A DNA stretch of 64,000 nucleotides, taken from contig CAMPDV010000098.1 of NCBI GenBank assembly GCA_946699065.1, positions 310,001 through 374,000 of the forward strand, in the 5' to 3' direction. Source of the DNA: Loxodes magnus. Taxonomy: Eukaryota; Ciliophora; Karyorelictea; Loxodida; Loxodidae. The number at the start of each line of letters is the position of its first letter. Position 1 is the first letter of the stretch. Below the pieces are notes generated by a model that did not search any database, was not told the DNA's origin, and saw nothing but the letters and a program-made list of their open reading frames with translations. A program made the translations under genes and the position numbers. Shown piece after piece: positions 1-64,000 of this stretch.

Positions 1-289
1 AACTTTTGTATTTTATGGCATTTCGACATTATTTTAGTTAGATATTGGAAATTCTGACTAGATAAAAATTTTTAAAGCTAAAACATAAAATGAATTGAAA
101 ATTATTGTATATTTGTGAGTGACAAATAAGGAAGCTAAGAATAATATAATCTAAATGATATAAAAAAGAAAGAAGGAAAGGAATAGAATAATATGAAGTT
201 TAACAGGTTACGATAATAATAGATATTTATAAAGGAAACTTACTGAAGATAAAGCAATATTTTCAATTTAATATTTCCATACTTAAAAA

Positions 290-811
290 ATGGTGGATGG
301 CTTCAGAAAGGGCTTCTATACCGCCTTCTAATTGTAGGAGAGGAAGCATGAAGATTTAATTCTTATTTCTACTTAGTCTTTAAAAAAGCAATCTTCTTAA
401 TAAACTTAAAACTAACTTCCCATAGCCCAGAAAAAAAGATAACTTAAAAGCCCTTCATCAAGTCGAGATTCTAAATAAGCGGAAAAACCTAGGAAATAAA
501 CTTAGAACATAATGCATCAAGAAATCGCGAAATTCATCAAAGAAAAAGTGTTTAGCTGAGAACATTTAGTTAAAGTGGTGCTAAACCTCCTGAAAGAGAT
601 GAAAAGACTAAAGAAGGACAATAAAACTTTGGAGGGATTTTATACAAGCAAGAAGTACTCGATTCAAGATTTATAAGATAAAGTTTAATTTATAGTATTA
701 AGATTAATTTAAATGAAAAATATTGTTTCCAATTATTCAAATTTCTTTAAATAAGATAAGTTTGAAATACATATAATAAATGGAGTATAAAATGAATAGG
801 CAATAAATTGA
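290..811 (+). CDS. coiled-coil family protein, possibly truncated
   Basis: The ATG at 290 opens a frame read with TAA/TAG as Gln that begins MVDGFRKGFYTAFQLQ. It has an in-frame TGA at 557 (Trp if coding continues) and a later TGA at 809-811. The base composition is clearly richer in G+C from 290 to about 665 than in the flanks. The stretch EHLVKVVLNLLKEMKRLKKD (about 560-625) matches the coiled-coil segments of the minus-strand loci at 4292-5658 and 32340-33330. The upstream EKPRKQT motif also recurs in the 4292-5658 protein. Compared with that protein, this copy lacks the central domain between these two motifs. The function is unknown. It could be a short paralogue or a decayed copy, and the true 3' end (557 or 809) is unresolved. 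Confidence 0.4.
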
Positions 812-1074
812 ATGTTTAATAATTAAATTGAATGAGTAAATATTTAATTATCTAGATTATAGTAGTAAAAATATTAAATTATTTTGTTAATTTAAAGTAC
901 TGCAGAGCTTTATACTTTTAAAATTTAAATTTGTTTCAAATAGCTAAAAACAAATAAGTTAATAATAGCTTTCATTAAATAATTGATTTAAGTTAGAGAC
1001 ATGTAATAAATCTGCATATAAAATAGATTTAAAAATAGAAGATTATAAATAATCCTTTCGTTTGTAAGTTAAAT

Positions 1075-1662
1075 ATGAAATTATTAAAATTATAATTTCC
1101 AAAGGGATTTACTAAAGAGGTTTTACAAATAGGAGATCCTCTTCTTCGTTAAACATGCCTTGCTGTTAAAAATGAAGATTTTAAATAGGATACCTTTTTA
1201 CAGAACTGTTCAGATTTAGTAGAAACACTAGAGAATTTTAGAAAAGAAAATGGTTTTGGTAGAGCAATTAGTGCTCCTTAAATAGGTTTTATGAAAAGAG
1301 TTATAGCGATTAATTTAGGAAAAGGTCCTTTTCTTCTGTTTAATCCTTTAATTACTTATCAGTCTGAAAAAACCTTTACTATGTTTGATGATTGTATGAG
1401 TTTTCCTTGACTTTTAATTCGTGTAATTAGAAACAATTCTATTTCTTTAGAATACTTTGATATTAATTGAAAAAAGATAGAATGAAATGACATAGGGAGA
1501 AGTGAAAGTGAACTATTATAACATGAAATAGATCATCTCAATGGAATTCTTGGAATAGATAGAGCATAAGGTAATAATGCAATAATTTCAAGAAAAACTT
1601 TCGAAAAAAATCCCCAAGAATTTCTCAAGTATGTTGATTATCACATTTAGCCAACAGTTTGA
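1075..1662 (+). CDS. peptide deformylase
   Basis: This 195-residue protein removes the formyl group from N-terminal formyl-methionine, so in a ciliate it most likely acts in mitochondria. All three family motifs are visible: GFGRAISAPQIG (motif 1, GxGxAAPQ), DDCMSF with the metal-ligand Cys (motif 2), and LLQHEIDHLNG (motif 3, HExxH). The Gln residues in APQ and LLQHE are encoded by TAA, and three Trp residues are encoded by TGA. Under the standard code the gene is shredded. I take the TGA at 1660 as the stop because the length then fits the family. The frame stays open to a TGA at 2002 if 1660 is read as Trp, but that tail looks non-coding. The short N-terminus leaves little room for a targeting peptide. 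Confidence 0.88.
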
Positions 1663-2042
1663 TAACTATTCTTTAAATTTATTATCTTAAGAAAATATCT
1701 ACTAAAATAAGTTTTCCTTCTAAGCTTATTAAACATTTGAAAAGCTTCAAGTATTTTCCTTTTATCTTTTAATATTTAGCCAAGTTCTAAATGTTTAAGT
1801 ATTCTCTTTCAAACTATTAATACATCTTTTTAATTAAAAACTATATAAGTTCTTTAAATTTTTGATTACACTATATTTATTTATAAAGCTATTCATTTGT
1901 CATAAAGTTATACTAAAAGCATTAAAAATTAGCAATATTCCTTATAAAATAGATAAGACTTTAGAGTTAATTTTTACATTTATATCTTTTATTTTTATAA
2001 ATGAGACTCAAATATTTTGACAATGGAAACAACTTAATTATA

Positions 2043-2957
2043 TCATATAACTTCTAAAATGTTTTTATCAGTTACTTGCAAAACTAACGAATTTTGATTC
2101 TAGAACACAAGGCAGTTTTCTAGAATAAGAACTTTTCCTTCATCTAAGATTTAATTTTCAAACTTTTCAGTACAAAGATAAGTAAAACTTGCAAAGCAAA
2201 CACCTGTAATATCTGTAACTATTCTGACAAAGTTATCTCTTGAGTTTTCGATTTACTCCATATTGAATATAAAAGGATTTAGATTCTCATTATCTCCAAA
2301 ATAGTCATTTGGTAGGATTTTAACTACTAAGATCTTTATTTAAGTTAATGGATATAACTTCTCAATACTTGAGTCTATGAAAGGAGCTTATTTTTTTAAA
2401 GCTTATAATATCTACTAAGAATCTGAAGATTATATTTCTATATTTATACTAAATCTTTTTAAAGCTTCTGCATAGCTTTGAGTCATTTCAAACGAAAAGT
2501 GCTTTTAAGGTTAGTATATTGCTTTTTCATCTTTCTCGTATAATTCTTAAAAATTAAAATCTTCTTATTCTTACTAACTATTTGATTTTAGTTGAGTAAG
2601 CATCTAGGAATTTTGCTCTGAATTATAGTTTTTTTCTTCTAAAATGTGCTCGGTTCAGTTTTGACTTTTATTCTAAATCTACTCTAAATCAGGGTATTTT
2701 TCTGGTTTAGAAATTTTTATCAACGAGTCGTTTTCTTTATTTTTGTTAGAACAATTCACAAATTCTAAATTGGTTTTAGTATCTCATAAGTTTTTCTAGT
2801 TTTAAGGAGGTTTACTTAATATATCCCTAGGATTTTAAAGTGGCTTAGTAATTTCAAATCCTTATGAGCAAAAATTAATAGTCTACTTTTTATTATTCTA
2901 TTATAAGTTATCAAAAGGATTAATTATCTCATTGCTCATAAAATCAAAACTAGTCAT
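2043..2957 (-). CDS. uncharacterised protein, possible OB-fold
   Basis: A 304-residue frame from the ATG at 2957 to the TGA at 2043 closes exactly in frame without introns and uses TGA as Trp twice. The N-terminal half is low-complexity and rich in Asn, Gln, Ser and Lys. The C-terminal third looks folded. It alternates hydrophobic strands (KLYPLTQIKILVVKILP, then RIVTDITGVCFASFTYLC, then ILDEGKVLILENCLV and LVLQVTDKN), which suggests a five-stranded barrel of the OB type seen in single-strand nucleic-acid-binding proteins. No diagnostic motif proves this. It converges on the deformylase gene tail to tail. Confidence is higher that it is a gene than what it does. Confidence 0.55.
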
Positions 2958-4291
2958 GGTATTGTGTTTTGTTTAATTTTATTTAACTTAGGAGCAAAAA
3001 GTAAATCCTTCTTGACTATTTGGGAGTTTTTTCTGATTTTGCTAAAGATTGTTTAGTCGCTATAATAATTTTGCCGCGTTATCCATTTAATATAATTAAA
3101 TATAGGATTTAAAATTAAAGTTTATTAGACTTAATTACATTAATAGACCAATCTTTCAAATTTACTAAAATTTATTAGTTTATATCTATTATAATTGCCT
3201 TCTATTTTATAACTCCTATCTTAGCTAAATAGAATATATATTTAAATAGTTGAATTGCTATATTTAATAATGAAAATATTAATTTGATCTAGTTATTTTA
3301 TAAAGAAATATCATTTCTAATTTATTTGCTTAAGTAATCTTCAAGTTGGAAAATTTTGATATGGCTTCTCTAATTTTAAATAAAGAGTTTGATAAAAAAT
3401 AATTTTTGCCTTTTTAAGCTTTATAGTAGAATCTTACTGAATTTCTCGAGTCTAAATAAACTATTAATTTTTAAAGCTTCCTCATATACTTGCTTACGAA
3501 TACATATTTTGTAATACTTTTATTAAATGATGTTTAAATTATTTACATAACATTCATTTAAATTACATGGGAGTAATAACTCTTTTGCTATGCTATGTTT
3601 CTAAGTATGCATGTGTTAATGTAAATATATAGTGGTCTGCATAATTTCTAAAATAAAGCATTTGATACTTATCTCCTCTTTCTTGATGAATCTTGTCTCA
3701 TGCATTCTTGCTATTCTTTATTTAAGCACCATTCTAAACACCTTAAAAAATATAATTCCTATTTATTGTATTTTTTTAAATAAGTGAGAGTGAGAGTATT
3801 TTATATATCAAAGATAAAGAAGAAGAGTAATAATTAAAAAAATATAATTAGTCCTATAAAGCTATAAAGAAAAATACAGAAACTGAAATAATCAAGTAAT
3901 AAAAAATTGAAAAAAGAATGATAAAAACTAAATTAAAATAACTGTGATTATATCATAACACTATAGCTAATAGTTTTATTATTGCTTATTCTATCTGATT
4001 ATTTTCATAAATTGGATTATATTTTGGTAATTGCTTATTCTTTTTTACTTTAAATTTTAATAATCGCTAAATAATTATTTTCAACTTCTGATTTTATCAA
4101 TTAATAACTATTTTTAGACCTGATCCTTGGAAACATTTGATGATTCTTTTATTACTGAATTAATAATTTTAATAATGATGTGCAAATTTGTTCTCTATAT
4201 AAATTTTATTCTGAAATATTATAATTTTTAACTCTGAAATTTATTTATAAATTATTTCTTTAATTTAAATTTTTTACATTAATAGTATATT
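2958..4291. other. intergenic AT-rich stretch
   Basis: No supported gene. A plus-strand frame from an ATG at 3361 to a TGA at 3919 (186 codons) is open, but frames of this length are expected by chance when only TGA stops. The slightly GC-richer stretch at 3000-3090 lies just upstream of the minus gene that starts at 2957 and could hold its promoter. Confidence 0.3.
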
Positions 4292-5658
4292 TCAATCGTT
4301 AAATAAATCAACATTTTGTTTTATATTTTCTTTAGATTTATAATAATATTATTTTAAAGGATGATTAAATATAAAAGTTTGCGTATTTTCTAGGATTTTC
4401 AGTTCGTTTCTGAGCGCTATTGTTTTCTGTAATAGGACTATCTTCTCTTCACTTCATATTTCTCTTTTGTTCTAATTCAGGATATGATTTTCAAGTTTTC
4501 TTGTAAATAATGTCTGGCAAATAGAACAGTTTTTATAATATAATAGTATTTTATTTTCTAATAGATAAATCTTCTACTTTTTCTAGAAGACGTTAATACT
4601 TTCGACAAAAAATCTTTTGCACCTCATTAGTATTTATTTTTCTAATCTGACTCTTTATTTTTTATATATTGGGACCGTGATTTACTATATTTCTATTTTA
4701 TCTTATATGCTCATTGAGTTGTTTCTTTAATCTTTTTATTCGATTTAATTTTACATCTTTTATTAGATTTCTTCTATTCTTCCTGCTTTGCTTCTGTTAC
4801 TAGCTTTAAGATTGATTACGTTATATAGCAACATATTTCAAAAGGCATTTGATTCTCTCTTCTAAGACATGAATCTTGATTATATTTATTCTAAGAGTTC
4901 TACTTTTTCCATTAGCATTTTATTATCTTACTTTAACTTCTTGACCTCTTCTTGGAGATCAAGCCTCATTTTAATCAGCTAATCATTAAATTAAATCAAA
5001 TTTAAAAAGCTTAAATTTGCTTAAAAGCAGAACAATGAAGGCTTGTCCACGCCAGAATTTACCATACATTGCTTAATCACAATCAGCTCTATCGCAGGTT
5101 TGATCTTCACCGCCTTATCCCATGAACTGCCAAGTCCAGTAGTACTCTGTAATTTAATATAATCGAGCTTGAATTAAGCTCCGATTGTCTTTATCGAAGC
5201 CTACTCCGATAGAAAAATTTAATACTTCACTTCAGGGAAGGTGTTCAAACGATTAGCCTGCAAACCTGTATTTTGAAGAACTTTTGATTTCCGTCAGCTT
5301 CACATTTAATTATCTAAGTTAATCATAACTTATTTTTGCTCAGTGATGAAATCAGAGATTTCAGAACATAAGATATTTTTGTCTATTTTCTAGGTTTCTC
5401 TTCTTTATTAGGAGTCTTAATTTAGTAGGTAACTTTCTTCATTACTTTTTTTTTGTATTATAGATTATAGGGCGATACTTATTCTTATTTTTTAGGAGCG
5501 GAAAAAGCCTCCATATTCCTTCTATCTTTTTCATACCCTTTAGATTTCCAATGTTTTATCTAATATCTATTTTACGGATTTCTATTATTCAAAAATTCCT
5601 TAAAATCCACTGAAAGATAGACTAACTTATTTTTCTTTTCTTTTTTTAAAACATTCAT
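4292..5658 (-). CDS. coiled-coil protein with Cys-x2-Cys motif, two 16-nt introns
   Basis: From the ATG at 5658 to the TGA at 4292, removal of two 16-nt GT-AG introns (5314-5329 and 5266-5281) leaves 445 codons exactly in frame. The splices also remove TGA-dense frame changes, which supports them. The N-terminal part is basic. The middle reads LQANRLNTFPEVKYQIFLSE and ends in VNSGVDKPSLFCF. Next comes a heptad-rich segment (LIKMRLDLQEEVKKLKQDNK), and finally a CSICQTLF...ENH element that may bind zinc. Coding-like sequence continues upstream to about 5790, so the start may lie further out. Parts are shared with the loci at 290-811 and 32340-33330, so it belongs to a repeated family, possibly a domesticated or mobile ORF1-like gene. 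The function is unknown. Confidence 0.65.
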
Positions 5659-6832
5659 ATTTTTAGTATTATCTATTTTTAGATCTACTTCTAATTCATT
5701 CTGATAATATTTCAATAATTGGAATGCTTGTAATAAAAAACCTAAAACAAACTTTTATTTAGTAACTTAATGAGATCTAAAAGTACTAGAACTAAGGATA
5801 TAGCAATAAATAATTAATTTAAGATAAAAGCAGTTTAATTACATTTAGAGATGTAGAAGTCTCCATCTTCAAGCCCCTAAATAAATTGAAATTGCTCTAG
5901 ATTTCATAAAGGTAAATAAATAGAAAGATATATTTTAAATGTTTCAAATAAAGCTAAAGCTTTAATACTAATTAAGGACTTATTTTACAATCTTAGGTAT
6001 CTCTCTTAGGTTCTTATAGAACTTCTTTTATAGTTAATTTCCAAAAATAATCATCAATTTAACTTAATAAAATTTAAGCTTTATTATTCTAATCTACAGC
6101 AATCAAATAAATTACTTTTCCTACTTTAGCTCATCACAGAAATATTATAAATGATTGATATTTACTTATAAAAAGTATAGATAGATATAAAGCTTAATTT
6201 ATTAATCTAGCTAAACATAAAGCAAATATATAAGATACGCAATATTAGATAAAAAACTAAGATTTCCTTTATAAAGAAAAGAGTTAATGCAGGATTAAGT
6301 GATTAATAATAAACTATCTAAATACTTAATCTAGGTTTAGATAATAGTTATATGCACTTTGCTTAGAAGGTATCATTAGAGTATTATAGAATGCGATTTA
6401 TAAAAATGTTTTAAATAACTATTCTAAAAGACCAAAATAGAAAGCTAGAGATATAATATCTTACTCAACCATTAAGAAGTAGAATAAAGAATATAATAAA
6501 GTTTAAAAAGCAATCAATTAGCTAAATATAATAATAAGAATAAGCATTCTAAGTAAGATTATAAACTAGCCTTAAGATACAATTAATCTATTTATATTCA
6601 TTACACTTTAAAATATATACGTATAACTTGCAAAAAGTAATTAATTAAAGCTTAAGTAAATTTTAATGCTATTAATCAAGCAATAACTTAATAGTTATTG
6701 TGGATGAACTCTAAATTAAATAGATATTCTATTAGTTTTATAATAATTAAGTATTATATAGAAATAAATTAGTATATTAAGCTATTAAGTAGTTATTATA
6801 TGAAAAGTACTAAAGATTATTAGAATCATAAT
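5659..6832. other. AT-rich region without supported gene
   Basis: Very AT-rich with many TAA/TAG triplets. Coding-like sequence from the 4292-5658 gene may extend to about 5790. I saw nothing else that I can support. Confidence 0.3.
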
Positions 6833-8100
6833 TCAAGGTTATTATTATTATTTTAATAATATAACAGACTTAAAGGAAACACTAAATTAAGATAATTTCC
6901 ATTGTATTTTAACTTGAAACAAAGTGAATATTACATAATTAAGAAGCAACACTACTAGTAGTTTTGTAAGGAAAAGTAGAAAAGACGCATTTTTCCAATT
7001 TTTTATCAGATGTTTTATTTATCTGGCTCCTACTTAAGAGAATTTATTTTCTTTCTTACTTTTATTTGATTAAATTTTATCTGCTACTACAATTTCTTAG
7101 CTTATGCTTTCTTAAATTCTCTATAGTTCAGCTGTTTTTGCTTTTTATACTTTACTATTTTATATTTTATTTCTTCAAACTATTTAGCCTTACTTTGAAA
7201 AACTCAGGGAGGAAGCCAATGTGCATTAAGTCTTTTCCTACTAACTCTCGCCAAAAGAAAATGCACTCAATTCTGACTCTGTATTTATGCTTTAGCTAGT
7301 AGCATTCTAACTGAATTTCTCAATCAATGTCTTTTATTTTTCTAAACCATTTAAAGTTATAAAATCTTATGTCGATTTCCGTCTAATATAAAGGCTGCTT
7401 TTGTTTATATTTATTTTAGGTAACCTAATTTAAATGTATTTTTCTCTTTCTAATCTCTCATTTATGCTAATATTTTGATTCCTGTGCTTAATTATAATAT
7501 CTTTTGAAACCTCCATTACGACATTATACTTAGAACATAATTCAAACGATAAATCGTTTATTTTCTACTCAGATATAACTTTTTTCAATGGAGGATTCTT
7601 TTATTCTTTAGGTTTTTCTTGGTATTTCAATTCGAACAAAAAAGGAGCAGGAGCTTCTTCGTAAATGCTTTCAACGAACTTCATTAGAGTTTCAATATCA
7701 TTCTCCTAAAGTTAAAAATTACACTGACAAATTTAAATTAATAATGAGCTAAATTATCCAGTTTGCTCTTAATCTCCTAAGTTAGTTCTTAGATAAGTTC
7801 TAGCTTACATTATTTCTATTAATAATTAAACTTACAAACTTAGTCTTGAGCAGATAAGACATATAGTTTAAGCCATGGCTTTTCAGCTGATAGTAAATCT
7901 GCATTGCTAGTTAATTAGTCAACTATATTTCTACCTTTTTATCGGCTTAATAAAACTTTCTTATTATTATCCTTTGTATAAGTAATATCATTTCACTCTT
8001 TACTGCAAGATCGAAATATCTACTAGTGTCTCGCTTTTTCAATGCTTGCCTTATTTAATGATTCAATATGAAGCCTTCTTGGTTCTCTTGGTTTTTCATT
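6833..8100 (-). CDS. tail-anchored coiled-coil protein
   Basis: Two exons are joined by a 17-nt intron at 7706-7722. Exon 2 (7705-6833) is 291 codons exactly, and exon 1 is in phase back to at least 8100. The start is not resolved. A signal-like ATG frame begins at 8164 but would need another splice. The protein is Lys/Glu/Gln-rich with helical stretches (KLELIQELTQEIKSKLDNLA and NDIETLMKFVESIYEEAPAP). One hydrophobic segment near the C-terminus (FLLFLTKLLVVLLLNYVIF) suggests a tail anchor in an internal membrane. The TGA at 7175-7177 must be Trp, because the membrane segment lies beyond it in the same frame. I do not recognise the family. Confidence 0.6.
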
Positions 8101-8676
8101 TTTTAATGGAATGGCTAATCAATAATAATGGAATTAAGGAAATTAAACTAAACCATTTAAACATAAAAATCAGTTCCCTAAGTTTAGGCCTTGATTACAT
8201 TAATTAAATTTCCTTTAATTTATAACAATTTTAAGTTAATTTTAAAGCTATTATTTCTATGGAATAGCTCTAAAGTATCTTCATATTTTTCTAATTTAGA
8301 AGTATATTATTACCTGATTGAATAAATTATATCCTTTTCTTTTTTTCTTAGATACGAGTATATATTTACCTTATTAATATTGTATATCTCCCTTATAGCA
8401 ATTTCCCTCTCACTCCTTCATTATGATAATTAATATTCCCATTTCCGAAAATCTTGAGACTGACTTTAAAACATACATTAAATAATTATTTATTGCATTT
8501 ATACATTGAAATCTCGATTAAAAGAGGCTTAAATCATATTTATTTATTTTATGGTATGCATAACTAAAGTTTTGCAATGAAATGAGTTAATAAAATAGCT
8601 TGCTTACTATAAGACTAATTTAACTGCAATAAATTTTAGTTTTATACTATAAAATTGTATTATTCACTAAGGCTGT

Positions 8677-9975
8677 ATGTTTAGACTCATTTAATATTAT
8701 GTTTATTAAGATATTAACTTTAAATTTAGCTGATATAGATCGTACCTTTTAGTAGAAGATAATGATATTAATTAAGTAGTATTTACTCATTATGAGGCAT
8801 TAAATACTCTAACTTTAGGTATAAGGTAAATACTTTTTTTATTTAATGATGCTTATTTGGTGATTACTAGGAAAAGTAGAAAAATTGTTTAATTCTAGAA
8901 CTAATAGTTATGTAATCTAAGGGAGTTTCATGGTTCTATAAAAGTACTTAAAGGGTTTTATCTATATTTTTTAAGGCTCAAAAGATGAATTTTAGGATGA
9001 TTTAAATTTATTATTTTTGTTATGATTCCTGCCAATATATTATATAGTAAACTATTATCATTTAATTACTTTTAATTTACTATGAGTTAGTGTTGCTTGC
9101 TAACTCCATAAAATTTTATCTAAATCTAAGATTAGAAAGGAAATATTGATATTTACTATTTTTAGAAAACTGCTGTTATTAGTGATTTATGGTGTTTTAC
9201 AAATTCTTATTTTAAGTTTGATAAAATAGAAAATTGATTTAGATTGTTTGAATATCAAGTCTATAATCGTATCTAATACCTTAAAAGTGTTATATTTGCT
9301 TTATTTAGTAAGTTTAAGGATAATAACTATGATTAATTTTCAGTTAATATTCTCTTTATTTACTTTTTTAAGTGTTAACTGCTATTTCCTTTATACTCAG
9401 CTTATCTTTAGAACCTAAATAATTATATATGTAACTAAATATTTCTTAAGCACTTTTATCTTTATAGCTATTATCTTTTATTTGCGATCTCTAAGTTAGC
9501 ACTTTCACTTTAAATATTTCATCACAAATACTAAAATTTTGAAACATACGCCTTAGTATCTTTTCTAGTATTTCTTTCTCTAAGTTTAAGTATGAAATAG
9601 AAATAAAAGTAAGAGTATATTATTATTTTTCTAAATATTGTAAAAAGTAGAAAAAAGCTTCATTTGTGCTACATTTTTCCAATAGAAATTACCCTACTTA
9701 ACTATACTAAAATTACTTTAACCTAATTTTAGTTTTTCAAGATAATTGTTATAAAAGGCTAAAGGCTTAATTATTATCGTTCCATTTAGCAATTAGTTTT
9801 ATACATACATCTTAAATAATCAATTATATTGAAAAAATATGAAAGGGAAATAAGAGTTAAACCTGTAGTAGAATAAAGATCCAATGTATATAAAGTAGTT
9901 AATCATACTGGTTCTTTATTTGTAATAGGAGTATTTTATAATTATTGGTAGAAGAGTTTTATACACTAATAATGA
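8677..9975 (+). CDS. weak candidate ORF, AT-rich
   Basis: A frame from the ATG at 8677 to the TGA at 9973 (432 codons) contains four TGA codons near its start that would be Trp. Parts such as LFLFNDAYLVITRKSRKIVQ have the alternating pattern of beta-propeller repeats, but no family motif is firm. In DNA this AT-rich, frames of similar length arise by chance when only TGA terminates, so this could equally be non-coding or a decayed gene. Confidence 0.25.
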
Positions 9976-12833
9976 ATTAAATAGAAGCTATAAGCTACTT
10001 TATTCTATTTTACTTTATAACACTACAAAATATTAATCATTTAATATCTCTATACATTTCTAGTGATAAGCTAGTTTTATAGACATCTATCAATCTATCA
10101 AAAGTATAAGGGAATAAATATTTAAATTTAGTGATTTAAATTAAATTAAGATTAGAATAAAGTATAAAGTTGGCATTCTTCTAGCGCTCACTTCAAAATC
10201 TATTATTAAGAAAAAACTTTTATTGCTGATGCTTTTAGTCCTATATATTTGATTGTGCAATTTAATTTATTATAAAAATAAAATAAAGGTATTTGCTCAT
10301 CTCTTATATACTTATTGAGCTAATTAAAATAAGAAATATAAGCATAGATAAATCTAAATTTTAACGTAAATTTTCTTTATAATTCATATTTTATATTTTA
10401 GTAACTAAGCTCTACTTATTTAAATCCTTATTATTACGAACTCAAAATTGAAATTTTACTAATAGAGGTAAGATTCTAAAATTTAAATGATTATCATTTA
10501 TCTAACCTTTTTATATGTATTTTTCATTTTAAATATTAGTTATTCTTCTACTTGGATTTATTTTAGATTAGATATTCATTAAATATTAGATAATAATTTT
10601 AGTTGCTTATATAAAAATAGATAATAGTATTTTTTATCAAGCATCTCTCTTTTATGACTAACTTATAAAGCTTTCTTCTTTCTTTAAAGCTTTATTATTT
10701 TATGTTATCTCTTTAGTTATTATTCCTTTATATTAATATCCTAATTATTTTAAAATTGATAGAGCAAAATTTTAAATTTGATTGAAATTATCCTTCCTGA
10801 TATTTATCTATAATGATAATTTACTTTACTTTGCCAGACTTGAAATAAGTTTCTTATTTATTTTAAAATTTGTGGCTTTATTATTAAAAAGTCACTGTCC
10901 TGCTAATTTCATAGAAAGTATTTAAAGGTCTTTTAATTTATTAAGCAAGTAGTTTATTAATGAATTAAATAAGTTTAGATATGTCTATAAACAGAAAGAT
11001 TTTTCATTTAGCAATCTTTTAGCTTTTTATTTCTTTTCCTGTATGATCTTTAAACCTTTAATTTTCTACAATATTTTAATACTAAAACCTCATTTCCTAA
11101 CTCCTAAATTATACTATGCCCTATTTATTTTCTCTATCCTTTTTGATTTTAAAGTTATAAATACTTAGTCATAATATAATCCTAATATAACTAAAGTGTT
11201 TGCTAATTATAAGCAATTTGTTTGAATTACATCAAAGTAACTTCCTTACTAATTAGTATTTTTCTTTGCTTATAAAAGTAAAGCTAGGGCTATTTCTAGT
11301 CTTTATCTTTAGTTTATAAAGTTAGCTTTATTTCTTTCTTAGTATTATTCTATCTTATCTGCTTTATATATTTATTAGTCATTTTTTACATAGTTATGTA
11401 AACTAATAATCTAAGACCTGTATTCTTAAGAAGTAGTTAGATTTAAAAAGTATCTTTAATAGCTTTACTAGGTTAAATGGTTATAGATAGCTGTTTAAAC
11501 TAGAGTATTATGTAATTAATTTAAACTAGGAAAAAGTGAGGTAATAATAGTAATCTACTTATATAAGGAATTTTATAAGCTTCAAATGCTACCAACTTTA
11601 ATCTTAGTAGTTATCAAAAAGTTAAAGATATTAAATTAATGTAATTAAATAGTTAAATAGTTATATATCTAGTAAGCGCTTCAATTTTAACCTTCTACTA
11701 AATAAGAAGAAGAGAAGTTTAACCTAGTAATAAAAGTATACAGTTACTATCTTTATATTTAAATCTCATTTTCTATTTCGTTTTTCGTATTGCTAGCTCT
11801 AAAATAAAACACTTAGTAGTACTAGAAAATTAAAGCTAAGGCAAGCGTTGGTTATTTAAAGTTTGAATCACTTTACTATTTAAAACACTAGAAAATGCTT
11901 TAACCTATATTTAGGCTAGTTATTCCAAATTTTAAATTAAAGACTTTCAAGTTTAGTATTTTGCTAATAAGAACAAATTCTAACTACTACGCTTAATCTA
12001 TTATTTATTGTATAAAACCCTTTAGAAACATTTGGAGATTTAGTTGCAGCTTTGCTTTGATAATAAATTTAGCTTAGCTTTCTAATTAAATCTTAGCTTA
12101 TACTTTCTAGCTTAAAACTTTTTAAAATAGATCCTATTTATTATACCCAAAGGAATATATTAAGCTTCTCTTCTAGATAAACTTTCATTTTTTTCCTCTT
12201 TAGTTTTACTTAATCCAAGCAATTTTTCCCAACTAATGAAATATTTGATTGACTAATACATTTTTTTAGAATGTGAAAGGTAAAAAAACTTAAAATAAAC
12301 TTTTTAAATTTCAATTAAATAAATAAGAAGCAACTACATTAGAAGCTATTTAACCAAATATAGCATCTAGACTTATTATTTTACAGCAAAGTAGATATTT
12401 ATGCATCATCGTGATTGCTCAATTTTAGTCATAATATGATTATTATTTCTTTAATTTTGAAATAATATAAAATAAATATAAGGTAAATAAGCTAAAATAG
12501 AGCTTTTTATCTTAAATTTATATGCAGTGCGAGATAAATTTCTAAGCTATATTTAGATTATTTATAATTTTAGGGTTGTTAGTAGTTTAAATGCTTTACA
12601 TTATAGTTTCATTAATTAATCGTATTTTCGAAATAACTATAATTAAGGTTATCAAGTAGATAAATGTTAAAATAAATTCACTATAGAAATCTTTATTATA
12701 CTGATGCTCTAAGAGTAAGTATATAAAAGACTAAGAAGAAAATAATGCTAAACAGTAAAAGTAAATAGGAAAGAGTTAATAAAGGAACTGATGATTTTAA
12801 TTTATTTAGATTTAAATTGAAAATCATTTTAAA
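9976..12833. other. long AT-rich gene-poor region
   Basis: About 2.9 kb of A+T-rich sequence dominated by short TTA/TAA/CTA/TAT words. I could not distinguish any reading frame from chance on either strand. There is no obvious repeat unit, tRNA or structured element. Confidence 0.4.
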
Positions 12834-13229
12834 ATGTCACACCATAACCTCGAGTTGCAACTTAAAGTTAGAGAAAAACTCAAGGCAGGAGAAGATCCTA
12901 AAGAATTGGTTTTAAATCACTGCAAGCCACATTGCACTGCCCTTAAAGATAAAGTTACAACCTGTGAAGCAGCTTTAAAAGTTTTAGCTGGAAGAATCCC
13001 TGAAGCTAGTTGCATGAGTAGGTATTTAAGGTGGGTTGAATGTGTTGAAAACTGCACTCAACCAGTAATTTTTGAGGAGTTGAAAGGAGCGAACATGAGG
13101 TTCCCTGTTGATCCAGTAATTGATACTCTCTGGGCTACAAGATGGTTCTTTGCTCCTTTATATCCTTTTGTAAGATTGGCAATCGCACTTAAAAGGATTA
13201 ATATTATTGAAGGTTCGCCAGTTGAGTGA
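12834..13229 (+). CDS. twin CX9C protein, complex III hinge-like (QCR6/UQCRH type)
   Basis: A 131-residue protein with the cysteine pattern C-x3-C-x9-C...C-x9-C-x3-C: HCKPHCTALKDKVTTC, then SCMSRYLRWVECVENC. Two CX9C arms on antiparallel helices are typical of intermembrane-space proteins oxidised by the Mia40 pathway. The arrangement best resembles the hinge subunit of the cytochrome bc1 complex, though a CHCHD-type assembly factor is also possible. A C-terminal extension with WATRWFFAPLYPFVRLAIAL looks like an amphipathic or membrane-contacting helix not found in the short animal proteins. The gene uses only CAA for Gln and TGG for Trp, so it is intact even under the standard code. This suggests strong expression or codon selection. 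Confidence 0.8.
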   Translation: MSHHNLELQLKVREKLKAGEDPKELVLNHCKPHCTALKDKVTTCEAALKVLAGRIPEASCMSRYLRWVECVENCTQPVIFEELKGANMRFPVDPVIDTLWATRWFFAPLYPFVRLAIALKRINIIEGSPVE

Positions 13230-13634
13230 TCAACTAAATATATACAAACTAACTTTCCTTATAAAAAAGTATTAAGTATAAAATCTTTAGTCTATCAAAC
13301 AATCTTCCTCTATACACCATACATACTTATCTTATTAAGTGGTAAACCTTCACAATTAATTTTAAGATATTTACCAGAGTGATTTCTCAAATATCGCAAT
13401 ACATTTCTTGTAGATAACTCATCATAAGTATAATTAAACTGGACCCAGTTTATAAACCATTTTAAACCTCAATTTCAATTCAATAGTTTTCAATTGAGAT
13501 ACTTATTTAATTAAAGGTAATTAAAATAGAAGTTGAGTGCTATATATTGTCTTTCACTAGTTAGATAAAATCTATAAAATTAAAAATGTGGCTAAACATA
13601 CTTATTTCAATGCTATATTTAAAATTAAAAAATC
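13230..13634. other. intergenic
   Basis: AT-rich stretch between a plus-strand gene and the 3' end of the minus-strand kelch gene. It presumably holds both 3' ends. I see no gene in it. Confidence 0.4.
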
Positions 13635-14810
13635 TCATGCATATCTATTTTTAATGCTACCTTGTAAGTATAAAGTTAAATATAAGCAAACATATTTAGT
13701 AAATAAAGAATTTATCTATTATTACTATTAATGCTATCGATTATCCATAAATTAATCCCATCTATTCCATATCACACTCCACTTTCCTTCTCTTGTATCA
13801 AATTTGCATAATTTGTCCTCCATATCGTATTATCATACATTGGCATTTATAACTAAAGGCTTAGTGAAAACTCCACACTTGCCAACAAATTTATCTCCAA
13901 AATAATCAAGATGTTATCCAGAAGAAAACTCCCATATATAGCTTTGATCATAATAATTGTGATATATCAAAATTGCATTCTTTTCAGGAATATAAATACA
14001 GTTGCTATTATTAGGCTAATTCAGTTTAGTATCAGAGTATTTTCACTAATCTTTAATCTGATCATATATTTAGATTCTATTTGTCACATTTTTAGCTGAA
14101 TCAGTTTGACTTGTTGTTCCTCCCACGACGAAAAGCTTATTTTCAGCTTATGTCAATCCATTATGATATACTGGCTGGAGAATATCTGCGATATAAGTGA
14201 AATTGCCATTCTTTAAATTGAACACTTCACAATAGAAATTCATGGTATTTTCTTCCACTCCACTGATTAAATAGACATTTGAATCTATTTACTAGGTCCT
14301 ATGGGATCTTCTCTTCTTTATGCTGTAAAATTCAGCACAAGTGTGATCAGGAAATACTAAAGTTACTGAAACTGTAGGAAGAGGAGTTTCTCGTGAACCA
14401 CTAATTAGCAAAAAATTCTAATAGAGTTACTCCACAAAACTTCGATTTCCTCTTATTGCTTGTGTTTTCAATTTTCCTTTTATTCTTTCTTCTTTCCAAC
14501 TATCAGTGTGAAAAAGAGTGACTCGTGCTGAATCGCTCTCTAAGCATTTCATAATGGTTGTAGATGCTTATTATCTATCAAAAGGACATAAAGGTGTTTA
14601 TCAATTATTTTCAATTTCTTCCTCTATAGTATTTTGAGTTTCAAATGAATTATATCAGTTAAAATGCTCTTACCAAAAAGCTCCTGAGCTTTTTCTAGAA
14701 TGTACAGTACAATAAGTAGTAGCAGATGTAGGAGTAGTCTATTGGCTATCAAATTTTTGAGTCTTTTACGTTTTCATACAGCAACTAACCCATGAACAAA
14801 TATTTCCCAT
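13635..14810 (-). CDS. kelch-repeat protein with N-myristoylation motif
   Basis: The frame from the ATG at 14810 to the TGA at 13635 is 392 codons exactly. It starts MGNICSW, a canonical Gly2 myristoylation site with nearby Cys residues for palmitoylation, so the protein is probably membrane-tethered. After a Ser/Thr/Gln-rich linker come kelch blades, for example NVYLISGVEENT and KLFVVGGTTSQTDSAKN followed by RIQIYDQIKDQWKY. These show the double-Gly and Trp/Tyr spacing of kelch beta-propellers. At least four TGA codons are read as Trp (for example in DQWKY), and many Gln are TAA/TAG. The last residues after VIWNRWDQF are Gln-rich and may be 3' read-on, so the true end could be earlier. Substrate or partner is unknown. 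Confidence 0.78.
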
Positions 14811-15249
14811 TTTAATAATATTATTTCTTATAAAATCTTTCCTTTAACTATTCAAGCTATTTCCTTAAAAGTAGAATTTAATCTTCTTTAACTTTATAAG
14901 TTACTTTATCAAATCTTCTCTATCTTATACACTCAAATAATAAGCAGACAGATCTAATGCCTCATTTATAATTATCTCCTTCCACTTTTGTGTCCTTATT
15001 TAGTACCTTTCTTTTATAAGCCAGTTATGGCTTATAAATTTAGTCCTTTATCTCCAGCAATAATTCTAAAGTTTGATCTATGGGTATAGACTCATACGAA
15101 GCAAATAAAAGCAAAAATTAATTATTTCTTGATGATTTACATTTATAATCTAAAGCACTCTTAATCACTTTTATTACTATCCCACATCTAATATTCCTTT
15201 TAATAATCTGAGTTTACATTAGTTTTACTAATAACTAGATACGTATAGT
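14811..15249. other. intergenic with a strong hairpin
   Basis: A spacer between two minus-strand genes. It contains an inverted repeat at 15013-15038 (10-bp arms, 6-nt loop). I see no gene in it. Confidence 0.4.
15013..15038. repeat. hairpin, 10-bp arms
   Basis: The arms TTTATAAGCC and GGCTTATAAA are perfect complements separated by the loop AGTTAT. It lies about 225 bp upstream of the start of the kelch gene and downstream of nothing recognised. It might be a regulatory or RNA structure, or a chance palindrome in AT-rich DNA. Confidence 0.5.
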
Positions 15250-16425
15250 TCACCTAATTTGAACATTTAAGTTTTAAATAATTATTAAATAGTATTAAAT
15301 AGTATACCTTTCCTTCCTTAAAAAGTTAGATATAAATCGAAAGGAGAGATGTATGTAGTTCAAAGGGATAAAATTAATAAGATTATTAAAGATCAATTTC
15401 CTGATTACAATTGCTATTTTTATAGACTTTACATTCCTCCTTAAATCTTTAATCTTATTTCACTAAATCTTGCTTCATTTATTCCATTTTTACTCTTCTA
15501 ACTAAATTTATTATAATCCAAGCTCTAGTGAAAGCCTTTTAATCACTATATTCGTTTCTTTTTTGTTTCAGTTTGATCGATTTATTTAAATGTAGTCAGT
15601 CTATTCTTGAAAGATATTTTAAGCATGTAGATGATTACCTGTATTGAAAGTAATACAAAATTAAGAGTAGAAAGCAAGCTAAAAGAATGCTTTGCAGATA
15701 AATATTTTGCTGCTTTATTGATGAACTTGAGTAGATAAAAATAATATTCCTCTTGATAAGATTTCAAAGTTAAAGAATCGTTTCAGTTCATCAAGCAACC
15801 ATTTTTAATATGTATTTGATTAAATAGATGCCTTTATTAAATTTCAAGCGTAAATTAATTAATTTAAGGTAGAAAAGCATCTTCATTATATAATCTTCTT
15901 TTATACATTTATTTAGTAAATCTATTAGTATAAGGCAAAGCTATAACCTCTTTATATATCTAATAAATAGTCAGCTTTTAATTAAAGCTGCTTTTGCTTA
16001 ATTATTTTAGTGTTTATCATGAGAGTGTTTAAGATAATGTGAGCTTAGATGTTAAAACTAAAGCCACTTCACGAATTAAGCCTGACTTATTATGTTTGCT
16101 TTAATTTTGTATCACTAATTGTCTGCTTTTTAACATAAGGTATCTCTATTTTCTCAATACAATAAATTAATCTTCAGATCTATTTAGCATAGCCTTTATA
16201 GATTAAACATAGCACCTCATAATTTTCAAAACTAGTAACTAGTTTTAATAAGTAAGGTAATTACTAAAAGACTTTTCCCTTTATATCTCCAGGTAACTAA
16301 ACTTTTGGTCTCTAAGTTTCTGATGAAAATTCTTGTTTAGCACTTAAATCACAATTTTTAGATAAGTCTTCATTTTACTGCCAAGATAAAAACTGTAAAT
16401 TCAATGAAATATCAGTAAGCAGCAT
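15250..16425 (-). CDS. uncharacterised protein, F-box-like N-terminal segment
   Basis: The frame from the ATG at 16425 to the TGA at 15250 is 392 codons exactly, with about seven TGA codons read as Trp. Near residue 45-70 the segment PKVQLPGDIKGKVFQQLPYL, followed by a Cys/Lys/Tyr-rich helix, looks like an F-box (LPxD...VF..LP). The rest is helical with repeated hydrophobic patches and could be degenerate leucine-rich repeats. If the F-box is real, it would recruit a substrate to an SCF ubiquitin ligase. The number of TGA-Trp codons is high, so one or more short introns may be hidden. The overlapping plus-strand frame at 16290-16490 is treated as a shadow. Confidence 0.5.
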
Positions 16426-16666
16426 TTTAATGGAAAAGTAATTTTAAGCAGTCAGAATAAAACGTAGGTAAAAGGAAAAGTCAAAAGACTATATTAAAAT
16501 ACAAAAGGAATATGATTCAAGAATTGGTATATAAATAGAAGGAATTAGAATATTGGCAATTAGGGTGATGAATATTAATAGTTTATTAGATAATTTAAAA
16601 TATTCATAGATTATAGCACGCTTATAATTGTACAGTTAAATGAATTAGTTATATTTTTATATAAAA

Positions 16667-17137
16667 ATGAAAGTGGATAATCAAGAATACTAGAACAAGG
16701 AGGAATGGAACTATGAGGAAGATGCTTTAATAATTAAATTCATTTCTAGACGAAGTACCAACATTAAATGAATGAAAATTTCGAAGTTAATCAACAACCA
16801 GTTTCATGATGGCTTTAATCTAAAGGATTCTAAGTAGATAAAACGACGCTGGGAATGTGTTCTAAGTTAAATTTAGTCTAACTAATGAACACGCTAGCAA
16901 GCGCTAAATTTCACAAATTTAGCGCATAACTATGTCCACACAAGCAGAAGGTTTTGAAATAGATTAAAAAAAGAATTTGAACCTTACACTTATAAAATGC
17001 TTTAGTTCAAGTTCAAATAGTGGAAGAATTTAGGCGAAGCTTAGTTCATACTTGCACATAAACAAGTGGAGCCAAAAAAATCCGAAAAAAAGGACGTCCT
17101 TCAAAACTTATGCTTAGGAATTTCATAGATTAATTGA
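16667..17137 (+). CDS. Myb/SANT-like DNA-binding protein
   Basis: This 156-residue protein is divergent from the F-box-like gene. Repeat 1 runs from EEWNYEEDALIIKFI, through KWMKISKLINNQF, to KQIKRRWECVLSQIQ. The three regularly spaced Trp residues and acidic ED cluster are those of a Myb repeat. The second Trp (KWMKI) is encoded by TGA, so the conserved position itself supports TGA as Trp. A weaker second repeat follows (QWTRQQALNFTNLAHNY...FWNRLKKEF). The tail is basic. The likely role is sequence-specific DNA binding or chromatin association in the nucleus. The start is chosen at the ATG preceding the repeat. The frame is open upstream, but that DNA belongs to the opposite gene. Confidence 0.75.
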
Positions 17138-20100
17138 TCTTAAATTTAATAACCATTTTTTAGTTTGACCTATAATTACTCTAAGTTAAAAAAATATTCT
17201 TAATCTGTTTATCTAAAATACTTGATAACATTCAATGTATCACTAACAAGCATTCTATTTAACTTTATTTAAAACTTTTATAAGCACTAACTTTCCTTAC
17301 TCTTTTTTATAAAATTGCTTATAGATATTATTATCAAAGCTAGATAGAATTGCCCAGATCAATATTATCTAGAGTTACTACTATCAACTCTTATTTTCTG
17401 ATTCTTCAAAACTTAAAGATTTATACCTGTAATGATCCACTTAACCAGATAATAATTACCTTTCTAGTACTTTAGTTGTTCTCTGGTTTGATATGAAAGC
17501 AGTAATTAATGACTACTTTATTAATAAATAACAATATTGAGGTGAAATTTGTATCTATATTAAAAAGCCTAATGCTTACATCTTTTGCATTTCATTCTTC
17601 AATCAGCTTTAGTAACCCTTCTTTAAAAATACAGATGAATTTTGTCTATTTCAAGAAAATAATATTCACATTATTAAAAGTTGCGTACCAAGGAATAAAG
17701 TAAAATTCCTTTTTTAATGGAGGAATTAAACTAAATCTAAATTATAAAATGAGTAGATAGGATTCTTAAATGAAGCTATGATAACTGAAGCCTAATTATT
17801 ATAAGCAGAAAATGAGATTTTAGCCTCTTAGTACTCTCTTTTATTATTAAGGGAAAGTAATGAAATTGCCGCTGTATTAATTTTACTAGACTGGATAAAG
17901 AAACCTTAGGTAATATCTTAACTTCTAGTGATAATTTAATTCATTACCTACTCTTTTAAAAACGTAACCCTCGACATGAGAACTAGTAACTTTACCTATA
18001 GCCATTTAAACTTCTATACTGAGAAATTTATTACTAAAATAATAAAAATACCAAAAAGCAAATTTAGATTCCACTAAATTAAAGCTTATTATACGAATGA
18101 TTGAAACCGAATAAAATAGCATTTTTTAGTTAATTAGCTCGCAAAATATTAAGACTAGCTAAAACTAGGGAACTCATAAGTTTATTTAACATTTTTAAAA
18201 GTGGATAAGCAAAAGAGGCCTATTTATTATTGAATTATACAAATTAAATAGTTTAAGAAGGATTAAAGGTAGAGATATTATTTAAATTATACTAAAGTCT
18301 AAAGCTTTTTATTCTATATTTACAATATTTCTATAGAAAAATGAGAGTTATAAATTAAAATTTTAGTACTCATTTATAAAATTTATCCAATTCTTGCTAG
18401 AAAGTAAAATTTATATTCAATAGAAATCTTTTGTGATATCTAGGAAATTTTGTGGGAAAGGCTCCTTGGAAAATAAACTTAAGTTTAATCTTACTTATCT
18501 CTGAGAACAAAAGACGATAATAATGATTATGAAGTTACGTTTTCTTGATAATTCATATCTAATAGAAAAAATATATTCAATAACATAATTGAATTTTGTT
18601 ATTTACAAGAAAAAGAGAAAATAAATCATTTTTGCTAATTATAATTTTATCTGGGATTAGATTTAAATAAAGCTAGATAATTCCAGGAAAGAAAAAGCAA
18701 GTTTGAATCAGCGTTTTGATATATAATTATAGGAACTAAATTAACTTTATCAAAGGCTGAGATTTATTTAAATAAATAGCTTTTTAATCTTGAAAAAAGG
18801 CATAAAGAATGCTTAACATAACAGTGGTAAATAATTGGTATCATAGAATATAAAATTCTTGATAAAGAATATATAAATGTAATAATTTAGCATACCAATT
18901 TTCATCTAGATATTAAAAAGATAATAGCTACTCAATAAAATTAATATTAAAAGTGTTAAGTCGCATTAAATTGCAGAATGATTACAACAAAATAAGGATA
19001 TCAGTACAAATAAATAAATAATCACAATGATGATATTATAATATACAATAGTAGAATTGACTAGATCAAATTTTAGTCATTAAGTTAAAGTATTAGAAGT
19101 ATTAGGGATTTAGTAATTCTATGATTATATTTAAACCTTTATTACTTTTAATTTAAAAGGAATGAATCTGAAAAATTTTGATTTTTTAATAGAGTAAACA
19201 AATAAAATGCAATGCAATAAAAATACTTACTTAATTAACCTTCAGCAGACCAAAATAATAAATCTCATGATGAATATGTAATTGTGATTCTCTAAAAATA
19301 ATATATACTTAACGAACTGAATAGCTAAATTTTTCTTTGAGCCTTTTTATGGATTTCAATTAATTTTTTTTACAAGGGAATTAAAAAAATTACTAGTAAA
19401 AACAATTTAAACATGAAAATGAGTTCATGTAAAAACTATTACTTCATTCTGAAATTTATGTTTCATTGAAAACAATAACTCTTCAATAGCGCTTCAATAA
19501 GAGTAAAGCATATAGATCATCTGTTTTTATCTTTCAATAAAAGTAAATTAAAAAATTAGCTAAATAGTTACTATTCCTCATTATATATCTCATTTCTGAT
19601 CTAATATATCTTAAGTTTGCAACATCATCTTAACCATTTTCTTTCTTATATCAAAAAGTCTCTAAAATAAGATTTATTTTATTTAACATATTATTTATAA
19701 GGTTAAGCAAGCAAGAGTTAGGCTTTCAATTTAATTAGTAATTAAAATTTTCATTAGAGTCAAGTTTCAAAAATAGTTTTTGTAAATTAAAAATCAAGGA
19801 AATCTTTGAAGATATACTTGACTATATTTAATAATGATAATATAGCTTGTTAAGCTGAAGTAATCAAGCATCCCATAGTACATTTATTGATATAACAGAT
19901 ACAAAATAATAATTGTAAAAGACTTATTCATTGATAAATTAAACCTTTTCTTTTATTGTAGCTTAGTACATTTTATGCAGTTTATTTATTAATCTTAATT
20001 ATTGCTATTTAGTCTAGCATTATTCGTAAAAACAATAAAGAATGCCTAGTATATTTCTTCCTACTTTCTTTATATAAGATATTAAAAATTAAATTTACCC

Positions 20101-20669
20101 TTAATAATACACTAATTTCCATTTATTTATGTGAATTGGTGATAAGCTTCTTATTAGCTATGAGATTAGTGATATCATACTTTTTTCTGTTATATCCATA
20201 AGTACTGGTTTGTATCCATGTAAGATAAATGATAATTGAATATAGTTTGATATCTATATACAAAGTCTTAAAATTACTAGAATGGCTATTTTAATATATA
20301 TGCACTAGATATTCTATTAAGCTTATTTAATATGCTTCATTAATACATTTTATCAAACTAGAGTAGTGATATTAAACTTGCTTTCATCCTTTAATTAATT
20401 AGTATTGGAGAAATAAAATTTAGCCAGATAACTTTCATTGCTCTATTATAAGGCTTAGGTATAATTTAGCTTGGTAAATTAAGGAATATTAGTATATTAC
20501 ACTAGCTGTTTTATTACTAATGCTATAGGTAACTTTATAGCTAGTACTGGTGCTATGCTTCAGTATATAAATCACGATCAAAAGATTGTATAAAAGATAT
20601 AATGGAAGAAAGCAAACGTTAGCTTTAATTAATATCAAAAGAGTTAAATAAAAGAGTATAAACTTAAAT
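17138..20669. other. AT-rich region with ambiguous frames
   Basis: No gene that I can support. Between about 17300 and 17970 both strands carry TGA-poor frames of protein-like composition (plus from ATG 17509, minus opposite it) and I could not choose between them. From 18000 to 20650 the sequence is very AT-rich with no recognisable motif. Confidence 0.3.
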
Positions 20670-21717
20670 TCATTCTATGACAACCTTGAAAATTGTTTTG
20701 CCAACTTTTAAGATTCCGTTATTTACTAAGATTTAGGGTTCGCCGGCAAACAACCTAAAATAAAATATTACCAGGTTCCATTTGTACTCATCTTAGATTC
20801 ATCTCCGTCTTTCAATAACCAACCTGATACATCGTACTTAAGCATGCATTGAGTTCTACTTAAAGATTTTTCTGATAATTTAATATCGTTTCCTATTTAT
20901 CTACCTACTTTGATTGTTCCCTTGCTAACATCAAATTCACTATATTATAAATTTACTGTTTCTAACCTTTTAGCCATCCTGCTAAGAAGACAACTTGCAA
21001 TCTATCGTTAGGAAGAATTGTAAAAGTGACTTGATAGGTTCCAAACGAAACAATTAAGCCATCTTTAAGTGGTATCTAATTGTTCATTAGAATAAAAGTA
21101 CCAGATCCTTGATATAGATCTGCTACTTTATATTAATTAACTTAAGCATCAAAGAAGATAGCGAAATGCTGACGACCAAATCCAAACTTATCTGTACCTG
21201 CTACAATATCAACTGAAGTTATGCTTATATGGTCTTGTTCCTAGAAGTCTCCATTTTAAGTTCCAAAGAACGTTACTCCGTCTTTAACTCCCCTTTTTCC
21301 GTTAGCATAACCTGATGGATAAATTTTGAATTAATCTTATGGTCCAAACTCTTGTGACTCAACAACTTATAAGGTTAATACTGGTTACTTTGCTTAAGAG
21401 GCAGGTTTTCCAACCAAATTGCTTATAAATTAAAGTGTTTATTCCATAGTTGAAAGTTTAACAAATTATTTAACATCTTCTACCTTTTCTATCTCTTCGT
21501 TTTCCATATTATAATCGTATTCAGTATTAAGAGTTTGGAAATTTTATAATTGAGGGATAGAATTTAACTACTAGATCTCAACAACTTTCTTTTTTTATCC
21601 TTGCTCTTCAAATACTGCAACTGTTTCATATTTAGTTGATTAGTCTGTAGTAAGTTCTGCTTTTTCAGGTATGCAACATCTGCAAGTGAAGGAGAAGCAA
21701 TCTCTGGATTCAGACAT
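20670..21717 (-). CDS. tandem FHA-domain protein (copy 1)
   Basis: From the ATG at 21717 to the TGA at 20670, two 17-nt introns (20940-20956 and 20755-20771) give 338 codons in frame. The Cys-rich N-terminus (SRDCFSFTCRCC) may be lipid-modified. The first FHA-like domain covers about residues 170-245 (FGFGRQHFAIFFDA, QGSGTFILMNNQ, LKDGLIVSFGTYQVTF). The second is a clear FHA domain: IKVGRQIGNDIKLSEKSLSR, QCMLKYDV, DGDESKMSTNGTWLF and LKVGKTIFKV, with the conserved GR, SR and NGT positions that bind phosphothreonine. Intron 2 splits the Trp codon of NGTW, and without the splice the NGTW-LF junction is lost. The protein probably reads phospho-Ser/Thr signals. It is the most diverged member of the local family. 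Confidence 0.85.
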
Positions 21718-23446
21718 TTTTATATAAATGCAAATATATTTTAAAAATATAAAGTAGCCATTAACGCTATCAGTGACAGTATACTAGACATACTAACATC
21801 AGATTTAAAATTCAACTTAATCTTCTATATCAAAATTCTAAAATAAATTTCACTAATTACTACTATCCTCTACATTTACACTAACTTTAGTTCTATTTCC
21901 ATTAAGCTTCATTTCTATATAAAACCCTATCATACTATGAATCAAGTAGAAGCATATTATCTTTATTAGTTAAGGGATAATCAATCTAGATCTTTAGAGG
22001 TTCTTAGATTAATCATTATTCGTGTTGAAAGGTGAATTCTAAATAGATAACAATAGTTAGTAATGAAGCTCAGTAAAATAATGTCTTCCTTTATTAGCTT
22101 AACTTATAAGCAACTTCTAAATTATAAGATGCAAATTATACCATAGCTTTAAATTTAGATTTGTAATGCTATTTTAATAAACTCACTCTATTATAACCAT
22201 TCCATTTTAACTCCTCTGCATAATACTATACTCATATTTACCTCGCATAGCCTAATGTATAGCCAGATATTGAACAGTTAGGCTTTGATTTAAAGCATAT
22301 AAATAATTATTGAAGTTAACTTTATAGATAATAAGATAAAGATAGGTAAGAGTATTTAACAATTATAAGAATAGCAAATTAAAAGTAATAAACTGGTTAA
22401 TAATAGAATATGTTTAATATAAGAGATCATACTTGTAACAGAGCATGATCTCTATGATTAAGATTATTATTTAAGTTAAATCAGTATTATATAAAAGTAA
22501 TGCTTCCTTATTTATTTAGCTATAATTATTCTTATATTTCAATTATTCCTTTTTAATAGTTCCTTATATCCTCATATCTTGTAAATGCAAAACTGAGAGT
22601 TTATTACTTTTATATGACTTTTATTTCTATATCCGTCTATAAAGGTTATGAAAGCTCTGAGCTTAGATTGTAGTAAAGGAAGAAAATTGATTAATAGATA
22701 TAGAAGTAAGTTTTTAAAGAAAGATTTAAATAAATAAGCTTTCCACATAGTTCTATATTAATTGCTTCTTTGACTATCTCTCTAGATGTGGATAGAAATA
22801 GCATGCCTAAATTAAATTAGCATTTATAATTAAGCAATAAGCTTTTTAAACCATAATTGTTTATAACTCAAAGTATAGAAGTTCTACTACATATATTTAC
22901 AATCTTCTTATAGAAGAGATAAGATATTGGTTAATAAATCTAGAGTTAAGCTTCACATTTTAAAAGCCTATTAATTAATATTTTGAAGGTGCAATATTAA
23001 TATTCTAAGCCTTCAATTAATAAGTATACTAATAAAGCTGTAGAAGTTTAGGAAAGTTATTTATCTTTAATAATTAATAACATACCTTTCAGTTAGAAAA
23101 ATCCCTAGTTTCTAATATATTATGTTTTTCTTTAGTTAGCTTAAATATACCAATAATTCCTACCCACTTGCTTAGATATAAAAGATTTATAATTTAGAAA
23201 TTTAAGTCTCTTGATATTTAATTAAATCTAGCTTTTTAAAATAAACCTAATGGGTATTTTTAGTGGATTGCTTTATTTAATATTTTATTTAAATAAATCT
23301 AAATATTTTAGTTAAGCTAGCTAAGAAAATACAAACAATAGGACTTTTTTCTCTTTTATTACTAGCCATAAATTTAATTGTAAGGATCTTTACTTGCTAT
23401 TCTTATATGTAAATTATCATCTTTTAGCTTTTAATTTTAGTGAAAT
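21718..23446. other. AT-rich intergenic region with one hairpin
   Basis: No gene supported. An inverted repeat lies at 22422-22453. The rest is AT-rich without clear structure. Confidence 0.35.
22422..22453. repeat. hairpin, 9-bp arms
   Basis: AGAGATCAT and ATGATCTCT form perfect 9-bp arms around a 14-nt loop in otherwise featureless AT-rich DNA. The function is unknown. Confidence 0.45.
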
Positions 23447-24538
23447 TCAAATATAGTAAATGAATATCTAGCCTTATAAAATAGCTTAGATATTAATCTT
23501 AAAGCCAGCTTAAGGATAAATTTTGCATGGATTAAATTATCGAAAAGGGTAAACTTGGATCTTATTAATTTAATAAGAGTGCTAAGACTTAAACTGTTTA
23601 AGCCTTTTATATAAATTATCCATCTAGATCATCACTATCATTGCTATTTAATTATCCAAATGCTCTTCTAATTTTATTTAAATAGGATTATAAAATGCAA
23701 GCTAGACTTTTGATAAAGACTAAGCAATAGGAATATTTGATAATATAAGTTATTTATGCTAAATTTAGAATAAGCGACGTTAAAATTCTTTGATATCTGA
23801 CTATATAATAAAGAGTATTCTAAATAGAAAACTTTTGCTCTCTTTTCCTAGAGATTGAGTAATAATACCTTTTTCCTTTATTTTCTCATTTAATATTGTA
23901 AGCTGCTAATTTGAATGGCTAATTAACTATTATTAAAACGGAGAACTTTTCTTATGATAGTTATTCCTCTTAATATTATATCTTTAACTAGATTCATATA
24001 TAATAAGAAGGAAGTAAAAGGCCTTCTCATTTAGTCATTAAAGATAATAAAATTCTCCTTCTATTAAGCAAGAAAATTAATTAGTACTTGCTAGAGTTTA
24101 AACTAAAAGAGACTTTTTTTATTTGAGGCTAAGTAAGCTCTTTAAACAATTCAAATTTGTCGTTTTAATAAGCAATAAAAGTACCGTTATTATGCAAGCG
24201 TGTTTAGTCAGTGTAATTAGAAATAAAGGACTTATCTAGCTATTGTGTTGCTTATAGTTTAAACCTTTAAGGAAAATGTAAACTCTTATGCTTAGTTTCT
24301 GAATATAACTGTGATAATATAAGCTTAATCCGTTATCTTTTCATCGTTTCCTCTAATTTTAGTTCTCGCCACTATCTATTTTCTTTCCTCTTCTATAAAT
24401 CGAAATCTATTAAATAAATTTTAGTAAATACTAGCAACTAAAAGGATTTTATTGCTCTTAAGTATATTTGTATTAAAGAGCAACTTATAAAAAGAAAATT
24501 CAATTTAATAGTGTAAATTTAACTTGATGATACAGTCT
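23447..24538 (-). CDS. weak candidate ORF
   Basis: A minus-strand frame of about 360 codons ends at the TGA at 23447 and uses three TGA codons as Trp. Segments such as NEKIKEKGIITQSLGKESKS and IQIKLEEHLDNQIAM look protein-like, but there is no motif and no clear start. Long TGA-poor frames are common by chance here, so this is only a pointer. Confidence 0.25.
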
Positions 24539-24540
24539 CA

Positions 24541-25796
24541 AAGTTAATTGCAAAATAGAGATACTTTTTATATAAAGAGATATTAGCTTATATATGATTA
24601 CTCAGAAGATAAACCAAAAGTCAAGAAGGTAAGATAAGTTTAATAGGCTTATACCAATAATAATAGATAACATATGTTGGAATGTACTCATTAAGCAATT
24701 TCTATCAAATAATAAATCTAATAATATAATAAAAGCGTTAAAAAACTAACCTTTTATTCAGACCGAAATATATCTAAGGTATACAAAGAATAAAAATAGA
24801 TAAATAAGGATATAATTTATAAAGCTATATTTATCTTACTTATCATTTAAAATTTAGCATTATTCGTAGTTATAATAAGGATTTTCAGATCTGATTTAGA
24901 AAATCGCAAGCAATTAATTCAAGCTTTTAAGCTTTTTCTATATATTTCTTAATAGTCTGTAAATCTCCAATTCTACATATTTATAGAAAACTAAGCCGAA
25001 GAATAATCTTTTAGATAGCTTCTCAAAAAATTATTAAGAAAGCTTTATTTTCATTCAAAATTAAGTTTAAATTTAAGTTTTCACTGCAATTGCAAAGAAG
25101 TAAAATAATTTACTTTAATCAAATACACCAAAAGAATAGCTTCAAGAAAATAGCAAATAAATCTATTTTTACATCTTTTATCTAAAGTTCTATACTTAAA
25201 ATATACATCTTTAGCATATAAATTTCTAAATGATGAAAAACAAAAAATGTATCATATAGCCAAATATAATTTTATAAGCTTCAAGTTTTTTTATCAGTTT
25301 GTTCTACATTTCTTTAAGCCTAATGGAGTTAAAATTCTATAAATTCTAATTTAAATAGATTTAAAAGCTAAAATGACATTAATAATTGTATCAGTAGCAT
25401 CTTCATAAATAGTCAATATGTTTACTTAGAAATAAAGTAATAAGATTTATTATTGTTGTCTGATAAAAAACAGTCTTGTAGGGTTTTAGGGACAATAAAT
25501 TAAAAAAATAATCTTAAGCGTGAAGCAAATAACTAAATACAAAACTAAACTTAAAGAACTAAAAGTTATTTTTCCTTAAAGGCAAGCATAAAACTACTTT
25601 AACCCTTTAAAATTATACTTATTAATGTGGTTTAAAATTTTTAAATAAGAGTTTAATTAAGATACCAAACTAATTGATTAATACTTAGTTTTTCTCCAAA
25701 ATAGTTATCATAAAATTTATTATTCTAGAAGTTAGATAATAATAATTATAATAAGAGTTGAAATAAGTTAATAATAAAGGAGTATAAATGAGAGTT
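24541..25796. other. AT-rich intergenic
   Basis: No gene supported. The last 300 bp, downstream of the FHA copy 2 stop, resemble the DNA downstream of the 35768 FHA stop (for example a shared run near 25530-25620 and 35510-35600). The duplication therefore includes 3' flanking DNA. Confidence 0.4.
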
Positions 25797-26840
25797 TCAT
25801 TCTAAACGCACTTTAAAAATTGTTTTTCCTACTTTCAAAATACTAGATTCGGTTAATTCCTATGGTTCTGATGCAAATAACCTAAATTTAAAAAGTACCA
25901 AGTTCCGTTTGTACTCATTTTAGATTCATCACCATCTTTCAAAATTCAGCCTGAAGGCTCGTATTTTATCATGCATTGAGTTCTACTCAACCCATTTTCA
26001 TTTACTTTTATATCACTTACTGTATGTCTTCCAATTTTAATAGTTTACTTAGTAGTCTAAAATTCACTATATTAATAATTACAATATTTGATCTTTCAAT
26101 GGACCTGTCAAAAAGATAATTTTAAGCTTTTTACTTGGAAGAATCTCAAAAGTTACATGAGAAGAACCAAAAGCAATAAACTAGTTATTTCTAATAGGAA
26201 TTGGATTACTTATTAAGAAAAATGTTCCAGAGCCTTAGTATAAATCTATTATTTTATATTAATTAACCTCAAAATCAAAAAATATTGCAAAATGCTTATA
26301 GCCAAATCCATGCTATCCAGTTTTAGCTATTACATCAACCATAGGAATATTAATATCTTCATTTGGTAAGGAATTTCTATTTTAAGTTCCAAAAAATACT
26401 ATTCCATCTTTAGCTTCTCTTTAGCTTTTCGGATATCCTGAAGGAAAGATTTAGATAGGATCCAAAAAATCAAATTCTTTCGATTCTATAATTTCTAAAT
26501 TTAGCTTAGGAGAGTCCTTTTAAGGAACAGTTCTTCCAATCATTTTCTTAATAGTCGTTATTACTTTTTACTTGGTTGAAATTTTCATAATATCTTCTAC
26601 TTCACTTTTTTCTATCTATTCTTCTTAAGGCTAATCCTATTTTATTTCAGACAGTAGATTTTACTATTTATCTAATTCGAGTGTAGAATAAAGCTACTCA
26701 GGCATCTATACAGTTTTTTTATTTTGATCTGTTATTAAAATAGGTTAATCATATTGAATAGGTTTCTCTGAGGTAATTTCAGATTTTTCTGATATGCATC
26801 ACTTACAAGAAAAACAGCTAAAGGATGATTCTTCTGCCAT
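25797..26840 (-). CDS. tandem FHA-domain protein (copy 2)
   Basis: From the ATG at 26840 to the TGA at 25797, introns of 16 nt (26067-26082) and 17 nt (25882-25898) leave 337 codons in frame. The organisation matches copy 1: a Cys-rich N-terminus, an acidic linker, a first FHA-like domain (FGYKHFAIFFDFEV, YQGSGTFFLISNP) and a canonical second FHA domain (IKIGRHTVSDIKVNENGLSR, DGDESKMSTNGTW, LKVGKTIFKVRLE). A Trp in PSGWILKDGD and one in the N-terminal Cys cluster are encoded by TGA. The introns sit at the same two sites as in copy 1, so they predate the duplication. The likely role is phosphothreonine-dependent binding. The partner is unknown. Confidence 0.87.
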
Positions 26841-27959
26841 TTATAAATAAATTAAAGCTAAATTTAATTATTATTTGAAACTAGGGTAATTAAGTATTAC
26901 CTACTATCTAAATTTTTATTCTCTTAGACTTATTCCTAACTCTCTCTACTTTGCTTCATTAAAATCCTTTCCTTCGATTCTTTTTTGAATCTCTCTGATA
27001 GCTTTTAGGAATATAAAAATATGCTTTCTTATCTGAAAAGAAATCCTCAATTTAGAGTTATTAATCACACTTTTCTTTTATCCTTAGATAGAGCAAAATA
27101 CTCACTTATATAATTCTAGTATGAAAACATCTATAGAATAATATCTAAATTTATCCTATACATCCAAAATAAAAAATGGATTCTAGATAAGAAAATCAAT
27201 AAGAGTTTTGCACCTTTAATGAATGAGCAAATTTTCTTAGCTATTTTGTAATGTCAATATTATAAGTAAAACTATTAAGGATATTAAACACATTAGAGGA
27301 AGTTAAAGCTAAAACGTTAGTTTCAATTTTCAAGTTTAAATAGTTTAAATGCTAATAAAGTTATAAAATACTTCTTTATTGAGGGTCTTGTTTTAAATTA
27401 AAGATAGGTATTGTTGCTAGCAATAAAGGCATTATTTAAAGTTATTATTTTAATTAAGAAAATTGATTGCAAAACTTTAATTATTGATATTTACAAAAAC
27501 TAGTAAAAACATTTATTCATCCATTTAACATAACTCGATCTCTAAAATTGAGAATAAAGGTGCATTACATCTGAGCTTTGTAACAGATGAATTATTTTTA
27601 TTAAACCGAAGGGGAAGAATATAAAAAGATATTGCTCCTATTATTTTTGAAGAGAGGATGTTTTATAGTTTTAAGAGTAGAATATTTTTGAAACTCACCA
27701 GGAGATTAAAATTTTCCCTGATATTTATTTTATTACTTACCTCTTTTTACAAAATATGAACTTGTTTTTCTTATTGAGTGATAAAAGACTCACATATTTC
27801 ATTACAACAATGGAATTATACACGGGAATTACTTCTTTATAAAGATATAGCAACGAGGCATTTATAGGAAAGAAGTACTCAACTAGAAATAAATTTTCAT
27901 AATATGAACTTTGTGTGTAGGCTTGAGCAGATGATAATATACCCTTCCTGTTTTACATA
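26841..27959. other. AT-rich region upstream of FHA copy 2
   Basis: No supported gene. A plus-strand frame around 27540-27960 reads protein-like and may be the start of the decayed element that follows. Confidence 0.3.
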
Positions 27960-29340
27960 GAAAATATAATAGATAATTTTAAAGCAAAAAAAGGAATTAG
28001 GCGGAAAATCGGAATTAAAAGTGAAGTATATAGGAGTAATTTGGAAAAATGAAATAAATTTAAACTAATAGGATTGGGTAATATTCAATCTTTCGGGGAA
28101 AATAGGTAATTAATGATTAATATCGAAGTTCTAGATTTAGAAACTACTTACTTAAGTAACAAAAAGTACAAAGAAAAGTAGTAACAGAAAAGCAGCTGTG
28201 GCAATAATCCTAATCCAACTTAATTTAGGAAACACCAACGATAATTCATGAATCTTAGAAAAATAAAGCAAAGAAATTTAAAATCCAAAAATGGCTAAGA
28301 GGATAGAGAAAAAATTAGATTGGAAAAGAGAAAACCAAATAAAGGTAAAAAATTTTTACTATTGTAAATCATCAAGCACTTACTCTAATAATTCTATAAT
28401 TTCTAAAAACTTTAGAAGCAAGAAGAATTAGAAGTATGAGAGACCTTACAAAATTATAAATTGAAGATATTAAAGTTTGTAAAAAGAAATTGAGAGATGA
28501 AAAGAATCTTTTTAAGGAAGATGAGAAGTGGATACTACCTACTCAGAAAAATTAGTTTTGAATCCAACTACGTAAAAATATTGGCCGCTGGAACTGGTTG
28601 AACCCCAGAAATATCAAATTTTAATTGAAATTTAAGTTGATGTGGTTATTAAATTTTAATGCAATAGAGCTTTTAAATGAATTTTTCCACAAACAAACAT
28701 AATTGAATGTAAAGTATTCCAATTTCCTAAAAAAGAAGAAGCAAAAAATATAATTAAGCCTGAAAATAGAAGGCTATAAGATAAATTAAAGGATTCAAAC
28801 AACATATTTTTATTAATTTTTCAAGAAAAGGCTATTAGATTTATTTCTGTTCACAGATGAATGAAATCTATTTGAAATCAATAGAGAAATGTATTATACT
28901 CTATGTTATTAAAAAAATTTATTATCTGACACTTTATAATGTTTTATGGCCTATTGATCTTACCTTATACTGAACAAAGAGGTGAGCTTGTTTCTTAAAC
29001 TGTAATGAAAAATATGTAATGTGAAGAAAAATAAGCAAGAGAATAAATATAATGACCTTAAAAGTCTTCACAGTTATCTATCTCTGTTTTTAAATAGATT
29101 TGATTTTATCAATCATATTCTCATGCTTAAATATTTAGAAAGATTTAAAATTTCCAGTAACTTAATAAAAACATTACAAAACATATATTCTTAAGTATAG
29201 ATACATTTTCAAAAAGGTGACTAAGTAACTAGGAGAATAGACTACTAGAATGGTATATTATAAGGAAGCACATCAAACTAAACTAGCTATAATTTACTAT
29301 GATATTGTTATTCAATATTTAGAATAATATAATAATAATA
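27960..29340 (+). pseudogene. non-LTR retrotransposon remnant (ORF1 knuckle plus RT)
   Basis: A decayed plus-strand element. At about 28345-28400 the reading KNFYYCKSSSTYSNN is a broken version of the CYYCKS zinc knuckle that is intact at 30796; the first Cys has become Phe. Downstream, in shifted frames, come reverse-transcriptase palm fragments: LNRFDFINHILMLKYLERFK (motif A region, F-D core), then NGILQGSTS (motif B). The sequence breaks off at about 29340, before the catalytic YADD/FADD motif. Frameshifts and the abrupt 3' break show it is inactive. Motif B differs from that of the 38860 element, so a second subfamily is present. Confidence 0.55.
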
Positions 29341-29348
29341 ATGTATTA

Positions 29349-29998
29349 ACGTGACATCACCCTCGTTAGGTTTATCACGGGTAAGTTTATAAGTTGGTTC
29401 AAAAATTCATGAATTCTCCAGAATCTTCTTCTTCTATTAAATACCGACTTTCATAGAATTAGCCCTTCTTATTATGGGTATTTTGCTTCAATGCCAATTA
29501 TTACCGAAAATTTACCTCGCTCTCCTATTTTAATCATTTATAATGTCCTGCAATATCTTGTCATCGATGTTAATTTTTTCTTGTAAAGTTATCCTTCTTG
29601 GGAACAGTTTAATTTAATTAATTGATTCAAGTATTTCGGGTTCCTTATTATTGTTTTCTCTTGAAGTAACAACATTCTCTGAAGATATGTCCAATTTTTT
29701 AGCAATAAAAGCATTTAATTGGACAGTTTCTTGAAATGTGCCATATTTGTAGTATCTTCAACTTCGTTATAATATTTTAATTTTATTCGCGGAAATTGCC
29801 TTAATTTCATTTTCTACTTCCATAGGATCATATTAAGGATTCGAAATGAGTTGATTGCTATGACAGAATTTTTCAATTTTTTTGATTTTATGCTCCTTTT
29901 TTCCAAATAAATCAGGATATAAAAAAGGAAATGCAAACTACCCAAAACTTTCATGAGTTGATGTTCTATTACTAATCTCCAACAACACTTAGAAAATT
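29349..29998 (-). pseudogene. broken gene of unknown family, 3' end lost
   Basis: A minus-strand frame from about 29998 reads well: FLYPDLFGKKEHKIKKIEKF, then GTFQETVQLNAFIAKKLDIS and SINQIKLFPRRITLQEKINI, down to YKLTRDKPNEGDVT at 29349. There it runs directly into the retrotransposon remnant with no stop. The junction suggests that the element replaced or deleted the C-terminal part. The helical segment around VQLNAFIAKKLDIS could be helix-turn-helix-like. I do not recognise the family, and it may itself come from a mobile element. Confidence 0.4.
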
Positions 29999-30264
29999 AA
30001 TAGATTGAACTGAAAAAAATATAAAATATAATAAAATTAAAAATAAATTTAATAAAAACTAAATGCATAAGTAATTGTAATAAGAAATAAGAAAACTAAA
30101 ACAATTTGATGAAGATATAAGAAAATCAAATTAAATAAAAGAAAATTGATGAATATTTAGGATTTATTATAGATAAGAATGATTAACTAATAACATATAT
30201 AGTGTAAAATAAATACTAATAAGTCAAGAATATATTCTAAAAGTAGTTCTATAGTAAAAAAAAA

Positions 30265-30846
30265 ATGGAATAATCTATTCGCCTTTCCAAAAGCCAAATT
30301 AAGAACGCAAAAAGGAAAGCTGCGAAACAAATGCAGAGACAACAACAACAAGAAGATAAATCAAGTTCCTCCTCTGAAGGAAAAATCATAATCGGAACAA
30401 TAGAATCGAATCCAGTAAAGGTATAAAAATAATCCGAAATATAAATATAGTTTGACCAAATGAAAACAATAATACAAAATTATTAGGAAACAATTTACAA
30501 CCAAGGGGAAAAAATAAGAGAACTAATGAATACTATCGAAGATTAAAATAACGAGCTTCTAATAATTAGACGATAATTGATTTAGAATAATATAGTCACG
30601 GAATAGTAACTATATGAATAATCTCAATCGAATTTTAATCAAGAACAAAATATGATTATCGAAAATGTTTCTACATAAGCAAACGTTTAAGAAAAATAGA
30701 ATGACTAAAAGATTAATATAGATTTAATCAAAAGAATCGATTAACTTGAAAAAAAAGTATTTCTGAAGAGATTCAAGAAAAAACAAGGCAAACAATGCTA
30801 TTATTGCAAATCAAAGTGACACTTATTACAAAATTGCGATTAGTGA
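30265..30846 (+). CDS. CCHC zinc-knuckle coiled-coil protein (ORF1/Gag-like)
   Basis: A 193-residue frame from the ATG at 30265 to the TGA at 30844. It has a basic, Gln-rich N-terminus, a Ser-rich acidic linker, a long coiled coil (about residues 60-170) and a C-terminal CYYCKSKWHLLQNC. That is a perfect C-x2-C-x4-H-x4-C retroviral-type zinc knuckle. The Trp before the His is encoded by TGA at 30817, while the next in-frame TGA at 30844 is the likely stop. This layout fits the ORF1 nucleic-acid chaperone of a non-LTR retrotransposon. Reverse-transcriptase-like tail sequence follows downstream. It is the only intact knuckle in the window. Confidence 0.7.
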
Positions 30847-30960
30847 AGATAAATTTAGATAAAAGAACAATAAAGAACGTTAAGCATACTCAGCAGACTC
30901 TGAATAACCTAAACAGGGATTTACAAGAGAAAACTATTCACATAAAAGACAGAAGATCCT

Positions 30961-31017
30961 CTGTGGTTCCATCCACATAAAAAAATGGCGTGGTATCCAT
31001 CCACGCTAAAAAAATGG
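30961..31017 (+). repeat. two tandem hairpin-forming repeats
   Basis: Two near-identical units of about 28 bp lie end to end (30961-30988 and 30989-31017). Each contains GTGG, a short T/A/C loop, CCAC, then TAAAAAAATGG. The second copy extends its stem to GCGTGG/CCACGC. Both sit just downstream of the CCHC ORF stop, so they could be a 3' structural element of the retrotransposon. Confidence 0.6.
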
Positions 31018-31099
31018 TAGCAAAAACCTGGTTGAAAATCCAGGGAATGCTAAACTTTAATTACTTTTAGTTTACTACTACTACTAAGTAGTTCTATAG

Positions 31100-32220
31100 T
31101 AGATTTAATGAGAAAATCCCTATATATTTCAAAAATTTATTCGGGTTATTATCTAAAATTAGAATATAATGCTATTCCATACAGCATTCAAACTGGTAAA
31201 AAAATTGAAAAATCAAATACATTTATTTAGCACTAAATCACAAGAAAATATATGAAAATGACATAAAATCTTGGAACGAGCTACATCATATAGATTTTAA
31301 CTGGCTTGGATTTGAATAAATAGTCGCAAAACATGTTTAATCTTTATAGAAAATGTATTGGTCTATTTAATCTTTAGCTGTAATCTAAGAACAAAGATGA
31401 AAAATTGAACTAGTTATTCTAATTAAGTTAAGAAAATAGGATTTAGTACCAGAAAAAAGTAAAAAACATGTAAAATAAATACAAAATAGAACTAAAAGAA
31501 TTATAAAAGCTAAATATATAGTATGCTAAAAGAATTTATGCTATAATTAGATAAAACTTTCACGGTTGAACTTTTCAAGAATAACAAAAAAAAGGAAATA
31601 ACTAATGCAAGAATAAAAATGCAATAATTAAAAAACGTAGAAAAAATGCTGACTATAGCTTACTTCCTAATAGACAAAGTAAAATTTAATCATCAAAACT
31701 AATATTCAGACTAAGGACATATTTACTATTTTTTGAAGTGATTTACAAGAAAGATATATCACTTAAGAATAAAGATTAATGTGTATGTTAAGAAAAAGAA
31801 AATTTTCAACATATATTTAAATACAAATATTAAAAAAAAGATATAGTTAATATATCGAGCCAAATAGATAGCATTCTTACAAGCAAAAGCAAGCTGTAAA
31901 ATAAATAAACATCGAAAAATTTTATAAAAGCATATAATTAGAGATCTTAAAGTATTTCTAAAACATAATTACTTAAATGTCTAATAAAAAAGAAATCAAA
32001 TGGTAAGTAGATAGAGTAATATAATCTACATTAAATAGAATAAGATAAACATGAAAATAAATAAATTCATTCTAAAGTATAATGAAAGCAAAATTAGAAA
32101 ATCAGGATGTGAAGAGACAACAAGAAATGCTTTAAAATTTTCAAGAGTATTAATAGAAGAAGTCTATTGAGTTTAGATATCAAACTTTTTGCAATAAAGC
32201 AAACTTTATATTTTTAATAG
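31100..32220 (+). pseudogene. retrotransposon ORF2 3' remnant
   Basis: A TGA-poor Lys/Gln-rich frame downstream of the CCHC ORF ends with CVCQEKENFQHIFKYKYQ. This resembles the C-x-C...H-I-F tail after the reverse transcriptase at 40490-40560 (CACGLAHDKLDHIFEC), with the last Cys changed. The catalytic RT core is missing, so this is an internally deleted or decayed copy. Confidence 0.4.
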
Positions 32221-32339
32221 AATTAATTTAAACTTATTATTTAGTTATCTATTTAAAATAACAGTTTTCTAAGTTTTAATTAATATTAATTATATATTTA
32301 AAAAATATTAATCCAAAAAAGCAAGTATATCCCGCAAAA

Positions 32340-33330
32340 ATTTTATTACTATTATTATTATTAATAAAAATGTTTGGCCTTCTTGTAGTTATTTCAACCT
32401 ATTTCTAGCCTTCCTCAGGATTGCTCCGGAGGTTAAAAATAAATGTTTCTCCACTCACTATCCTGTCTTTGCTTTTTCTTAAAGTCACTAGTTCCTCTGC
32501 CATTACTATTTGTCTGTTTTTCTTGTATATATTCCCAAGAGCGTTTATCCATAACTGTTCTCTATTCCTTCATAGTTTGAGCTGTTACTATATCTTCCTT
32601 TTTCCTACTGTTATCTTTATTTTTGCCGGTAACTCTGTTTGAAGTTTAGGAATTTTCTACGCTTCCTTCACAAGTGTTATCTTGAGCCACAGTAGTAGCA
32701 GAATTTCACTTCTTGCTTGCATAAAGGTTTGTCAACTTTAATTTCTTCGATCTCCCCTTTATCTTATTTCTAATCCCTTGATTCAATTTACTTTTTCAAT
32801 GATTGCGGATTTTCTACTAACTGTGCTAATTACCGTCAATTTCTCTGTATTTTTAATAATCTTGATTCTGGGATTAGCTGTTCTGACTCTGAGATATGTT
32901 CCAGAAAGCGCTTAGATCTCTCTCCTAAGACGTGAGTCTTGATTAGATTTCTTCCTGCTTGTTCAGATTCTCCATTAGTTTTTCATTGACATTTTTCAGC
33001 TTCCTTACCTTTTCCTGGAGGTTCAGTACCACTTTGATGAGCTATTCCATACTCATCTGACTAGAAGAATTGAACTCCAGTGAAGAGTAGACTTCAGCTA
33101 CGTTTTTGGTTTCTCTTATGAGGTTGGAGTTGTTGTATGTGCTGTCTTCTGAGTTTGTTTCTGTTCCTCTTGAGGTTATTAGGATTAAGAAAAAGGTTAG
33201 GGTTAAGGGAAAGAAGAATATCCAAGATTGGGTTCAGGTTTCCTCTCCAACTTTTTGGAGGTGTTGTAGAAACCTCTTTTGAATTCTTAAATTTTTTTAT
33301 TCTCCCGCAAAAATATTTAAAACCTAGTAA
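32340..33330 (-). pseudogene. coiled-coil/zinc-knuckle family copy
   Basis: A minus-strand locus, richer in G+C than its surroundings. The readable core is EVYSSLEFNSSSQMSMEQLI, then KVVLNLQEKVRKLKNVNEKL and SRLTSQERDLSAFWNIS. This matches the coiled-coil segment of the loci at 290 and 4292. Downstream, KFCYYCGSRQHLWRK is a knuckle that has lost its last Cys. Upstream, the frame is not continuous and no ATG is convincing, so I treat it as a decayed member. It lies tail to tail with the plus-strand element at 30265-32220. Confidence 0.5.
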
Positions 33331-34599
33331 GACTTGAGTAAGATTTCTGAATGCTACAGCTCGGTGCTTAGAATCTAACAAAAGAAGTCTAAGTTCTAAA
33401 AAATAATATAATCTCTTATGCTAACTTTCAAAATATCAATCAATGAATAGAACCTTAAATATAATATTAACTTATAGCCTCTTTCCTATTTTCTGCTCAA
33501 AAACTTTTGTAGTGCATGAATTTGCGGTTGATTTAATAAAAAATTCAGAATCATAAGTGAATACTCAAATATTACTATTAACTGTTTTTTATTTTTTCTC
33601 TTGATTAAAGCTTAATATAAACTTGTGAGAATAAGAAGTAATTAATTACCTAATAAAAAGGAAAATAGACATTAAATAAACTTAAAAATTAGTGGATAGC
33701 CAATTAACTAAAAAGAATTAATTATTTACCTAGGGAATTAATTAGGGAAAGAGAAAATTATAAAATCCACTGTGCACAAAAATATTTGATTTCAGAATAG
33801 AAATCTCTAAAATTATTACATTATAATCTTAGTATGAAGCTATTCCCCCTATAATTCCATAATACTTTGTAGAATTTTTATTTTACCTAAAGAAGAGTAT
33901 GTTGTTATATTATACATTGGGTTACTTTATCAGGATTTAAAGGAGCGATTACCAAAATAAATTAATCTTAAATATCAAGAATGGTCTTGAAATCTTCTTA
34001 ATCTACTTAATAAGTCTTGCTTTATTGATTTAATCTGACTTCTTCTTTTCCACTTAGAGATAGTGAAGTTCATGAGATTTCACCTTAATTTAAGCAAAAC
34101 CAGTTATGAGAATCCAGACTCTAATATTATGTTTTTATTCTCTAACTGTTTATAATAAAATTTAACATATCAGAGATATTTAAGTTAAAGCATCTAAATG
34201 TATCAACTTGATGTTTATAAAGCTTATACTTTTTAGGAATTTAATAAATATCTTACTTATAAAATAAAAAGTTAGTTCTTCTAAGAATATCTCTAAATAG
34301 CAGATTAATGCAAAAAGAATAATAGATAAAGTAAATAGTTTTATTTACTTTAAGTATAACACACTAAATTGAATAAGCATCTTATTAAGGAGATTTTTCC
34401 ATTAATAAACTGAGAACTTACTCTTATAATTTCTAATGCGAACTCAGTTAACGTTAAATCGATATCTAATCGAGTAGAGACTGCTTATGCTACTAAGATA
34501 TTTACGAATTTGAACACATTTTTAATTATCTTACTATAGAAATGTATTTAAGTAATTTCTAATAATAGTTACTTTTGGGAAAAGATAAGAAGAAACTAT
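33331..34599. other. AT-rich spacer
   Basis: I see nothing that I can support. The GGTTAGGGTTAAGGG-like run near 33195-33210 lies in the neighbouring pseudogene and is not a telomere array. Confidence 0.35.
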
Positions 34600-35310
34600 C
34601 TATATATGATTAGACTTATATCAGTTAGAACTTTTCAATAACTTAACTTCCTAAATTATTGAAAGTCTTTCACTAGGAATTATTGAAGAGAAGATTAAAA
34701 ATGTTCAAGTTGAAAAATGAAAGTTCAATAATTTCCTCAAATAGAAATGAAGAAATTTAAGAAGAATCTATCCAAGCAACTAAGCATTTGAACAAGAAAC
34801 TTAATTGAGAATTAGGAAAGTAAAAGCTTTATTTAAAACATAATTGCATCTTACTTTCAACGTATCTATGCAGTTATATCCAATATTCAAAATATTGAAA
34901 CTTTTACAGCTTATTTTTGTCAATAGCTTTTCCTTATAGATGGAATGTATGCAATCAAAAGTAATTTAAGACCAAATTTGGATCTGAGAATTAACCAATT
35001 AGAGTGTATCTAAATATACTAGCCAAATGGTCCAGAGTCAAGAAGGAAACTGAATTCGTTCTTAGGATTCATCTACAACAACAAAAATTAAATGTTGATA
35101 TTGCAAAAAATATGTCTACTAGATAAGAAATTGCTAGAAACTTTAATCAAAGTAAGAATTAGCAACAGAATAAGGAATTTACAACCTGCTTAAAGATTCA
35201 TTACACTCCAAACGAAGATTTCATTTTAAAAAAAATTTTTACTATAAATTGAAGCTTTGAAGATTATGGATGTAATAAGACGATTCAAGAAACGATAATA
35301 CAGCTTTTAT
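34600..35310 (+). pseudogene. decayed CCHC ORF1-like copy
   Basis: A plus-strand frame with a helical, Gln/Lys-rich part, then QMVQSQEGNWIRSQDSSTTT and KIKCWYCKKYVYQIRNCQKL. The last is a zinc knuckle whose His has become Tyr (C-x2-C-x4-Y-x4-C); the Trp in it is TGA. The upstream part is frameshifted. It is a further member of the retrotransposon ORF1 set, inserted upstream of the FHA array. Confidence 0.45.
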
Positions 35311-35767
35311 TTTCAATCACTATAAGAGTATAAAACAAGTAAATTATAAGAATTTCGACTCAGAGAAAAAATAGGATCATTATTTTGAAAACTATGAATG
35401 ATTTAAAAATTTTACAAATTCTAAATTAGTAACTAAAGAATAAAAGAGAGTTTCTTTAATCCCTCATGTTTATATGTTATGGGAGAATCTAACTTTAAGT
35501 GTAAAGTAAGAAACTAAATATAAAACAAAGCTAAAGAACTAAAAACTATTTTTCCTTAAAGATAGAAATATAACTAGTTTAGCCCTTTAAAATTATATTT
35601 AATAATGTAACTAAAAATTTTTTATTAAGATTTGGAAAAGATAAATAGATTAATTATTATACTTATATTGCTTTAAAAAATAGATTATATATAATTTTAA
35701 TTTAAAAGTTAGATAATAATAAAGAATAGTAAGAATTTAAGTTAAAAAAAGGGTATCAATAAGAGTT

Positions 35768-37714
35768 TCATTCTAAACGCACTTTAAAAAATGTTTTTCC
35801 TACTTTCAAAATACTAGATTCAATTAATTCCTATGGTTCTGATGCAAATAACCTAAATTTAAAAAGTACCAAGTTCCATTTGTACTCATTTTAGATTCAT
35901 CACCATCTTTCAAAATTCAGCCTGAAGGCTCGTATTTTAGCATGCATTGAGTTCTACTCAATCCATTTTCATTTACTTTTATATCACTTCCAGAATGTCT
36001 TCCAATTTTGATAGTTTACTTAGTAGTCTCAAATTCACTATATTAATAATTACAATATTTGATCTTTCAATGAACCTGTCAAAAAGATAATTTTGAGCTT
36101 GTTACTCGGAAGAATCTCAAAAGTTATATGAGAAGAACTAAAAGCATAAAACTAGTTATTTCTAATAGGAATTGGATTACTTATTAAGAAAAATGTTCCA
36201 GAGCCTTAGTATAAATCTATTATTTTATATTAATTAACCTCAAAATCAAAAAATATTGCAAAATGCTTATAGCCAAATCCATGCTATCCAGTTTTAGCTA
36301 TTACATCAACCATAGGAATATTAATATCTTCATTTGGCAAGGAATTTCTATTTTAAGTTCCAAAAAATACTATTCCATCTTTAGCTTCTCTTTAGCTTTT
36401 CGGATATCCTGAAGGAAAGATTTAGATAGGATCCAAAAAATCAAATTCTTTCGATTCTATAATTTCTAAATTTAGCTTAGGAGAGTCCTTTTAAAGAACA
36501 GTTCTTCCAATCATTTTATTAATAATCTGTGTTACATTTTACTTAGTTGAAATTTTCATAATATCTTCTATTATACTTTTTTCTATCTATTCTTCTTAAG
36601 GCTAATCCTATTTTATTTCCTTTTACTAAATTAGAATTTCGTTGATGTTTTCTACTTATAATTAAGAGTTTCATTTTAAACGCACTTTAAAAAATGTTTT
36701 TCCTACTTTCAAAATACTAGATTCAATTAATTCCTATGGTTCTGATGCAAATAACCTAAATTTAAAAAGTACCAAGTTCCATTTGTACTCATTTTAGATT
36801 CATCACCATCTTTCAAAATTCAGCCTGAAGGCTCGTATTTTAGCATGCATTGAGTTCTACTCAATCCATTTTCATTTACTTTTATATCACTTCCAGAATG
36901 TCTTCCAATTTTAATAGTTTACTTAGTAGTCTCAAATTCACTATATTAATAATTACAATATTTGATCTTTCAATGAACCTGTCAAAAAGATAATTTTGAG
37001 CTTGTTACTCGGAAGAATCTCAAAAGTTATATGAGAAGAACTAAAAGCATAAAACTAGTTATTTCTAATAGGAATTGGATTACTTATTAAGAAAAATGTT
37101 CCAGAGCCTTAGTATAAATCTATTATTTTATATTAATTAACCTCAAAATCAAAAAATATTGCAAAATGCTTATAGCCAAATCCATGCTATCCAGTTTTAG
37201 CTATTACATCAACCATAGGAATATCAATATCTTCATTTGGTAAGGAATTTCTATTTTAAGTTCCAAAAAATACTATTCCATCTTTAGCTTCTCTTTAGCT
37301 TTTCGGATATCCTGAAGGAAAGATTTAGATAGGATCCAAAAAATCAAATTCTTTCGATTCTATAATTTCTAAATTTAGCTTAGGAGAGTCCTTTTAAAGA
37401 ACAGTTCTTCCAATCATTTTATTAATAATCTGTGTTACATTTTACTTAGTTGAAATTTTCATAATATCTTCTATTATACTTTTTAAAATATGTTCTTCTT
37501 AAGGCTAATCCTATTTTATTTAATAATTTAGAGATTATTTGTTTTCTTATTCTAGAGTAGAATAGAGCTATTCTTGCACTTATATTGTTTTTTTATCTTA
37601 TTCTACTTACTGAATATTTGAATCTTATAAAATAGGCTACTCTAAGAGGTGTTCAGTTTTTTCTGAAATGCATTATTTTTAAGAAAGACAGCCTAAGTTT
37701 GATTCTTCTGCCAT
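35768..37714 (-). CDS. fused double FHA gene: tandem duplication with internal TGA
   Basis: Two near-identical FHA units lie head to tail, offset by exactly 903 bp. The upstream unit (37714-36671) has its own ATG (MAEESNLGCLSQKQC...) and ends in KVRLK-TGA at 36671-36673. The downstream unit (to the TGA at 35768) has lost its N-terminal exon and ATG. Its frame continues directly from the upstream unit through that TGA and a 51-bp junction (VENINEILIQQKEIKQDQ). With four introns (36941-36956, 36756-36772, 36038-36053, 35853-35869; 16, 17, 16 and 17 nt) the whole is 627 codons, exactly in frame. If the internal TGA is read as Trp, a 626-residue protein with four FHA domains results; if it is read as stop, the product is copy-2-like and the second unit is a pseudogene. 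Each unit keeps GR, SR and STNGTW. Confidence 0.8.
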
Positions 37715-38199
37715 TTATAGATAAATTAATTTAAATGAAATTAGTATTTCTAACTAGAATAATTTATCATTAACACTTTATATTTTATTCACTTAATTTT
37801 GATTAAACTTTCCCTTTTCTTCCCTTACTTATTCTATTTATTTGCTTCTCTTGTGTATCTAGCTTACATATTTCTAATGGATAATCTATCTATTTCATAT
37901 CTTAAAAGCTTTGCTATTAATAAATTAGTGATTTAATTTTCTTTATTAACCAGCTAGAATATAAGCATTCGTTTATTTGTAATAGCATGAAAATTAGTAT
38001 ATAATGATATCTAAAGCTATGCTATACAAAGCAAAAGTTATTCTAAATATATATCTTACTAAGAGTTTTCTACCTTTAATAACATCTTCAAATGGATTAA
38101 AAAACTATCTTGGCTACATAGAATAGTCTCAGATTCATCTAACTATTGCTTAATAAAAGATTTAATTTTATTTATTTTAATTCATTTCAACTAAAACAG
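37715..38199. other. upstream region of FHA gene
   Basis: An AT-rich stretch between the FHA start and the GC-rich RNA-like island. It presumably contains the FHA promoter. No gene seen. Confidence 0.4.
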
Positions 38200-38480
38200 T
38201 TTTTGGACCGGAAACTCCTTTCCGATTGCACGACCCGACGCTCTCTTTTTATGGAATAACGGAGATATCCTGTTGTGCTCTAGTCACAGCTGCTAGGGAG
38301 CTCCATCGCTATGAGCAGCCAGGCTTCAAGCCCCTACCAAGAACGGATAATCTTAAAGACAGTGTTCCTTTCAGAAATTGACTCTGAGCAGGGACTTTCT
38401 CAGCGACAGGAAAGGAACTTGTTCCTAGCCATAAAACCAGAAAGTGTTGTCACAAAGGTCATTCTGAGCTCCCACCATCT
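38200..38480. ncRNA. GC-rich structured RNA candidate
   Basis: About 280 bp at near 50% G+C in a genome near 27%, with many perfect stems: CGGAAA/TTTCCG (38209-38224), GCTGCT/AGCAGC enclosing GGGAGCTCC, GTTCCTTTC/GAAAGGAAC enclosing CTGAG/CTCAG, and AGGAAC/GTTCCT. No frame looks conserved. On the plus strand the segment around 38275-38300 (CTCTAGTCACAGCTGCTAGG) resembles, from memory, the 7SL/Alu-domain segment of SRP RNA. On the minus strand GAAAGTCC recalls RNase P/MRP region CR-I. Neither is decisive. T-runs suitable as Pol III terminators flank both ends. Strand unresolved. Confidence 0.5.
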
Positions 38481-38859
38481 TTTCAATTATAAGATTTAAT
38501 TTTATTTAAATCATAAATTTTGGAAATTAAAAAAGCACATAAGCTAAAGAATCAAAATATTAATAAGAAGGCTTAAATAATGCTCATATTAGCAAAAACA
38601 TTAATTAATACGAAAATACGTAATTAGATTAATTGAATTATGAGTAACAATAGCAATTTTATCAAAATTGAGAAAATTAAGTTTTTGACAAACGATAAAG
38701 TTTTAATAGAGAAGAGATTGAAAATTAAATTAGAAACATTAATAAAATTTAAAGAAATAAGCCTTTAATTATAAATTTTGATACTTTTCACATTCAAGAA
38801 CGGCTTTTTTTAAAGAATCTGAAATAAAAAAATAATAAATCTATTAGCAAATAACAAAG
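38481..38859. other. AT-rich stretch before the RT remnant
   Basis: Possibly the 5' part of the decayed element that follows. No motif is readable. Confidence 0.3.
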
Positions 38860-40660
38860 CCTAATTAATTAATGGTTTAAAAGCAGAATTAATTAAATAT
38901 GGAGGATAGGAATTACATGTTATAGTTACAAGCTTTAGTAACAACATGCTATGAACACTCTCTATACCAAATTAATTGAAAAGAATTGATATTTTACCTA
39001 TTTTCAAAAAAGGAAGTAAAAGTGTCTGAAGTAATTGAAGACTAATAGCTCTACTGAATTGCTTACTTAAAATATATGATAAAGCATTAACTTAAAGACT
39101 ATATAATTTAATATATGAAAGAAATATCATTCATCAAGCTTAATTTGGTTTTCATCGGAAAAGATCGATATCATAACAAATTTTAACAATTTAATAGATT
39201 ATTGACTTGCATCGTAGATGGTCATAAAAAATAGTTAATTGCTACTCTTATAGACGTGGAAAAAATGTTTGACAGTATACAAAGGAATATACTATTTGAT
39301 CATCTAAGAAGACTTAGATTACCTCTGGGATTGTGATAATGGCACTCGAATCTCTTTATGAAAATATTGATGCTAAGTTCTTTATTGATGGTAATATTAC
39401 AAGATCACTTAAGTTAAATAACGGAGTATTATAAGGAAACAACCATGGGCCTGCTTTTGCAATACTTTGCTATGATATTGTAATTAGATATTTAGAAGAA
39501 AAATAACATAAATATGGCTATAATATCTGCTAGACAAATTTTGTGGTTCGTGGTTTTGCAGATGACTTAATTGATCTTTCTGATTCATAGTAAAATGCAT
39601 AAAAATTACTCGACGCCGCAAAAAATATTTTCTTGAGTAAACTAATCATAAACGCAAAAAAATGCGAAGTAATTTAGTTCTTAAAAAAGAAAGAAAATAG
39701 AATTTAAATATCAATGGAATTCTTATTGTTCAAAAGGACGAAATTTCATATCTTGGATACAGATTGGGAAACAAATAAAATTATAAACTACACTGCGCAA
39801 GCAAAGTATCTGACTTCGGAGTAGCAATTTTGGAAGCATCAGCAATTCTTTCTAAGTACGGAGTAGTATCACCACTCAATTTTAAAACACTTTGCAGAAC
39901 GATTATTTTGACTAAAATAGAATATGGAAGTGAGATAACTCCTTGAAGTATCATGTCAGGACTTAAAGGAATGAAAGCTTAAATAACTAAATTACAAAGA
40001 CTCATTACAAGGAAAGCATTTAAATTTCCTTAATCAGCATTTAAAGAATCTTACTTCATTGATCTTAATTGAATTCCGTTTACACACATGGCTATATTAA
40101 AATTCATGCGCTTTTATTTCAAACTAGAGCAAACCAGTAGAGAAACCTGAACTCTGATATAGCCTTCTTGCTTTCTAAATGCAAGCAATACAATTAGTCA
40201 TATATGAAATACATAAATAAAAGTATTAAATAATATAAAATTGATATTGAAAGTATGACAAATCTAAAAGAATTTAATTAGCATATTATACTAAGAATGA
40301 AAGAACAATTTTTATAAGAATATAGGAATACACGGATACCTACAGCTTAAAGATATATTTAATCAATTTAAAATAATAAAAGTGTATTTCCTGAAATAAC
40401 TTATACTAAGTTTAACAGACATAGAATGTAAGACATAATTTCTATTTTCAAACTGAGGACATTCACCTTAGTTTGTGTCACATAAGCACATAAAAATGAT
40501 TGTGCATGTGGTTTAGCTCATGATAAACTAGACCATATATTTGAATGTACTTTATATAATGATGTCTTTTAGGAATTATGTAATCGAAAAATATTTAATT
40601 GCAAAGATTATAAAAAAGGTAATTCTGTACGACTAAAATTATATTAATTCTAATTTTGAA
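38860..40660 (+). pseudogene. non-LTR retrotransposon reverse transcriptase, frameshifted
   Basis: The domains can be followed in order across at least three frame changes. They are fingers (LKAELIKYGGQEL, LPIFKKGSK, NWRLIALLNCLLKIYDKALT, QAQFGFHRKRS), motif A (LIDVEKMFDSIQRNILFDHL at 39250), motif B (NNGVLQGNNHGPAFAI), motif C with the catalytic Asp pair (VVRGFADDLIDLSDS, 39555-39566) and the thumb (YLGYRLGNK...ILTKIEYGSEI). The C-terminal zinc motif is CACGLAHDKLDHIFEC at about 40490-40540. This order and the C-terminal Cys/His motif are typical of LINE-type ORF2. The catalytic residues survive, but the frameshifts mean no full enzyme is made. An endonuclease domain is not recognisable upstream. 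Confidence 0.8.
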
Positions 40661-41590
40661 AAAGTAAAATCCCTAAGATTGGCAATTAATTAAAAGTTTT
40701 AATCAAAAATTGCTTAAAAAGGGATAGAAATTTAAAAATTTAGCAGTTGAAACAAAAAGAAAAATTGATGGGAGAAAGAAAATATAGTTTAAGCAAGAAA
40801 CTTAAATAATGGATGTTAAAACAAATAGGAAGAAAATTAAAAATAAGAAGAGATAGGAAAATGCGAGAACACAATTTAGAAGCAATATAGAAGAAACAAA
40901 AGAACAGGAGTAAAGAATTAACTAGAGGTTGATAATAAACTTACACAAACTCTTATACTTAACATAATTCGCATGAAATATAACTATAAGTAGTGCAATT
41001 AAGTCCCAATACTCACAGTATTTAAACCTTTTTATCTTATTATTGTTAGTTTGTTTAAATTTGCTTAATGTATAATTATTATAAAACAAATAGTTATAAA
41101 AATAAGTATCAACTTACCTCTATAATTTCACTTTCTAATAGTTTATTTTCTTAATTGGGCTTAATTAGAACTCTATAAATAAGTAATTAAAATAGCTTCT
41201 AAGAATAATATTTTTATACACCAGATAATTAACAACTCTAGCTAGCATTTAGTATCTTAATAAAGAAGTATTTATAATGGCAGTTTAATTAGCCAAATTA
41301 TTAAATGAACTAATTATAAAATTAAAATAAAAGTCATATTTTTAACTTCTCCAAGCATATTGCTAAACATTGGAAAGCTTATCTTAGAATCTGGAAATTA
41401 CTAAATTTCAAGCTATGGGTATAAGTATGAGGAACTGGCTATTTAAATTATTTATTAAAGTTTTTAGATTTATTGCTTAAAAAAATTTACTTTTAGAAGC
41501 ATTTAAGTAATATAAGCTTCATGCTAAGGGATATCTCATCAATCATTTAGTCTCTTGCCCATTTGCTTGAAGGAAAAAGTTATAATTAAA
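40661..41590. other. AT-rich region after the RT remnant
   Basis: The first 250 bp are Lys-rich in frame and may be the element's 3' tail. The rest is AT-rich without supported features. Confidence 0.35.
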
Positions 41591-41599
41591 TTATTTATA

Positions 41600-41880
41600 T
41601 TTTAAATAGGAAAGAGCATACCTCTAACTGAGATTAACTTAACATAAGTACAAGGAAATACTTCGGAAGCTACAAACTGAGCAAGAATCTTGGTAGGAGC
41701 CAAGACTAAAAAGAACTGGAGATGTTGGGTAACTGTTATTGAAAGATACCAGACAATTAGGTCTCTTGGGACATTACTCCGATCATTCCCTATTAGAAGT
41801 CATATTTTCCAAAGGAGTGAAGCACTGGGGGAAACTTCCAAGGAGAAATTTTATTAACTTTAAATAAAATTAATTTAAAG
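41600..41880. other. GC-rich island, RNA gene or gene fragment
   Basis: About 280 bp of much higher G+C than its surroundings. The plus strand has a perfect hairpin TCTTGG-TAGGAG-CCAAGA at about 41674-41691. Its 10-mer TCTTGGTAGG also occurs on the minus strand of the 38.2-kb island. The plus-strand frame is also fully open. The minus strand reads LQFFLVLAPTKILAQFVASE, reminiscent of DEAD-box helicase motif Ia (LVLAPTRELAQQ). I cannot decide between a second structured RNA and an exon or pseudogene fragment. Confidence 0.35.
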
Positions 41881-42569
41881 AGCCGCGCACTATCGAGAGT
41901 ATTACGTGCTCTATAATCGAATTTATTTATTTATTAAACATTTTTTCTTGGTTAACTTAGAGGTAAAAAATAATTTGGTTTTATGGTATAAAAAATGTTA
42001 GCTAGTGTAACTCATAAATAATATCTTATTTTGATATAATTTTATCTGATTTATATTTACATTATTTACCTATCATGAATCGTTTATGTTTTAGTTTTGA
42101 ATTTAATGTTATCATAAGATATTTAATCTTATGTTTTACTTTAAATTATTGACTATTTAATTTCCTCTTACATCAATTTTCATCCTAGCTTTCTTAGTCG
42201 TTAGATTAATTAATAATCTAGGTTATTTGAAAATTCTTATACTCTATTATTATGCCTCAATGGTTTCTTGCCAAAAATAGTTTTTATTTTGTTACTATAT
42301 TAGCACCATGCTTCTTATAACCTTTCTATATGAATCAATATTCGATTCTAAAAAACTAATAGATTAATATAGTCCAAAATAGTTATCTTTTATTAAGCTC
42401 TTTTATGAAGCTTCTTTGAATTACCACTTCAGCTTTGAAATAATAAAGAAGTAAAAGTGAAAAGTGATTAGTCTAATATGTGATATAACTTAAACTTAAG
42501 CGATTTAATTGAGATGATATAAGTAAACTACAATAATTTTGATATTTCTACTTTAGATTTTTTAGTAAA
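41881..42569. other. AT-rich upstream region
   Basis: No gene seen. It is presumably the promoter side of the small gene at 42570. Confidence 0.4.
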
Positions 42570-42797
42570 ATGGGGACATGCTGCTCTAAATAAGAAAAGG
42601 AAAATAAATAATAATTTTCCAGCCCAATGCCTTAGTCTTAGAGTTATCCTTAGCAAGACAAAAATTAAGATGGAAAGTAAGTTATGAAATATAGTTAAAA
42701 AGACGGGAAATAAAGCTCCTAAAATAAGAATTTCAATTAAGGCAATCAGAATCAGACTTCTTCCAATTCTACAGCAGTAAGAGAAAATAAAAACTGA
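42570..42797 (+). CDS. small Gln/Ser-rich protein with MGTCCS lipidation motif
   Basis: A 75-residue ORF from the ATG at 42570 to the TGA at 42795. It starts MGTCCSKQEKENKQ, which combines a Gly2 myristoylation site with two adjacent Cys for palmitoylation. The rest is disordered and hydrophilic (Gln, Asn, Ser, Lys). Most Gln are TAA/TAG, so standard-code tools would miss it. It is probably a membrane-tethered disordered protein. No family recognised. Confidence 0.6.
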
Positions 42798-43791
42798 GTA
42801 TGAAACTATACATCCTTTTTCTATATAATCCCTATTAATTTTACTTTTCCATTAATATTCTTCTATTCTATTATTCTTGGTCTTAGATAAAACTCTTATA
42901 ATGATATGTTATTAAAGCACTAACTCTCTAATAGTAAAGTTTTGCCTCTATCTATCACTATCCTTTTATTAATCTACTTCTTTTTCTTACTTTTTTTTGT
43001 TGTAAAATACAATCTTTTGAATAATAGAAGGAATTTATAATTTAGCTAGGTGTATTAAGAATCAATTAAGATAAATTTATCTATAATAAAATTTAAAGAT
43101 AATCAGTAGTAATGAAGTTTCTAAAGCTTTTTAATGTTTAGCTCAAGTTTAAAATTTACTTTTATATCTTTTGCTCGTCTTTCATATGCTTTTAGATTGG
43201 TTTTAAGTACTTTCGTTTTTTGAAATTATTCAAGCAAGTTTTTGTTTGAAGCAGCACTTTTTTCTTAAATTATTTGGATTTATATACTAAAACTTTACAT
43301 TTTTGGTTACTTTATTAAAGTTTAAAAAGATGTTGTTCTAGTTTAGCTTAGTAGCTATTTACTAAATAAAGCAATTTCTTTAGAAAAAAATGAAGGCTTA
43401 AATATTATTTTTCGTCCTTAAAATATTTATAGATATTACTTACAACTGACTGTATTTTTATTATTATCAGCTTATAATTATTTTCCTTCAAGAAGAACTA
43501 TAATAAATTCTTCTATCTTCAATATCTTGCAATTACTAAGCAAACATTAAGTGAGTAGATGGAAAGCACCTTAAATTTTAGTAGACTAAAGTAAGCTACT
43601 TTATAACTTTTATATCCTTTCTACCTAATACTTTAAAGAACTAAAGCTTTAGTTTCTTATTATGAGTTAAGCTAGTAAAATCCTTGCAACACTTAGTTAT
43701 AAAAGATTGTGGAAGAGGAGATAATATTTAAGGTATTATTTAAAGTAGCATATCTTTACTTAAAATCCTAATTATTTCTATAAGCTAAGAT
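42798..43791. other. AT-rich intergenic
   Basis: Nothing supported. It lies between two plus-strand genes. Confidence 0.35.
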
Positions 43792-44691
43792 ATGAAATAA
43801 AAAAAGTAAAAGAATTAGAAGAATTTCGTAAAGAACTATACTTTCTAAGCTCCTAGCTGATGATTTAAGGAAATTGATTAGAATGCTACTTCTTTAGAGA
43901 ATGAGCTTTACTAAAATTAGGATTCTCTTTTTAATTGCTGGAAGTAAAAATATGAGAAAACTTCTAGTGTCTAGATATAGCCTATACATTTTACTATACC
44001 TGCACCAATCTCGAAAATCCCAGAAGAAATCCCTATGGGTATAGAGAGATTAGATTTTATGCTTGATGGAGGATTTAGAATGGAGTCATTAGTAGATATA
44101 TGAGGAGAATCAGGGACAGGAAAAACTTAGTTTCTATATACCTATATCATTAGCTATATTATTCATAGGTTGTAGCAACAGTCATAACAAACTTACCAAT
44201 CTTAAAAGCTTCCTTTCATTAATTTGATAACCATATAGTCTAAAGTTTATTTAAGGAGATTAGAAGAAATAGCAGAAAGTAGAGGAATTTAGAATATAGA
44301 AAATTATATAGAATGTACTAGCATTAAAGACTACTAAGACTTCTATACTTATATAGCTGAAACTTTAGCTTTATGTGAAAACTTCTAATTCGTTATTGTA
44401 GATAAGATGGATATGCTTTGAGACTATTAAGATCCATTACTGAAATATAACTCTATATGCAATTTCGGTCTAATTCTCAAACGTTTGCTGAATTTAAAGC
44501 AATGACTGTTTATAAGTATATTCTCAGTTAAAAATAAAACTTGAAGAGAATTTGCTAATTTAAGCTTAAAGTTCTATAAAAAAGAATAAGGGAAATAGTA
44601 GCCTAGATTCTATATGTAAGTAGATAAGTCAAGTTATCTAGAAAGCTAATCATCCATTGAATTTGAAATAGGACCCCAGGGAGTTTATTGA
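43792..44691 (+). CDS. RAD51-family recombination ATPase (paralogue type)
   Basis: From the ATG at 43792 to the TGA at 44689, 299 residues. Core features are IPMGIERLDFMLDGGFRMES (the substrate-lid lead-in typical of RAD51 paralogues), Walker A GESGTGKTQF (about residue 105) and Walker B FQFVIVDKMDML (about residue 190). The C-terminal strand pattern is RFYMQVDKSSY...FEIGPQGVY. The Gln of the conserved GKTQ is encoded by TAG, and the Trp before GES by TGA. It probably acts in homologous recombination or repair of DNA breaks in the nucleus. Length and divergence suggest an XRCC3/RAD51D-like paralogue and not RAD51 itself. The N-terminal 80 residues are uncertain: another open frame there could be joined by a short intron. 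Reading 44689 as Trp would extend the frame to 45285, past the family's usual end. Confidence 0.8.
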
Positions 44692-45262
44692 TTAGACTTA
44701 GTGTTCTTTAATAAATTCTTACCTTTTATATTTATCTCACAGAGTTAGCCATTTAAGTATAATATCAAACTTTTACATATTAAGCATAATATTGAAATAG
44801 ATATAAGCAAAAATAATGAATAAAGCCAATATTAGTGATTTAATATAAGTTGTATACAGCTAAAGCATTAGCAAAATAGTTTCTATCTAGTAACTTCTAG
44901 AAGATCAATTTAGCACAATAATAGGGTAAACATTGAATCAATATAAATGAAGATGCAGTTATCTGATAGTTTAAATAGTAATCAAGAAAAGTAGAAAGTA
45001 TCTTATCTAGGATAAGCTTTCTTTGTTAAAATAGTAGACTTGCCATATTATAAACAGATAAATAGATATCTTTTTTAAGAATCATTTTATATTAAAGAGA
45101 TTATGGATTATATAATCATCTATGCCATAGAGCTAAGTTAACTTCTTAAGATCTTTTTTTATTTATTAATCTTATCAATAAGAAATGATAAGATACTTAA
45201 AATGGTTAAATATTTCCTAACTGTTTTTTACTAAAATCTCTTATTGAATATAAAACTATCTA
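44692..45262. other. short region between convergent genes
   Basis: AT-rich. It holds the 3' ends of the RAD51-like gene and the coiled-coil gene on the other strand. Confidence 0.35.
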
Positions 45263-47566
45263 TCAAAGAGTGGCCAAATTAATGAGAATAACAGATAGAA
45301 GAAAATTAGATTATTATTAAAAGGATGGCTTAAATGCTAAACAGTTAAGAAGATTAATTAAATTTTGCATAAGTTATAGTAGACCGAATTAAATATAGGA
45401 ATTATTTCTTTCATAAAGAAATTTTCTTCTTCGTTAAGTCTAGTTATGAAATCTATTATTTTCTATGGAGATATTTTATCTTGATGCTACATTAACTAAA
45501 AGTAATAAAATTACCGAGTAAGCAAACTGAAGAGTCCAGTCTTCTGCTAGTCCAGGTATCAGAGATTTTAGATATTGAGTGTCTTTTTCTTTCTTATTTT
45601 CTTAAATGAGTTATTTGATGTTCTTTGTCATTTGCCTTTTAAATTCTTCCAGAATTCTTATCTGATGAATATCTAACTCCCTATTCTAGATAGCTTGTTT
45701 CTATTCGTCTGTTAGTTTTTAATTATCAATAATACCGATTATTCCATTAGCAATCGAATTAGAATTCTATGGAATATATATCTATCCAATTCAAGCTTTA
45801 CCTTATTAATTATCTAATCCCTGCATTACTCTTTTTTAGTTCAAATTTGAAATTTATTTTCAAGGTTTTCTGTATATCCTATTTTAATCTGAGCATTATT
45901 ATTTTCTTGGGCTATTTTAAAGGCTTCTAATTCTGCTTTGCTTTTTATCTTTTTAAACTTCTTATAAATTTTATAAATTCTTAGCTAGTTTTTAAAACCA
46001 TTCTACGTTTATACTTTTTTTTCCTACCTTTTACTTTAAAAAGCTTAAACTAGGTTATTTTATTTTCTAAATGCCATACACTTTCGACAGACGTTGCTTT
46101 TCATTCAAATTTTCAACTCCCTTTAGAATTCTAAGTTAACTAATAAGTTTTTTGGTAGTTTAAGACTAGCCACCTTAAGCTAATTACTGGTATTCAAGAG
46201 AATTTTAAACTAAATCATAGAACAGACGTATACTAGTATTAACTTATACTCTGCTTGTACTTTTAGCTTTATCAAAGTAGTTTTAAGCATTTTTTACTTA
46301 TACTTTAGAGATTTAGCTATTCTCTATCTAGTGTGGTATGTTATTTATTACTAGTTTGAATATCTATGCATTAGTAGCGTTTTCTACAAAGTCCTACCAT
46401 TCAAATTTGTTTTTATTTCTTATTCGAATGTATTTGTCATGACTTATCAAACTTAATAGAGCTTTAATAGTGGATTGAATATGTTCTCCTGGATTTTGTG
46501 CGCTACTTAATTATTTTATATGATGCTGCTTGATCTTTTGTAATGCTTGAGTAAGAGTTATTCGGGACTATATGACATTTACATTTATATTATTACAACT
46601 TGATTGCTAACTTAATGATCTATAATTATCCTTGAAGCACGACTAAGACAAATAATTATCCTTACTAGTCTCAAGTTAAGATTATAGACTACTCTATCTT
46701 TTTAAAGATCTATTAGTTTTTTTTTAATTTTAGTCTTATTAAAATAACTTACTGCAAGCCTAATTTATAATACCATTATTTTCCTTTTCAAAAGTAGTTT
46801 AAGGGCTTATTGAAGGACTATTTTATAAACTTGTAGTAGCACTTACATTGTACGAGCAACTACTATTTTGGAGTGAATACAACTTAGATAGCTTCTAGTT
46901 AAAAATTTAATTATCATTTAATTTCTTTTGGAATTCAAATATTTCTTAGTGCTAGTTTCCGTTTTTTTATTTTAAGGTATTTAAATCACCAACTTCATTT
47001 AATACCTATTTTTTATTTTTAATTAATGGATTTTCTAATTTTTATTCCTAATGCTAATGTGATACGTTTATAGAATTATCGCTTTGCTATTTTTAGTTCT
47101 CATAGAGATTTGAATTAATTTGTTTTGAACATGCTAAGTTTTACTTGTTTGCTTTGAGTCCTTTTTGCTACTAAATAGTAACACTATTAGATCTTTATAT
47201 TTCAGCCTTATTCTTTTAAATATCTAATGAACGATTATATTTTCCATGTATTTCGCTTTTATTAGCATTCATATCTTTATTTCATTCTTCAAGTTAACTC
47301 TTATTTTAGCAACTTAAGTTAACGGGAGCAGTATCTGATACCTCCTAATTCATTATATCACATTTTTTCTGCTGTTTTTTTTCCTTATAACTTGCAAGCT
47401 TAATCTAATTATTCTTTTATCTTACAGACTAGAACTCAGTTATCTTATGCTTTCTGCTAATTAAATCGAGAATTTCATTTGATCTAAAATTCCCTGACGA
47501 GCTTTATTGTCTAGCACTATTTTCCAATCTTTTTTAATTTTGACTTATCAATTTTTTTTGGTACAT
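45263..47566 (-). CDS. large Gln/Asn-rich coiled-coil protein
   Basis: From the ATG at 47566 to the TGA at 45263 the frame is 768 codons with few TGA. The N-terminal 300 residues are low-complexity (Asn, Gln, Lys, Ser). The middle looks folded (QALQKIKQHHIKQLSSAQNP, SLISHDKYIRIRNKNKFEWQ, NTSIRLFYDLVQNSLEYQQ). The C-terminal third is coiled coil (KLTDEQKQAIQNRELDIHQI, RILEEFKRQMTKNIKQLIQE). Around 45880-46010 another frame reads better (KSKAELEAFKIAQENNNAQI), which suggests two short introns with compensating phase. One candidate is a 20-nt GT-AG stretch near 45800. The function is unknown; a cytoskeletal or basal-body scaffold would fit the composition, but that is only inference. Confidence 0.55.
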
Positions 47567-48548
47567 TTTTATGAAATTAAATCTTAAACGTGCAATTGAA
47601 TTCTAAGAGTTGCTATATGATTTTCAATTAATAGGATAATAAACGGATAAAAGAGTTATTGCTAGCATTATTATACCTCCTTTCTCTACTATTATTTAAC
47701 TCTCCTTCTACTTTCTTTTTATTTCACTCTTTACTATATGGATATCTATATTTACTTAAATATTATTAAGCTGGATGATATAAATCATGGATCTAGAAGA
47801 GAAAGAATGAAGATCTAGAATCAAAATAACTGACTTAAAAATACTAAAATTGACTAAGGAAATGCCAATCTGAATGTGATAAGGAAGTCTATTAGTTTCT
47901 ATAAGACTCTATATTCAATCCTTTGAACTAGCTTAGTAAAGGTTACAATCTTACTCTGTATGATAACTAAAAGCATAGAGCTTTTTATATATTTAATAAG
48001 GTAAAGAAGCTACTTTATTTATCAAGAGGGAAAAAGGAAGACTAATAATGTTGAAGTTTAAGATTAGTTAGTCCTTTAAGAGTCAAAGTTTAGTATAAAG
48101 CTATTGAACAGCCATAATTAGTAAGAGCTTGAATATTTGATATCTAAATAAGTTGATTTTACTGTAATATTTATAGAAGTAAGATTATTCTAAAAAGCTG
48201 TATATAAATCACTGCTATAAGCTAAAAGCACCATCAAAAATATTAAATTTTGACTTAATTTATTTGGTTTCCTTATATCTTAATCTTACATATTAAGCTA
48301 ATCTTGAGATACTATTTTAAACCAGAACAAATAGAATTCAAATATGTGAGCTTATAGATTTAAAGATATGAAGATAAGAAACCTAAACTGATAGCTTAAA
48401 GCATTATACTGAAGCTAAAGGTAAAGCAGTTAAAAAACTAGAAAGGTAATAGGAAGGAAAGAAGTAATATAAAGTAGTTGATATAAAGGAAGTGAAGGTA
48501 CTTTGCAAGGTATATTAAATCTTAATTAAATTTAAATTATTAATTTAA
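47567..48548. other. intergenic between divergent genes
   Basis: An AT-rich spacer between two divergently transcribed coiled-coil genes, presumably holding both promoters. No feature seen. Confidence 0.4.
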
Positions 48549-51195
48549 ATGTCTGATTAAGAAATCAACGAAGACTAAGTGGTTTACTAAGAACCATTAC
48601 AAATAGAATAACAGTCATTATAGAATGAGGAAATTATAGATTTGTAGAATCAAAAATAGTAGGAAGATGAGTAGTTATCCAGTTCATAGCCTTCAGTCAA
48701 GAAATTATCTAACCCTCGTTCTGAAAAGCAGAGTAAAAAAGTTTCTCAGAGTAAGAAATAAATAAAAACTATTGAAGAGCAAGAATTTTATTAGGAGAAT
48801 GTGCTTACTTAGTAAGAAGTCAAAGAAAAAACCCGTTAAGCTAGGATGGAAGGAATGAAAGCAATAAATGTTGAAAATGAAGAGCAATATAATTAGTTAA
48901 ATTAAATCCTAAGCCCTCACTAAAAGATCCCTAAAAAATTGAATAGATAAGAAGATGATTTCAAAAGATTATAGAACTCAGAAAAAAAAATGAAAAAGAA
49001 TAAAAATCGAGCTAATTAGTCCAAAGTCTCTTATCATGAGAATGAAAAATAAATGGAAGATTAGTATAATTTAAGCAGCTAGTAGTAAAGAGGCTAAGAC
49101 CAATATTATTAAAATCAATTTTTTCATAATTAAAAACTTCCTCCTACATAATATCCTTATGACTAATCTATGGAGTATGATTAGAAGTCCTATAATGAAT
49201 AGAACTTCTAATAATAATAGTCTCCTTATCTAAACTAGGAATTTTACACTAATAGAATTACGAAAGATTCTTCAGCATTGGAAGGAGAAATGAATCAAGA
49301 ATATAGTAACTTAGGTTTGAATGGAGGGAATCCTTAATAAAATCCAGACCCTGGATTTTTTTAGTAGTAATACTTACTATAGCAGCAAATTCCGTAAATG
49401 GGTGCTCCTTATATGTATCCTCAATAAGCTTATATGCAACAAGCTAAAAGAATGCAACAGCCTTTTGTTGTTCCAACACAGTAGCTTTACTAAATGCCTC
49501 CTACTTTTATTATCCCTCCATAATATTATCCATAAGTTCCTCAAACTCAAGCTTAAGATCTAAACAGTGGACTTCCCTATTAGCAAGCTTCTAAACAACC
49601 TTAAGATCTTTAGAGTTACTATTAAGATTTACTAAATGAAGAGCAAAAGTAGAAGCAAAAGCTTAAAGAGCAATTAGACGAGTTAAATGATAAATACCTA
49701 AATTATAAATTCGAAAAGGAAAATGAAGTACTAAGCTTACAGGAAAATGTATAAGAAATGAGAGGATAGGAAACAAAAAGGAAGAATGAAAAATTAAGTG
49801 AGGTTGATGATAAGTTTAAGCAAAAGGAAGAAAAGCTTCAAGACAGAATTAAAAAACTGGAAACTTAGCTACTAGAATCTAATTCTTAGCGTGAGTAACT
49901 TGAAAAGAAACTAAAATCAAATGAACAAGAATATCAAAAGAAATCAAAAGGAGATAAAGAAAACTAGCAACAAATGTAGGATTAAGAGTAAAAGAATAAA
50001 GAATTGGAAGATTAAGTTAAACTGTTAGATGAGAATTTGTAAAGTCTTAAAGTTACTAATGAGAAACTAAAAACTGAATTAAGTACTTTAAGGTAGAAGG
50101 AAGAGAAATAAAATTCTAGCTTCTAGGATGCTAGGATGAAAATCAAAGAACTTGAGGAAGATTTAGTTATTGAAAGAGAAAAAATGAAGGAAAAATAATT
50201 ACTGTTGAAGTAATCAGCGATAGAGTAAGAGGCATTGAAAAGAGAGCTTTAAAAGGCAACAGAGAACTAGAAGTCGCTGTAAGAATAGATAGAATCGTTA
50301 AAAAATTAGAATTATGAAATTAAATAAGATTTAGCAGAAGCTAAAAGAAAAGAGCAGTAAAATAACACAGTTTTTGATTAATAAAGCAGAGAAATTAATT
50401 ATTTGAAAAATCTACTTCAAAATTAAAAATAAGAAGCATAAGCAAAACCAAACTATGAGCCTTAAGACAAAAATCAGAATGCTTAATTCCCTTGACAGAG
50501 TCAAAATTATGTAGCAGATTAATAGCAAAAATCTTAATAGAATTAGCCAGGTTATGGTTAAAGACCTTATGGTAAGTAGCGAAATAATAACTCTGGAGAA
50601 GCTTCTTGGTAGCAAGAATAAGTTTAGCAAAAATAATAGCAGTAAAATAAAAGTAATCAGCAAGAACAGGAATATGATATCTGAATAAATTAAAGAGATA
50701 GACCTAAGTAAAAAGTTAAAGAATAAGAAGAATAACCAATATATCAAGACTCTTAATAAAAGAATCTAAGAGAGTAATAAAATTATAAAAAGCCTAGAGC
50801 TGATTTGTATTAGGAGTAAAACTAGCAAGAGGATTAAGAAATCTAAAACCTAAATTAAAATTCGTACGAATAAAATTAATAAAAACGAAACTTAAGCTCT
50901 AAATAATCAAAACAAAACGACAGGCTAATACTTCCTTCCGAAGCTGAGAGTAAAAATAAGAAGTCTCAGCAAATAAAACAACTAGAATCATAATTACTTT
51001 AACTATCTTTAGATAAAGACAAGGTAAGACACTTTAAATATTCAGCTCTAAAGTGAATACAATAAACTCGATCAATCTAAGTAAAAAACTAAGTTTAGTA
51101 TTCACCGTAAAACAGAAATAGAAAACCAACTAGCATCTATAGGTAATAATATGGCTCAAGTTAAGAAAGAATTGAGGAATTTAAATGCACTTTGA
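48549..51195 (+). CDS. Gln-rich coiled-coil protein, 22-nt intron
   Basis: From the ATG at 48549 to the TGA at 51193, removal of a 22-nt GTAAG...CAG intron at 51024-51045 leaves 875 codons exactly in frame. The N-terminal third is acidic and Gln-rich. Next comes a Pro/Gln/Tyr-rich segment (MYPQQAYMQQAKRMQQPF, PTFIIPPQYYPQVPQTQAQ). A long canonical coiled coil follows from about residue 360 (KLKEQLDELNDKYLNYKFEK to KVTNEKLKTELSTLRQKEE). The C-terminal coiled coil crosses the intron junction (LSLDKDK-LQSEYNKLDQSK). Hundreds of Gln are TAA/TAG, so no standard-code ORF exists. It is probably a structural scaffold; Pro/Gln/Tyr-rich stretches of this kind also favour condensates. No family recognised. 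Confidence 0.85.
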
Positions 51196-52531
51196 TTAGT
51201 TTTTCCAAATGTATCTCAGATATTATTTTAGATTAATTTTATTATTAATTTCATTTATATCTACTTTTGGTATCCTAGTAATAATAAGAATATAGCACTC
51301 CATACTATCATAAAACTGTTTACTCTTGTTTCTTTTTTACAGCTAATAAGCAAATTAGAGAATTTACCTCTATAATTTGAAAGGTATCTATGAATCATAT
51401 TGATTGAGTTAAATCGAAGTAGTTTTATACGAGAAAAATAAGTAAAATTAATAGAGAAAGCTAGGGTATAGTAGTTGAGAAAGGAATGTAAGGCTTTTTA
51501 ATTAAGAAGTTCATAAGTTTTTAGTTTAGTGAGATGTATGATAGTATAACGATCAAAACTCCAAAAAGCTTACAATTTCAGCAAATTAATATAATAATTA
51601 TAGCTTTAATATCAAAACCTAATGAAAGAGCTATAAAACTTGTAGAAAGACTTATTCGAAATAACGATTCATAGTATCAAGGATATATTTATAAGCATAA
51701 AATGAGTATTTATTCAATATTCAGAACTAGAACTCAATAAAATTCTTATCAAGGTATTTATTAAAATAAATACTTGGAGTACAAATGAAACAATAATTGA
51801 TTAAGTTCTTCTGAATCTATCCATTCTAGAAATACTTTTTAACTTCCATCTTACTTCTTCAGCAAATATTTATAATTAATTAATTTAAGATAGTAAAGAG
51901 GAATTCAAGGCTAAGAAGTAGTAAATTAAATCTCTATTTAGCAAGGCAAGTTTTAAATATGTATAATATAATTTATTAAGTTAAATTGACTTATATATCT
52001 TCAATCTATTTCTATTAAGTTGATAAATCATTTATGAAAGTAGAATATCTCATAATAGTCTTTAGGATTTATACAGTGGCTATATAGTTAAAACTAATGA
52101 AAATAGATTTTAACTATTATTCTATTATATTATATTATATTATATTATATTATATTATATTATATTATATTATATTATATTATATTATATTATATTATAT
52201 TATATTATATTATATTATATTATATTATATTATATTATATTATATTATATTATATTATATTATATTATATTATATTATATTATATTATATTATATTATAT
52301 TATATTATATTATATTATATTATATTAAAGTTGTATTTTTACTTATAAAAAGTAAGTTGTTAATCAAATACATTTTTGAGTCTTGATTGTTTCCTTTTTA
52401 TTTTTTATAAAAGCAAAATTTATCTAAAAGTAGATTAAATGGAAACTGACAAACTTTTAATTTGATTATTAGACCACTAAATGTTCTAGATTGGTTATAG
52501 AATTTTAGTTTATGAGTTTTATTTAATAGTT
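51196..52531. other. intergenic region with microsatellite
   Basis: AT-rich. Its only clear feature is the pentanucleotide array at 52123-52327. No gene supported. Confidence 0.45.
52123..52327. repeat. TATAT pentanucleotide microsatellite, about 41 copies
   Basis: About 205 bp of near-perfect TATAT repeats. In frame it would give a meaningless Tyr-Tyr-Ile-Ile-Leu repeat. It ends about 205 bp before the left arm of the large inverted repeat. Confidence 0.95.
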
Positions 52532-53202
52532 AGTTTAAAATAAAAAGTAGAGCATTAGAGATTTTAAATACATAATGGTTGTTTTTTACTTCTTTATTAC
52601 TTCATTTTCTATTACTATTTAAGCAGTAACACTCTCATTATTATAAATATGAAAGCTACCTTCGCTCTTTTATTCCTCTGCTTCTTTACCTTTAATTCAG
52701 AATCAATTGAATAAGCCGTCTCTGAAGTTGCTGCTTATGTAGAAAGATCTCCCTTTTTCTTAGGAAAAAGCTTTAGTTTAGGTATCAACTCAGCTTCGAG
52801 TACTGCTTTTACTGAATCTAATAATTATAGAAAAACATAAGGAAAGGTAGACTTAGTATGGGACGATTTCCTCTATTAGTTATGTGTAGATCACAATGTA
52901 TATTAGATCTCTAAGGCAACTATTTCTCACGATGGATTCACTGATCGTTGCAATAAAATAGTAGGATGGACATCATGTGCAGAAAACGTAGCTTACAACT
53001 ACGACAAAACGAATCCAGGAAAAGCAGCAGTAACTTAGTGGATAAACTCAAGTGGCCACAGAGCAAACTTACTATCAAGCAATAAATATATGGGAGTATC
53101 AGGAGAAACTGATACAACAACAGGAAGATGGTATTTCTGTTAGTTCTTTGCTAATCATAGCTGATTTCAACATTCATCTAGAATTAATTTCCTCTTTCTT
53201 TA
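52532..53202 (+). repeat. 671-bp inverted repeat, left arm
   Basis: This arm is the reverse complement of 58398-59068, with only about two substitutions seen. One is in the 5' flank and one is silent in the CAP gene (ACT/ACC before TAG-TGG). Both arms are exactly 671 bp and include about 117 bp upstream and 38 bp downstream of the gene. The spacer is 5,195 bp. Confidence 0.95.
52649..53164 (+). CDS. secreted CAP/SCP-domain protein (left copy)
   Basis: A 171-residue protein from the ATG at 52649 to the TGA at 53162. It has a typical signal peptide (MKATFALLFLCFFTFNSESI) and then a CAP domain: ESNNYRKTQGKVDLVWDDFL (helix 1), CVDHNVYQISKATISHDGF with the active-site-like His and Glu/Asp region, SCAENVAYNYDK (CAP signature, GEN-like), AVTQWINSSGHRANLLSSNK (GHxxxL helix) and MGVSGETDTTTGRWYFCQFF. 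Four Cys could form disulphides. The protein is probably secreted or enters phagosomes. Family activities include sterol binding and protease-like functions, but none can be inferred here. Gln uses TAA/TAG, while all Trp here are TGG. An almost identical inverted copy lies at 58436-58951. Confidence 0.9.
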
Positions 53203-54831
53203 AAATAAAACTCTTTTCTTTTTAATCTTCAGAGATATACTCAAAATTATGATTGACATGCTAACACTCTTAGCACAAATTTATCTAGTCTAAAGAATAG
53301 AAAAATAAAATTTTTAAAAGAATCAAAGCATTATCTATGATAGTAATTTATAATAAAGGCATATTTATGCTAAACATTTTAAGTTGCTTTATTAATTCTG
53401 GACCGATTAAACTAACTTCATCTTACCAATTTCGCTAGTATAAAAGATATAAGTTTACGCATTCGCTCTAAAACCTGTTTTACACTCCTATATAATCTTA
53501 GAATGATTAATTAATTAGTGAGATAGAATAGCTTATAGAAAAGCTTTACTCATATTATCAATATCTTATTTTTAAGTACTACTATAAATACATAATTTGG
53601 GTTAACTAATCAAGAAAATCCTAATAACTGGTATTACTTACCCAATAAATACCATCTATAAATCTAAAATAATGATTAGAGTATATTACAAAAATAGAAC
53701 TTATTGTATTAACTATTATAGTTTAAGATCTATAAAAGAGGATTTAGTCCTATTAACTATATTAGCTACAATCTTATTTCCATCCTTTATCTAGTTTAAT
53801 TAAAGTGGTAAATTTAAGTAAGATTAATTATTTATAGATATATACTTAATTATGCTAGCAGAAGGTAGTTTAGAGAAGGATATAAAAAGCAGATTTTTAG
53901 ATTGGAAGCATATTATTTTATTTATTGACTGAAGCAAAGAAATATAATGATATGATAAAGGTATAAACAGTCTTGCTTTTCTTTGATCATACTTTGGTTT
54001 ATATAAAGCTAGTTAGATGGTTATAATCTTACACTTCTCAGGTTAAAGAATATAAGTAATGATTTTTTTAATAATTTAGTGTTAAAAAAATTCCTTTTAA
54101 ATAATCTGTTGATCTGACACTTTCTTTAGATAAACAAAGAGAAAGGTAAGTTTATAATTAAGAAGATCTTAATGAATAAGTACAAAGAAGAGCTAAAGTC
54201 CATATTTTGGTAAGCTTTCGATAGTTTAATTAATTTATTAGACTAAAATAAGAAGTAATCATCTTAATAGAAAATACACTCTTTTTATCTTAGTTATTAT
54301 TGGTTTAAAATATCAAAATTATATATCATTAGTAAAGTAGCAATTCATTAGCATTTATAATTCTATGCTTTTGCTCATACTACATAGAAATAAGAAACAG
54401 TTCGGTCTATTAATATAATCTAGATAATTTGGGAATCTATCAGTCAGATATTATATAGCGTTATTTTTAAATTACAGAGTAACTTGCTTATTCCTAGTAT
54501 ATATGCTAGAGTAGAATTCTATATAAGACTTGATCTAATACTTAGCGTAGACTAATAAAAGATATTTAATTATAACTAAATGCCTTAGTATGCATTCTTG
54601 CTTCATAAGCAACTAACAGTCACTTATTTAATTTAACCTTAATAATAAGAACTTAAAATGGCTATGATATTCACAGATTAAGCTTAGCTTCTGTATTTAA
54701 TAGGTACTTAATTAAGAAAACAATTACAAAGCATTATATCTTATGGCTTTATTTTAGCAAAGTAGTTAAAGTTTAATAGCTAGTGTCAAAGTATTTTAAA
54801 TATTAAAGTTAATAACTAAATATTAATAGTA
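53203..54831. other. AT-rich spacer inside the inverted repeat
   Basis: No supported gene or motif. It forms the left part of the spacer between the two CAP genes. Confidence 0.35.
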
Positions 54832-55791
54832 ATGGGTTGCTAATTTTGCTTCTCTTCTGATGAAAGGAAAAACAATGAAGAAGGTGCTAAGAAATAAGTC
54901 AAATCAGCAGAAGTGAAAGAGAATAACCACAGTGAGTATATCACTTCAACTGAAAGTAGTTTTGATAGCTAGAGAGTTGAAAGACGATCTGATGCAATAT
55001 CGATATCTACTGAAAACTTTAACTAATAATATAAAAACTTAAATACTTGATATAACGAATATGACCTTAAAATCCATTAAGTCTAGAAGGAAAATTAACT
55101 CTTTACTAATTGGTAGTTTATGGTTTAAAAGTTTAAAAAGAATAGCTAATTTGCTTCATGTATTGTAAATCAAATCAACGTTGATAATCCTCATGTTGCA
55201 AGCCTTACTTAAGTTTTTAAGTCAGTAATAAGCGTGCAAATTATAACTGAACATATCAAAATTAGAACTTTGCAATCAGAGTTATAAATTAGAAATATCT
55301 TTACTGAGCAAGAAATTTTGAATATTGCTAATGGAACTATAAAAGCTATTTCTGCAATGCATGCTAAGAATTTAAGTCACTGCTTAATTAGTCCAGCTAA
55401 CATTTATATCGATGATAATTTCACGGTTAAGCTACTTAGTCCAACTTTATAATTTGCTTTAAGCTAAACTTCTTTTAATAAAAACTAATGGAAATATTAT
55501 GCTCCTGAACTTCTACAAAATAGCTCTTTCACAGACTAGAAAGTTGACTCCTGATCCATTGGTATGATTCTTCTTTAATTAATGACTTAGTAAGAACCTT
55601 ACTAAGACTTAAACTAGAAGTAAGTATTATAACTTCTCGAATCGTAAAATCTTACTAAAGATTTTGAATAATAAAATAAAATAAAAAATGAGAATTTACA
55701 AAAGATAGTGATGAAAAGTTTAATCATAGATCCAACTAAGAGAAGTAAAGTGGATCGCTTGCTTAAGAAATATTGCAAGGATAATGCTTGA
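54832..55791 (+). CDS. pseudokinase with MGC lipidation motif
   Basis: A 319-residue frame from the ATG at 54832 to the TGA at 55789. It begins MGCQFCFSSDERK, a dual myristoylation/palmitoylation signal. After an acidic Ser-rich linker comes a protein-kinase-like fold: IKAISAMHAKNLSHCLISPA and NIYIDDNFTVKLLSPTLQFA (the catalytic loop and DFG regions), KYYAPELLQNSSFTDQKVDS followed by TGA-encoded Trp and SIGMILLQLMT (APE and DxWSxG). The final Arg-containing segment is SLIIDPTKRSKVDRLLKK. HRDxKxxN has become SHCLISPAN and DFG has become LSP, and the Gly-rich loop is not recognisable, so catalytic activity is unlikely. It is probably a membrane-anchored scaffold or allosteric pseudokinase. Confidence 0.78.
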
Positions 55792-55949
55792 TTTTACATT
55801 TTTAATTTCATTTTTAAGCTTAATTACATAGTTAATCATACATTTATATTATATTCTTTGTTCGATTTTGAGTGAAATATAGTTGTGAAATAGTAATGTT
55901 TTTAGATCTTAAAAGTGAAATAAATAGTCAAATAGATTAAAATGGATAT

Positions 55950-56766
55950 TCAGTTCTTTTGGAAAAGCTTTTGACGAACAGCCTCTAACTAGTGGTACTC
56001 AAATCTTTTTGCTTTATACTATTCCGCAAAATCCAGTATTGAGAGTTCTTAATTTCCTAATGAAGCAACTAGTGCTTCAGACTACTTTTTAATTTCTTAA
56101 GCTCTACTTTCCAGTTCATTTTAGATACTTTGTACAGAAAAGCGCTGATTTATTTAAATTTGCTTATTGTCAAGTTCTTTGAGATTTTAGAGATTGTTCA
56201 TATATTTTTCCTTTCATTCGTTAAACTCTTAAATCTTTTACTACATAGGCTCCTATAGCTCTAGATTCTTTTAAGCTTATTATAGATTTTATTAGCTTAA
56301 ATTCTATTTACTTGCTTGTAAAGCTTTGAATTCATTGGATTTTAGGAAGTATTCATAAAGAAAGTTCTCTTCATTACTCATTTTTTCCAGCATTTCATAT
56401 GATAGCTTGTCTAATTCTTAAAACCTTTATACTGGAACTGCTTCTTATCTCATTGATTCTTGACGTCTTTTTTCTTAATAAACCTCTTTAGTAGTAGCTG
56501 GATGCTTTAACTGCATTTGATGTATAATTCCCATCATAACATCCTTAATATTTGAAGTTTAGTAGATTCATTCAAATTTAATAGTTTGATCATTCTCATC
56601 AATAATTGGATGGTAGATCTTATGCTCTACTCTAATAATAGGAGCTTCAACAGGAAAATCAAGAGGTAAGATACTAAATAAAAGCTTACATAGTATAAGG
56701 AACAATCAAATCCTTTAGTTATACCTTTAGAGTAAACACGTTTTATTACTAAGTTCGCTTGGTCAT
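55950..56766 (-). CDS. ESCRT-I subunit, VPS37A-like (UEV plus Mod(r))
   Basis: From the ATG at 56766 to the TGA at 55950 with one 16-nt intron (56674-56689), 267 codons exactly in frame. The N-terminus is a ubiquitin-E2-variant domain: LKVQLKDLIVPYTI, spliced to ILPLDFPVEAPIIRVEHKIY, then HPIIDENDQTIKF. It has the E2 Pro-rich core but no catalytic Cys. A helical linker follows. The C-terminal region ALVASLGNQELSILDFAEQY and KAKRFEYHQLEAVRQKLFQK resembles the VPS37 Mod(r) domain. This domain order is that of VPS37A, which joins TSG101 and VPS28 in ESCRT-I for sorting ubiquitinated cargo at endosomes. A TSG101-type protein is a less likely alternative. The intron is essential to join PYT to ILP. 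Confidence 0.8.
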
Positions 56767-56887
56767 TGGAAATTATTTATAGAACTGAATCAACTATAAA
56801 TTAGCTAATTAATAAATATCTTCCATTTTATTCTGTCTTTATATCACTTACTAAGTTATCTAAGATTATCCTCTTTACTCTTTTATA

Positions 56888-57214
56888 TCATATTGTATAA
56901 TACAATCCTTCCTTTATAATATAAAACTGCTTCATTTGCTTTTTGTTTATTATCTCACCTGATGGATTATCTAATTTATCTCCCAATATTCCTCTTTCAC
57001 GTACATTACTTAGAGAAAGGTAGAGTGAGAGAGTCCTTTTAGGCATTGAAGAATTTAAATAATTAGTTAGATATACTTAGATATAAAGATCTAAAGGATA
57101 ATCTTTTTTGCTTAAGCTAAAATAATTATTAAATAGACTATTAACTTCAGTACTACCAACATAGCTTCTACCATAAATTACCTATGCATTCGACATATTC
57201 CAGTTGAAAAGCAT
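56888..57214 (-). CDS. small uncharacterised ORF
   Basis: A 108-residue frame from the ATG at 57214 to the TGA at 56888 (MSNAQVIYGRSYVGSTEVNS, VREKRG-like turn VRERGILGDKLDNPSGEII, KKQMKQFYIIKEGLYYTI). It reads protein-like and the frame is open upstream to about 57420 (HSVLHIQDVNVTGYKSYLCY), so the start may be earlier. It lies between the divergent VPS37-like and KDEL-receptor genes. No family recognised. Confidence 0.4.
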
Positions 57215-57446
57215 ATTATGTGTAGCTTCATTGCTTTCTCTTATTATCTCACTCTAATTTATAAAAGTAGCTTTGCTATTTAATTAAATGCATTAAATTA
57301 ATTGGAATGCTCTAACTAGCTTGAATACTTAATAGCATAAATAAGACTTATAGCCAGTTACGTTTACATCTTGAATGTGAAGTACACTATGAGAGTTTCT
57401 GATATATATGTGGTTTAAATGGTTTATTAATAATTATAAAAAGAGA

Positions 57447-58220
57447 ATGAACTCAATTAGGTTTATAGCAGACTTATTGCATTTGTCTAGTTTACTACTA
57501 CTAATGTGAATACTTATTAGTAAAAAGTCAGCGCTGAATATTAGTTTGAAGTCACATTTAATGTTCTTACTATCCTATTCGTTAAGATACATGGACCTAT
57601 TTTTCTGTTTTATTTCCTCTTATATTACATATTATAAATGTACCTACTTGCTCATTACAATTCTAGTGGTGTTTATAATTAGTTACAAAGAGCCTTTTAA
57701 GAGTACATATTTAGTAAAGAATAAATAAGACTGCCTGTGCAATTATTTCTCAACCTTTATTCCAGTTAGTTTTATTTTAGCGTTATGAACATGAAGATAA
57801 AATACTAATTGCTTAGATTCTGATGTCTTCGAATTTGTTTTCACTCTTAGTATCTATTTAGAATCTTTTTCGATTCTCCCTTAAATAATCCTAATTAATA
57901 ATTAAGAACTTAAACCTAGAACTAGGCTATATGTGTTTTTACTGTCATCTTATAGATTTATGTATATCTTCAATTGGATTCAAAGATATTTTACCGAACT
58001 TAGAACTCCTATTTTATATGAAATTCTTGGAGCTTTTATTTGGTTAGTATGGTGTGGCAATTTTCTGTTTTAGAATGCTAAGTAAGTTATAAAACATCGC
58101 TCTTTCACTGATCCTTTCATATTCAAGTCTGATTTTATAGATAGAATTAGGAGAATTTTGATAGAAATTGAATTAAAGTAGAAGGAGATTTTAAAAATAG
58201 TAAAGGAGACTATTAGATGA
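57447..58220 (+). CDS. ERD2: ER lumen protein-retaining (KDEL) receptor
   Basis: From the ATG at 57447 to the TGA at 58218, 257 residues. The start MNSIRFIADLLHLSSLLLLM followed by TGA-Trp matches the family N-terminus MNxFRxxGDLxHLxxIxxLLxKIW. SLRYMDLFFCFISSYITYYK matches TRYLDLFxxFIS.YN. EFVFTLSIYLESFSILPQII matches the highly conserved WTFSIYLESVAILPQL. YRFMYIFNWIQRYFTE matches YRALYxxNWIxRY. Seven membrane segments are present. The protein retrieves escaped ER residents from the Golgi by binding their C-terminal KDEL-type signal. The Trp after LLLLM is TGA at a position that is Trp in the family. The C-terminal 40 residues (after LFQNAKQVIKH) are a longer, basic tail than usual, and the exact stop is uncertain. 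It lies inside the inverted-repeat spacer. Confidence 0.88.
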
Positions 58221-58397
58221 CATACTTGTCTATTTATATCTAATTGATTTCTCACTTATAATAAAAGTCTTTAGTATATTAATTTTATATCTTATTCAAT
58301 AAGAAAGTCTACAATCTTAAATACTCATTTTAATGCTTTTTTATCTTAATTATAAAAGTATAGTATTGCTATTAAGCTATTTAATACTTTTTTACTA

Positions 58398-59068
58398 TAA
58401 AGAAAGAGGAAATTAATTCTAGATGAATGTTGAAATCAGCTATGATTAGCAAAGAACTAACAGAAATACCATCTTCCTGTTGTTGTATCAGTTTCTCCTG
58501 ATACTCCCATATATTTATTGCTTGATAGTAAGTTTGCTCTGTGGCCACTTGAGTTTATCCACTAGGTTACTGCTGCTTTTCCTGGATTCGTTTTGTCGTA
58601 GTTGTAAGCTACGTTTTCTGCACATGATGTCCATCCTACTATTTTATTGCAACGATCAGTGAATCCATCGTGAGAAATAGTTGCCTTAGAGATCTAATAT
58701 ACATTGTGATCTACACATAACTAATAGAGGAAATCGTCCCATACTAAGTCTACCTTTCCTTATGTTTTTCTATAATTATTAGATTCAGTAAAAGCAGTAC
58801 TCGAAGCTGAGTTGATACCTAAACTAAAGCTTTTTCCTAAGAAAAAGGGAGATCTTTCTACATAAGCAGCAACTTCAGAGACGGCTTATTCAATTGATTC
58901 TGAATTAAAGGTAAAGAAGCAGAGGAATAAAAGAGCGAAGGTAGCTTTCATATTTATAATAATGAGAGTGTTACTGCTTAAATAGTAATAGAAAATGAAG
59001 TAATAAAGAAGTAAAAAACAACTATTATGTATTTAAAATCTCTAATGCTCTACTTTTTATTTTAAACT
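58398..59068 (-). repeat. 671-bp inverted repeat, right arm
   Basis: The mirror copy of 52532-53202. Homology stops sharply at both ends (AAACT at 59068; TAAAG at 58398). The near identity extends through non-coding flanks, so the duplication is recent or kept uniform by gene conversion. Confidence 0.95.
58436..58951 (-). CDS. secreted CAP/SCP-domain protein (right copy)
   Basis: A 171-residue ORF from the ATG at 58951 to the TGA at 58436. As far as I could compare, it encodes the same protein as the left copy (signal peptide, CAP signature, GHRANL helix). The only coding difference noticed is silent. The upstream 117 bp are also duplicated, so both copies probably share promoter elements and are transcribed towards each other. 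Confidence 0.9.
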
Positions 59069-60476
59069 TAGTAATCTAGATAAAAATGAATATCAATTAG
59101 TCAAAAGATAATATTTTACGCTACTATCAGGTAATTCTAATAGCAAAATTAGACCTGAAGAATAACTAAACAAAATAATTTTAAGCTGAATGAAGCAAGA
59201 TTAGTGAGTAGGGAGTTTGAAAAACTTGGACATTCCTATATAGAATATGTAAAAACATACTAAATAAAATTAATACATCAAACAACTTTAAAATGAGTAC
59301 TTTCATAACTTTCAGCCCTTTTATATCTATGACTAATAAATATTCAGTCTTTACATTATTTCTTCACTATGATAAAAGTAAGTTAATCTTGCCATAGATA
59401 TAAAAGTGATCATCTTAGAGTTAAAGATCTAAATACTTCAAAATATTCTATCTTTTACTCCTATTCTTCGATAATAAAGCTACTTTTAATCAAATTGATA
59501 TAATTAGTAAATTAAGTGATTTTAAAAATTATTAGTAAAGCTTAAGTATTCGCTAATATATCCTCTTCGCTTCTAAATCAAAAGATTAATTGCCAGCTAT
59601 TCAAACATATCTATCATCTTATAGTTTAATCCAATTCAAATACTTCTGATATTAGTCAATTAATTCTCTATTTTTTAACCTGAGAGTACTTATCTGAATG
59701 TAAGTCTTTATAATCTTTATTGAAAGTAAAGAAATATTATATCATTAAACATCTATTGAATTAACTATATTGCATACTATTTGCTTTATATAGTTGCAAA
59801 GCTTTTAATATATATTTCCTTTCTTGTTAGATAATATAAGCTTTAACTTTATAGTTTCAAGGATTATATTTACTTTATTAAATATATTACTCATTTTATT
59901 TCTTGACGTTGATCTATGCGATTTTCCTTAAATACTTATAATTGCCTTTACTTGGAAAATACTTTTCCGAAGTTACTGGATTAACTTGATTATTTCCACA
60001 TTTTGAACTATCACCCAGATTTTAGATTAGGGTCCTTACTAACTTGACTGAACTTTGTATACTTTTTGCTACTAAATCATAAAGGTCTATTAATTAGATA
60101 ATTAACTGATTTAAAAAAAGTTTGTTTGACCGATTTTCGTTTTCTTTTGCAAGCAATAAAAAATTTGAAGGAGACTTAGCAAATCATAGTTTTCAGTAGT
60201 TTAAAGATGAATATTATTAAATTTCTGATAGAAAGATCAGGTAAGTCATTTTAATGAGTTCATCTATTTCTAATAACTTACCAACTTTAAAGGAACTAAA
60301 TAAAAGGTTAATATAGACACCTTAAGACTATATTTAAATCAATTAGTTTTAGTTGTTTTAATGAAAGAAAAGTGCTAAAGAACATGCAGGTTCTTATAAT
60401 TGATAGTATATACAAGTAAAACTGAAAGGAGTGAGTAAGGATTTATTATATAAAGTTTAAAGTATAAAATATAGAC
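59069..60476. other. AT-rich intergenic
   Basis: No supported gene or motif. It lies between the upstream end of the right CAP gene and the 3' end of the membrane protein. Confidence 0.35.
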
Positions 60477-62124
60477 TCATTCTCCTACATCTTCTATATA
60501 TTCTTTTTTAATCTCATTCAAGTCAATTTCTTGTAGAACTTTTTCCTCCTATTTTCCTTTTTTCTTGTATACAACGAAGAATATAACAGTACATGCTACC
60601 ATAAGTAACATTGTTACTAATGCTATAATAGTCCCTTCCATTGCACATATTGATCCGTATTTCATTTCAAACCAATCTTATCCCACATAATCAGCTGGAT
60701 TGTCACAGTTATCACTAAATTCGGGACGAGCCATCATAAACCAAATGCTACTTGCAAAAACTTAGAAAAGTGAGGTTACTGCTGCCACTCCCTAAAATAG
60801 AAAAATACCACTAAGATTAATTTATGTTCGCTTAATTTTCGTTGAATATCAAAGAAAAATAAAATAAGCATTCCACTTAAACCCAAAAAAGTTGCAGATT
60901 CAAAACCCAAGAATACATATCCTCCAATTTGAAGTTCATGGATAATCAAGCAACCTCCATATAGTTCTTCGTATATACTAAAGTCATTACATTTAATATC
61001 GTCGTAGATTTCACTGTAACTTTTATTCTCCAGTAAACTTCTCTTTGTAATACCGTAATTAATTCCTTATCACTTGATCCAATTACAAGCTCCAGTATTA
61101 ACAACACATAGTATGAAAATAAAAGTGTATATACCTATGAAGTTAGCTTTCCATAATTTTTCCTTAATTATTAGTAATTTTTTAAGATTCTTTTACTACT
61201 CTTCCTACTCATCCCTTGGCTGTATTTCTAACTATTCTTCATTTTTTTTCTTCTTACAGATCTTTCCTTATTCATTAATTAAAATTACTAATAATAAGTC
61301 AATTGGAAATATAATGATGCCACAAATTGCAAACTTAACTCCAGTTTTCCCGCAAACTTCTCCAATCTCTCCTTAGTAGTAATTTACATCTTAATATTCT
61401 TCCAATGTACTACATTCTCCTCCAAAAGTTATATCAAGCTTATCGATTCATGCTGCTGTACCAGCAATATGAAATACAACTTATATAACCATTGGAATAT
61501 AAAGTAATCATGGACTTTTTTTCTAGCCTCCAAACGCTCTTTAGAAAACAATTCATGTTACTATAATCGTAGCAAAAATGGCTAAAACTTCTAAAACAGT
61601 ATACTGAATAAAAAAATTACCGTAACTCCAGCAACGTAACTTTTTTCAAGCAATTTGCAGTAGCCATGGTTATCAAAGTTATCACATTACATATAGTCAT
61701 ACATATCCATATACTTTTTATTATCCCCTATATTTACATTTCACAAGGACATTTAAATTCCTCTATATTGATATCAAGACGGATGAGCTAAACTCGCTAC
61801 CATTAGCATGAGAGTAACTACTTAAAATGAAAACGGCAAAAATCATAGATTCATTTCTGACAAGCAGGATACAAAATTTTTACAAGGCATACTTTTCATT
61901 TCCTTCTTAGCTTATTCTATTCCTTTCTCAAAGGCTTTTTAAGTTCATTACTCCATTTTAACTTCTATCTGCCTTGAATCTTCGTCTAATTTAGAAGACA
62001 AAGATTCCGTATACTCTAAATTTGCAGAATCGTTCTTTTGCAGATCACCACGTTAAAATTATCTTTCAGAATTGCTAGAACTACTATTTTCTAGAACTTG
62101 GTATAACTAGAACTATTCGGTCAT
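60477..62124 (-). CDS. eight-span membrane protein with two tetraspan-like halves
   Basis: From the ATG at 62124 to the TGA at 60477, two 17-nt introns (61604-61620 and 60792-60808) leave 538 codons exactly in frame. The hydrophilic N-terminus is followed by eight hydrophobic segments: VVTLMLMVASLAHPS, TYTVLEVLAIFATIIVT, WLLYIPMVIQVVFHIAG, AICGIIIFPIDLLLVILI, IGIYTFIFILCVVNTG, YVFLGFESATFLGLSGMLIL, LVGVAAVTSLFQVFASSIWF and IIALVTMLLMVACTVIFFVV. Each half has a long Cys-containing loop after its first span, as in claudin/PMP22-like tetraspans. A charged 45-residue linker joins the halves (KKKNEEQLEIQPRDEQEEQQ). It looks like an internal duplication. The function is unknown; a structural or channel-associated surface protein is possible. 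Confidence 0.8.
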
Positions 62125-62639
62125 AATTAAAAGCTACCTAATAATTATAAAAGCTAATAGAAATCTAGTTTATAGCAATTTAATTCAAACTAGAATTTAG
62201 AGCTTTCCTTCATTATATTGTACAACTACTAATTCAATCTTATTCTGCTTTCTAGACTAATTATACTAGGGAAACCTTTATATATTTTGACTTTATAAAA
62301 GCTGATTTTTAATATGGCTATTTTGATAGATAGAGAAGATAGGAGAGTATTTGGCTTATTATAAGGTATATTGAGTATATGGCATAGATATGGTTATTTA
62401 GGAGAGCCTGACTTTTATGATGATTAACTAGCATATAATCTATAGAATATTAGACTATGATGCTTTCTTCTTAAGGATAAGTAAATTATACTAATCTAAA
62501 ACTATATGATGAAGGTATATTGATACTGCTATAATAAACTAGCTGATTGTTATGCAGTTTTCTTTCCTAATAAAAGCATTGAGAGTATACCTATAATTGA
62601 GAGGATGTAATTATTTTAATTAAAGGAATATAAACTAAA
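62125..62639. other. intergenic between divergent genes
   Basis: Holds both promoters. A plus-strand frame starting MAILIDREDRRVFGLLQG near 62314 overlaps the next gene's start. It looks protein-like but is unsupported. Confidence 0.3.
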
Positions 62640-63362
62640 ATGGGAAATAAATAGATCTAGCAAAGTGTACTAATAACTCCAGTTCCTGGTTAATTTGGAA
62701 TAAGGCACTTAAAATAAAGGAACTTATCTATATATTGTGAGAAGATTAGAACTATACATGATATTACCATCTTTCCTTAAATGACTGTAGCTGATGTTAA
62801 ATTTATACTCATCTATCGCTTGAACAATTCTAGCAAATCTTAAATTCCCGCTTCTGCAATTATTTTGTATCATAAAGGCATAGTTCTTGAGGATGATGTA
62901 GAGATTGAGAAGCTTAATATAGAAAATAGCCTGCTTAAGATGGATATATCTATTGATATAGAAAATGAAGCAACGGAAATGTCAGAGAGAAGTGTGAAGA
63001 ACATAGTAATTAACAAATCTGACTAGCAAATTTCATATAAATTCAGAGAACAAAACATACAAAATATGTATCATTTAACTACCAATGAAGAAATAACTCT
63101 ATAATCAAGTCATAATAAGTCTCGATCATTTACAAGCAAAGACTTCCAGAAAATGCTTCTAACTTTTCAAAAAGATGCTGAAACTGCTAAGATAGACTGG
63201 AAGATGAATCTAAGTAAATATGCTGTTTAAGATTATAAAATTAAGTGTGCAAGGAAAAGCTTTTTTAATTAATCTGTAAAATGGTATTCACTAACTCTCT
63301 CTTAATGCATTCATTCTTTATCTTCTTTAACTATTATACCTACAAAGTAACAAAGTACTTGA
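62640..63362 (+). CDS. ubiquitin-like-fold protein with MGN lipidation motif
   Basis: A 240-residue frame from the ATG at 62640 to the TGA at 63360. It begins MGNKQIQQSVLITPVPG, with a plausible myristoylation Gly. A ubiquitin-like fold follows: NLSIYCEKIRTIHDITIFPQ, MTVADVKFILIYRLNNSSKS, QIPASAIILYHKGIVLEDDV. The pattern V.D.K..L...IP...IL...G..LED is that of ubiquitin strands 3-5, but no C-terminal Gly-Gly follows, so it is not a conjugated modifier. The C-terminal half is helical and charged with a KDFQKMLLTFQKDAE segment. The last 40 residues may be read-on. Role unknown; possibly an adaptor at membranes. Confidence 0.6.
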
Positions 63363-64000
63363 GTATTCTTTTAATGATATAATTGAAGAAAGTCACAAAA
63401 ATTATAGCAATATTAGTTCTTAATAAAAGCGATAAAAATACCTGAAATATGTTTCAGAAATATTCAGTCCCCTCATATTGTTATTCATTACTGCTATAAT
63501 TAAGCTTAAGTAGTATTTCATTTGTTACTTCATATTTTAACGTCTTTTAACTAAAATAATTTCAAAATAATTGTTTAACTATTCTCAATAAAAGGAATAT
63601 TTATAGTGGAGTTGCTATAATAGATGTATACTTAAAGTATCTGAAAGTATGCTTAAGAAAAATTGCTTAAATTACTAATTTAAATTTGAAGATTACTCGA
63701 AAATATTGTTTCGATGTAAGAGTAATTAAATAACTATTGTGAGAGGTTTAGAATCTAAAATTGGCAATCTGATTAGAACTATGATTTTGTTTGTCAAAGG
63801 TATTTCCACATAGTTTGAGTAAATATGAATAAAGAATAAAAAGTTAGTTTTTGATTATCAATAAAGTGATATTTTATTAACTTTTACTTAGGAAAAAATC
63901 AATATCTATTTACTATTTGTTTAATATTAATGGCTTGATTTAAATCTAATTTAGTAATTAAATTGATGTGATTTATAGAATCGGGGGAAACTTAGATTTT
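63363..64000. other. AT-rich window end
   Basis: I see nothing that I can support. Confidence 0.4.

Follow-up and report, generated by a model that had tools for sequence, protein, structure and literature searches.

The analysis of a 64,000-nucleotide stretch of Loxodes magnus DNA (the window) reveals a head-to-tail duplication of an FHA gene on the minus strand that is far beyond chance. With four predicted introns removed, the second copy lies in the frame of the first, and we consider it fairly likely that the locus encodes one 626-aa protein with two FHA units, fused by the duplication through an old TGA that would now be read as tryptophan. If true, this represents gene fusion without any stop-codon mutation.

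Layout and reading frame of the duplicated FHA gene

The gene begins with an ATG at 37714 and reaches a TGA at 36673-36671, beyond which, after 52 nt, the gene body is found a second time. The repeat units, unit 1 (A1, 37521-36663) and unit 2 (A2, 36618-35760), are each 859 bp long, with a start-to-start offset of 903, and alignment places the end of unit 1 8 nt past its TGA. They differ at 9 positions in 859 bp, four of which are dispersed (37241, 37225, 36913 and 36676) and five clustered at 37492-37485; the five changes in these 8 nt are specific to unit 1, and A2 and paralogue C agree there. The start codon and N-terminal part (37522-37714, minus strand) occur only in the upstream unit, and the context of the ATG at 37714 is that of the paralogue C start (26840). 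Unit 2 lacks the first 193 nt (64 codons), including the start codon, and terminates at the TGA at 35770-35768, with a second in-frame TGA 4 codons beyond it and a T-rich flank homologous to the flank of paralogue C.

Two complete single-unit paralogues lie on the minus strand of the same window: C (25797-26840), whose body is 96% identical to unit 2, and D (20670-21717), which has TGG at the FHA tryptophan where A and C have TGA. Against Pfam PF00498, the 626-aa reading scores 83.9 bits (cut-off 20.7) with two FHA stretches, the best at residues 262-327, and the identity of the units would place the second stretch in unit 2. The first domain of each unit may also have an FHA fold; exon 1 of C and of D scores 12.9 and 19.2 bits, respectively, under the cut-off of 20.7. 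Homologues elsewhere are limited to one protein with 29% identity, so that no outgroup locus is available, and the comparison with solved structures gave one match, a 36-residue stretch of 8prj_A.

The four introns were predicted from the frame, GT-AG borders and the paralogues, not from RNA. In unit 1 they would occupy 36941-36956 (16 nt, GT-AG, at the matching position in paralogues) and 36756-36772 (17 nt), and in unit 2 36038-36053 (16 nt) and 35853-35869 (17 nt), all on the minus strand, the last three placed by GT-AG, frame and paralogues alike. The spacing of the last two introns is 184 nt at A and 184-192 nt in all the modelled paralogous units except L058 (21 of 22). With these predicted introns removed, the repeat measures 903 - 33 = 870 nt, or 290 codons, so that the frame of unit 1 passes the old TGA and the 52 nt into unit 2; the spliced reading then comprises 627 codons (626 aa and a stop), with TGA at codons 293, 337, 583 and 627. 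This phase would arise by chance in one case in three and is the sole informative part of the frame test, because this code has no codon that always terminates, and an open frame therefore counts for nothing as evidence. An earlier note on this DNA had proposed a tandem FHA duplication offset by 903 bp, in which the frame runs, after removal of four introns, through unit 1's own TGA into a second unit that has lost its ATG and ends at the TGA at 35768; this layout is confirmed, and the junction, given there as 51 bp, counts 52 nt (36670-36619).

The first 8 nt of the junction are identical to the 8 nt after the stop of unit 2, and the remaining 44 nt (36619-36662, minus strand) look like breakpoint filler without a recognisable source. 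A genome search that allowed as many as 3 mismatches in 31 nt gave no second match to this filler, nor did a DNA search that skipped very common words, and in the search for a template in nearby DNA the longest match to the junction was 13 nt, equalled in 102 of 200 shuffles. A diverged N-terminal piece was rejected as the origin of the junction: shuffles reached the protein alignment scores in 1645 and 1764 of 2000 cases and the DNA alignment scores in 348 and 589 of 1000, while right-anchored alignment gave a score reached by 1013 of 2000 shuffles for A1 and a score of 0 for C. The BLAST repeat alignment did extend through the junction. The best match for copied 3' UTR beyond the 8 nt was to the 3' flank of C, at a score reached by 78 of 1000 shuffles.

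The surroundings of the locus are repetitive. A direct repeat of 61% identity (33487-34718 and 39521-40739) flanks it, as does a plus-strand reading at 39300-39911 that we take, by a familiar motif, to be reverse-transcriptase-like; together these are perhaps old retrotransposon remnants. About 140 bp of an interspersed repeat lie at 38150-38300, with at least 39 other copies at 90% identity or more among 456 candidates, and a TATTA array of 42 copies with 99% matches occupies 52118-52327.

Two meanings of TGA in the FHA family

Matches to the A body in the genome comprise 101 stretches, several per gene. Protein-to-DNA alignment with short introns allowed gave models for paralogue D and for 23 units at 20 further loci, and 22 units remained once the frame-shifted L043 and L044 were left out. 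A TGA follows the conserved C-terminal end within 20 codons in 20 of the 22 units, the exceptions being the two units of L041, and within 6 codons in 19 of them. Eight extra loci gave six models (L025 and L039, on the wrong strand, were left out), with the TGA within 3 codons in four and at 16 and 20 codons in two. Codon 337 of the continuous frame (36671-36673) aligns with the stop TGA of the paralogues and occupies the usual stop position of the family, and the TGA at 36671 is probably the ancestral stop of unit 1, as the earlier note had maintained.

The same family supports the further claim that TGA serves as both tryptophan and stop. The conserved FHA tryptophan is encoded by TGA in 10 of the 22 paralogous units that remain without L043 and L044 and by TGG in 12, D being among the latter; at this position A1, A2 and C carry TGA. 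The family stop is TGA in 20 of 22. In A, the FHA-tryptophan TGA sits 44 codons before the stop (293/337 and 583/627), so that TGA is already sense 132 nt upstream of a stop. The 6942 aligned family codons include 353 TAA and 142 TAG, which are thus sense-read; both encode glutamine in NCBI table 27. The published account of Loxodes magnus describes UGA as tryptophan if it is far enough from the poly-A tail, with a median 3' UTR of 41 nt and an intron mode of 17 (PMC11441545).

Three units deviate at their ends. Both FHA units of L041 (G000:C108:455500-461500) lack a TGA near the conserved end: a TAA stands at codon index 3 and 2, and the frame does not meet a TGA until index 38 and 34. L052 (G000:C53:806500-811500) has TAA at index 2 and TGA at 18. 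Such ends suggest that TAA may sometimes be a translation stop in Loxodes magnus, against the published single stop UGA.

These observations are consistent with a young head-to-tail duplication of one FHA gene, with one breakpoint inside the N-terminal coding region and the other 8 nt beyond the stop, that would have removed the 3' UTR of unit 1 and the start region of unit 2, the frame being kept by luck. After splicing, 870 nt would now separate the old stop at 36671 from the final one downstream. Since this code lets UGA terminate translation only close to the 3' end of the mRNA, the old stop would most likely be read as tryptophan. The introns, a single transcript, readthrough and a stable protein are the steps that we infer.

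Competing readings of the locus

The principal alternative, which we regard as unlikely, is that the TGA at 36671 still stops translation, the mRNA being cut and tailed in the junction or at the start of unit 2, and that unit 2 represents either a truncated pseudogene or a separate short gene starting from the ATG at 36559. Older tandem FHA pairs lie on contigs C71 (L040), C108 (L041) and C20 (L042), and those on C71 and C20 are precedents for this reading. Across the three pairs, first units best match first units and second units best match second units. The one exception is the C71 second unit, which scores 253 bits with its own first unit and slightly less, 237, with the C20 second unit; the tandem arrangement probably goes far back. 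In the C71 and C20 pairs the TGA of the first unit is retained, and the second unit, in another frame, begins with an ATG of its own and a Cys-rich stretch 68 and 101 nt beyond that stop, respectively; these look like separate, unfused genes. The C108 pair, with its two units in one frame, no TGA between them and TAA at the expected stop of both, is ambiguous as to fusion. At A, the first in-frame ATG of unit 2 (36559) lies 111 nt from the TGA at 36671, which leaves room for a gene end and a new start, given that the gap on C71 is only 68 nt. We also know of no poly(A) signal for Loxodes magnus, so that a poly(A) site may lie in the junction.

The sequence after the old stop argues against this alternative. 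The 60 nt after the TGA of A1 were compared with the tails of 22 others (20 paralogous units including D, together with C and A2), and their T content of 26.7% is the lowest, the other 22 tails ranging over 33-58%. The UTR-minus-CDS score of the A1 tail (-2.6) falls below all 22 others (-2.0 to 8.6), by a small margin within a set drawn from one gene family; the stop assigned to L052, whose tail scores -2.0, is uncertain. For coding 60-mers the median score is -4.7 and the 95th percentile 0.5, so the A1 tail falls between the coding and UTR classes; in the closely spaced pairs on C71 and C20 the tails of the first genes score 3.4 and 0.9. The loss of unit 1's usual 3' flank is supported by this tail, the least UTR-like of the 23, if by a small margin. 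The start of a separate second gene meets similar difficulty. Of 17 units, 11, among them A1 and C, have a start no more than 12 nt from where it is expected (the other 6 have none there), and all 11 starts carry an A at -1, whereas the ATG at 36559 is preceded by T, and its would-be promoter region would consist of copied coding sequence and filler without another match. Unit 1 thus seems to have lost its 3' end and unit 2 its beginning, on tail and start signs that are modest and come from one family, and that agree with each other.

A second alternative concerns the age of the fusion and not the fusion itself, and we find it doubtful, slightly more so than continued termination at 36671: the fusion would be old, and the bodies of A1, A2 and C would have been evened by gene conversion. 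Six 50-nt body segments of A1 and C are identical at 50 of 50 positions, as compared with 31-41 of 50 for segments upstream of the gene, which indicates that gene conversion acts between A and C, and the lack of a recognisable source for the junction would also suit an old event. Against great age, the 8 copied nt after the TGA are still the same in A1 and A2, and the junction, right-anchored against the N-terminal region from which a diverged remnant would derive, aligns no better than shuffles (1013/2000). Conversion between C and A appears patchy along 25797-26840 and 35754-37714.

A young event is the reading that we prefer. Outside the one cluster the units diverge at 4 in about 825 sites, near the Loxodes magnus heterozygosity of 0.6% given in the published account (PMC11441545), and the duplication may be as young as allelic variation, perhaps unfixed. 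Only two changes are specific to A2, both synonymous, too few to prove selection on A2. It is very improbable that the locus shows an assembly error or a structural variant, heterozygous or confined to one strain, and not a settled gene structure. This low divergence, the collapsed haplotypes of the assembly (PMC11441545) and the failure to find a second-haplotype contig (no other contig carries the 3' flank at allelic identity, and a multi-copy repeat blurs the comparison for the upstream flank) speak for such an error or variant, but the assembly was built from PacBio CCS reads (PMC11441545), and 9 differing sites with a joining sequence found nowhere else would not readily come from a collapsed or chimeric repeat.

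Generality and comparison with known systems

Among the 14 repeats listed for 158,420 bases (the window plus 20 loci selected because they carry FHA genes), this is the sole head-to-tail repeat with more than 90% identity within 2 kb. Genes of the standard code also fuse by tandem duplication, for which the breakpoint must precede the stop or the stop must mutate. The extra breakpoint zone that the Loxodes code provides is small, a few per cent of the length of a roughly 1-kb gene, because the 3' UTR is short (median 41 nt, PMC11441545), and duplication through the stop as a general route of fusion in context-stop genomes is a good hypothesis that has no count behind it. A broader proposition, to which we give even chances, is that in context-stop codes nothing but RNA 3'-end formation determines where a gene ends, and that any rearrangement causing loss of a poly(A) site would therefore turn an unchanged stop into tryptophan and fuse genes at once, this locus being a young example with the fossil stop in place. 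By inference, the larger consequence of the code is that poly(A)-site loss by itself should fuse genes.

The fused reading, if correct, would also let the locus serve as a natural experiment on how karyorelicts distinguish the stop from the sense meaning of UGA. One TGA lies near the mRNA 3' end (35768) and, if the units are fused, the other lies far from it (36671); the two have near-identical sequence upstream, and the 8 nt that follow them are identical. The last codon before the TGA is AAA in unit 1 and GAA in unit 2, and no TAA occurs in the 76 codons before either. If only the TGA at 36671 is read as tryptophan, distance to the 3' end suffices.

The locus shares with the karyorelict code described for Loxodes magnus (NCBI table 27; PMC11441545) a TGA that is both tryptophan and stop, TAA and TAG as sense codons, tiny introns and short AT-rich 3' UTRs. 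In the passages considered, that account deals with the code and with gene finding and describes no duplication through which a stop becomes sense, as this locus would present. Codes without a dedicated stop are described for Condylostoma magnum and Parduczia, where termination was proposed to be set by nearness to the transcript end, and 'stop' codons 24-66 nt before the real stop were reported as translated in 16 of 1,672 transcripts (Swart 2016, PMC4967479). The words fusion and tandem are absent from the text of Swart 2016 (PMC4967479), and among the papers listed in the literature searches no title or abstract opening describes such a fusion; the searches that paired fusion with Condylostoma magnum or with Loxodes found no paper. 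Like other proteins of the FHA-domain family (PF00498), the 626-aa reading carries FHA sequence, here as two stretches, and it differs in placing two family units in one frame instead of one. The likeness to ordinary tandem fusion under the standard code lies in a head-to-tail copy that joins two coding units in frame; the difference is that at the Loxodes locus the stop codon is kept whole.
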